The position numbers were made by a program, and so were the translations under genes. A stretch of DNA of 37,887 nt from a virus: positions 1-37,887 of the IMG/VR virus record IMGVR_UViG_3300020220_000151. One strand, 5' to 3'. The first letter of the stretch is position 1, and each line of letters opens with the position of its first letter. The notes under the pieces are model-generated. The model saw only the letters and a list, made by a program, of their open reading frames with translations, had not been told where the DNA came from and ran no database searches. Of the stretch, positions 1-37,887 are shown piece after piece.

Positions 1-3000
1 ATGGATATTTCTGCAGGCGCCCAAATGTGGTCCCCGCGCAAATCGAATGATTCCGAAACGATTGACTCCACGTCAGACAAATCAAAACTGCCCAACGTAA
101 GAGATTCGACATATCGCTTCCTTTGGTTGTAGAGGGCACTAGCAATGGTGTCTTTCCTGCCGGTTTTATTTTCAAACAGTACGGCTAGGGGTTGAAAAAA
201 CATCGCCGCCAGGGAGCCGTCTTCCGACAGCCTGGAAAGACGGGCGCCTGCTTCCAGTACATCGCCACCACCGGTATAGGTTTGGTCGCTGGCGGTGTCG
301 CCGCTTACCGCAAGCGTTCTCTGTGCGACTTCTGGCCTTAAAACAATCGAATTTCTGCCGTACTGGTCGCCAACTTTTGAAGATTTGTTGCCGACGCCCG
401 TTTGGGCTGCATCCCTCCCCTTTCGACCGACAGACGGTGCGTCGTGCTGTATTTCAACATCATCACCATAGATGGAGCGCAATCTTTGTATTCTTTCGCT
501 GCTTGGCCCTTTTTGTAGGGCCTGCCCAGATGACGGCCTGAGCGACGTTGTTTTTGAGTCTGTATCTACCGGAAACCGCATCAACTGATTTTCGACAGTC
601 CTTCTAATTGCGGGAACATCCAAACCCCTATTTGCGAACGGGTCTCCACCCTGTGTTTTTCTGCCCGAATGCACGGTTTCATATCTGCCATTCTCAATCA
701 ATCCGCGCGTGTCCCCCATCATGACGATTGGCCGACTATCAAATGGGCTTTCAAAATTCGCCGCAGCATCTTTGACCGCTGAATTGTATTGTTCGGGCGT
801 CATCGACTGAATTTCTTGGATGAAATTGTCTATTTGGGAAACAAGTTCTTTGTCGCCCCTTTCTTCGGCCACGAGTCGCATAACCTCAAGCCTCAAACCA
901 AAAGAATCCTTATTGTCAAAATCCCTCAATTCCCTCAAGATGTCCTGGTCCGACTTGCCTAAATCTTTTGCGTAACCTCGCACTGTTTGTTTCTGATAAT
1001 CATTTAATTTGGGAGCAATCTCTATGTTTTGAAGATATTCATGACTTCTTGGTGACAGTCTGGCGGTTTCGCGTTCGCCTATTACGCGCGGAAGTATTTC
1101 TCTTTCTTGTCTGTCCAAATCGACACCAATGTCTTCGGCCCTTGCGAGAATATCTACGTTTTTTTGACGGGTAAATTCGCCGTGTATCGCTTTATTGATT
1201 TCGTCAACCGTGCTGGAGGCTAAGCCGCGACTGCGCGGCAATTCTTTGTCAGGATTGTAAGTCCGAGGAATTTTTTCAAGTTCTAAAATCAAATCATCTG
1301 GTCTATTTGCTGCTCCGGCATCTCTGACTTTTCCGTAGGAAACGTTTTCAAATTCCCTGGTAGTTCCGTTACGGTAGGAAACTTTCAACGTTTGGGTCTG
1401 GGGGTCGTACTCGATTTTTTGCGCCAATTTTGATTTTCGCGGGTCGACCTCCATTGCCACCGCTGTTTGGGTTCTGTTTATGCGTGCCGCCTCTTGTCGT
1501 CTTTCAATTCTGTTTTCTGCGCGCTTAGCAATTATTCTTTGCGCAAGCGGGCGCGATTCGTTTGAACCCAAAGAATGAAACGTCTGGCGCAATTCGTTAA
1601 GTTGCGTTTCGGTGTTTCTTTGCGAAGTAACTTGGCCAACGATAACATTATTTTTTGTTTTGCCGATAATTTCAATTTCTCCGGGCGGCAAAATCAGAGC
1701 GCCTATTTCGCCTTTTTGTGTTCCGGGCGTATTATCGGGTAGACCAGTAGAGCCTTCTGGAACCAATATCATCATTCTTTGGCCTTGTTGCTCCGATGGT
1801 CGACTGGGCCCTGTGCCACCAATATCTTCAGCCGAATGAATAACCGCGGTAAAATGTTTATTGACAGCAATTTTTGTTCCCCGTTCGCCATCAAGCGTGT
1901 CAAAGGAATTTGATGGAAAATTTATTTCAGCAACGAAGTCGGTGGGCAGTTCAGATGAGTCAATTAAATCCATAAATGGAATAAATTGTTGTTCTATGGC
2001 ATTGACTACTTCTTCTGGCCTACCCTGTAGGGCCCGAGCCCATGTTGTTGGGTCGGATGTATTCCAAAGCGAATTTCGCCAGTTGGCTTCAAGAATTTGT
2101 TTTTGCTGACTCGTCGCATTTTCCAAAACCGATTCTCTGACTAGATTGTTTGTTCTTGATGCTTGACTCCTTGAAGCAAAACCCCTCAAGGCTTCTTTGA
2201 CGCGTGAAACCACGTCGGTTAAACTTTCTGGTATTTCCTCATCTAAACCAAAATCATCAACGGGCGAAAGTCTGTCAATGCCCGCATCAATCATTGCCCG
2301 ATTTTTTCTTTTTTGCCTAAAATCAGTAAGACGAAGTCTTTTTTTCACTTCAGCCTTGATTGTGTCCTTATTGATTGAGATAACGGGCTTGGCTGATGGA
2401 TTGGCTACGCCAAAATCAGGAGAAATGTCGCTATCATAATTTAGCGGACCAAGGAAAGCCTCTATTTCTGGTGTTTTTTGAATAAATCCAGACTCAATGC
2501 CTGCCGCTAGTTCGGCTTGCATTTCTGCGATGGTTGTTGCGCTTGAAATTTGAAAATTTAATTTTATTTTATTAAATTTGTCTAAATTGCTGGCTTGATA
2601 AATTTCGGCCATTTCCTCGTAAACTCTTAACGCCACTTGGTATTTTGTTGACCCTCGGTCCATTGTTTTCATTTGTTGGTGCAACTGCATTAAGGGCAGG
2701 TATAAATCTTCAACGCGTGAAATGTTTTTATCAGCAAACGAACTAAGAAAAGCGGCCCTATAATAATGTTGCATCGCATACCTTCCCCCGGCTTTTTTGC
2801 TTAGAAGGACCTGCATAATTTCAGGTAAATTGTCGATGGCGCCGGGCAGCCAGTCAGAATTACTTATAATTGACGCATAATCCCAATCTTGTCCAAATAC
2901 GCTAAAATATTTTTCCTTTCCGCTAAGTAACTTTTCGGCAAGCAAAAGTATTTCTTTGTTTGTCATCGTCTCTTTTAAGCCAGGAATGGATTTCAAAAAT

Positions 3001-5018
3001 CTTTCGATAAGCAAAAGTTGCCGACCGTGCGTTACTTCATGATTTATGATGTAAATTGCTTGACCTATTTCGCCCATACTTTTTTGGATGTACCGTTGGA
3101 TGAATGCATTTCCTTGCTCAACACTTTGTTCAAGTGCATCAAGGGACATCAATTCCTCGAAATACGCAGTTTTGGCTTTCGCTGCGCCAGCCCTATCTAA
3201 CGAAGATGAAATTGCCTGCAGTTTGGCAACTTCCGTGCCTGCTGTTTTTGTTGGCTCAAATAATGTGAAATCTTTAGACTCTGGGTCGAAATCATTTTGC
3301 AGCAAGGGCCTTAACGGATTCAGGGCAATATAAAAACCGCTGCCGTCGAGTTCGGCTGCATAGGCAACCGCATCACTTCCGCCTTGATTTTTGTCAAATG
3401 GCGAAAGAAATTCAATCCTTCTAAGGTTGTCCATCAACCTTGGATTTCGTCGTCGTTGGTTAAGTATTCCAATAAGATATCCCGCTTCCATTTTGCGTAG
3501 TTCGTCAAATTTTTTCTGAGCCTTAAAAATTATTTTTCCTTCTTCCGAACTGTCGCCAAAGGCCTCACTTACCGATTTCGCTCCGGTTAAAACCTCCATC
3601 AATGCTTTTTGGAATTCTGCATGGTTGCCTCCGTATTTACTATTAACTAATTTGTCCAATTCGTCCGGACTTAATCCAAAATGATTTGGTTGAGTCATAA
3701 GTACTCTTAAAATAAGTTGTAATTGTTTTTCCCTATGTGCGGACATGGCTGTGTCAAAGTTGCGACCAATACCTTTTCCAAAATATTTACCTAGAGTTAT
3801 GCCCCATCCACCGTGTTCTGGTGTTTTCAATAAAAGAAAAACTTTTGCTAAACCGTTTTGCACGGAGTCAGGGTCGTTTGGGTCAATCATTACTCCGAGT
3901 TCCGCGGCAAAATCCATAATTTCCTGCACATCCAAGTCGGCCTTGTCTCTAAATTGTTGGCGCTGAACAGCCTGTTTTATTAATTTTCGAATCTCTTCTT
4001 CGCTTTTTTCCGGAAAGGCTGCGCGAATTGCGGAACTAAATTCTTCTTCATACCTATCGGGGGTAATAGTTTTCGCACTGGCCCTAATTTCTTCTATATC
4101 CCTAATCAAGTCAGGGCTAAGCGGTGCCGGCGGTCTGACTATCGGACGGCCATCAGGGCCAAGTAATTCTCCAGTTGGCCCCATAATCGCCGAAGAAGCA
4201 AGGCCTCTCCTTACCCTTCCCATCACTTCTGGCGATGCCGTTATGACCTCGCCGGAATTTCCCCGCATGGTTGGGATTGCCTCGTTGATGCTCAGTACGT
4301 CTTGAAAAATTTCGTGGTTTACGTTTTGTATAATTTTCATCACTGCGCGCCCAATAAGGGGAGTAAAGTCAAAACAATTACTACCGATATCGTCTGTAAA
4401 TTGATTTGCCGCCGGCACTCCGGGTGGGCACCGCATTCTTCCACTAGCGTCAATTATGATTCCAATTGCCCTTGCCGCCGCCTGTCCCAAATTGCCCACT
4501 GTTCCGCCAATATTGGGGCCAAGGGCTTTGACGCTAAGTTGGCCGGTTCGTTTATTCATTTTTGCTGGGCGCGCGATTACCTGAGGTTCGGTTTGGGATT
4601 GGAGAAATTGTGTTACTTGTTGGTTATAGTTTTCGGCGTCTGTGGTTTTGGGTAAATCAAGCCAACCAATATTTGGCACGTCACCAAGCAATCCATCAAG
4701 ATTAAATCGTGGCTTTATCTCAAAATATTGATTTGGTTTTGCCTTCGCATTTGGGTCAAAACAATATGTGCCTAGGCGTGTAAGTTTGGATTCTTTTTTT
4801 CTTCTTTCTTTGTTGTCTGCCGCCGCATTGCGGTTTTTCCCGCCAGAACGCCCACCCATTGCCGCCTTGACTGCATAATTCGGCGAAAATGGATAGATGC
4901 TTGTGAAAATTTGCCCCTGGGCGAATTCTTGTACTCGTTGCTCAATCGACTTTGTTTGTATTGGTGCAAATTTTGTACTTGTTAAAAAACGAGACGCGAC
5001 TATTTTTTTTTGCCGCAT
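1..5018 (-). CDS. Giant multidomain virion-type protein (HExxH, ART-like, KTSC-like), partial
   Basis: The frame is open on the minus strand from ATG at 5018 to the window edge, giving 1672 codons with no stop; the C terminus lies left of base 1. An AAGGTG-like ribosome site precedes the ATG, and the upstream gene ends 32 bases away. Features by residue: a basic N terminus; a Cys-bearing motif near 195-215 (RCPPG, then NQFTDD); HEVTH at 660-664, the zincin HExxH signature; an ADP-ribosyltransferase-like half-domain near 1030-1115 (MMILVPEGSTG, then ILPPGE); and a KTSC-like domain near 1195-1260 (IEYDP, YRNGTTREF). The last ~170 residues (YGDDVE, RPEVAQRT, GDTA) vaguely recall toxin-type C termini. 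In the ART-like segment the usual ExE pair is not clearly aligned, so activity is doubtful. Position after portal and protease suggests a head-associated, possibly injected protein. Open frame is certain; domain names are pattern reading. Confidence 0.8.
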   Translation of the reverse strand, partial: MRQKKIVASRFLTSTKFAPIQTKSIEQRVQEFAQGQIFTSIYPFSPNYAVKAAMGGRSGGKNRNAAADNKERRKKESKLTRLGTYCFDPNAKAKPNQYFEIKPRFNLDGLLGDVPNIGWLDLPKTTDAENYNQQVTQFLQSQTEPQVIARPAKMNKRTGQLSVKALGPNIGGTVGNLGQAAARAIGIIIDASGRMRCPPGVPAANQFTDDIGSNCFDFTPLIGRAVMKIIQNVNHEIFQDVLSINEAIPTMRGNSGEVITASPEVMGRVRRGLASSAIMGPTGELLGPDGRPIVRPPAPLSPDLIRDIEEIRASAKTITPDRYEEEFSSAIRAAFPEKSEEEIRKLIKQAVQRQQFRDKADLDVQEIMDFAAELGVMIDPNDPDSVQNGLAKVFLLLKTPEHGGWGITLGKYFGKGIGRNFDTAMSAHREKQLQLILRVLMTQPNHFGLSPDELDKLVNSKYGGNHAEFQKALMEVLTGAKSVSEAFGDSSEEGKIIFKAQKKFDELRKMEAGYLIGILNQRRRNPRLMDNLRRIEFLSPFDKNQGGSDAVAYAAELDGSGFYIALNPLRPLLQNDFDPESKDFTLFEPTKTAGTEVAKLQAISSSLDRAGAAKAKTAYFEELMSLDALEQSVEQGNAFIQRYIQKSMGEIGQAIYIINHEVTHGRQLLLIERFLKSIPGLKETMTNKEILLLAEKLLSGKEKYFSVFGQDWDYASIISNSDWLPGAIDNLPEIMQVLLSKKAGGRYAMQHYYRAAFLSSFADKNISRVEDLYLPLMQLHQQMKTMDRGSTKYQVALRVYEEMAEIYQASNLDKFNKIKLNFQISSATTIAEMQAELAAGIESGFIQKTPEIEAFLGPLNYDSDISPDFGVANPSAKPVISINKDTIKAEVKKRLRLTDFRQKRKNRAMIDAGIDRLSPVDDFGLDEEIPESLTDVVSRVKEALRGFASRSQASRTNNLVRESVLENATSQQKQILEANWRNSLWNTSDPTTWARALQGRPEEVVNAIEQQFIPFMDLIDSSELPTDFVAEINFPSNSFDTLDGERGTKIAVNKHFTAVIHSAEDIGGTGPSRPSEQQGQRMMILVPEGSTGLPDNTPGTQKGEIGALILPPGEIEIIGKTKNNVIVGQVTSQRNTETQLNELRQTFHSLGSNESRPLAQRIIAKRAENRIERRQEAARINRTQTAVAMEVDPRKSKLAQKIEYDPQTQTLKVSYRNGTTREFENVSYGKVRDAGAANRPDDLILELEKIPRTYNPDKELPRSRGLASSTVDEINKAIHGEFTRQKNVDILARAEDIGVDLDRQEREILPRVIGERETARLSPRSHEYLQNIEIAPKLNDYQKQTVRGYAKDLGKSDQDILRELRDFDNKDSFGLRLEVMRLVAEERGDKELVSQIDNFIQEIQSMTPEQYNSAVKDAAANFESPFDSRPIVMMGDTRGLIENGRYETVHSGRKTQGGDPFANRGLDVPAIRRTVENQLMRFPVDTDSKTTSLRPSSGQALQKGPSSERIQRLRSIYGDDVEIQHDAPSVGRKGRDAAQTGVGNKSSKVGDQYGRNSIVLRPEVAQRTLAVSGDTASDQTYTGGGDVLEAGARLSRLSEDGSLAAMFFQPLAVLFENKTGRKDTIASALYNQRKRYVESLTLGSFDLSDVESIVSESFDLRGDHIWAPAEIS

Positions 5019-5050
5019 TCTGGGCACCTTTTCTTAACTAAAAAACACAA

Positions 5051-6430
5051 TTATTGTTTTTTGTTTTGCTCCTCGGCAATTTCTGAATTGAGCAATTCAA
5101 ACTCCAACAATTGAGACATGAAATTATCGTCAATGCTGGGTGTGTTTGTTTCTTCTGCTGATTTGCCGCCCGCCACCCAGTTTGCGGGAATCATTGACTC
5201 GGCATTAAGGGCCCTGGCGCGTTTCATGATATGAATTTTCGCAGCGCCCTTATTCTTCGCTCTTCCAAATGCCTGTATCGCATTTTGCAAATCTTCTTTG
5301 TTTGCAATCGGGTAAGACCCGTCAGGAAGCGCGGTTCCCGATTCGGCCATCTTGGAACGTTCGTCATCAGTGAATGCCCGCTTTAGGGCAATCTCCGCTG
5401 CTTCCGCCTCAATATCTTGGGCGTCTTCTTCGTCGTATTTATCATAACCAAGCACTTCGCCGTCAAGCGAAACGAATACGTCGTAAGACTTGCCGTCAAG
5501 ACCATCAATTTCGACCGCATATGAGTCGTAACCTTCAAAAACGTCAGGTTCGACTGCAACCACATGTCCCTGAATTGACTTGGTTGCAATCTCCGCTGCG
5601 TCATTAAAGTCAATGAGCATCATGTCGTCAACAAGAGATTTTTGTTCAAATGCATTGTTGTCAAGTTTGTGCCAACCAAGCACTTCGGCTGTCGTGCCGT
5701 CAATAAACACTTCAATGGGTCTTCCATCTTTTGCTTCGACGTCAACGACAAACATATCAGCCTCTGCCGAATAGCCTGAATCCAGAACTTTGCCGTCAAA
5801 CATTTCTTCCGCAATTCCTTCAACGTGAAGCAAACCGGGCATACCTTTCTCGGAAACACAACCACCTACGCAGTCGTCACAAATTGGTTGGCCGCCCGGA
5901 TATACCTTTCGGTCAATTCCGCAAAGATAGCCCCTGGCGCCAACATCTGCTGTTTTGTAGCCCATGGTCCTTAAACGACGAGATTTCATTTGCTCCATTT
6001 CGTCGTCTTCTTCCTCGTCCTCATCTTCGTCTTCGTCCGTGACGTCTGTAGGCTCCCCTTCGGGCGCCTCTTCGTCTTCTGCTACTTCCTCTTGGCCTTC
6101 TTCCTCGTCTTCCTCTTCGTCCTCATCTTCGTCCACGGACGGCTCTGAAGCCTTCATTTTTATCTTCTTTTTCTTTGCTCTCCCATACATTTTCTTTTCG
6201 TCGCCCTCGTTCTCTTCGTCATCCTCGGCAACAACAACTTCGTCCTGTTCACTTATTTCCTCTTCGTCTTCCATCGGCACGGCTTTCATCATCATCGGCA
6301 TTGCACCACATTTTGCGCATACCTTTGCCTCCGGCACATAACCGCAGCCCGCAACGTCGGCGCCCTTAGCGCACTTCAGAATCGAACCATCAGCATCCAA
6401 TTTGACGACTGTGTTCTTGTCATAATCCAT
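5051..6430 (-). CDS. Head-module protein with Cys knuckles, acidic linker and PepSY-like repeats
   Basis: This 459-residue protein starts at ATG 6430 behind a strong AAGGAG site (6438-6443, 7-base spacer). The N terminus has four cysteines (C20, C29, C38, C41; CAKCGA), probably a zinc knuckle. Residues ~55-145 are almost wholly Glu/Asp with a few Lys patches. A second Cys cluster (LCGID, ICDDC, GGC) follows near 165-190. Two PepSY-like units then occur, roughly 215-260 and 270-335 (each ends in a VFIDGTTAEVLGW- or VFVSLDGEVLGY-type strand). The C-terminal stretch (GTALPDGSYPI, NAIQAFGRAKN, HIMKRARAL) matches a short domain that recurs in phage head proteins and proteases, often named DUF6582. 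It is probably a capsid-associated or scaffold-like protein. No HK97 capsid fold is recognisable, so I do not call it the major capsid. Function is inferred from context. Confidence 0.8.
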   Translation of the reverse strand: MDYDKNTVVKLDADGSILKCAKGADVAGCGYVPEAKVCAKCGAMPMMMKAVPMEDEEEISEQDEVVVAEDDEENEGDEKKMYGRAKKKKIKMKASEPSVDEDEDEEEDEEEGQEEVAEDEEAPEGEPTDVTDEDEDEDEEEDDEMEQMKSRRLRTMGYKTADVGARGYLCGIDRKVYPGGQPICDDCVGGCVSEKGMPGLLHVEGIAEEMFDGKVLDSGYSAEADMFVVDVEAKDGRPIEVFIDGTTAEVLGWHKLDNNAFEQKSLVDDMMLIDFNDAAEIATKSIQGHVVAVEPDVFEGYDSYAVEIDGLDGKSYDVFVSLDGEVLGYDKYDEEDAQDIEAEAAEIALKRAFTDDERSKMAESGTALPDGSYPIANKEDLQNAIQAFGRAKNKGAAKIHIMKRARALNAESMIPANWVAGGKSAEETNTPSIDDNFMSQLLEFELLNSEIAEEQNKKQ

Positions 6431-6437
6431 GTTTAGG

Positions 6438-6443
6438 CTCCTT
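6438..6443 (-). promoter_or_regulatory. Ribosome-binding site AAGGAG
   Basis: A consensus Shine-Dalgarno hexamer on the minus strand lies 7 bases upstream of the ATG at 6430. It fixes the start of the Cys-knuckle/PepSY-like protein and is stronger than the sites in front of most neighbouring genes, which suggests high expression. Confidence 0.7.
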
Positions 6444-6512
6444 ATTGCGGTACGAGATGACCATAGCAGGTGCTAAGTCAGCCCGTTGTATAAAAATTCG
6501 TTTTCAAAATTA

Positions 6513-6542
6513 TACTTCACAGACTGATTTTGCCGTGAAGTA
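6513..6542 (-). terminator. Hairpin between protease fusion and downstream gene, possible weak terminator
   Basis: TACTTCAC (6513-6520) pairs perfectly with GTGAAGTA (6535-6542) across a 14-base loop. Read on the minus strand, the stem begins 18 bases after the protease-fusion stop codon and is followed by TAATTTT. This could attenuate or terminate transcription between the two genes, or set an mRNA processing site. The stem is only 8 bp and AT-leaning, so termination is uncertain. Confidence 0.35.
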
Positions 6543-6560
6543 ATGGGATTTTTCCAATTT

Positions 6561-9500
6561 TCAAACATCGTCAACCGGTTTTGTAGTTTTGTCGACAAAG
6601 GTAGACATTGCTGCTGACGCAATTTTTTCAAGTAATTCAGCAAATATTTCTGCCCTACTTCCAACTCCGCCACCCTTCCCTGCGGTTTTTTGTCTATCAA
6701 TTATTTCCATTACGGCGTCAAGAATTTGGTCAGCCTCGTCTGCTGAAATTTTGATTGAGCCCACATTTGTTCTTTTTGAGTTCGGCCGAAATGCGGCGGC
6801 TTCGTATTTTTTAATTTTTTCCTGAAGTATTGTCAAGCCTTTTTGAGTCAATTTTGAATCGGCTTCCCGAATCTCTTTGCCCAAGGAATCATCTATCTTT
6901 TTCCACCAAGTCGATTCATTAATAATTTCAGTTCTTGGCCGCTTTGTGGGGGTGGTTGAAGATGAAAGACCCCTACCGCCTTGTTTTTTGAATCTGTTTG
7001 TTTTTTGGAAACGACGGGCCTTGTTTATTGAATTATTAATCGTGGTGCTGCTAGGAAGGCCGCGGTCATCATAATCATCGTCGTCGCCGCCAAAGCGACT
7101 ATCAAGATTGTCTTCATCACGACCAACATCAAATTCATCAGGGTCGTCATCGTCTTGTTCAAGACGGCCCGACCTATCAAGTCGCCTACCCGACGCTCCG
7201 GCGCCGCTAATCATGTCTTCTTCCCCCAGGTCTTCTTGAGTATCGCTGCGCCGTTCTCCACCAAAATCGTCAAGAAGTTCTCGAATCTGGAACAAATAGT
7301 TATGCACACCCTCTTCTGCCTTGTTAAATTTGCCTTTTCTGACGTCGTCATTTTTTAGTTTTGCAATTTCACGCAAACCCTCATCCAATTCATCAAGGGC
7401 TTCTTTGACCGACTCTGGGTTAGGGCGGTTGTTGTCGCCGCCATCGTCCGGAAAAGCCAACGCCATAACCCTGTCTATAAGGTCGATTGAGGCGGTCTCA
7501 AAATCGCTTCCCACCTGTTCTTTATCTTTGTTGGCCCTGCGTTGTTTGAAGAATTCCTCAAATGTGCTCCTGTACGCCGTCAACTTTTCTTCTAGTTCGC
7601 TATTCCCCGATTTTCGAGGGCTTGTTTTGGGCGCGGGTTTTTTCTCTTCGGGCTTCGGGGTGTCCGGTTTAGCCGGTCTTTGATTTGATACCTGCGGTCT
7701 TGGGCGTCTTTCGCTCTTCTCTATCTCGCGAAGACCCGCTCCCGATTCTCTTCTGAGACTTTCGTCTAACAAATAGTCATCAAATCTTTCGAGGAAGGCC
7801 TGCCATTTTACGGCTCTATTTCGTTTCTTTAGGGCTTCATGATTTTTTACGAACCAGGCATATTGAGCATCGAAATCCATTTTGTCAAAATCTTCTGGGA
7901 ATATTCCTATATCTATGTAGGGTTTAAGTAAATTCTGACCTTTGTGGATGTAACTAATTTTTTTTCTACTGCTTTGCATTGGGTCCGGTTCAATGTGGAA
8001 TGGTGGATTTTCCAGATTCTTGGGATAACCTGTGGATTTTTCCTTTTCGGCAGCCTTTTGCCCGGCACGTGTGTCTACGCCCCTCTTAATTCTTCGTTGG
8101 CCAACAATTTCCTTGTCGCCAAGTTTTGTTTTGGGGCCAATTCGTATTTTTTTAGTAGGCGAAGCGGGTGCTTTTGATTTGTTTTTGCGTTCGAACTGGC
8201 CTGTTTTTACCAATTCATCCAAAATTCCAAATGCTGTGTGGCCTTTTTCATTATTTGCTTTTAAGTCAGCCACGCCGCCAAGTTCTTTAAATTCTTCACT
8301 AATTTGAGGCCATATTTCTTTGAATTTTGCCAACATTTCTGTATCTATTTTTGGCAAAAGAGTAGCATCATCAAAACGTGATGCCTCTTTTATTTCTTTA
8401 GCAAATTGTTCAACAATTGTTGGTGGCGATGTAGAATTTTTAAGAAAATTATCAAACATTCTTACTAATCTGTTCTTCGATTTTCTAGGAATAAAAAATA
8501 GCACAACTTCTCGGGGTGGTTTTTGTTCTGCCCATGCTTTCCACCACGTTTTGCCCCATTTCTCTTTAGGAAATGACTCTTTTTTAGGCTTATATCTATA
8601 AATTGGGTGGGGGAGGGGGGGGTTGTGGGTGGGAGATTTTGGAACTTCTGTATCTGAACTTAAACCTCGGTCGAAAACCCTTGTTGGGGCTGGCATTTCT
8701 CGCCACGTCCCATCAAAAATTATGCCATCGTTGTCAACATCGCGGCGTTTTCGGGGGTCTAGTTCCCCCGTAATTTTAGCGAGCGCGGCCCTGCCGCGCC
8801 GAACTTTTCCCCCACCACCCGGCACCAGCCTGCGACCAATTCGCCCTATTAAATTTTTGGTTGCAGTACCAATTGCTTCATGAGCATCATCATTAAGTGG
8901 GGACACCAATAAAATTCCGTCCTCGGTTACAACGGTTTCAATTCGGTGAAAATCAAAAAGAGGGTCAAGTGCTTGTTTTGTTTCAAAAGCGCTTTCGGGA
9001 GCACATGGAATAAGCCATGCATCTTCTTCGGTTTTTACACTAATCATATTTTGTAGAGAATTGGTGATTTCTAAAAGTTGCTGCGTTATTTCTTTTTGTT
9101 CCTGCTCCACAAGTTTTTTATTAAAAATGATGTCTAGGTCTATTTCCGATTTTGAAGAATCAAAAAACCCACTTTGGGTGTTTGAGTCACCATATTTAAC
9201 GGGGATAAGTGGCGTGCTGGGTATATACGGTTTTCTTTGAACGTTTGGAAAATTTGGAATTCGCTGCCCGGGTCTCATGCCTGGATTTGTGGTTGGCATT
9301 CCGGGCATTGGTCTCTCAATTACAACTGGGGAAGTAACCTGCTCAGGCTTGCCAAACATCCATTGATTTCCGTCAAAATGATAGGCAAGCCTAAAAATTC
9401 CTTTTCCAGGTTTTACAAAAAGAACAAAACTTTCCGTCGCTTTCATAACCTTGATTGGTCCACCGGTTCGAGAAGTTAGTTCTTGCTGGAGAGCCAAGAT

Positions 9501-10124
9501 ACGGTCATTATTGGCCGGCTGAGCAATCCCTTGGGCGAATGGGTCATTTGGTGTCTTGGGTTCTTCAATGGCTACTGCGGTGATGCCGCCCATTGGATAC
9601 ATGTGAACTTTTTCTTCTTCGCCTTTTACCGAGATTGTTCCGGTTAATTGATTGGCGCCATGCAAAACCGGACTTAACTCGTAAAGTTCCACCTCCCTAA
9701 GAACATTTGCTTGCCTACTGTTGTCAAAAATGGCATCAAGTGTTTTATATCCAATAGACCATTCTTGTTCTTCGCCAAAAAATGCAACGTTTGTAAATGC
9801 CTCTTTACCTTTTTCTGAATTCAAATTAAATTGAATTTTTGCGTACAGGCCGCCGATTCCGGCAATTTTCATTTTTTCTGGAAGACGTGGGTCGTTTGAT
9901 GGAACCTCGTAAATTTCCAATACTTTGCCAATTGGGTCATTCCAGTTATGGCCCCAAACCACACGCGGTTTTCTGCGTGTAAGGCTCTTTTGAAAAGCCC
10001 CCGCAACAACGATGTCGCCAACGCTGTCTTTGTTGCCGATTCCGGCCACAAAACATTCAACAATCCCCTGAGCCTCGTCTATGTTGAATTGCCCGTTATT
10101 TGACTTAAATTGTATGTCTTGCAT
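6561..10124 (-). CDS. HK97-type prohead protease fused to a ~1000-residue extension
   Basis: The first ~170 residues are a prohead serine protease (Caudovirus protease, PF04586 type): it opens with a GIVECFVAGIGN strand, has the catalytic His in VVWGHNW (H59) and Ser in EWSIGYK (S123), and the ELYELSPV strand near 147-153. It should cleave scaffold and capsid delta domains during head maturation. I chose ATG 10124 because AAAGGA (10131-10136) sits 6 bases upstream; a TTG at 10148 and an ATG at 10130 are also in frame. The whole product is 1187 residues against about 200 for the family. The extension contains a Ca-loop-like DVDNDG motif followed by GTWREMP, a Lys/Pro-rich middle, an Asp-rich tract and three RGL-(S/P)-S motifs. 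The extension's job is unknown; virion or scaffold roles are possible. Gene order portal-protease is standard. Confidence 0.88.
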   Translation of the reverse strand: MQDIQFKSNNGQFNIDEAQGIVECFVAGIGNKDSVGDIVVAGAFQKSLTRRKPRVVWGHNWNDPIGKVLEIYEVPSNDPRLPEKMKIAGIGGLYAKIQFNLNSEKGKEAFTNVAFFGEEQEWSIGYKTLDAIFDNSRQANVLREVELYELSPVLHGANQLTGTISVKGEEEKVHMYPMGGITAVAIEEPKTPNDPFAQGIAQPANNDRILALQQELTSRTGGPIKVMKATESFVLFVKPGKGIFRLAYHFDGNQWMFGKPEQVTSPVVIERPMPGMPTTNPGMRPGQRIPNFPNVQRKPYIPSTPLIPVKYGDSNTQSGFFDSSKSEIDLDIIFNKKLVEQEQKEITQQLLEITNSLQNMISVKTEEDAWLIPCAPESAFETKQALDPLFDFHRIETVVTEDGILLVSPLNDDAHEAIGTATKNLIGRIGRRLVPGGGGKVRRGRAALAKITGELDPRKRRDVDNDGIIFDGTWREMPAPTRVFDRGLSSDTEVPKSPTHNPPLPHPIYRYKPKKESFPKEKWGKTWWKAWAEQKPPREVVLFFIPRKSKNRLVRMFDNFLKNSTSPPTIVEQFAKEIKEASRFDDATLLPKIDTEMLAKFKEIWPQISEEFKELGGVADLKANNEKGHTAFGILDELVKTGQFERKNKSKAPASPTKKIRIGPKTKLGDKEIVGQRRIKRGVDTRAGQKAAEKEKSTGYPKNLENPPFHIEPDPMQSSRKKISYIHKGQNLLKPYIDIGIFPEDFDKMDFDAQYAWFVKNHEALKKRNRAVKWQAFLERFDDYLLDESLRRESGAGLREIEKSERRPRPQVSNQRPAKPDTPKPEEKKPAPKTSPRKSGNSELEEKLTAYRSTFEEFFKQRRANKDKEQVGSDFETASIDLIDRVMALAFPDDGGDNNRPNPESVKEALDELDEGLREIAKLKNDDVRKGKFNKAEEGVHNYLFQIRELLDDFGGERRSDTQEDLGEEDMISGAGASGRRLDRSGRLEQDDDDPDEFDVGRDEDNLDSRFGGDDDDYDDRGLPSSTTINNSINKARRFQKTNRFKKQGGRGLSSSTTPTKRPRTEIINESTWWKKIDDSLGKEIREADSKLTQKGLTILQEKIKKYEAAAFRPNSKRTNVGSIKISADEADQILDAVMEIIDRQKTAGKGGGVGSRAEIFAELLEKIASAAMSTFVDKTTKPVDDV

Positions 10125-10130
10125 CCGCAT

Positions 10131-10136
10131 TCCTTT
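10131..10136 (-). promoter_or_regulatory. Ribosome-binding site deciding the protease start
   Basis: AAAGGA on the minus strand lies 6 bases upstream of ATG 10124. The alternative ATG at 10130 would directly abut this motif and the TTG at 10148 lies before it, so the 10124 start is favoured. Confidence 0.55.
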
Positions 10137-10182
10137 GCGACTTAGCAATGATAAACGAATTTAGTCTCTATCCATTGAAGGT

Positions 10183-10216
10183 ATTTCTGTAATTAATTTT
10201 TAACAAATACAGAAAT
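10183..10216. other. Perfect 9-bp inverted repeat after the portal stop codon
   Basis: ATTTCTGTA (10183-10191) pairs with TACAGAAAT (10208-10216) around a 16-base AT-rich loop. The right arm reaches the portal stop codon (10216-10218). No T-run follows on the minus strand, so a classic terminator is unlikely. An mRNA stabiliser or processing site between portal and protease is possible. Confidence 0.4.
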
Positions 10217-12237
10217 TAATTTGCAAAACCCCAGGCAATTCGCGCTTGTTCTATAGAAACCTCATTGACGGTCTTGGCAAGAATATTTGAAAATATGGCC
10301 ACACATTTTGCGCGGAAATCGATATTTCTCTTGTCGGCATCCTTGGTATGCAGGCTCGATATGTAGGCAGAATTTAAGCCTTCATACAACATTTCGTTTA
10401 CTTGTTTAAATTTTTCAATTTGTGTATCGAGTTGGGCAACAATGTCGATTTTATTTAGGGATTTTTCTGAAAATTCCAATCCATCGTAAATAATTGTCGA
10501 CAAAACAGGACGAATATCCTCGTCAAATTGTTTGTTCCAAACATCGGAATTGAAAATACTTTCCACGACAAATCCGTTGCTTGCTATTGCCCGCTTTGAT
10601 TTGATGCCACCTAGTTTTTCCAGAGTAACTCGCTGCTGGCGTTCAACCAATCTTTCAAAAGCCCTGTTCAAAATTGCAGCCCATCGCTGTAGGGACACGT
10701 TGTCTTCTTTTGTTTCGATGAAACCTAGGGGCTCAATAGACGCCTGTTGCTGTGGGGCAAGTGCCGCGTTTTGTACGCCCGCATCAGCCGGAGGCGGAGT
10801 CGGCTCGGGTGGCAATTGGGGCTGGCTGGCGGCGGCCAATGAGCCCGCCATTGTGTTTGGGTCAAGCGGGCTGGGAATATTGCCTTGGGCATCAGGCATT
10901 CCCGGAACGGCTGGTTGTCCTTCGGCGCCCGGAGCGGGCATTCCCGGCATTCCCGGCATTCCCGGCATTCCCGGCATTCCGGCTTGGGGCTGTTGTTCCA
11001 TTTTCTTTTCGGTGTTTGCGATTGGAGTCAGATTTGGATTCATCAACAAAGAGTCAGCAAGGTCACTTTCTACCTTTTTGCGACTTGTCAACTCCCTATA
11101 TTCGTTGGTGCTAATTAATCCCATTTGAACTTCATCCATGAAGTAACGAGAACGCTCTTGTTTATACAAAATCAATATGGGAACGCTCGAAACATCAAAA
11201 TCAACGTAATTGACTTCGTCTAGTTCGTCAAACCCTCGAGCCAACAAATCGAGGTGAGGCAACATGGTTTCATTCCAGAACACACGGTGTTCTTCTGCTG
11301 CGTTTGCAAAAGTCCTGCCCGAGGCATTCCCAATGACTGATTCTGGAACCCCAAACGCTGCGAGAATTTCTTCTTTTTGAATTTGTCGCATTTGCACGTA
11401 GGCCGCGTCGCGCGGATTTGCGGACGTATCGACATAATCAACACCCTCGTCGGAAGAAATTACCGTCGTATAACCGGCCCTCCCTATATTTCCGCGAAAT
11501 CTATTCCTCAACTCATCCTTGTCGTCGTCGTTAATTTCTCCTTTAACAACCAAAATGCCGCCGGGTCGGCCATCGTTTATCAAATAATTTCTGTTATAAA
11601 CTTTTGCCAAATTTTCGATTTCAATTGCGATGCCCGCAGACTCCATTGGCGTAAGAGATAGGTATGGGTCAAGCGGGTGGGGGCGACGAATCCATAGCAC
11701 GTCGTCTTTTTTCATTATGATTTTGTTACCGTTTGGCAAATCGACCTCGTATCCAGCAACGAATGTTTTTTCGTGAGGAATCGGTGCGGTGAATTGCGGC
11801 GGCAGAAGGTTTAGTCCAATCAGGCGACCGTCACGACCTTTTATTTTTTCGATAAATGCGCCACGTGAACTCATCAATAATTGGGACGAAAGTCTGTACC
11901 TAAAGATAAATGCATTTTCGGCGTCATTGGATTTTGTGTTAAAAATTTCGATTAAGGGCGAACGCAATGCCCGGCGCCCAGTCAAAATTTGACCATCTCT
12001 CGAATTATCTTTGCGAAGAATAATTGAGAGCCTCGCCTGGTTGCCGGCGATGGCGTCGATGCAACGCTGTACCCACGTAATTTTTTGGAACCCTTCGCGA
12101 TACGCGCGCTCGATATCCCACATGTCGTGGTAGGGCCTGCCCAAACGACCCGGGTCCATGTTGACCGGCAGGCCAGGGCCCAAAGACTTTATGCCTTGAT
12201 TCCCAAGGGATTTATTGTTTGACGAGTTCCAGGCCAT
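10216..12237 (-). CDS. Portal protein (HK97 family)
   Basis: The 673-residue product matches the phage portal family (PF04860 type): N-terminal ITWVQRCIDAIAGNQ, central MKKDDVLWIRRPHPLDPY, then YNRNYLINDGRPGGIL, and the stem/clip part with ILAAFGVPESVIGNASGRTFANAAEE. These are typical of the dodecameric portal through which DNA is packaged and ejected and to which terminase docks. The C-terminal third departs from the core: a run of Gly-Met-Pro repeats (encoded by a 9-base tandem repeat), a Pro/Ala/Gln-rich linker, then a helical segment ending in EQARIAWGF. The start abuts the upstream small membrane gene (7-base gap) and lacks a strong ribosome site, so translational coupling is likely. The gene runs opposite to its usual partner, the terminase. 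Confidence 0.93.
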   Translation of the reverse strand: MAWNSSNNKSLGNQGIKSLGPGLPVNMDPGRLGRPYHDMWDIERAYREGFQKITWVQRCIDAIAGNQARLSIILRKDNSRDGQILTGRRALRSPLIEIFNTKSNDAENAFIFRYRLSSQLLMSSRGAFIEKIKGRDGRLIGLNLLPPQFTAPIPHEKTFVAGYEVDLPNGNKIIMKKDDVLWIRRPHPLDPYLSLTPMESAGIAIEIENLAKVYNRNYLINDGRPGGILVVKGEINDDDKDELRNRFRGNIGRAGYTTVISSDEGVDYVDTSANPRDAAYVQMRQIQKEEILAAFGVPESVIGNASGRTFANAAEEHRVFWNETMLPHLDLLARGFDELDEVNYVDFDVSSVPILILYKQERSRYFMDEVQMGLISTNEYRELTSRKKVESDLADSLLMNPNLTPIANTEKKMEQQPQAGMPGMPGMPGMPGMPAPGAEGQPAVPGMPDAQGNIPSPLDPNTMAGSLAAASQPQLPPEPTPPPADAGVQNAALAPQQQASIEPLGFIETKEDNVSLQRWAAILNRAFERLVERQQRVTLEKLGGIKSKRAIASNGFVVESIFNSDVWNKQFDEDIRPVLSTIIYDGLEFSEKSLNKIDIVAQLDTQIEKFKQVNEMLYEGLNSAYISSLHTKDADKRNIDFRAKCVAIFSNILAKTVNEVSIEQARIAWGFAN
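10937..10981 (-). repeat. Tandem 9-base repeat encoding Gly-Met-Pro
   Basis: About five near-identical copies of a 9-base unit (plus strand: cattcccgg) lie in frame inside the portal gene and encode (Pro-Gly-Met)n, a short collagen-like stretch. The unit length is a multiple of three, so copy-number changes would keep the frame. It is probably a flexible linker; edges are approximate. Confidence 0.8.
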
Positions 12238-12244
12238 TTAAAAA

Positions 12245-12424
12245 TTACTCAGCGCCCAATAGATATCCGAAAAGACCACAACCAACTCCTGCAATAATAA
12301 AGCCGACAGGCGGCGCTATGAGAAAGCCTCCTATTGCAGTAAATAGTATAAATGACGCCATTAGCATGTGAGCGAACGTCACTCGGTTTGCCTTTAATTT
12401 GAGCAACGCAATAATTTTTTTCAT
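12245..12424 (-). CDS. Small membrane protein, 59 residues, two predicted TM segments
   Basis: An ATG at 12424 opens a 59-codon frame ending 7 bases before the portal start. The peptide starts MKKIIALLKLKANR and has two hydrophobic stretches, about residues 17-37 (MLMASFILFTAIGGFLI) and 38-56 (APPVGFIIAGVGCGLFGYLL), with a basic N terminus, so both ends may face the same side of the membrane. I do not recognise a family; the shape is holin-like or that of a small phage membrane protein. No good Shine-Dalgarno site is visible. The hydrophobic periodicity, position and tight coupling to the portal gene argue it is real. It is the first gene of the leftward unit and lies back to back with the terminase. 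Confidence 0.6.
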   Translation of the reverse strand: MKKIIALLKLKANRVTFAHMLMASFILFTAIGGFLIAPPVGFIIAGVGCGLFGYLLGAE

Positions 12425-12478
12425 GCTGTAGTAAACTAGCGCACTTGTTGGGCTACGATTGAATACAGTGGTTTTTAA
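12425..12478. promoter_or_regulatory. Divergent intergenic region between head unit and terminase
   Basis: These 54 bases separate the leftward small-membrane/portal genes from the rightward terminase, so promoters for both directions should lie here or within the flanking genes. I see no convincing -35/-10 pair; TTGTTG and TACGAT are present but badly spaced. The assignment rests only on the divergent layout. Confidence 0.35.
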
Positions 12479-13783
12479 ATGAGTGACTGGAAAAAAATAC
12501 TAGAATATCTCGAGCCAAAACCCCCTCAATTTTGTCCTGAAGAACCGTCAATAAATCAAAGAGTTTTTTTAAGGACATATTCAATTGAGGCGTTATTTGG
12601 TGGTGCGGCGGGCGGCGGTAAATCATCCGCCCTGCTTATGGCCGCCCTTCAATATGTTGACGTGCCGGGGTATTCAGCGATTTTGTTTAGGAAAACATTC
12701 GCTGACTTAGCCCTTCCTGGCGCTCTTATGGACAGGTTCAGGTCTTGGGTTGGGCTGCATGATAATGTCCACTGGAATAACAACAGTTTTATCGCCACGT
12801 TCCCGTCTGGGGCCCGGATTGCTTTTGGCTACCTAAATAATTCAAACGACTATTTAAGGTATAAGGGCTCCGAATACCAATTTATAGGCATGGATGAAGT
12901 GACCGAAATAAGGGAAAACGATTATCGATATTTGTTTTCGCGTCTTCGTCGCCCGCCTAGCGGACCCCTTTCGGAGGTGCCACTTAGGATGAGGTGCGCC
13001 TCGAACCCGGCCCCAAACTGGGTGCGTCAGCGTTTCATAGTTGAAGGAAAGGAAAAAGGCAGAATATTTGTTCCTTCACGCCTTACCGACAACCCGGGAA
13101 TTGATGCCGAGTCCTATCGGCAGGCCCTAGCGGCGTTAGACCCTGTTGAGCGTAAGCGCCTTGAAGAAGGCGATTGGTGGTCAACCACCCTTGGAACCAT
13201 GTTCGACAGAACTTCTGTCGTCATTATAGATAATGACGAAATTCCCGTAGGAACCTCAGCATCTCGGGTCGTTAGGTTTTGGGACCTGGCGGCAACCGAA
13301 CCCAACCAATCGACGCCTGACCCCGACTGGACGGTTGGCACCCTGATGATGTTTGACCAGGGTGTTGCCTATGTTTTGGACGTCAGGAAAAAGCGAATTA
13401 AGTCTGACAAAGTAGAGCAATTTGTTGCCCAAACGGCCTATGAAGACGGTGCTGCCGTGGCAATTCGAATGGAACAGGAGCCTGGCTCGTCAGGCAAGGC
13501 GATTATTGACCAGTTTGCCAGATACGTTTTGCCGGGTTTTGATTTTGGCGCGAATAGGTCTACGGGCGACAAAATTACCAGAGCAAGGCCATTTGCTGCC
13601 GCCTTGGCCAATGGGAATGTGAGGGTAATACGTGGCCCATGGCTTAATGATTGGTTGGACGAATTTTCTGCTTTTCCAGAAGCCTGTCCACATGACGACC
13701 AGGTCGACTCGGCAACGGGCGCTTTTAATTATTTAACCGGCCTCGGGTTGCCACAAAGGAGAAAAGTCAGTATCGTTGTATAG
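12479..13783 (+). CDS. terL: Terminase large subunit
   Basis: This is the ATP-driven packaging motor and headful/concatemer nuclease. The N-terminal ATPase has Walker A GGAAGGGKSS (residues 41-50) and Walker B FIGMDE (D139, E140), with an SNPAPN coupling-type motif near 175-180. The C-terminal RNase H-like nuclease shows FWDLAA (D269), MEQEPGSSGKA (E332) and PHDDQVDSATGA (D406, D407, D410), all the expected acidic positions. The length of 434 residues is normal for the Terminase_6 / T4 gp17-like group. No small subunit is recognisable next to it. The gene opens the rightward unit, directly opposite the portal; the ribosome site is weak. Confidence 0.95.
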   Translation: MSDWKKILEYLEPKPPQFCPEEPSINQRVFLRTYSIEALFGGAAGGGKSSALLMAALQYVDVPGYSAILFRKTFADLALPGALMDRFRSWVGLHDNVHWNNNSFIATFPSGARIAFGYLNNSNDYLRYKGSEYQFIGMDEVTEIRENDYRYLFSRLRRPPSGPLSEVPLRMRCASNPAPNWVRQRFIVEGKEKGRIFVPSRLTDNPGIDAESYRQALAALDPVERKRLEEGDWWSTTLGTMFDRTSVVIIDNDEIPVGTSASRVVRFWDLAATEPNQSTPDPDWTVGTLMMFDQGVAYVLDVRKKRIKSDKVEQFVAQTAYEDGAAVAIRMEQEPGSSGKAIIDQFARYVLPGFDFGANRSTGDKITRARPFAAALANGNVRVIRGPWLNDWLDEFSAFPEACPHDDQVDSATGAFNYLTGLGLPQRRKVSIVV

Positions 13784-13825
13784 CGACAGTCATTATCTAT
13801 CTAATTACTATCAAGGGGTTATTAA

Positions 13826-14335
13826 ATGGAAAAGTTTGATGTTTCAATTTTGGAACAAATTTTGCAGTATCTGCATGGGGCGGATACTTTGCTTTCAAAA
13901 TACCTAGAAACATCGTCAGACCCAAATGAGGCCGCAGAAATCTTGATTCAACTCAATATTATCAAGCGAGATATGGCCATGGTCTACGATTCGTTTTCCG
14001 GAGGGGTTGCAAGGTTGATGGGGAATCTTGGCTCTATTGAAACAGCGTCTGGCGCTATCGTTGAAAAAAAGAGCGGCGTAGACCGAAAAAAATGGATGCA
14101 CGCAGAACTTGCTTCAGCGGTTGCTCAACGTCTTTCGGAAATGTCTATTGACATGGATACTGGTGAAAGAATTATGACGGCAGAAGAAATGGTTCAAAAG
14201 TTGCTTGATTACGCTGCGGTTTCGTATTGGAGGGTTGGTAAATTGGGCGAACTCGGAATTAACCCTGATATTTATTGTGAGCAAGGCGAACATAAAACAA
14301 ATATTATTGTCAGATTAGGAGATAAAAACAAATGA
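13826..14335 (+). CDS. Conserved-looking hypothetical protein, possible recombination partner
   Basis: A 169-residue, mainly helical soluble protein. It has no signal peptide or membrane segment and no motif I recognise. The N-terminal half is acidic helix (LEQILQYLHGADTLLSKYLE); the C-terminal half ends in a short beta-like tail (HKTNIIVRLGDK). A GGGG-containing site precedes the ATG. Its stop overlaps the ATG of the Rad52-like gene by the ATGA arrangement, so the two are probably translated together. A role in single-strand annealing or DNA handling is inference from that coupling only. Confidence 0.8.
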   Translation: MEKFDVSILEQILQYLHGADTLLSKYLETSSDPNEAAEILIQLNIIKRDMAMVYDSFSGGVARLMGNLGSIETASGAIVEKKSGVDRKKWMHAELASAVAQRLSEMSIDMDTGERIMTAEEMVQKLLDYAAVSYWRVGKLGELGINPDIYCEQGEHKTNIIVRLGDKNK

Positions 14336-14988
14336 GTGATATATATGGGCGGTTATCAGAACCATTTCCACAAGAAATGGAAAAATCAATTAATAAAGGT
14401 GGGGTAAATTTAACCTATATTCCTGTTAGCGAAGTCATCAATCGCTTGAACAAAGTGCTTGGTGTTGATAAATGGTCATTTAGAATTTTGCTTTGTCAGC
14501 GCGATGAGACGGACCCAGAATTCGTCGTAGCGCACGTACGTATCGATTGGTCCCCAGAGGATAGTTTGGGCGTTTCGCGCGATGGTTTTGGGGGCCAAAA
14601 GATTAAGCGGAACAAACAGGGTGGAATTGTTGACCTTGGCGATGAATTTAAAGGTGCAATTTCTGACGCCCTCAAAAAAGCCGCCCAGTCTTTTGGTGTT
14701 GGTCTTTACCTTGCCCGCACCGAAGACGCAATTGAAATTGAGCAAGTGATAGAGGCAACGAATACCCCCTTGTCAGAACATGAACAAAAGTGGGAAAATT
14801 TCAAGGGAATGTCAAGGTCACTAAACAAAACACAAAAAGACAAACTTTCATCGGCTTGGCTCAAAACCTACGGAAACAAACCAAAACCAATGTCGGCATC
14901 TGATGTGGACAGCGAAGCGCTCGATTTTCTTTTAGCCGAAGCGGTTGCTGCTTCGTTTGGGGCCACAATTGTTTCCGAATCAGAATAA
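14332..14988 (+). CDS. Rad52/Sak-like single-strand annealing protein
   Basis: The first ~145 residues match the Rad52/Rad22 double-strand-break repair fold (PF04098): YIPVSEVINRLNKVLG, WSFRIL, a beta strand FVVAHVRIDW, and the signature helix EFKGAISDALKKAAQSFGVGLYL. Such proteins form rings that anneal complementary single strands and drive phage recombination and concatemer formation. The C-terminal part (150-218) is a variable tail that may bind a single-strand-binding protein. Length is typical for phage Sak proteins. A RecB-like nuclease gene overlaps its 3' end, giving the annealase/exonuclease pair seen in many phages. Confidence 0.88.
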   Translation: MSDIYGRLSEPFPQEMEKSINKGGVNLTYIPVSEVINRLNKVLGVDKWSFRILLCQRDETDPEFVVAHVRIDWSPEDSLGVSRDGFGGQKIKRNKQGGIVDLGDEFKGAISDALKKAAQSFGVGLYLARTEDAIEIEQVIEATNTPLSEHEQKWENFKGMSRSLNKTQKDKLSSAWLKTYGNKPKPMSASDVDSEALDFLLAEAVAASFGATIVSESE

Positions 14989-15751
14989 CGAACTAAATCC
15001 TCCGACACATTTGTCGCCAAGTTCATTGGCAACATTTGAGCAATGTCCCCTTAAATTTAAGTTCAGTAAAATAGATTTAATTCCAGACAGGCCTGGAATA
15101 GAGGCCGTCTTGGGTAATTTTGTACACGATGTGCTGGAAGATTTATACAAACTCGAACCAACAAAAAGAACAAAGGCATTTGCGCGTGATTTGGCGCGCA
15201 AAATTTTTTATGATAAATATTCGGAGTTGGCTTTTTCATTGCTTCATAGAGAGTCTTCTATTAAACAATTTCGATGGCAGGCCTGGTTTTGTATAGATAA
15301 TTTATGGAAAATTGAAGACCCAACACAAATAAATCCAATTGGTTTGGAAACAGAGTTAAATCACACCCTTGGGGGTGTGGCGCTTAAGGGTTTTGTTGAC
15401 AGGCATATTCAAAATAGTTCAAATGAAATAATTATTTCGGATTATAAAACCGGCAAAACACCACAAGCCCATTGGGTCTTTGACAAGTTTGAACAATTGC
15501 GAATTTACGCGGCGATAATGCAGGAAACACAACTTTTCCCAGTTACAAAACTTGAACTTATATATTTAAAGGATGGCGTTAGATTTACGGAACAAATAAC
15601 CCAAGAATTGCTCCAAGCAACCATCGAAAGAATTATAAGAATAAAAATATCAATCGATGAAAAGTGTAAAAATAATTCTTTTGAACCGATAAAATCTAAG
15701 TTGTGTGATTGGTGTTCTTATAAAAAAATTTGTCCTGCTTGGAGTAAATAA
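14945..15751 (+). CDS. RecB/Cas4-like PD-(D/E)XK nuclease with Fe-S cysteines
   Basis: This is a PDDEXK_1 type nuclease (PF12705), likely a 5' or 3' exonuclease making single strands for the preceding annealase. Motifs (numbered from the TTG at 14945): GNFVHDVL with H61, ETELN (135-139), FVDRH (D152) and SDYKTGK (D166, K168). Cysteines C34 (FEQCPLKF), C254, C257 and C263 (CDWCSYKKIC) have the one-plus-three spacing of Cas4/AddB Fe-S nucleases, so a 4Fe-4S cluster is likely. No ATG exists near the N terminus; TTG codons at 14945, 14969 and 15011 are candidates. The one at 14969 has GGGG six bases upstream. The gene overlaps the Rad52-like gene unless the last start is used. Confidence 0.88.
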   Translation: MLLRLGPQLFPNQNNELNPPTHLSPSSLATFEQCPLKFKFSKIDLIPDRPGIEAVLGNFVHDVLEDLYKLEPTKRTKAFARDLARKIFYDKYSELAFSLLHRESSIKQFRWQAWFCIDNLWKIEDPTQINPIGLETELNHTLGGVALKGFVDRHIQNSSNEIIISDYKTGKTPQAHWVFDKFEQLRIYAAIMQETQLFPVTKLELIYLKDGVRFTEQITQELLQATIERIIRIKISIDEKCKNNSFEPIKSKLCDWCSYKKICPAWSK

Positions 15752-15754
15752 TTT

Positions 15755-16273
15755 ATGTCCTATATATCCGATGATGAGTTTGCACGCTTGGTTTCAGAAG
15801 ATGTCAAAAATAAAATTTCCAGTCGTCAAAAAGAAATTCTTTTAAATCCATCTTTTCGTAGTCGATGGCAACGCGCCCTGTTGATGCTTATTGAAAATGT
15901 AAATAATCAATTGGAAGATATTAGTATTGACCGCGAAGCGGACAGACGACGTTATCGCGCAATGGGTAATGATGGCACCGTTTTGCTCCAGGAATCAGAA
16001 ATAGCATATTCCACGCGCAGTATGAAAATAGAGCGTTTTAAGTTTCACATCAATAGAAGACTTGATGATGTTGTTAAACTTATAGAAAACGATTCTTTGG
16101 CTAATTCGCAATCGGACCCAAATAAAGATGCTGATTTGTTTAAAAAAGCAATTATCAAGCATCGTTCACTTTATGAAAAATTTGATATTGAGCCAACTGA
16201 CACAGATTTGGCGTTATGGCGCGTACTGGACAATCAATGGACGTTTGAAGGGTTAGATGAAGGCAATGTCTAG
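15755..16273 (+). CDS. Hypothetical protein, charged helical, 172 residues
   Basis: Starts at ATG 15755, three bases after the nuclease stop. The product is highly charged and helical (KNKISSRQKEILLNPSFRSRW, then ERFKFHINRRLDDVVKLIEN) and has no membrane segment or cysteine motif. I do not recognise it. It sits inside the recombination block and its TAG shares a base with the GTG of the HNH gene, so it is co-translated with it. A DNA-metabolism accessory role is inference. Confidence 0.78.
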   Translation: MSYISDDEFARLVSEDVKNKISSRQKEILLNPSFRSRWQRALLMLIENVNNQLEDISIDREADRRRYRAMGNDGTVLLQESEIAYSTRSMKIERFKFHINRRLDDVVKLIENDSLANSQSDPNKDADLFKKAIIKHRSLYEKFDIEPTDTDLALWRVLDNQWTFEGLDEGNV

Positions 16274-16587
16274 TGCGTTTTCGTAGCAAGAAAAAGGAGG
16301 CGGAATACAAATTGCGCCAACCGCTTGTCGCAAAAATGTTGGGGCAATATCCCTATTGTCAAGCCTGTGGCGTTTTTGCCGAATATGATGGCAAAATTGT
16401 TTATCAAAAAAATCCGTCTCAAGATATACACGAATTAGTTAGGCGGTCCCAGGGTGGCTCAATTTTAGATGAAACAAATTTATTGGCCGTATGTAGAAAA
16501 TGTCATGACCGAATAGGCAAATACCCGCAACTTGCCTTTGATTTAGGGCTATCAAAACATCATTGGGACAATAAATCGAACGACTAA
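16273..16587 (+). CDS. HNH endonuclease
   Basis: A 104-residue protein with a complete HNH/McrA-type metal finger: CQAC (C29, C32), DIHELVRRSQGG with H53, ETNLLAVC with N69, and CRKCHD (C74, C77, H78). The cysteines hold a structural zinc, and H53/N69/H78 make the catalytic beta-beta-alpha metal site. It starts at GTG 16273, which overlaps the preceding TAG. Free-standing HNH proteins near terminases often assist packaging cleavage; here it lies ~2.5 kb downstream of terL within the recombination block, so it could be a packaging cofactor, a resolving nuclease or a homing enzyme. No intron or intein is evident around it. Confidence 0.87.
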   Translation: MRFRSKKKEAEYKLRQPLVAKMLGQYPYCQACGVFAEYDGKIVYQKNPSQDIHELVRRSQGGSILDETNLLAVCRKCHDRIGKYPQLAFDLGLSKHHWDNKSND

Positions 16588-16597
16588 TCTATTCGCC

Positions 16598-17161
16598 ATG
16601 GACGGTTATGGCGATGCTAAAAGCCTTATATTTATGGGCCTCGATTTATCTTTAACTTCTACTGGGGTTAGTGTCGGCGGCAAAACGTTTTCAATTAAAT
16701 CAAAACTTAGGGGCATACAAAGATTAGTTGAAATATCGGAACAGGTTATTGAGTCCGCAAAAAAGACGAATCCGGCGATAGTAATTCTTGAGGGCTACTC
16801 TTATGGTTCAAAATTTTCGCGGGCTCACGCTTTGGGGGAATTGGGTGGGGCCGTAAAGGTTGGTCTCCATTTGGCTGGTTTTAGGATTGTCGAGGTGCCA
16901 CCCAAATGTAGGGCTAAATTTGCCACCGGGAACGGTAATGCAAGCAAAAATGACGTTATGGCTTTTATGGCCTTAAATTTCCCTGGGTTGTTTGCAAAAA
17001 CCTGTGGCGATGACGAATATGATGCATGGGTGCTTGAGCAAATGGGGTATGCCCAAATAGGCGAGTGTTCGTTTCGGTGGTCAAATAGTCAATTGCTTGG
17101 CCTAAAAAGAGTAGATTGGTCACCACTATATGAAGCCCTAGGGGGGAAAATTGATGGGTAG
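16598..17161 (+). CDS. RuvC-like Holliday junction resolvase
   Basis: RNase H-fold resolvase of the RuvC type, which cuts four-way junctions so that replicating DNA can be packaged. Acidic residues are in place: GLDLSLTSTG (D16), VILEGYSYG (E65) and GDDEYDAWVL (D138, D139, D142). Basic loop residues (KCRAKF, near 104-108) fit DNA contact. At 187 residues the length is normal for RuvC. ATG 16598 is used; an internal ATG at 16634 just before GLDLS is possible, and neither has a clear ribosome site. It overlaps the next gene slightly. Confidence 0.9.
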   Translation: MDGYGDAKSLIFMGLDLSLTSTGVSVGGKTFSIKSKLRGIQRLVEISEQVIESAKKTNPAIVILEGYSYGSKFSRAHALGELGGAVKVGLHLAGFRIVEVPPKCRAKFATGNGNASKNDVMAFMALNFPGLFAKTCGDDEYDAWVLEQMGYAQIGECSFRWSNSQLLGLKRVDWSPLYEALGGKIDG

Positions 17162-17492
17162 GTCAAAACCGATAAGCCAAGTTGAAATCGAGCAAGAATT
17201 GTTGCGAATGATGGACATGTTGGAACAAGAAACCGAGGCATTTGAAAAACTTGCAGAAGATTCTGCAAAGAAAGAAGCGCTATTTAAAGCAAATTGGGCC
17301 AAAGAATATCTTTCTGCAAAAGGCTCAATCAAAGAACGTGAGGCTTGGGCTGATTACAAAATGGCTGATTTAAATTATGATTACAAAATTTCAGAGGCTT
17401 TGGTAAAATCGAAGCGAGAAAAATTATTATCCCTTCGAACATCAATGGATTCTTTGCGAACCCTTAATGCAAACGTCAGGGTACAGGTGTGA
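17154..17492 (+). CDS. Coiled-coil hypothetical protein
   Basis: A 112-residue, Lys/Glu-rich helical protein (QELLRMMDMLEQETEAFEKLAE, then SKREKLLSLRTSMDSLRTL), probably a coiled coil. I prefer ATG 17154 over the in-frame TTG at 17151 because a GGGGGG run lies just upstream. It overlaps the resolvase stop and the next gene's GTG, so it belongs to the same translational chain. I do not recognise the family. Similar small helical proteins accompany RuvC and ParB-like genes in environmental phages, but this is only an impression. Confidence 0.75.
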   Translation: MGRSKPISQVEIEQELLRMMDMLEQETEAFEKLAEDSAKKEALFKANWAKEYLSAKGSIKEREAWADYKMADLNYDYKISEALVKSKREKLLSLRTSMDSLRTLNANVRVQV

Positions 17493-18283
17493 ACAACATT
17501 CACTCTTCCCTAAAATCTATGGCTTTTCCGCTTAGTCAACTTACGTACCTTGAAAACAACCCGAGAAAAGGAAACGTTGAAGCAATAATCGCATCATATG
17601 CGGAATTTGGGCAAATAAAACCAATAGTGGCGAAATTGAACGAGGACGGAAGCGCAACGATAATTGCCGGCAACCATCAAGTTATGGCGGCAAAGCAACT
17701 TGGCTGGGATGAAATAGCCGTTGTATTTTTAGACGCTGACGATAAACGTGCAATTGCTTTTGCGCTTGCCGATAATCGCACCATGGAGTTGGGGTACACC
17801 GATAGCGACATGTTGCAAAAACTTCTCACTGAAGTTTCCACAGATTACGGCGAACTTTGGGCCGGCTTGGGTTGGGATGAATTTGAAATAGCAGCCATGG
17901 ATGAGCGCGCGATAATTAAGGCGCACGACGAACTGACGCAATCAAAATACATTCCTCCAGTTATTGTGACCGACATGGAAGACGAACAAAGCGAAATAGA
18001 TAAGCAAATTTTATCTTTGGGCCAAACCGACAATGATGGCGAAAATAAATTGATAGCCCCCAAAGATATAAGTCATAATGAGGTTGCCATACGTGGTTCG
18101 GGTGTTGCCATTCCCGGGTCTCAGCCACAAGCAATAGTGTCCGTTCAACTGGTTTTTGATTCGCCAGAACAGCAACGTCGTTGGTACGACTTTGTTCGAT
18201 GGTTGCGGAATGACCCCGGAATTGATGGCGCCACAACCGCCGAGCGATTAATAAATTTTATTGACTCATATACAAACGCATGA
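17489..18283 (+). CDS. ParB/sulfiredoxin-like nucleotide-binding protein (first of two)
   Basis: The N-terminal ~100 residues match the ParB/Srx fold (ParBc, PF02195 type): PLSQLTYLENNPRKGN (NPR at 24-26), a helix YAEFGQIKPIVAKL, then IIAGNHQVMAAKQLGWDEIAVVFL (61-80). The canonical G-E-H-R pocket is replaced by GNHQ, so the catalytic or CTP-binding chemistry may differ. There is no clear helix-turn-helix of plasmid ParB, so partitioning is unlikely. The remaining ~160 residues end in a region (SPEQQRRWYDFVRWLRNDP) that looks like a protein-interaction domain. It starts at GTG 17489 overlapping the previous stop, and its stop overlaps the PAPS-reductase-like start. Phage ParB-like proteins often act as nucleases, regulators or modification cofactors; which applies here is open. 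Confidence 0.85.
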   Translation: MNNIHSSLKSMAFPLSQLTYLENNPRKGNVEAIIASYAEFGQIKPIVAKLNEDGSATIIAGNHQVMAAKQLGWDEIAVVFLDADDKRAIAFALADNRTMELGYTDSDMLQKLLTEVSTDYGELWAGLGWDEFEIAAMDERAIIKAHDELTQSKYIPPVIVTDMEDEQSEIDKQILSLGQTDNDGENKLIAPKDISHNEVAIRGSGVAIPGSQPQAIVSVQLVFDSPEQQRRWYDFVRWLRNDPGIDGATTAERLINFIDSYTNA

Positions 18284-19428
18284 CCAGGCAGCGTCTATTT
18301 TTGGATATTAATTGTGTCGACGCAGCCCGACAACGGATTCGCCATGTTTATGACACCTTTGATACGGTTTGTGTTCAGTTTTCTGGCGGCAAAGATTCGA
18401 CCGCCGTATTGCTTTTGGCAAAAGAACTACACGAAGAACGCGGGTTGGGTCCGGTTCGAACCATTTTCAGAGACGAAGAAATGGTGAGTCCGCTCGTAAT
18501 TAATTATGTCAATTACGTCCGGCAGTTGCCCTGGGTTGAAATGGAATGGTATTGCATGCCCCAGGGTTCGGAAGTTTGGGTCCTTGGTAAGCGTGAATCA
18601 ATTATTATGTGGAGCGAAATAAGAAGAAAAGAAGGACGTCTTTGTCGTGAAATACCGCCTTGGGCAATAACTGCCGAACATTTTGGATTGCCGCCAGGTA
18701 AACCACCACCGGAAATTGTTGACTATTACACAATGCAGGGCAAACAGGGAAATACTGCATTTATAACCGGCGTGCGGGCATCGGAATCGATGCTTCGTTA
18801 TAGGTCTTTGGTGCAAAAATTGCATGAAAATTATATTGTCACTCCATATAAGTCAAAAAAGGGAATTCCCTTAAAGTTTGCAAAAATAATTTACGATTGG
18901 CAAACTGCTGACGTATTTAAATACATTATTGAAGAACATAATTTTAAATATTGCGAATATTACGACCGCGCTGCCCTAACGGGCAGCAATACCAGGGTGG
19001 GCATTCCCCTGCATGGAATCGCAATTCGTAGAATTGGTGATGTCGTTAGGACCGAGCCGGAATTTTATGATGAATTAGTAAGGTGTTTTCCAGAAATTGA
19101 TGCTCAGCGTCTATATTGGGCGGTTTACGATTACGACAAATTAATTCGCCAATATGCCGATAAGGGTTTTGACGGCGCAAAAAAATTCATTAGGGATTTT
19201 ATGATGAACGAAACCAAGGCTTTGAGGGCAAAAGCGTTTGTTGCCGAATTTAGGCGCAAACATTTAATTGACCCGCGGTCCTACACGATTTATTCCCTTA
19301 TTTATCAAATGTTTATGGGCGCAATGGCTCATAGTGTTGCGGTGTCGCCGATAGGGCCAAAAACAAAATCCCATACGGTAAGGTCAATTTCTGAAATTGA
19401 TAGCATGGAGTTGAACGATGGAAATTAA
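18280..19428 (+). CDS. PAPS-reductase-like PP-loop ATP pyrophosphatase (IbrA-like)
   Basis: The N terminus has the PP-loop VCVQFSGGKDSTAVLLLA (SGGKDS at 35-40), which binds ATP and adenylates a substrate. Downstream, GNTAFITGVRASESMLRYRSL and TPYKSKKG follow the PAPS reductase family (PF01507) layout. At 382 residues it is longer than assimilatory CysH (about 240) and fits the IbrA/DUF3440-like group, in which the enzyme is paired with a ParB-like protein. The C-terminal 130 residues are an added helical domain. The gene overlaps ParB-like genes on both sides (4 and 11 bases), so the three are one unit. Sulfur or nucleotide modification, as for DndC, or a regulatory role as for IbrA/IbrB, are the main options. 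Confidence 0.88.
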   Translation: MTRQRLFLDINCVDAARQRIRHVYDTFDTVCVQFSGGKDSTAVLLLAKELHEERGLGPVRTIFRDEEMVSPLVINYVNYVRQLPWVEMEWYCMPQGSEVWVLGKRESIIMWSEIRRKEGRLCREIPPWAITAEHFGLPPGKPPPEIVDYYTMQGKQGNTAFITGVRASESMLRYRSLVQKLHENYIVTPYKSKKGIPLKFAKIIYDWQTADVFKYIIEEHNFKYCEYYDRAALTGSNTRVGIPLHGIAIRRIGDVVRTEPEFYDELVRCFPEIDAQRLYWAVYDYDKLIRQYADKGFDGAKKFIRDFMMNETKALRAKAFVAEFRRKHLIDPRSYTIYSLIYQMFMGAMAHSVAVSPIGPKTKSHTVRSISEIDSMELNDGN

Positions 19429-19960
19429 ATACATTCCAATTGAAGATTTAAAAATTGGAGATTGGCATGCAAATTATATTCTTAAACCTGAATTAAAAGT
19501 TCTTGCCTCTTCTATTGGTAATTTGGGTTTTGTTTCCCCATTAATAGTAATGAAGCGTGACAATTCAATTATCGATGGATATTACCGTTGGATGATTGTT
19601 AAAGAAAACAAAGAATTGAGTAAAAAACATCCAACGATTCCATGCGTTATCGTCGATTGCGATTCGCTTGAAGCGAGCATGTTGCATCTTCGAATCAATA
19701 GGTCTAGGGGTCAATTGGTCGCACACTTAGTTTCTGGGGTAATAAAAAAATTAGTCAGAAGCAAAAAATATAATGAAAAAGATTTGCAACAACTATTGTC
19801 AATGTCCGATGATGAACTCGACGTTCTTCTTGACGGAACAATAATTAAACGAATCAAAATTTCTGAACATAAATATTCACGTGCCTGGGTTCCAATCGAA
19901 GCCCCCAAAAACGCTTTGGAAAACTTTGTTCCCGAGAAACCGCCGAATGCTGATAGGTAA
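19418..19960 (+). CDS. ParB-like protein, second copy (IbrB-like)
   Basis: A 180-residue ParB/Srx-fold protein: IPIEDLKIGDWHANY, LASSIGNLGFVSPLIVM, then IIDGYYRWMIV (DGYYRW at 53-58), which corresponds to the DG-(F/Y)-HRW pocket of IbrB-like proteins, and MLHLRINRSRGQLV. A short helical region (EKDLQQLLSMSDDELDVLL) follows. It differs strongly from the upstream ParB-like protein, so it is not a recent duplication. Start ATG 19418 lies inside the PAPS-reductase-like gene, implying coupled translation. It is the last gene of the triad; a hairpin and the start of a separate small gene follow. Confidence 0.85.
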   Translation: MEIKYIPIEDLKIGDWHANYILKPELKVLASSIGNLGFVSPLIVMKRDNSIIDGYYRWMIVKENKELSKKHPTIPCVIVDCDSLEASMLHLRINRSRGQLVAHLVSGVIKKLVRSKKYNEKDLQQLLSMSDDELDVLLDGTIIKRIKISEHKYSRAWVPIEAPKNALENFVPEKPPNADR

Positions 19961-19993
19961 ATTAATTTGGCTTGACTAATGCTAATATTTTAA

Positions 19994-20022
19994 GTGTCGC
20001 ATCCCGATATATTTTGCGACAC
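19994..20022. other. Perfect 8-bp hairpin after the ParB/PAPS triad
   Basis: GTGTCGCA (19994-20001) pairs with TGCGACAC (20015-20022) over a 13-base AT-rich loop, between the second ParB-like stop and the 44-residue gene. No T-run follows on the plus strand. It may end the recombination/modification transcript, shield the 5' end of the structural transcript, or be an operator-type palindrome. Confidence 0.45.
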
Positions 20023-20044
20023 CCATTGACGTTTGGAGTTCAAA

Positions 20045-20179
20045 ATGCCCAATGTTGAAATTGGAGGCGGCGAAGGCGGTGCGGCAGGCAGAATACGGCG
20101 CGCTGCATCACGTGCGGTTGAGGCTGCGCAAAGGATTGGTCGCGGACTTATCGACCGATTTAGGGGCCGTCGTCGCTAA
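20045..20179 (+). CDS. Arg-rich 44-residue peptide
   Basis: ATG 20045 has GGAG at 20035-20038 (6-base spacer) and opens 44 codons to TAA 20177-20179. The peptide begins MPNVEIGGGEGGAAG and then becomes a strongly basic helix (RIRRAASRAVEAAQR, GRGLIDRFRGRRR), suited to nucleic-acid binding or to a short membrane-active helix. It lies in the 248-base gap between the ParB-like gene and the neck gene. I do not recognise it. The ribosome site, low stop frequency and amphipathic Arg spacing support expression; the function is unknown. Confidence 0.6.
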   Translation: MPNVEIGGGEGGAAGRIRRAASRAVEAAQRIGRGLIDRFRGRRR

Positions 20180-20208
20180 ATCGCAATCGAACTTGAGAGG
20201 TTAGTAAA

Positions 20209-21081
20209 ATGTTAGTAACACTGGCCAACCTCACCACATATATGGATATCAGCCTATCCCTGCGTCAGCAAGATGCTGCAGAAATAATTCTTCAGGGCCT
20301 GCAGAGCGAGATGGAAACATATCTTGGCAGACCGGTAGAAATCACTGACTTTACAGAAGAAGCCCATATTTTGGAATCAAACCATGTCAATGTACCAATG
20401 GGTTCATATTTTTACAATCAGGGCCTAGGTTTGGGCGATTCTGACCCAAATGGAATTATTACCTACGCTGCACCGCCAAGCACGATTTATCTAAGAAATA
20501 CGCCCATTGTCTCGGTTTCAAAAGTCGAGATGGATGGCCCAACACTGCACAACAAAATTCTTGGCGAGGCACAGAAGAGGACCGCAACAATAACCGGTGC
20601 CACGGTTGCTTCTGGAACCGCGACCTATACGGCAGCAAATCATGGCTTCACCCTGGGACAAACGGTAACGATAACTGGAGTCACGCCTATCGCGTACAAC
20701 ATCAATGCCAAAATAATCACCGCCGTAACAACAAACACCTTTGCAATTGCGAATTCGGGTGTAACTGGAAACTATGTGTCGGGTGGAAGCGCCACCGCGA
20801 ATGGAAGCGACTACACCGTTAGAAGATATGGTCTGGATATTTATGCCGGATTTGCCAACGACATTATTAAGGTCACATATCGAGGCGGACTTGATGGCGA
20901 CAACATCAAGATGTTTAAACTTATGATTTTGCGGGCTGCGACACGCGAAATGCAAAACATGCACGACGATGTAGTGGGCGTAAAGGACTTGAATCCTCGT
21001 GGCGTGTCAACCATGGAAACAGGTTTTCTTGAAAGCGAATTAAATCAACTCAAGAATTATTCTCGACGCAGGATTAGTTAA
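20209..21081 (+). CDS. Head-tail connector (neck) protein with an inserted beta domain
   Basis: The flanks (1-120 and 200-290) read as a head-tail adaptor of the gp6/gp15 kind: N-terminal helix DAAEIILQGLQSEMETYLGRPVEI, beta strands around a membrane-free core, and C-terminal helices KLMILRAATREMQNMHDD. Between residues ~125 and 198 a Thr/Ala/Gly-rich beta module is inserted (ANHGFTLG, TNTFAI, GNYVSGG). The same kind of module is found in the J-like baseplate protein of this window. A good site (GAGAGG) precedes ATG 20209. It is the first gene of the neck/tail module, directly before the virion morphogenesis protein, which supports the connector role. Family assignment is by layout. Confidence 0.75.
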   Translation: MLVTLANLTTYMDISLSLRQQDAAEIILQGLQSEMETYLGRPVEITDFTEEAHILESNHVNVPMGSYFYNQGLGLGDSDPNGIITYAAPPSTIYLRNTPIVSVSKVEMDGPTLHNKILGEAQKRTATITGATVASGTATYTAANHGFTLGQTVTITGVTPIAYNINAKIITAVTTNTFAIANSGVTGNYVSGGSATANGSDYTVRRYGLDIYAGFANDIIKVTYRGGLDGDNIKMFKLMILRAATREMQNMHDDVVGVKDLNPRGVSTMETGFLESELNQLKNYSRRRIS

Positions 21082-21082
21082 A

Positions 21083-21550
21083 ATGGGTTCCGAATTAGAC
21101 GTCAAAATTAAGATTAAAGTAAGAAATCTTGACAATGTTAAAGATAATTTAAAAAATATTAAAAGACGGATGAAGGACTTACGGCCTGTTTGGCCGAGGG
21201 CACACGCAAGCCTTAAAGATTACATGATAGAAAACTTTACGGCGCAGGGCTTACCATCGGGTGGGTGGAGGCCATTAGACGCAGAGTATGGTGCTTGGAA
21301 AATGAGACATTATCCTGGGGCGCCGATTCTTGTGAAGGGTGGCGGATTGTTTGCAAAAATATTGCAAGGTCCAGATTTGGATGGTAGGCCGTCGGGTGCA
21401 AGTTTTGTATTTAGTGGAGAAGTTGCCAAGTTTCATCAATACGGAACAACAAAAATGCCGGCAAGAAAAATTTTGTTTTCACCCGAAGTTTGGGAAAAAC
21501 AAGTTGCCCAGATGATTGAAGAATATATTGTTGATGGCAAGGTTGGATAA
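21083..21550 (+). CDS. Tail completion / virion morphogenesis protein (Mu gpG-like)
   Basis: A 155-residue protein with the layout of the phage virion morphogenesis family (PF05069): a charged N-terminal helix, WRPLDAEYGAWKMRHYPG, LVKGGGLFAKI, and the hallmark end VAKFHQYGTTKMPARKILFSPEVWE. Members act at the neck or tail end to allow head-tail joining. The gene begins one base after the connector stop and lies in the expected neck position. Length is normal. Confidence 0.85.
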   Translation: MGSELDVKIKIKVRNLDNVKDNLKNIKRRMKDLRPVWPRAHASLKDYMIENFTAQGLPSGGWRPLDAEYGAWKMRHYPGAPILVKGGGLFAKILQGPDLDGRPSGASFVFSGEVAKFHQYGTTKMPARKILFSPEVWEKQVAQMIEEYIVDGKVG

Positions 21551-21558
21551 TTTTTTTT

Positions 21559-22197
21559 ATGGAAATAGGCCATTTGATGCATGGGGCGCATTTTGCGAAA
21601 AACTATGTTTCTACGTATTTGCAAACTGATTTACCAATCAGAATAAATCGATATCGAAATGGCTGGAATATTTCCAGCACCGAATTACCAACACCTGCTA
21701 AATTTTTTTCCCATGAACCGCTTGCGCTTGATATGTGGCCGACAATTATCACCGTTGTCATTTCAACTACCGGATTTGAAAGAATGGGCTTTGATGGCCC
21801 CAATCCCCTTTATCGAGTCAATTACGCGATGCGCACATATGTTTGGTGCAGGGCAGTTGGACCCGAAGAAGCCACCATTGCTCGAGACCGTTTAACGTCG
21901 GTCGTGCGGTCGGCATTGCTTGACTATCCGTGCTTACAGGCGGTTGACCCGCGCCAATCTTTTCAGGTAATGATAGACGAGAATTCTATGCGCGAAGAAT
22001 TTTCAGAAATCACCCTTTTGAAAGGCGACAGGGTTTTGTGTGGTGGTTATGTCGGCTACACCCTCGGAATCAATGAAGTTGTTACCCGTCAAGACATTGG
22101 AGCAATTTCTGAAATTGAATTCGCAATTTCGCAGCAGGGCATTACGGACCAAAATCTTTCTGCAAGCACATGGACAAACACCTATTCCGTTGAGTAG
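21559..22197 (+). CDS. Tail terminator / neck protein, probable
   Basis: A 212-residue soluble alpha/beta protein between the gpG-like gene and the sheath, the usual place of a tail terminator. It has alternating strands and helices (WPTIITVVISTTGF, YRVNYAMRTYVWCRAVGPEEATIARDRL, VLCGGYVGYTLGINEV), which fits terminator proteins that cap the tube, but I cannot name a family. The ribosome site is weak (T-run before the ATG). The long C-terminal tail (after about residue 180) is unusual. Confidence 0.72.
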   Translation: MEIGHLMHGAHFAKNYVSTYLQTDLPIRINRYRNGWNISSTELPTPAKFFSHEPLALDMWPTIITVVISTTGFERMGFDGPNPLYRVNYAMRTYVWCRAVGPEEATIARDRLTSVVRSALLDYPCLQAVDPRQSFQVMIDENSMREEFSEITLLKGDRVLCGGYVGYTLGINEVVTRQDIGAISEIEFAISQQGITDQNLSASTWTNTYSVE

Positions 22198-22240
22198 TTG
22201 TTTATGAAGTACAATTTATATCAAATTCCCAGGGAGTGAC

Positions 22241-22552
22241 ATGACTCGTTTATTCAAAAAAATTTACAACAACGATTTTTCCTCGATTGAGGGTCCAGCG
22301 CTTATTATCAAGAACCTAACTTTGGGCCATTTCGAGGTTGATGAGGCCGGACGCAGTCTTGAAAGTTTGGGTACTGCTGCTGTCGACTTGGATAGCAAAA
22401 TTTGTTTAGCCGGAATTCAGGCTGGTCAATTGGAAAAAATTAAAGAAATTTCGACCAAAAATTCAAAACCTAAAACCAAGAGCGTTTTTACTTCCGACGA
22501 GGAAGTAATCTCGACAGTTGCATCACCGGAACCGAAAGATTCTGTACAATAG
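22241..22552 (+). CDS. Small structural-module hypothetical protein
   Basis: A 103-residue protein with GGGAG 5 bases before ATG 22241. The N-terminal part (SSIEGPALIIKNLTLGHFEVDEAGRS) looks like a small beta fold; the C terminus is a Lys/Ser/Glu-rich disordered tail. It sits directly upstream of the sheath gene, where phages often encode small tail-associated proteins. Not recognised further. Confidence 0.72.
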   Translation: MTRLFKKIYNNDFSSIEGPALIIKNLTLGHFEVDEAGRSLESLGTAAVDLDSKICLAGIQAGQLEKIKEISTKNSKPKTKSVFTSDEEVISTVASPEPKDSVQ

Positions 22553-22594
22553 AACAACTAAGCAAGAAGATTTCTTAATAGTAAGGATGGTGTC

Positions 22595-24058
22595 ATGCCA
22601 GGCGTAAGTATACAAACAGGGGTCAGGGTCGGACCAAATGCGGCGACTTCGGTCGAGACGTCTCAGATTTTTATTGTCGGCAAGACAGAGCGTGGGCCAA
22701 TCAGCACCGCCAAACTGGTAACCAGCCTTGAAGAATACAAGGCAATTTATGGCGGGTATGTCTCTTATTCGTTTACCCAGCCGGTCATTGAATCTTTCTT
22801 TGAAGAGGGCGGCACAAGGGCCTGGATTTGCCGAGTATGTGGTGCTTCCCCAACAACTGGAACGCTTGCATTGCTTGGCGCTGCCTCTGCTGCATCTTTT
22901 TCCGTAACTGCCAATGGACCTGGCGCTTGGAGTTCCGGAATTAAGGTTCAAATAATCAATCCCGGCACCGGTGGTGGCGACTTTATCGTCAAAATTTTTG
23001 ACAATGATGTGCTGAAGTTTTCAACCGGCAACTGCACGACGGTTCTTCAGGCGGTTGGACGCATAAATTCCAGTCCTGTCGCTTCCAAAATTGTCACTGC
23101 TGCGGCCACGGGAACAGCGTTGCCAGTGAACCTTGCAGCAACCGCTCTTTCGGCGGGCGATGACAATGAAGAAGTGGTGGCCAATGCCGACTATGTAAGT
23201 AACTTGACAAACTTCCTTGAATCGTATGGCACCGGAGTTGTTATGTGTGCAGAGACCGAAAACACAACGGTCCAAACTGGACTTGCAACCCATGCAAATG
23301 CATTTAATAGACTTGCTTTCATTAATTCATCGGTTTCCGATAGCACGGCCAATGCACAGGCAGACGGTTATGCGCTTGCTGCGGCAGGTTCAAACACTGA
23401 ACACGTTGCTTATTTTTACCCGTGGGTTTACGTACCAACCTCGGTGCCTGGCGTCAACCGCGCCATCCCACCGGTGGGCTACGCCGCCGGAAAACGCGCA
23501 GTTGCCCACGCACAGATTGGGGCTCACAAACCTGGCGCCGGCTTGATTTCAATTGCACAATTCGTCAATGGCGTAGTGGCTGATGTCGATAAAGCAACTG
23601 GTGACGCTCTTGATGAGGCCTATGTAAACGCGATTCGTATAATCAACAACACAATTCGAATTTATGGCGCGCGCTCGTGTTCTTCAGACACGGGCAACTT
23701 CCGCTATATCACGGCGCAAGACGTTGTCAACCAGGTCGTGGTCGAGGCAAATCGTTCGCTTGAAGACTTGCTGTTCAGTGTAATTGACGGCCGCAACACC
23801 GTGTTTGCTGCCGTCGAGGCCAAACTGTTCGGGATTCTCGAGCCGCTCCGTTTAAATGGTGCGTTGTTCGAGGCCTTCGACAACAATGGCAAACGAATCG
23901 ACTTTGGTTACACAGTCAAGTGCGATGCCTCGCTCAATCCGACAAGTCAACTTGCAGATGGATTGATTAAGGCAAGAGTTGGTCTTCGCGTCTCGGGTGT
24001 AGGCGACAAAATTGAAGTTGAAATCATCAAGTCGAACCTAGTTAAGTCGGTTGTTTAA
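22595..24058 (+). CDS. Contractile tail sheath protein
   Basis: A 487-residue protein matching the phage sheath family (PF04984): N-terminal MPGVSIQTG, the VGKTERGP strand, LVTSLEEYKAIYGGY, the FFEEGGTRAWICRV motif, and the C-terminal half with GARSCSSDTGNFRYITAQD, LEPLRLNGALFEAF and KARVGLRVSGVGDKIEVEI. Sheath subunits wrap the tail tube and contract to drive it through the envelope. Length is typical. AAGGA precedes the ATG. This gene fixes the myovirus-type morphology. Confidence 0.95.
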   Translation: MPGVSIQTGVRVGPNAATSVETSQIFIVGKTERGPISTAKLVTSLEEYKAIYGGYVSYSFTQPVIESFFEEGGTRAWICRVCGASPTTGTLALLGAASAASFSVTANGPGAWSSGIKVQIINPGTGGGDFIVKIFDNDVLKFSTGNCTTVLQAVGRINSSPVASKIVTAAATGTALPVNLAATALSAGDDNEEVVANADYVSNLTNFLESYGTGVVMCAETENTTVQTGLATHANAFNRLAFINSSVSDSTANAQADGYALAAAGSNTEHVAYFYPWVYVPTSVPGVNRAIPPVGYAAGKRAVAHAQIGAHKPGAGLISIAQFVNGVVADVDKATGDALDEAYVNAIRIINNTIRIYGARSCSSDTGNFRYITAQDVVNQVVVEANRSLEDLLFSVIDGRNTVFAAVEAKLFGILEPLRLNGALFEAFDNNGKRIDFGYTVKCDASLNPTSQLADGLIKARVGLRVSGVGDKIEVEIIKSNLVKSVV

Positions 24059-24076
24059 TAAACGGAGGAATAAATT

Positions 24077-24550
24077 ATGGCTAAAGTATCACAAAGACAA
24101 GTTCTCGCAAATATTCGCCCACACAGTGGGCAGAGTTTGGCGGACTTGCCCAAGTTTGAAACTTTTTTGTTTGCCCAAGTAGCGGGCGGTGAAATCACCG
24201 CTGCTGTAGAAAAAATCTATGAGGGTGGAAAGTCATCTCCGACGGTTCTTTGCGCTCCGTTTGATATTGGTGACATTACTTTAACCGCCCACTATGACGA
24301 CGACAGGGTTCCTTCTGACCTCAATACTGGTCTGGCTGCAAAAGTAGCAAAGTTGCGCGAATATGTGGGCAAGGCCTATTACGACATCACGGTCGAAACT
24401 TATGACTGCGACCTTAAAAAGATGGGTCTGGATAGAGTCTATTCCAAGGCGTTGCTTGTTGGTCTGACTGAACCAGATGGCGACTCGTCTTCGGGCGCAC
24501 CATCAACCTTTGCCCTGACTTTCTCGATATCGACTGTCGCCAGCAAGTAA
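24077..24550 (+). CDS. Tail tube protein
   Basis: A 157-residue protein directly after the sheath behind a strong GGAGGA site. The layout (FETFLFAQVAGGEITAAVEKIYEGG, GDITLTAHYD, YDITVETYDCD, FALTFSIS) is a beta-rich tube fold of the contractile-tail type. The sheath-then-tube order is canonical for myoviruses. Length fits tube proteins (about 150). Confidence 0.9.
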   Translation: MAKVSQRQVLANIRPHSGQSLADLPKFETFLFAQVAGGEITAAVEKIYEGGKSSPTVLCAPFDIGDITLTAHYDDDRVPSDLNTGLAAKVAKLREYVGKAYYDITVETYDCDLKKMGLDRVYSKALLVGLTEPDGDSSSGAPSTFALTFSISTVASK

Positions 24551-24605
24551 ATTTTAATAATAATTTACACTTAATTGGCCTATATGGTGTGCTAGGTTGT
24601 GCGCC

Positions 24606-25142
24606 ATGAGCAACAGTGAACTTTACACAACACCAGAAGACCCCAAAAAGCCAGTTAAACCAGCAGAAAAATTGAACAAAAAAGATGAGCCAACTCTTCT
24701 TGCGCAATTAACCGCCGCGGTGAAAAAGAAAGTAGAACGTCCCCAAGTTCTACTTATTATTCCCGAACGCCCGAATATCAAACTGATTATCAGCCCAAAC
24801 ATTACGCAAAATCAACTTCGTAACTGGCGTAAACTTTCTGGCGAAGACAGCAAAAATGGCATGGATGCGCTTAAATTTTCCTGCTTGGTGGTCGGCAGTA
24901 CGACCGTGGGCATGATGTTTAACGACGAAGAGGTCAGGGATGCCGACGGTGTCGAATTGACCTTTGCGTCCGATTTGATTATGCAAATGACAGATACGAC
25001 CCGTCCTCAGCCGGATTGTATCCGTGCGTTTTTCGGCGTTGACCCGCACATCGAATCCGCAGCCGTCAAAATCCTTGAGGCGGCCGGATATGCGGATACT
25101 GTTGACACAGAGGACCCTACGAAGGAGTCTTCGACGATTTAG
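24606..25142 (+). CDS. Tail assembly chaperone, short (unshifted) product
   Basis: Between tube and tape measure, where contractile and siphophage tails encode the assembly chaperone that binds the tape measure. It is 178 residues from ATG 24606 (an in-frame TTG at 24597 is less likely). The N terminus is a Pro/Lys-rich tail; the core (RPNIKLIISPNITQNQLRNWRK, CLVVGSTTVGMMFNDEEV) is followed by a helical end. It terminates at TAG 25140-25142, but the -1 frame continues openly for a further ~60 codons, the G/GT arrangement. The two products would then be a short one and a longer shifted one. Confidence 0.8.
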   Translation: MSNSELYTTPEDPKKPVKPAEKLNKKDEPTLLAQLTAAVKKKVERPQVLLIIPERPNIKLIISPNITQNQLRNWRKLSGEDSKNGMDALKFSCLVVGSTTVGMMFNDEEVRDADGVELTFASDLIMQMTDTTRPQPDCIRAFFGVDPHIESAAVKILEAAGYADTVDTEDPTKESSTI

Positions 25143-25306
25143 TCGAAGATTCCTTAATCATAAACGCCGCTCGTCTTGGTGAATTGTGGGGCACAAACCC
25201 ACTGACTTTATTGGATTGTTCTCCTGATGAATGGATGATACTGATGGCATGTGCTAAAGTTGTATCTGACGACCGCGAGCGAGAACGGCGCGAAACGGAG
25301 AAGTAG
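25106..25306 (+). CDS. Frameshift extension of tail assembly chaperone (GT-like)
   Basis: A -1-frame stretch open from 25106 to the TAG at 25304-25306, with no ATG or GTG start near its beginning. It encodes a protein-like helical segment (EDSLIINAARLGELWGTNP, DEWMILMACAKVVS) ending in a charged tail (RERERRETEK). That matches the T domain of lambda-type chaperones, made by programmed -1 slippage of the upstream gene. The shift must occur between 25106 and 25140; no X-XXY-YYZ heptamer is present, and CCT to CCC slippage at 25115-25118 is my best guess. An AAGGAG lies just downstream (25122-25127). Without a functional shift this would be untranslated. Confidence 0.62.
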   Translation, partial: HRGPYEGVFDDLVEDSLIINAARLGELWGTNPLTLLDCSPDEWMILMACAKVVSDDRERERRETEK

Positions 25307-25368
25307 CACTCCACTCTGCCCGAGTCACATAAAGGGACTTTTTGTTCCTTATAAGGACTTAGGAAAAA

Positions 25369-28300
25369 ATGCCTGATACACGCGCAGTAATACGCATAGA
25401 CACAAAAGATGACGGTGGTCCCAGAAAGTCAACCGAACGTGTCGATGAACTTGGCGACCACGCGACTAAAACTGCTGCCAGACTTAAAATATTGGGCAGC
25501 GCCGCAAATAGTACGTCCAAAAAACTTCTCGGGCTTGCATCGTCTGCAACTGCTGCTGGCGCCGCTTTAGAAACCGTTAATAAAAAAAGCCAAATTTTAA
25601 CTCGCGTAATGTATGCCGGCACCAAAATGCTCCGCATGTGGGGCAGCGTACTACAAAAATTCATAACGGGGGGTTTGAAACTTGCAACGATTGCTTTGGG
25701 CGCATTGTCGGTTTCGTTTGTTGGAATCCACGCTCTTTTTGTGACGGGCAGATTTTTGGTGAAATCGTACCACGTAGCCCTACAGGGTCTTGCCGCCGGC
25801 GCCGCGGGAGCGGCCGTAGCGATTGGCCTGGCATCATCGGCAATTCGTGAGCAACAGGCGGCAATGTTTGCGTATACAGGGAGAAACAACAAGGAATTTG
25901 GCAAAGGATTAAACCAAGTGAGGGTCAATATGCGAGGCCTTCAAATGGATGCTCAACTTGCCGGGATTGGCGTTGAAACCCTGAATAAGGCATACGCAGA
26001 AATTGCAAAAACAAAAACCGGATATTTGGCCAGCAGTAAAAGTTTGTTGAAGGATTTGTCAGATTTTGCATCAGCCGGACAACCGCTTGAAGAAGGAATG
26101 GTCAAAGCAGCAAAAGTTGTTGCGGCAATTCAGGACCCCAAAAAAGGTGTTGGCTCTATCAAGGCGGCATTCAAAGAACTTGGTCCAGCCGCAGAAGAAG
26201 CATTAAAGAAAGCGGCCAAAGAAGGAATTAACACCAAAAAAGAATTTATAGAAGCCATGAAAAGCGGCAAACTGTCTGCCCTCGGTGGTGTCACGGGCCA
26301 AATGGACGCGGTCAACAACACCATCATCGGACAACTTAAAAAATATTTTAATTTAATTCGCGGCCAATTTGCTGATTTTGGTCAACAATTTTTGCCTGAA
26401 GCAAAAGTTGGTCTAGAAAGAATTTACAGAATTATCACCCGCACTATGCAAATGTCATCGGGCGCGCTGGTCGGATGGGAAAAACGAGGCGGTTTCGTCG
26501 ATGCGATAGTCAACGCTACGCAAAAAGTTTCGGATTTCTACCTGCGCCTCATTCGAGATTATTTACCAAAATCCGAAGGAATGTTTAACCGACTTGGTCA
26601 ATGGTGGAGTAATTTTAAGGAGGGCTGGAACGACATACTCCGACAACTGAGACCATTCATTGACGGCGCTCGAATAATTGAAAAAATGTTTGGTAACGCC
26701 TGGAGACCCATCTGGGCCGAAATCACTGATGCTTCGCGTGAATTCAACAGAATGCTTCAATTCAACAGGCAACAGTTTGAAAAATTGGGCTCAACAATCG
26801 GGGAATCGGTGGCAGAATTGCTAACGATTCTCAGGGTTTTTCAGAGGGTTATTCAAGAAAACCTTCCGTTTATTAACAACATGATTCGTGGCCTGAAGGT
26901 GATAGCAGAACAATTCACACGAGTTTTCAAATTCATGGAAGGTCTTCCGTTTTTTGGCGGCCAACTTGGAAGCCAGGGCGCCACGGCATTGATGCTCGCT
27001 ATGGCTCGTGGAATGAAAACCGCGAGAGGAACTGTTGTTGACGAAAAAAAATTGACTCAAACAATGAATGTTCAAGCAAGACAGGTTACCATATGGGGTA
27101 CCGCACAGGGTGCTTATCAAGGATTCAAATTGGGTTCAAATCCGGCGATTGCTAGCGCAACTGGGGGTTTTGGGCCCTTGGTTGGTGCGGTTACGGGTGG
27201 GGCTATGAAAGGTGGTTGGCTGGGCCCAGGGGCCCAAAACCTGTGGGAAAAAAATTATCCGCTGCTCAGAACTGCAAACGCCTTGACTGGTGGTCCAGAC
27301 AGGGTCGGCGGCGCTTCGGGCGCACTTGGCCTGAGTGCATCAACAAGCAGTCTTGCTAGCGCCGCCACTTCTATGGGCAGTGCACTTAGTTCTTCGACTG
27401 GTGGCCTTAATAGTTTTACTAGTGCCCTAAGCAATGCGACCCGTGCCGTTACCGGTCGTGGGATGCCAACGGGCACAACCCCCTGGGCACCACCAACAGG
27501 CCCTAGTAGCCCAGGTGCTGGTTACGTGCCATTTAGTATTCCGGGCGGTACTAGTTCTCCTTTTACGCCCCCCCCATCAAGTAGCGGTAAGGGATTGCTC
27601 GGTAAGTGGTTCATGCATGGACCACCAATGTTTGAAGGGCGTGGAAAAGTTAAAGCAGGCAAAGGTAGTAGGTACGGCATATCTAGACACTTTAGTGCGC
27701 TAAGTCGAGGGACCGGAAGAATTATGAGTGTCTCCAACCAAATAAAAGCAGACCGAGATGAGCGCGGTTCGAAATTCAAGATGGACGGCATGATTGGTGC
27801 GTTCTTGCTGCAGCAGAGTTTGTCAAAACTTTCAAACAGGGTGGGGGACGAAGATATTAAGGGGGGCCTTGGTCTTGCATCCGCGATGGCTTTGTTTAGT
27901 CCAAAATTGGCGGCCGGAATCGCTGGCGGCACGTTCGCTGTTAAAAGCGGCAACATGGGTCTAGCGATAGGTGGTGGCGCGCTCGCAGGCGCTCAGATTG
28001 GCAAATCGTTTGGCCCGATGGGCACAGCATTGGGTATGGCAATCGGAACAATCACCGGTGCCATCATGGCGCCAATCAACGCCCTCAAGGCAAAAAGAAA
28101 AGAAGCAGGCGCGATGGTTGATTCGTTCTTCGCCAACTCGTTCGGAAAATTTTTGGTGAATATGTCGTTGATTGAGAATGCGGCCAGAAATTCGGGCGCA
28201 AAAGAAACAACAATAACAAATCAAATGAAAAAACAAACCGACCAGTACAAAATGTTTGCCGAACTTTCCAAGAAAGGCGCTCTGTTGGGTGGCAAAAAAG

Positions 28301-30210
28301 CAAGTAGGCAGAGTTTTGTTGAGTCAGTGACAATGGGCGCCGGCGTAGGTACGGGTGTAGGAATGGCCGCCGGTACCGGCTTAGGTATAGCGACATCCGG
28401 ACTGACAGGCGGGATAAGTATCCCTGCCGGCATGGCGGGTGGCCTTCTTTTGGGTGGCCTTCTTGGGGGCGTAGCAGGGGGAATAGGTTGGGGAGTACAA
28501 AAGGGTGTTGATTTTTTTGGGGGCGCTTCAGCGGAAGACAAACGCAATAGGAAGATAAGGCAATCTACGGTTAAAGAAATTTATGCGGCGGGCGGAATGA
28601 GTACTGCACAATTCGAACGCTTGACCAGCAAACACAAAAGGAGATTTGCTGGAGACCAAGAAGTTGATGATGACCTACAAGCACTCTTTCTTGACAAATT
28701 CTTTAAAAAAAGTGAAGCAATGGCACTTGCTAGCGAAAATGCAGAGAAGACAGTAAATGCTCGCCTTAAGTTGATGGAGCAAATGACAGGCAAGTCATCA
28801 ATGGAATTGGTGAGCCTTGCCCAAACTATGGGTGTCAACTTGGCAGATTCCACGCAGGATTTCAATGACCAACTAAAACAACTTGGGGTGACGGTTGTCA
28901 AAACGGCTGGACAAATTAATCAGGCGGTTAGCGAATTAGCGACAAATGCCTTTGCCAAAGCATTTGACACCACAATCAGGCAAGAAAAAGCGCCTTTAAT
29001 TCTTGATGAAGCAATCAAAAATTTTAGGCAGGATTTCAACCAGCGTGGCGCCAACGCGACAGTAACAGCAGAAGACGCGCAATCAGTTTTTTCTACCTAT
29101 TTAGAACAACTTACCAACGCATATGGCGGCGATTCTGTTAAAGCGTTTTTTGAACTTGAACGTCAAATAGGAACCGCGGGCGGTCTCGCATTCCGGGAAA
29201 TCAATCCGGCAACAGGCAAAAAAAATCCTCTTGGTGGTTTGGGCAATTTATTTTTCCAAGGCATGTCTGGTCAGGCAATAAATGAGGCCATGGGGAGCAC
29301 TCGCAGCGGTTTAATGGGCACAATGTTGCCGCAACTAGGCGCAATATTGGCCCAGGGCCAAAGAAGCCTTGGGCAAGGCGGAATCAAAGCAGTCGAAAAC
29401 AAATTTAAAACCTTGAGTCTGGATGAGCAAGAAAGATTTTTTACCGCCATCAGGGATAACAATATTGGAAGTAGGCCTGAAGATTTCTTCGCGCGCTTTG
29501 GTATGACTGGCTCTGAGTTTCAATTGCAAGAAATAAGCGAAACATCCGCTGCGTTCGCAATGGCAAAAGACAATGCGGAAAAAGAAAAAGTATTGCTTGA
29601 GGCTGAAAGAGAAGTCGTTGAAGGTATGGCGAAATTTTTCGGTCCTGCTTCAGAGAACCCAGAATGGTGGAGCAAAGACGCCTTGAGAGACCTCTTCATA
29701 GAAGCAGGCATAATAAAGGAGGAGCCGGATACGAGTACTCCTCGCGGGGGGAGATTCGGCGACACGACAGGCTCAAGGTTGTCGAGAACGCTTGCACGCC
29801 ACAGCGCAATAAACGACATGGTTGCCGGCCGCCGCTCAATCACGTCAGCATTCAGAACGCACAATTTAGGCTCCATAAATTCCGACCACGTAACTGGTCG
29901 CGCATATGATTTGGTCGGAAATCAACTTGGAATGTACAAAACGATTGTCGAAAGGCAAGGCGGTTTTGCAGAGTTCCATGGTGGTTCAACAAACCGACAT
30001 TTGCATGTCGTTCCGGGCCCTGGCGGACCAATGGGCGACACGGTTTCCCCATACACCAGACCCATGCAACGCCCAGTTATCCCCGCAACGGTCAGTCGTG
30101 GGGATATATCCGTGAACCTAAACGTAAACGGCATTGGCATCAAAGAAGCCATTCCCCAAATTAAAGCCGAATTAGAACGCGCGCTTTACGAATATCAGAA
30201 TAGGTCGTAA
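25369..30210 (+). CDS. Tape measure protein with C-terminal M15-type peptidase motif
   Basis: A 1613-residue protein that fixes tail length; at roughly 0.15 nm per residue it would correspond to a tail of about 240 nm. The N-terminal part has long helices; several Gly/Ala-rich hydrophobic stretches occur near residues 60-160 and 850-1050 (GVGMAAGTGLGIATSG, GGLLLGGLLGGVAGG), the usual membrane-channel segments. Two Pro/Gly/Ser-rich linkers fall near 650-760. Near the C terminus SDHVTGRAYD (1505-1514) matches SxHxxGxAxD of peptidase M15, with H1507 and D1514 as metal ligands, and RHLHV (H1546) supplies a third. The enzyme would locally cut peptidoglycan cross-links during genome delivery. It follows the chaperone and precedes the baseplate genes. 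Confidence 0.93.
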   Translation: MPDTRAVIRIDTKDDGGPRKSTERVDELGDHATKTAARLKILGSAANSTSKKLLGLASSATAAGAALETVNKKSQILTRVMYAGTKMLRMWGSVLQKFITGGLKLATIALGALSVSFVGIHALFVTGRFLVKSYHVALQGLAAGAAGAAVAIGLASSAIREQQAAMFAYTGRNNKEFGKGLNQVRVNMRGLQMDAQLAGIGVETLNKAYAEIAKTKTGYLASSKSLLKDLSDFASAGQPLEEGMVKAAKVVAAIQDPKKGVGSIKAAFKELGPAAEEALKKAAKEGINTKKEFIEAMKSGKLSALGGVTGQMDAVNNTIIGQLKKYFNLIRGQFADFGQQFLPEAKVGLERIYRIITRTMQMSSGALVGWEKRGGFVDAIVNATQKVSDFYLRLIRDYLPKSEGMFNRLGQWWSNFKEGWNDILRQLRPFIDGARIIEKMFGNAWRPIWAEITDASREFNRMLQFNRQQFEKLGSTIGESVAELLTILRVFQRVIQENLPFINNMIRGLKVIAEQFTRVFKFMEGLPFFGGQLGSQGATALMLAMARGMKTARGTVVDEKKLTQTMNVQARQVTIWGTAQGAYQGFKLGSNPAIASATGGFGPLVGAVTGGAMKGGWLGPGAQNLWEKNYPLLRTANALTGGPDRVGGASGALGLSASTSSLASAATSMGSALSSSTGGLNSFTSALSNATRAVTGRGMPTGTTPWAPPTGPSSPGAGYVPFSIPGGTSSPFTPPPSSSGKGLLGKWFMHGPPMFEGRGKVKAGKGSRYGISRHFSALSRGTGRIMSVSNQIKADRDERGSKFKMDGMIGAFLLQQSLSKLSNRVGDEDIKGGLGLASAMALFSPKLAAGIAGGTFAVKSGNMGLAIGGGALAGAQIGKSFGPMGTALGMAIGTITGAIMAPINALKAKRKEAGAMVDSFFANSFGKFLVNMSLIENAARNSGAKETTITNQMKKQTDQYKMFAELSKKGALLGGKKASRQSFVESVTMGAGVGTGVGMAAGTGLGIATSGLTGGISIPAGMAGGLLLGGLLGGVAGGIGWGVQKGVDFFGGASAEDKRNRKIRQSTVKEIYAAGGMSTAQFERLTSKHKRRFAGDQEVDDDLQALFLDKFFKKSEAMALASENAEKTVNARLKLMEQMTGKSSMELVSLAQTMGVNLADSTQDFNDQLKQLGVTVVKTAGQINQAVSELATNAFAKAFDTTIRQEKAPLILDEAIKNFRQDFNQRGANATVTAEDAQSVFSTYLEQLTNAYGGDSVKAFFELERQIGTAGGLAFREINPATGKKNPLGGLGNLFFQGMSGQAINEAMGSTRSGLMGTMLPQLGAILAQGQRSLGQGGIKAVENKFKTLSLDEQERFFTAIRDNNIGSRPEDFFARFGMTGSEFQLQEISETSAAFAMAKDNAEKEKVLLEAEREVVEGMAKFFGPASENPEWWSKDALRDLFIEAGIIKEEPDTSTPRGGRFGDTTGSRLSRTLARHSAINDMVAGRRSITSAFRTHNLGSINSDHVTGRAYDLVGNQLGMYKTIVERQGGFAEFHGGSTNRHLHVVPGPGGPMGDTVSPYTRPMQRPVIPATVSRGDISVNLNVNGIGIKEAIPQIKAELERALYEYQNRS

Positions 30211-30213
30211 TTT

Positions 30214-32091
30214 ATGCCAAGTGACCCCCATGGCGCTTATTCGTTAAAAGCCTCGTATGCCAATGTGGGCGTTGCGAGAATAATAACTATTCCCAAAACC
30301 AGCGATTCTGATTCTACTTTTATTTATCGAGAATCAGATTTTATCTTAACGAATTTGCTTCCCAATTTACAATCCGTATATGGCATAAATCCTGTAATTT
30401 TTCGAAAATGGGATATAACTAATGCACGCAACTGGGTGATAGTTGGGAACGATTATTACCTTGTAAAGATGCACGATAAAACGCCCTCTGCTTCTTTGGT
30501 CACATCTATTGGCAATAAAAACGAGATTTCTTTGTATTGTGGGACGGACAGCGCCCCAGGGCCAAAAACATTTATTGCCGGACACTCAATTCCTCGAGTT
30601 CAGGGGTATATCTCAGGACGGTGGGCTTCTCGGGAATCAGCAAATAGAAATGTTAGCGGCCAAAACATAAACGGCAACGAAATACCCGAGGTAGCAAGAA
30701 GACATCAAATTCCTGATTTTTCTCCGGGTGACGTTTCTGCAAATTCTGCACTAGTCGTAACCAACGATGACAGCACGGTTCTCGAGGCCAATGCATCAAA
30801 AGAAGAAGTTGCAAACGCTTGGCAACTATGGCTCAATATGGGCAAAACTCATGGTTTTGACTCTGCAATTACGGAAAAAACACAATTATATTTTCAAAAT
30901 TCTAGAGGGCAAGGCGAAGGTTTTGTTAGAACGAAAATCACTACGTTTGCACAATTGAAAGCGATTTTTCCTAGATATTTTCAATTTGACAAACAACTTG
31001 AAGCCGAATCTTTTGAGGCTCTTGCCGGCAATAGTTGGATAAATAAATATTACGTCGATGGAAGGTGGTGGGACGTTGAAAGGGGATACATCGGTCTTTG
31101 GGAAATATTTGCACGAAGAGGTTTATCCGAAGCGGCTATTAAAAGAGAATTATTAGATGGTGGATACACAGAAGAGCAAATAAACGCGATACGTGCAGTT
31201 AAGGGTGTTACCGCAGCACAGTTGACAGGTTCGGATTCCGGGTCTGGTGGGTCTGGTGGTTCCGGTGGTTCTAAGGGTTCTGGTGGCGCAAAAACTGGCG
31301 ATAATCAAACATGGACCGGGCCCGAGGGTTATCAATCAGGGCTAATCCAACAAATAACTATTCAGCGCAGTAGAAATATTTTCCTCACCTCTGACGAAAT
31401 TCTTACTGCTATTGGTAATGACCAACGAGCGCTTAGTGAGCGAAACAGAACCGCAAGACCAATTATGTATCAAGTTTATCTTGACGGCTCGACGGACGCG
31501 GTATCAGGACAGCCCCTAATTAATCAATACATATTTGATTTGGCCCCAAATGAAATTAATTATTCAAATTTTGGCGGCGAATGGGTTTCTATCGAACGAA
31601 TTGGTGGCTTCCCGTATATTGACTGGAAAAATTTTAAATTATTGCAAATTTCCATTCAATTCACGATTGCCGTGAACTTCGGGAATACGAACACGGGAGA
31701 CGGATTGCAAATTTCGGCTATGGAACAGATTAAAAAATTGCAAAGAATGGCTCAAACGCCCTTTCCGGTAATGTTTTATCGTTTTGACGAATTGCTTACA
31801 AATCAATTTAGATATGACGACTCGGGCACGCCAAGGGGAATTCAATTTATAATTCAAGACTTGTCAATTAGCGCAACCCAACGTAATGAAAACATGGAAA
31901 TTACTCGGGCTACGGCAAATCTCACCTTGCAAGAAATTCCAATTGAGCGGACGAATTTAATCGGTATGCCGCGTTTGGTTCATAAAAAAATCAAACCAGA
32001 TGAACCGGTCCCATTCACTGACCCAGAATATGGTCTCACAAGTGCCAATTTGACAAGTCCACCCGACCGAACAGTTACATATAGGAACTAG
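30214..32091 (+). CDS. Baseplate / tail-tube-initiator-like structural protein with Gly-Ser linker
   Basis: A 625-residue protein right after the tape measure. The C-terminal ~240 residues (YIFDLAPNEINYSNFGG, EWVSIERIGGFPYIDWKN, LLQISIQFTIAVNF) read as a baseplate protein that joins tube and hub. The N-terminal ~340 residues are a separate part with NSWINKYYVDGRWWDVERGY and a short helical repeat (GLSEAAIKRELLDGGYTEEQI). A (GlySerGly)n linker at about 341-360 (DNA near 31235-31290) joins them. Length exceeds that of a simple initiator, so a fusion is likely. No motif for an enzyme was seen. Assignment is from position and fold-like pattern. Confidence 0.75.
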   Translation: MPSDPHGAYSLKASYANVGVARIITIPKTSDSDSTFIYRESDFILTNLLPNLQSVYGINPVIFRKWDITNARNWVIVGNDYYLVKMHDKTPSASLVTSIGNKNEISLYCGTDSAPGPKTFIAGHSIPRVQGYISGRWASRESANRNVSGQNINGNEIPEVARRHQIPDFSPGDVSANSALVVTNDDSTVLEANASKEEVANAWQLWLNMGKTHGFDSAITEKTQLYFQNSRGQGEGFVRTKITTFAQLKAIFPRYFQFDKQLEAESFEALAGNSWINKYYVDGRWWDVERGYIGLWEIFARRGLSEAAIKRELLDGGYTEEQINAIRAVKGVTAAQLTGSDSGSGGSGGSGGSKGSGGAKTGDNQTWTGPEGYQSGLIQQITIQRSRNIFLTSDEILTAIGNDQRALSERNRTARPIMYQVYLDGSTDAVSGQPLINQYIFDLAPNEINYSNFGGEWVSIERIGGFPYIDWKNFKLLQISIQFTIAVNFGNTNTGDGLQISAMEQIKKLQRMAQTPFPVMFYRFDELLTNQFRYDDSGTPRGIQFIIQDLSISATQRNENMEITRATANLTLQEIPIERTNLIGMPRLVHKKIKPDEPVPFTDPEYGLTSANLTSPPDRTVTYRN

Positions 32092-32093
32092 GA

Positions 32094-33332
32094 ATGAGCA
32101 ACGTATCTTTTGCTGATATTGAGGGCGGCGGTGGCGGAAATAATAGTGGCGGCATTGTAAAAACCCAAGGTTCGCAACGTCAAATTCCAATCGTGTTTTT
32201 TTATACACGCTCAAATAAGCCGAGCATCGATTTTGTTTCAAAACTTTCGGAAAACATTCTTGACATAAGCGTTAATTATTCGATTTCTGCCTCAACTGCC
32301 ATAACTTTTTCCGTGCTTGACCCGGGGTTGGAAATAACAAAAAGAAATTACTTTCAGCCCGGTCAACCGTTCATATATCGAAGTCACAATACAAAACGTT
32401 TGCGAGACCTGAACAACTACTCGCAAATTGCAATAGATGATTATGTGGGATACATAATGGAAATTGCAGACGTCACGATAGAACAATCGCAGGGTAATTC
32501 GCCAATTGTGAGGGTGCAGGGGTATACGAGAGCAATTCAACAAATGAAACGCGACAGACAGCCTGGAGTTATAAAAGGGTCAAATCACCAATTTGTTATT
32601 AACGCGGCCAAAAAATATGGGCTCGGTGCTGTTGTTCAGCCGACCTCCAAGGACAAAAATATTACGTCGGCCGATGGTGAAAAGGTGGCCGATTCATTGT
32701 GGGATGTCCTAACAAGATTGGCTAGCGAATCAAAAGATGAAAACAAAAATCCCTACACTATTTTTGAGTCTGACGGCACATTATATTTTGGCACCCAACA
32801 ATGGCTTCTTTACAAATGGGGCCACGACTCTTATCCACATACTCAATTTAACAAAAAACTTAAAAAGGATGTTACGACAACTCGGTACGTTAGTTATTTG
32901 CACTATCCGCCAAGAAAAATAAACGGAGTACCAGATAATCGTTTCGTTTTAAACCAGATGCCCACCATGCACAAGGCGGAAAATGACCCGCTGGAGGGTG
33001 ATGGTAGTTGTATTGTTGAAAGACTAAATGGAACCCGATTAAGACCAGGTATGACGGTAAATGTCGGAGAAATTCCTTGGCACACCGACGATTTTTTAAT
33101 TACATCTGTTGACTACCAAGAAATGGTTACTGACCCGGTAAACATCAGTTTTGCTACGCCGCCAATACAGGAAAAGAAAATTAAACAAATAGAAGTTGGT
33201 ACAATTTATCCAGGCTCTATTGAATGGGCAACTGTTGAGGCATTTGCGGCAGTAATCCCTGGGTCGTATTACGGGTCGTCTCACAACCGGTGGCGAAGGG
33301 GCGGTTTCGGAGGAGTGTCTGAAATAGAATGA
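32094..33332 (+). CDS. Baseplate hub protein (gp27/gpD-like)
   Basis: A 412-residue protein: a Gly-rich N-terminal tail, then beta-rich hub-like parts (ISVNYSISASTAITFSVLDPG, IDDYVGYIMEIADVTIEQ, PIVRVQGYTRAIQQM), a middle domain with AAKKYGLGAVVQP, and a C-terminal strand pair (FLITSVDYQEMVTDPVNISFATPP). This layout is that of late-control D / XkdQ hub proteins, which form the trimer holding the spike. The ATG lies two bases after the preceding stop, and the stop overlaps the spike gene's ATG. Confidence 0.85.
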   Translation: MSNVSFADIEGGGGGNNSGGIVKTQGSQRQIPIVFFYTRSNKPSIDFVSKLSENILDISVNYSISASTAITFSVLDPGLEITKRNYFQPGQPFIYRSHNTKRLRDLNNYSQIAIDDYVGYIMEIADVTIEQSQGNSPIVRVQGYTRAIQQMKRDRQPGVIKGSNHQFVINAAKKYGLGAVVQPTSKDKNITSADGEKVADSLWDVLTRLASESKDENKNPYTIFESDGTLYFGTQQWLLYKWGHDSYPHTQFNKKLKKDVTTTRYVSYLHYPPRKINGVPDNRFVLNQMPTMHKAENDPLEGDGSCIVERLNGTRLRPGMTVNVGEIPWHTDDFLITSVDYQEMVTDPVNISFATPPIQEKKIKQIEVGTIYPGSIEWATVEAFAAVIPGSYYGSSHNRWRRGGFGGVSEIE

Positions 33333-33718
33333 AACAAAGCGGAAACATCAACAGGGCGAAGGCTTCGTCTCATCCTCTTGTGGCGGGTGGGGTTTATATT
33401 GGAGTTATTAAAGCATTTGTCGATAATCGTGCTACGGTGCGGGTTCAACAATTGGGTTGCGTATTTAAAGATGTTGAATTTTTGAATAGTTCGACACGAA
33501 ATATTTTGGCCAAAAACGACCGGGTATTGTGTACCTTCATTGACCAGGAAACAAATGAATTATTCATTATTGGCCCATTTAATAAAAAACTAGACACCTT
33601 CACTGGAAAAGATAAATTTAATGCCTTAATTGATGCTATGCAAACAGAAATTAACGCTCTACGGGCCGCCGCTGGTCTTGGTAATTCAAACCTTAACTCG
33701 TTAAAACAGGTTGATTGA
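33329..33718 (+). CDS. Baseplate spike OB-fold protein (gp5/gpV-like)
   Basis: A 129-residue protein with an OB-fold like that of baseplate spike proteins: GGVYIGVIKAFVDNRATVRVQQL, FKDVEFL, KNDRVLCTFIDQETNELFIIGPF. It should sit on the hub trimer and point the tail tip. The C-terminal helix (FNALIDAMQTEINALRAAAG) probably trimerises. It is shorter than P2 gpV (211) because no beta-helix needle is present; a separate PAAR-type tip was not found. ATG 33329 overlaps the hub stop. Confidence 0.82.
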   Translation: MKQSGNINRAKASSHPLVAGGVYIGVIKAFVDNRATVRVQQLGCVFKDVEFLNSSTRNILAKNDRVLCTFIDQETNELFIIGPFNKKLDTFTGKDKFNALIDAMQTEINALRAAAGLGNSNLNSLKQVD

Positions 33719-33720
33719 CC

Positions 33721-34017
33721 ATGGATATTTTAAAATTTCCATTTAGTTTTTCTACCAAACGTGAGTTCTCTAAACTTAAAGAAGGAACGGATGATTATAT
33801 TCGTCAAATGATAAGTGTCTGTATTTTAACGGAACCATTTATTTTGCCGTTAACGCCTGATTTTGGCGTTGCCGACCCTACGTTTTCAACACTGTCTCCA
33901 GCAACTCTTATGTTGAACGTTTCCAAATACATACCTGAAGTTTCTTTAATATCCGTAGATTCGAGTTTAAACGAAGAAACTGGAACGGTCAGTGTAAAAT
34001 TCTTATACAACAGGTAA
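33721..34017 (+). CDS. Baseplate wedge protein, gp25-like
   Basis: A 98-residue protein of the GPW/gp25 family, which forms the inner baseplate wedge and starts sheath assembly. Typical features: a short N-terminal strand (ILKFPFSFS), the helix IRQMISVCILTEPFILPL, the loop DFGVADPTFSTLS, and strands VSLISVDSSLN and GTVSVKFLY. Length is normal (about 100-130). ATG 33721 is preferred; a TTG at 33715 is in frame. It is followed by the J-like gene, the usual order. Confidence 0.85.
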   Translation: MDILKFPFSFSTKREFSKLKEGTDDYIRQMISVCILTEPFILPLTPDFGVADPTFSTLSPATLMLNVSKYIPEVSLISVDSSLNEETGTVSVKFLYNR

Positions 34018-34021
34018 AGAC

Positions 34022-35464
34022 ATGAGCGCAGATTTTCTTCCATACATAAATTTACGACCTTTGGACATTACCCCTGCCCAGATTTATTTGGATTCAATTG
34101 AGGTTGCCAGAACTGTATTTCCAAATTTTGATTTGCGGCCGGGGACAATTGAAGACGCAATGTTTCAAGCATTTGCCTACATGTCGGCATTAAATATTGG
34201 CGCAATTAACAGGCTCCCCGACTCCCTGATGCTGGGAATTGGCAAAATGTTGGGCACCCCTTACGCCGATGGCACACGGGCGACGATGGATGTCCAATTT
34301 ACGGCCAATTCCAACGATGGGGCAACAATTCCAATAGGAACAATGGTTGCCTATACGCCGATATCGGATACTGGCGAATTGAACGCTTCTTATGTTTTTG
34401 AAACAAACGAAATTCATACAATTAATGCGAACAACCCCGGGGATGCCCTTCCAACTGGCACGGTTGCTTGCACGGTAAGGGATTTGGGTGTTATGCCCTC
34501 AATTCCTACGGGGACTATTTTAACCCTACTTTCATTTTCGCAAGAACTTTATTCTGCCACCTCTGCGGGCAATTTTGTTCAGGGACAGAACGCTGAAACA
34601 ATCGATGAATTTTTGATTCGCTCAACAGCAAACCTTGCATCAATGTCTTCGGCTCTAGCGACGGCGACCCAATTGAAAAATTACATTCTTGTTTCAAATC
34701 CGGCGCTGGTCAGCCGCTGTAAGGTTTATGACCTAACTGACCCAGATGGAGATTTGCTTCTGGCAGATGGAGATGTGGCTGGCAAGATTGCGGTTTTTGC
34801 ATATGGGCCAAAACGAAATCTTACAGATGCTGAAAAAACAACAATTAAAAACGACATACAGGACAAGAGTGTCGCTGGGTTGGAGATTGGAATCAAAAAT
34901 CCTTTCTTGTTGAATTTTAGAATAGTTGCGACATTAAGTTATTATTCAAATCTCGATAGCACTACCGTATCGGAATTGGTAAAACAAAACCTTTTAACGA
35001 ATTTTTCTCCTGAAACCTCACAAGCATCTGAAGAAAAATTACGTTACAACACCGTATTGAGAGCGATACATGCACTCCCATCTGTTTATAGTGTTGATTC
35101 TTTGGCAATTACTACTCAATATTCGGGGATGACAATAACCGGCGCCGCAAAATCAGGAAATAATGTCGTTTATACATCAAATAATCACTTGTTTTCGATT
35201 GGCGACCTGGTGGCGGTAACTGCCATAACTCCAGGAACGCTGAACACGACGACTCCGACTGCCGTTATTGCAAGAACAGCAAATACGTTTACTTTGGTCA
35301 ATGCTGGTGCTTCTGGTACTTATAACTCCGGGGGTACAAGTACGGGTTCTTCGCCATACTGGGGCAACGTTTCGGGTTCTGATATTGACTATTCTTATAA
35401 AGGAAGTTTGTTAAATCTACAACCAGAAAAAATTTCACTTACTCTTAATTCGATTGAATTCTAA
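34022..35464 (+). CDS. Baseplate J-like wedge protein with inserted beta domain
   Basis: A 480-residue member of the baseplate J family (PF04865): DFLPYINLRPLDITPAQIY, FPNFDLRPGTIEDAMFQAFAYMSAL, MLGTPYADGTRAT, AETIDEFLIRSTANLAS and SNPALVSRCKVYDL. These wedges surround the hub and transmit contraction. From about residue 369 to 443 an extra beta module is inserted (SNNHLFSIGDLV, ANTFTLV, GTYNSGGTST). It is the same kind of module as in the neck connector gene at 20209. The C terminus resumes with the J-type end (PEKISLTLNSIEF). It begins four bases after the gp25-like stop. Confidence 0.9.
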   Translation: MSADFLPYINLRPLDITPAQIYLDSIEVARTVFPNFDLRPGTIEDAMFQAFAYMSALNIGAINRLPDSLMLGIGKMLGTPYADGTRATMDVQFTANSNDGATIPIGTMVAYTPISDTGELNASYVFETNEIHTINANNPGDALPTGTVACTVRDLGVMPSIPTGTILTLLSFSQELYSATSAGNFVQGQNAETIDEFLIRSTANLASMSSALATATQLKNYILVSNPALVSRCKVYDLTDPDGDLLLADGDVAGKIAVFAYGPKRNLTDAEKTTIKNDIQDKSVAGLEIGIKNPFLLNFRIVATLSYYSNLDSTTVSELVKQNLLTNFSPETSQASEEKLRYNTVLRAIHALPSVYSVDSLAITTQYSGMTITGAAKSGNNVVYTSNNHLFSIGDLVAVTAITPGTLNTTTPTAVIARTANTFTLVNAGASGTYNSGGTSTGSSPYWGNVSGSDIDYSYKGSLLNLQPEKISLTLNSIEF

Positions 35465-35466
35465 TT

Positions 35467-36678
35467 GTGGATATCTTTAATCCCACTCGCAACGTGATTG
35501 TTGGCAACGATTCTCTACAAGCGCAAACGCTTGACGGTTTATTTTTAAATCCGGAAACATACACCCATAATTGGACTATTTCAAATGCAATCTTGACTGT
35601 CGATTCGGCAGTAACAGTCCATCCACTTAATTATTCGTTCAAAATACAGCCATTGAATGAGGCTTCCACAATTTCAATTTCTTTAAATGGCATTATTCCT
35701 CCGGATAACGACATCAATGGTAGCGAAGCGCAATTTCATTGTCAATTTTATTCACCACATGAATTGACTGTCGAAGCAAAAATTACGAATGTTGCTGCGA
35801 ATACTTTCAAAACAAATTCACAAAATCTTATTGCGGAAAAATGGGAAGCGGTTTTTACGCCAGTAATTTCTGTTGGATTAATAAATGTAAATGTAGACAA
35901 TATTGAGTTTGATGTACGACTGGATATATCAAATCATGGCGGTCAAATATTTTACTTGTCGATGCCAATTTTGATGAATGAACTTGGTTTCACCAAAAAT
36001 ACTTTTGTTGCGAATTTGAGAAAATTCGTGCCGACATTCATATGGGATAAAGACAAAATTCAAGAATACCCAAATTATCCATTTGCTAAATTTTTACATG
36101 TGTTGACTTATTATGGCTCAGTATCGGCGCTTCTTTACACGAAGTTTTACGAATATCTGAACAATGAAATTTCTCTTCAAAATCAAAACGCGGCATTTCG
36201 GTTCAGTCAACTCACCAATCCGGAGTATATTGATTCGGAATACATCAATTGGTTAACACAATTTAATGGCACACCAATCTACAAAACCATTACCAGCGCA
36301 ACAAGTACAGAAGTAATTAGTAATGTTGACGAATCGCTTACGTGGCAACTCATTAACGGCTATTTTGGAAGAAATGCTGGGACATTGTTTGCTATTAAAG
36401 AATGTGCTCAACAGGTGCTTACGGGCAATAAGGTTGTATACGTTTTTCCAGGCGGCAGTTTTTTTCAAATCAATATTTACACCTTATTGGCAGAAACTCC
36501 GGGTGTTTTAAATGCGGGTGATTCGTCGCCAGAAGTTCTTGCTTTGGTGGCAAAAACCAAGCCGATGGGTTTTGAACTAAATCATGCATCATATGCTGTT
36601 TTGCCACTTATTCTTGATGACTCAACCTACGGACTATTGGGCGGGCCTACCGCCCCATCAGCGCCAGGGCTTGGTTAA
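35467..36678 (+). CDS. gpI-like tail protein with N-terminal beta domain
   Basis: A 403-residue protein beginning at GTG 35467, two bases after the J-like stop. Residues from about 180 on (FVANLRKFVPTFIWDKDKIQEY, FLHVLTYYGSVSALLY, EYINWLTQFNGTPIY, LINGYFGRNAGTLFAIKECAQQ, KTKPMGFELNHA) follow the P2 gpI / phage tail protein layout. The first ~170 residues are a separate jelly-roll-like beta domain (NWTISNAILTV, SISLNGIIPP, KWEAVFTPV), possibly for carbohydrate or fibre attachment. The product would join wedges to fibres. The Pro/Gly C terminus suits a peripheral site. Confidence 0.78.
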   Translation: MDIFNPTRNVIVGNDSLQAQTLDGLFLNPETYTHNWTISNAILTVDSAVTVHPLNYSFKIQPLNEASTISISLNGIIPPDNDINGSEAQFHCQFYSPHELTVEAKITNVAANTFKTNSQNLIAEKWEAVFTPVISVGLINVNVDNIEFDVRLDISNHGGQIFYLSMPILMNELGFTKNTFVANLRKFVPTFIWDKDKIQEYPNYPFAKFLHVLTYYGSVSALLYTKFYEYLNNEISLQNQNAAFRFSQLTNPEYIDSEYINWLTQFNGTPIYKTITSATSTEVISNVDESLTWQLINGYFGRNAGTLFAIKECAQQVLTGNKVVYVFPGGSFFQINIYTLLAETPGVLNAGDSSPEVLALVAKTKPMGFELNHASYAVLPLILDDSTYGLLGGPTAPSAPGLG

Positions 36679-36702
36679 GTGGTAAACTTAGAATTCGAAA
36701 GT

Positions 36703-36709
36703 GGGAGGA
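36703..36709 (+). promoter_or_regulatory. Ribosome-binding site GGGAGGA for the holin
   Basis: GGGAGGA sits 3-4 bases before ATG 36713 and is among the strongest sites in the window. It fixes the start at ATG 36713 rather than the in-frame GTG at 36701. Confidence 0.7.
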
Positions 36710-36712
36710 AAA

Positions 36713-36928
36713 ATGAGTACAGCATTTATTAAGCAAATAGTTGAACAGGCAGTAAAAACTTTCATAACCGCATATCTCGGTGCATGGGTTGCTGCAGGCT
36801 CAAATTTTGATGCACTAACCGATACAAATAACCTCAAAATTGGTGTTACCGCGGTAGCGGCGTCAATTGCAATGAGCATGGGCTTAAAGAAAGTTGGCTC
36901 AAATAAGGACTCTGTTTCGGTGCTTTGA
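36713..36928 (+). CDS. Holin, r1t-like
   Basis: A 71-residue protein from ATG 36713. It has two hydrophobic stretches (about 14-30, KTFITAYLGAWVAAG; and 42-57, IGVTAVAASIAMSMG) with a polar loop (SNFDALTDTNN), and a short charged end. The AVKTFIQALLA-type N terminus and loop fit the r1t holin family (PF16945). Holins pore the membrane to release endolysin. A separate endolysin is not seen in the window; the M15 domain of the tape measure is not a likely lysis enzyme. The gene ends inside a GTTTCGG hairpin. Confidence 0.8.
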   Translation: MSTAFIKQIVEQAVKTFITAYLGAWVAAGSNFDALTDTNNLKIGVTAVAASIAMSMGLKKVGSNKDSVSVL

Positions 36929-36989
36929 CCCGAAACTGTCCTTATGGACAGGGGTTCCTAATCTACAATCTTTTAGGTCTTTGATTAGG
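36914..36989 (+). promoter_or_regulatory. Three tandem hairpins between holin and fibre genes
   Basis: GTTTCGG (36914-36920) pairs with CCGAAAC (36930-36936). CTGTCC (36936-36941) pairs with GGACAG (36946-36951) over a TTAT loop. CCTAATC (36957-36963) pairs with GATTAGG (36983-36989), and this last arm holds part of the AGGAG site of the next gene. The first overlaps the holin stop. They may terminate or process the mRNA, or hide the ribosome site of the 37001 gene. No T-run follows. Confidence 0.45.
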
Positions 36990-37000
36990 AGAACACGTCT

Positions 37001-37396
37001 GTGATTGCTGGGGTTTATAACATAATTATTGAACAAGGCTCCACCTTTTTCCGCCAACTTACCATCGAACAGCCGGACCTGGACGCCGACCCCACGGGGG
37101 AAACTTTCATAAATTACAACCTGGCGGGCCATACCGCGCGGATGCATATAAGACGAACCGTAGAGAGTACAACGCCAATAATTACCCTAACAACGGAAAA
37201 CGGCCGGATAGCAATAAACCCGTATGTCGCGGACACACCTACGAGAAACAACGAAATCTTTCTTACCGTTTCCGCCGCTGACACGGCTTTACTTGAAACA
37301 AGCGGTGTTTACGATTTAGAAATAGTCAGTTCGGGCGATGTGGTCTCTAAGGTAATACGTGGGGACGTCACCCTGATACCCGAAGTCACCAGATAA
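37001..37396 (+). CDS. Fibre-region beta-sandwich protein
   Basis: A 131-residue protein, all beta in character: GVYNIIIEQGSTFFRQLTIEQP, HTARMHIRRTVE, NGRIAINPY, TALLETSGVYDLEIVSSGDVVSKVIRGDVTLIPEVTR. This layout (QGxTF, xARMxIR, GVYDLEL, G-xVxxxPEVTR) is common in phages directly upstream of the tail fibre genes. Its exact role is unknown. It starts at GTG 37001 with AGGAG about 9 bases upstream, inside the third hairpin. Confidence 0.8.
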   Translation: MIAGVYNIIIEQGSTFFRQLTIEQPDLDADPTGETFINYNLAGHTARMHIRRTVESTTPIITLTTENGRIAINPYVADTPTRNNEIFLTVSAADTALLETSGVYDLEIVSSGDVVSKVIRGDVTLIPEVTR

Positions 37397-37433
37397 GGGC
37401 AAAACCAACCTGGCCGTCTTCCGTCGCCAAGAT

Positions 37434-37452
37434 GGAGGAAATGTATAATTAG
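37434..37452 (+). promoter_or_regulatory. Strong ribosome site with a 3-codon mini-ORF
   Basis: GGAGGAA is followed at once by ATG TAT AAT TAG (37441-37452), a three-codon frame ending 3 bases before the ATG of the next gene. The tight stop-start spacing suggests reinitiation or translational coupling, since that gene otherwise has only a weak site. It could also be chance. Confidence 0.35.
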
Positions 37453-37455
37453 GGC

Positions 37456-37731
37456 ATGGTCGTGCCTAATCAAGTAATTGTAAATCAAGATGCTCCGAAT
37501 TTAGTCAGGGTCAGGGCATCGTCGGGTTCGGCCAACACCAGACGCCACGAGCATACACAGTCAGTGGCGTCCACGAATTGGGTGATTAGCCATACTCTTG
37601 GCGGGAAACCATCGGTAACTATTGTCGATTCTGCAGATACGCACGTTGTCGGTGATGTAACATATAACAGCACGACTCAAATTACGGTTAGTTTTTCAGC
37701 GGCGTTTTCGGGTAAGGCTTATTTGACATAA
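37456..37731 (+). CDS. Small fibre-type beta domain protein
   Basis: A 91-residue protein with the short beta domain often found in tail fibre proteins: HEHTQSVASTNWVISHTLG, KPSVTIVDSADTHVVGDVTY, ITVSFSAAFSGKAYL. In many phages this unit is the C-terminal part of a longer fibre; here it is a free-standing gene between two fibre-region genes. It could be a fibre connector or tip. ATG 37456 is the first start after an in-frame TAG. Confidence 0.78.
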   Translation: MVVPNQVIVNQDAPNLVRVRASSGSANTRRHEHTQSVASTNWVISHTLGGKPSVTIVDSADTHVVGDVTYNSTTQITVSFSAAFSGKAYLT

Positions 37732-37740
37732 GGAAGTAAA

Positions 37741-37887
37741 ATGGCACAAAAGTTTCTCACAAATCTAAACCTCAACCAGAATGAACTTATTAATGCCACC
37801 TTCCAAAAGGTTGGGGCGGACCCGGGTTCCGCTTTTGAGGGTCAGTTAATTTACAACACAACCACCCGCACAATCAAGGTCTATGCG
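37741..37887 (+). CDS. Tail fibre protein, N-terminal fragment
   Basis: An open frame from ATG 37741 to the window edge, 49 codons, with AGGAAG just upstream. The start MAQKFLTNLNLNQNELINATFQ and the FEGQLIYNTTTRTIKVYA end match the N terminus of long tail fibres, where GQ-(I/L)-Y-(F/Y)-NT is a recurring motif. The N terminus would attach to the baseplate; the receptor-binding part is off the right edge. Confidence 0.75.
   Translation, partial: MAQKFLTNLNLNQNELINATFQKVGADPGSAFEGQLIYNTTTRTIKVYA

Follow-up and report, generated by a model that had tools for sequence, protein, structure and literature searches.

Three overlapping genes of a viral genome place a PP-loop enzyme between two ParB-like proteins. 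This arrangement raises the question of whether the three products work together and, if so, what they might do for a phage. The locus lies in IMG/VR virus record IMGVR_UViG_3300020220_000151, positions 1 to 37,887 (hereafter the window). The features considered are:

17151..17492, + strand: 113-aa protein of phrog_1389, overlapping ParB1 by 4 nt (context)
17489..18283, + strand: ParB1, a ParB/Srx-fold protein of phrog_723, 264 aa, GTG start
17669..17680, + strand: GNHQ motif, ParB1 residues 61-64 (GERR in Noc/ParB)
18280..19428, + strand: PP-loop ATP-pyrophosphatase-like protein with a PAPS_reduct domain, phrog_2302, 382 aa, a divergent IbrA/YbdN relative
18382..18399, + strand: SGGKDS PP-loop, enzyme residues 35-40, conserved across homologues
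18544..18555, + strand: EWYC motif, enzyme residues 89-92, holding Cys92; intein site in relatives
19418..19960, + strand: ParB2, an IbrB/YbdM-like ParB protein of phrog_2159, 180 aa
19574..19591, + strand: DGYYRW motif, ParB2 residues 53-58, the counterpart of GERR, with Arg57 kept
19871..19888, + strand: KYSRAW motif at the ParB2 C-terminus, common to E. coli YbdM (YSRAW)

All three ORFs of the locus are intact, ParB1 overlapping the enzyme gene by 4 nt and the latter overlapping ParB2 by 11 nt. Thus, the overlapping ParB-like, PP-loop and ParB-like genes described in the first-pass annotation, and the motifs SGGKDS, GNHQ and DGYYRW, were confirmed at these positions. Pfam matches were to ParB_N for ParB1 (8e-8) and to PAPS_reduct for the PP-loop protein (3e-10); the match of ParB2 to ParB_N (0.0016) fell under Pfam's cut-off. 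PHROGs assignments were obtained for ParB1 (phrog_723, 1.7e-39), the enzyme (phrog_2302, 1.1e-75) and ParB2 (phrog_2159, 1.5e-26).

Linkage and distribution of the three genes

The PP-loop protein and ParB2 are a fixed pair; ParB1 stands apart, with a looser linkage to it. Among related viral loci with sufficient flanking sequence, 72 of 80 had ParB2 at most 150 nt from the PP-loop gene, and the pairing recurred in 77 of 80 bacterial loci; since the searches started from chosen queries, these and the other neighbour frequencies given below are not unbiased. The two proteins co-vary (partial Mantel r 0.57). When loci with at least 4 kb downstream were anchored on ParB1 (n=59), enzyme and ParB2 were both near in 48 and both not near in 11, with no instance of one being near alone. 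ParB1 sometimes lies 7-9 kb off, or occurs in a record that lacks the pair, while enzyme and ParB2 stay adjacent. The suggestion that all three genes form one functional unit was therefore abandoned: the ParB genes are linked in most phages and unlinked in a minority, and an indivisible triad was rejected as ParB1 is separable from the pair.

Dozens of environmental phages carry the triad, as do cultured phages of Arthrobacter, Mycobacterium, Bacillus and Rhizobium; the arrangement, initially taken to be new, is thus not new. The three families occur in the window's order in Arthrobacter phage Kovu (genes 5-6-7), Mycobacterium phages Marley1013 (1-4-5) and prophi79-1 (92/93-95-97), Bacillus phage 022DV001 (78-79-83) and Rhizobium phage P11VFA (063-062-061). 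Their enzymes are 29-38% identical to that of the window, and their accessory genes, located between or after the three, differ (GNAT, an ORF annotated as a methyltransferase, small ORFs). Given the recurrence in phages of unrelated hosts and the proximity of enzyme and ParB2 in 72 of 80 loci, linkage exceeds chance. Pairs of the enzyme-ParB2 type are very common in phages and in bacterial chromosomes, that of E. coli K-12 included, and the literature searched gave no biochemical function for them. Our literature search also returned no paper naming the triad or a cupin-ParB fusion as a system, and the literature on Serratia phage eta and on nicked-DNA phages of the wheat phyllosphere gave no link to the triad.

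The interval between enzyme and ParB2 can hold a further gene. A GNAT ORF occupies it in some bacterial and viral loci; of 159 related viral loci, 98 have an ectoine-synthase-like cupin there (Pfam 2e-46). In Mycobacterium phage Gaia, cupin and ParB2 are fused in one chain (gp104). No cupin was found in window-type loci (0/154), and no GNAT over cut-off in the window-type records searched whole. An SNF2 helicase gene adjoins the pair in approximately 20 of the 80 bacterial loci; among viral loci, dereplicated to 69, it does so in 18. In one locus (L074) such a gene directly adjoins an enzyme 67% identical to the window's. Recurring restriction or defence neighbours were not seen around the bacterial chromosomal pairs, such as YbdN-YbdM.

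Relation to IbrA-IbrB and to phosphorothioation systems

The IbrA/IbrB-type pairing suggested at the outset was borne out for enzyme and ParB2. With a profile built from window-type viral sequences only, hhalign matched the enzyme to YbdN at 98.4% (E 4.3e-15, 227 columns; negative controls at most 0.3%), and a subfamily-only profile of ParB2 matched YbdM with 98.3% probability (E 1.4e-14). ParB1 reached 21.8% against YbdM and falls outside the IbrB/YbdM group. As in the window, YbdN-YbdM and IbrA-IbrB consist of a PAPS_reduct PP-loop enzyme followed by an overlapping ParB-like gene; however, identity is only about 20-25%, and the window adds ParB1 upstream. The C-terminal Pfam domain DUF3440, strong in a Streptococcus phage IbrA, had no match in the window enzyme, which is therefore a relative of IbrA/YbdN (COG3969) rather than a strict member. 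Judged by its ParB fold, its IbrA-like partner, profile homology to YbdM and the YSRAW tail, ParB2 belongs with IbrB and YbdM. Gaia and Pseudoalteromonas phage XCL1123 likewise combine an IbrA-like enzyme (annotated "PAPS reductase") with an IbrB-like ParB. They differ from the window in having an ectoine-synthase-like domain, fused in Gaia and adjacent in XCL1123, and in having no ParB1 annotated beside the pair.

These relatives bring up a regulatory role. IbrAB activates prophage eib genes in E. coli, according to the passages of PMC6008420 and PMC4541368 that cite Sandt 2002, and PMC9068703 includes YbdM among predicted transcription factors. Moreover, ParB2 aligns with Noc/ParB over the NTP-binding and helix-turn-helix regions. 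ParB2, perhaps together with ParB1, could thus be an NTP-gated DNA clamp by which transcription of the phage or prophage is switched, its nucleotide ligand being produced or sensed by the PP-loop protein. Such a role would leave unexplained why cupin and GNAT genes share one slot, the cupin-ParB fusion and the SNF2 helicases, and we regard it as the leading alternative, though a rather unlikely one.

Dnd systems have a ParB-fold protein, DndB, and the phosphorothioation enzymes DndC, SspD and BrxP share with the window enzyme a PP-loop of the PAPS reductase superfamily. The kinship with DndC raised in the first-pass annotation does not extend beyond this loop: against the DndC family TIGR03183 (NCBIfam) the enzyme scored 22.6 bits, versus a cut-off of 290.4, with only residues 18-78 matching. 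No Dnd, Ssp or BREX partners were present among the scanned neighbours. Scores, neighbours and cysteines (see below) together ruled out DndC-like DNA phosphorothioation.

Features of the enzyme and of the ParB-like proteins

The PAPS_reduct motifs SGGKDS, D65/E67, GxRxxESxxR and YDWxxxD are all invariant in the enzyme. SGGKDS is kept in at least 97% of 62 subfamily members and in 100% of 87 distant homologues, and GxRxxESxxR and (Y/P)DWxxxD are conserved across both sets; catalytic residues, whose loss would have counted against the initial proposal, are thus retained. An AlphaFold2 model of the enzyme (pLDDT 83) matched PAPS reductases, FAD synthase and CysD in the PDB, as well as TilS, NcsA and TtuA, all over only part of the 382 residues (query TM 0.3-0.4). 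The closest viral structure model is annotated COG3969. The matches to FAD synthase, TilS, NcsA and TtuA would suit an enzyme that modifies tRNA or makes a nucleotide-derived molecule, for instance for host takeover or anti-defence, the ParB/Srx proteins then being NTPases rather than clamps. The small-molecule substrate of ectoine synthase, and the presence of the small-molecule kinases SerK and SbnI among the ParB/Srx-fold proteins matched, would fit as well. SNF2 helicases and the occurrence elsewhere of ParB1-type domains fused to DNA methyltransferases point instead to DNA, making RNA or small-molecule chemistry improbable.

ParB1 comprises an N-terminal ParB domain, a poorly modelled linker (approximately residues 150-216) and a conserved C-terminal helical segment (approximately 220-262). 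Its model (pLDDT 68) is weak outside the N-domain, which matches Noc/ParB in the PDB. Invariant positions are N24, G61-N62-H63, D95-N96-R97 and a C-terminal FxxxxQQxxWYxF; the G-N-H triplet is invariant in 40 relatives, and Gln or Thr replaces the ParB Arg in window-type, Arthrobacter and Mycobacterium members. ParB2 keeps D53, G54 and R57 at 97% or more, and N94-R95 likewise. The 113-aa phrog_1389 protein remains beside ParB1 where the enzyme-ParB2 pair sits elsewhere.

Phages and mobile elements are reported to encode ParB-like nucleases (PMC5512222), so that ParB1 and ParB2 might introduce nicks into the DNA of the host or of rivals, or act in the segregation of a plasmid prophage, with the PP-loop protein as a modulator. 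We consider this very improbable, as ParB1 lacks the Arg of GxxR and the strict pairing of ParB2 with the enzyme would be unexplained. Plasmid partition in particular was rejected: scores of 35.3 and 14.5 bits missed the cut-off (58.45) of the curated ParB family TIGR00180, and no ParA was found among the window proteins scanned, which were part of the window's ORFs.

True PAPS reductases carry a C-terminal ECGxH motif, which was absent from all 87 distant and all 62 window-type homologues, and no strictly invariant cysteine was found across the enzyme family; sulfur chemistry, as first envisaged, is therefore not indicated. Despite the PAPS_reduct domain and the usual annotation in phage papers (e.g. 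PMC6145125), a true PAPS reductase that boosts host sulfate assimilation next to ParB genes present by chance was rejected as scarcely credible, given the missing ECGxH, near-universal linkage to ParB2 and partial fold matches. The best conserved cysteine is Cys92, found in 75 of the 87 distant homologues, and three relatives (L212, L257 and L258) have an intein immediately in front of it. Together these observations suggested a cysteine-persulfide mechanism on Cys92, which we keep as possible only, since Ala takes this position in the triad enzymes of Kovu, 022DV001 and P11VFA.

A predicted modification pathway

The GNAT/cupin slot, the cupin-ParB2 fusion, the SNF2 helicases and the ParB1-type/methylase fusions led us to favour a modular, ParB-directed, ATP-dependent pathway of nucleic-acid modification, most probably acting on phage DNA, with the pair as its core; we assign this reading a probability of about one half. 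The modification role imagined initially fits the wider gene neighbourhoods, if not in its sulfur form. ParB domains accompany phage base-modification genes (PMC12783734), and DpdB, a ParB-like ATPase, is part of a DNA-modification system (PMC12839542). Counted against modification were the regulatory effect of IbrAB, the bacterial pairs without defence neighbours and the window-type loci without cupin or GNAT.

We infer the following steps, with DNA as the presumed substrate. ParB2, through its NTP-binding ParB fold and helix-turn-helix-like part, would hold or recognise DNA and recruit the PP-loop enzyme. The latter would bind ATP and adenylate a base, a phosphate or an incoming group, opening the way to attachment of a substituent. 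Relatives would have the group completed by a tailoring enzyme, GNAT or ectoine-synthase-like cupin, whose gene lies between the other two or which is fused to ParB2; an SNF2 helicase may serve to open the DNA or to move along it. The window lineage has no tailoring enzyme adjoining the pair; ParB1 would be an extra partner, possibly a second DNA-targeting or NTP-switch protein.

More tentatively, IbrA-IbrB-type pairs at large, YbdN-YbdM included, might form the core of a modular pathway of DNA hypermodification, so far undescribed, in which tailoring enzymes are interchangeable and ParBs target the DNA, the window representing a version with an extra ParB and no tailoring enzyme. If so, the activity of numerous phage "PAPS reductases" and "ParB nucleases" would be explained, and DNA modification would gain a class with no sulfur basis. 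The comparative evidence yields a testable chemistry: a new nucleoside would be expected in the virion DNA of culturable carrier phages.

The triad and its phage setting

The three genes lie exactly where the first-pass annotation had placed them, as intact ORFs overlapping by 4 (ATGA) and 11 bases, and a further 4-base overlap joins a preceding 113-aa gene to the first of them.

17151-17492 (+), 113-aa gene, phrog_1389
17489-18283 (+), ParB1
18280-19428 (+), PP-loop enzyme (SGGKDS)
19418-19960 (+), ParB2

Family searches returned, in gene order, ParB_N, PAPS_reduct and ParB_N (PHROGs 723, 2302 and 2159). The source record, a 37.9-kb IMG/VR virus contig, carries TerL, Rad52-like annealing protein, PD-(D/E)XK exonuclease, HNH and RuvC-like genes upstream of the triad, portal and protease genes on the opposite strand and a tail sheath gene downstream. 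Because of this gene content, the virus is predicted to be a contractile-tailed phage. A near-identical stretch lies within a 59.8-kb contig, and the contigs that carry relatives reach 154 kb. A 1675-aa ORF (3-5027, minus strand) runs off the left end, bears an HEVTH metallopeptidase-like motif and has the appearance of a very large virion protein; a 1613-aa ORF of the tail region (25369-30210), without PHROG matches, is perhaps a tape measure.

A scan with the enzyme alone yielded at least 542 confirmed relatives. Among 80 kept loci with enough downstream flank, 72 have ParB2 within 150 nt of the enzyme; the other eight comprise 3 with a more distant ParB2 and 5 in which none was found. With enough upstream flank, 50 of 62 loci have ParB1 within 300 nt, 8 have it at a greater distance, and the search found none in 4. 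The same gene order recurs in Arthrobacter phage Kovu (genes 5-6-7), Mycobacterium phage Marley1013 (genes 1-4-5, terminase directly after), prophi79-1, Bacillus phage 022DV001 and Rhizobium phage P11VFA, whose ParB2 is annotated IbrB. Since cultured phages and viral contigs carry it, the arrangement, initially thought new, was already in public records; the literature searched yielded no paper treating it as a system.

A known pair plus one further gene

Apart from novelty, the earlier interpretation was partly borne out, profile matches placing the enzyme and ParB2 with the IbrA/IbrB type. Profiles built from window-type viral sequences only matched E. coli YbdN for the enzyme (98.4%, E 4e-15) and YbdM for ParB2 (98.3%, E 1e-14). 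Controls stayed at background level, and the comparison of ParB1 with YbdM (21.8%) was not convincing. With broader profiles the match spanned nearly the whole proteins, ending in a YSRAW common to both sides. A Streptococcus phage IbrA scored 100% probability against a profile of which it was itself a member, so that the subfamily-only comparison is the clean one. Since Pfam DUF3440 is absent from the window enzyme, its sequence is best described as that of a divergent relative of IbrA, rather than IbrA. Of 80 bacterial loci obtained with an SGGKDS-based scan, 77 have ParB2 nearby; the E. coli pair of this type is ybdNM. The window carries a variant form of a known pair that has no established function.

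The overlaps had been taken to imply one functional unit; ParB1 proved separable. In 59 ParB1-anchored loci whose downstream flank was 4 kb or more, enzyme and ParB2 were both near in 48 and both not near in 11, and neither was near without the other in any. When nine records with neither nearby were searched whole, four had the enzyme about 7-9 kb from ParB1, adjoined by ParB2 where checked, and no enzyme was found in five (fragments, 14-46 kb). Protein distance matrices from 32 dereplicated loci, corrected for two neighbouring genes, correlated most for enzyme-ParB2 (r 0.57), then ParB1-ParB2 (0.49) and ParB1-enzyme (0.28; p = 0.0002 for each). The triad is an enzyme-ParB2 pair plus ParB1.

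Genes for a dCMP-deaminase-like protein, the thymidylate synthase ThyX or both are interspersed with the 113-aa gene, ParB1 and the PP-loop gene in large relatives (L209:5541-7444; L072:6719-7411; L079:6044-8004; L081:4883-5338). The fragment of one relative, L234, in which no enzyme-ParB2 pair was seen, has the 113-aa gene and ParB1 separated by an ORF (5172-5999) that starts LSLGAGVQSTALL and resembles a further PP-loop protein; Pfam returned no match for it.

Motifs of the three proteins

The PP-loop protein keeps its catalytic residues in alignment: the PP-loop, D65/E67, GxRxxESxxR and YDWxxxD, together with W111, R123, Y228 and R239, show complete or nearly complete conservation in 87 distant homologues. 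True PAPS reductases carry an ECGxH motif, which was found in none of these, nor in any of 62 window-type sequences. The sole well conserved cysteine, Cys92 of EWYC (75/87), is Ala in Kovu, 022DV001 and P11VFA. In three related loci the PP-loop gene, an ORF of ~700 aa, has an in-frame LAGLIDADG-type intein directly before Cys92 (L212:4746-6857 and the mutually near-identical L257:262-2364 and L258:262-2364); functionally important positions are favoured insertion sites of inteins. Part of an AlphaFold2 model (pLDDT 83) matched PAPS reductases, FAD synthase, CysD, TilS and tRNA thiolases. We infer that the enzyme carries out an activation step dependent on ATP (adenylation) rather than the reduction of sulfate; transfer of sulfur, while possible, is not indicated.

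ParB2 aligned with Noc/ParB through the NTP-binding motifs into the helix-turn-helix region, retaining Arg57 (GxxR counterpart) and N94-R95 (ENxxR counterpart). In ParB1 the GERR position reads GNHQ (GNHT in actinophages), so that nucleotide binding, if any, would be unlike that of GERR-type ParB. Its ParB domain belongs to a type that occurs fused to DNA methylases in Gordonia and other phages (phrog_498, 5.8e-23), and its C-terminal segment, FxxxxQQxxWYxF, is conserved.

A putative modular pathway and the neighbours of the pair

The most economical reading is a modular pathway in which ParB2 would target DNA, the PP-loop enzyme would use ATP to activate a position and interchangeable enzymes would tailor the group. 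We give nucleic-acid modification, mostly of DNA, a probability of about 0.5. Analogies are DpdB, a ParB-like ATPase of deazaguanine DNA modification (PMC12839542), and phage cytosine-hypermodification genes that adjoin ParB domains (PMC12783734). The main rival, a regulatory role for the pair as reported for IbrAB, appears rather unlikely, and RNA or small-molecule chemistry more improbable still. The interest lies in the wider comparison, which makes the function of the pair a matter that nucleoside analysis of culturable phages can address directly.

Neighbour counts refer to chosen seeds, among the matches listed, and are not frequencies in nature. On that basis, SNF2 helicases stood beside the pair in about 20/80 bacterial loci and 18/69 dereplicated viral loci with enough flank; in L074 one directly adjoins a 67%-identical enzyme. 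About ten bacterial loci among the matches listed had a GNAT-like ORF either in the enzyme-ParB2 slot or immediately ahead of the enzyme, and in Kovu such an ORF follows ParB2; Pfam supported four of the six bacterial ones tested, one of the four below cut-off. In 022DV001 an ORF annotated methyltransferase follows the enzyme, an annotation not confirmed by Pfam.

Genes beside or within the pair (coordinates of each locus)
L097, L100, L109, L123, L125, L129, L142, L155 (bacterial): GNAT-like ORF between enzyme and ParB2
L082:5694-6116: GNAT-like ORF after ParB2, phage Kovu
L393:4753-5244; L387:6275-6664: ectoine-synthase-like cupin gene flanked by IbrA-like and IbrB-like genes
L387:7220-7900; L087:4079-4504; L393:5742-6176: conserved ~120-226-aa protein

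Among the matches listed, an ectoine-synthase-like cupin (Pfam 2e-46; PDB 5bxx 1e-27) occurred in 98/159 viral loci seeded with IbrA-like queries, mostly in the enzyme-ParB2 slot, and in 0/154 window-type loci. Mycobacterium phage Gaia gp104 (L430:4001-4900) unites cupin and ParB2 in one 299-aa protein, the two halves matching at 3e-41 and 8e-66. Cupin-type cassettes usually hold a further small conserved protein of ~120-226 aa that matches nothing in Pfam; its gene is frequently divided into two ORFs and was present in 103/159 viral loci among the matches listed.
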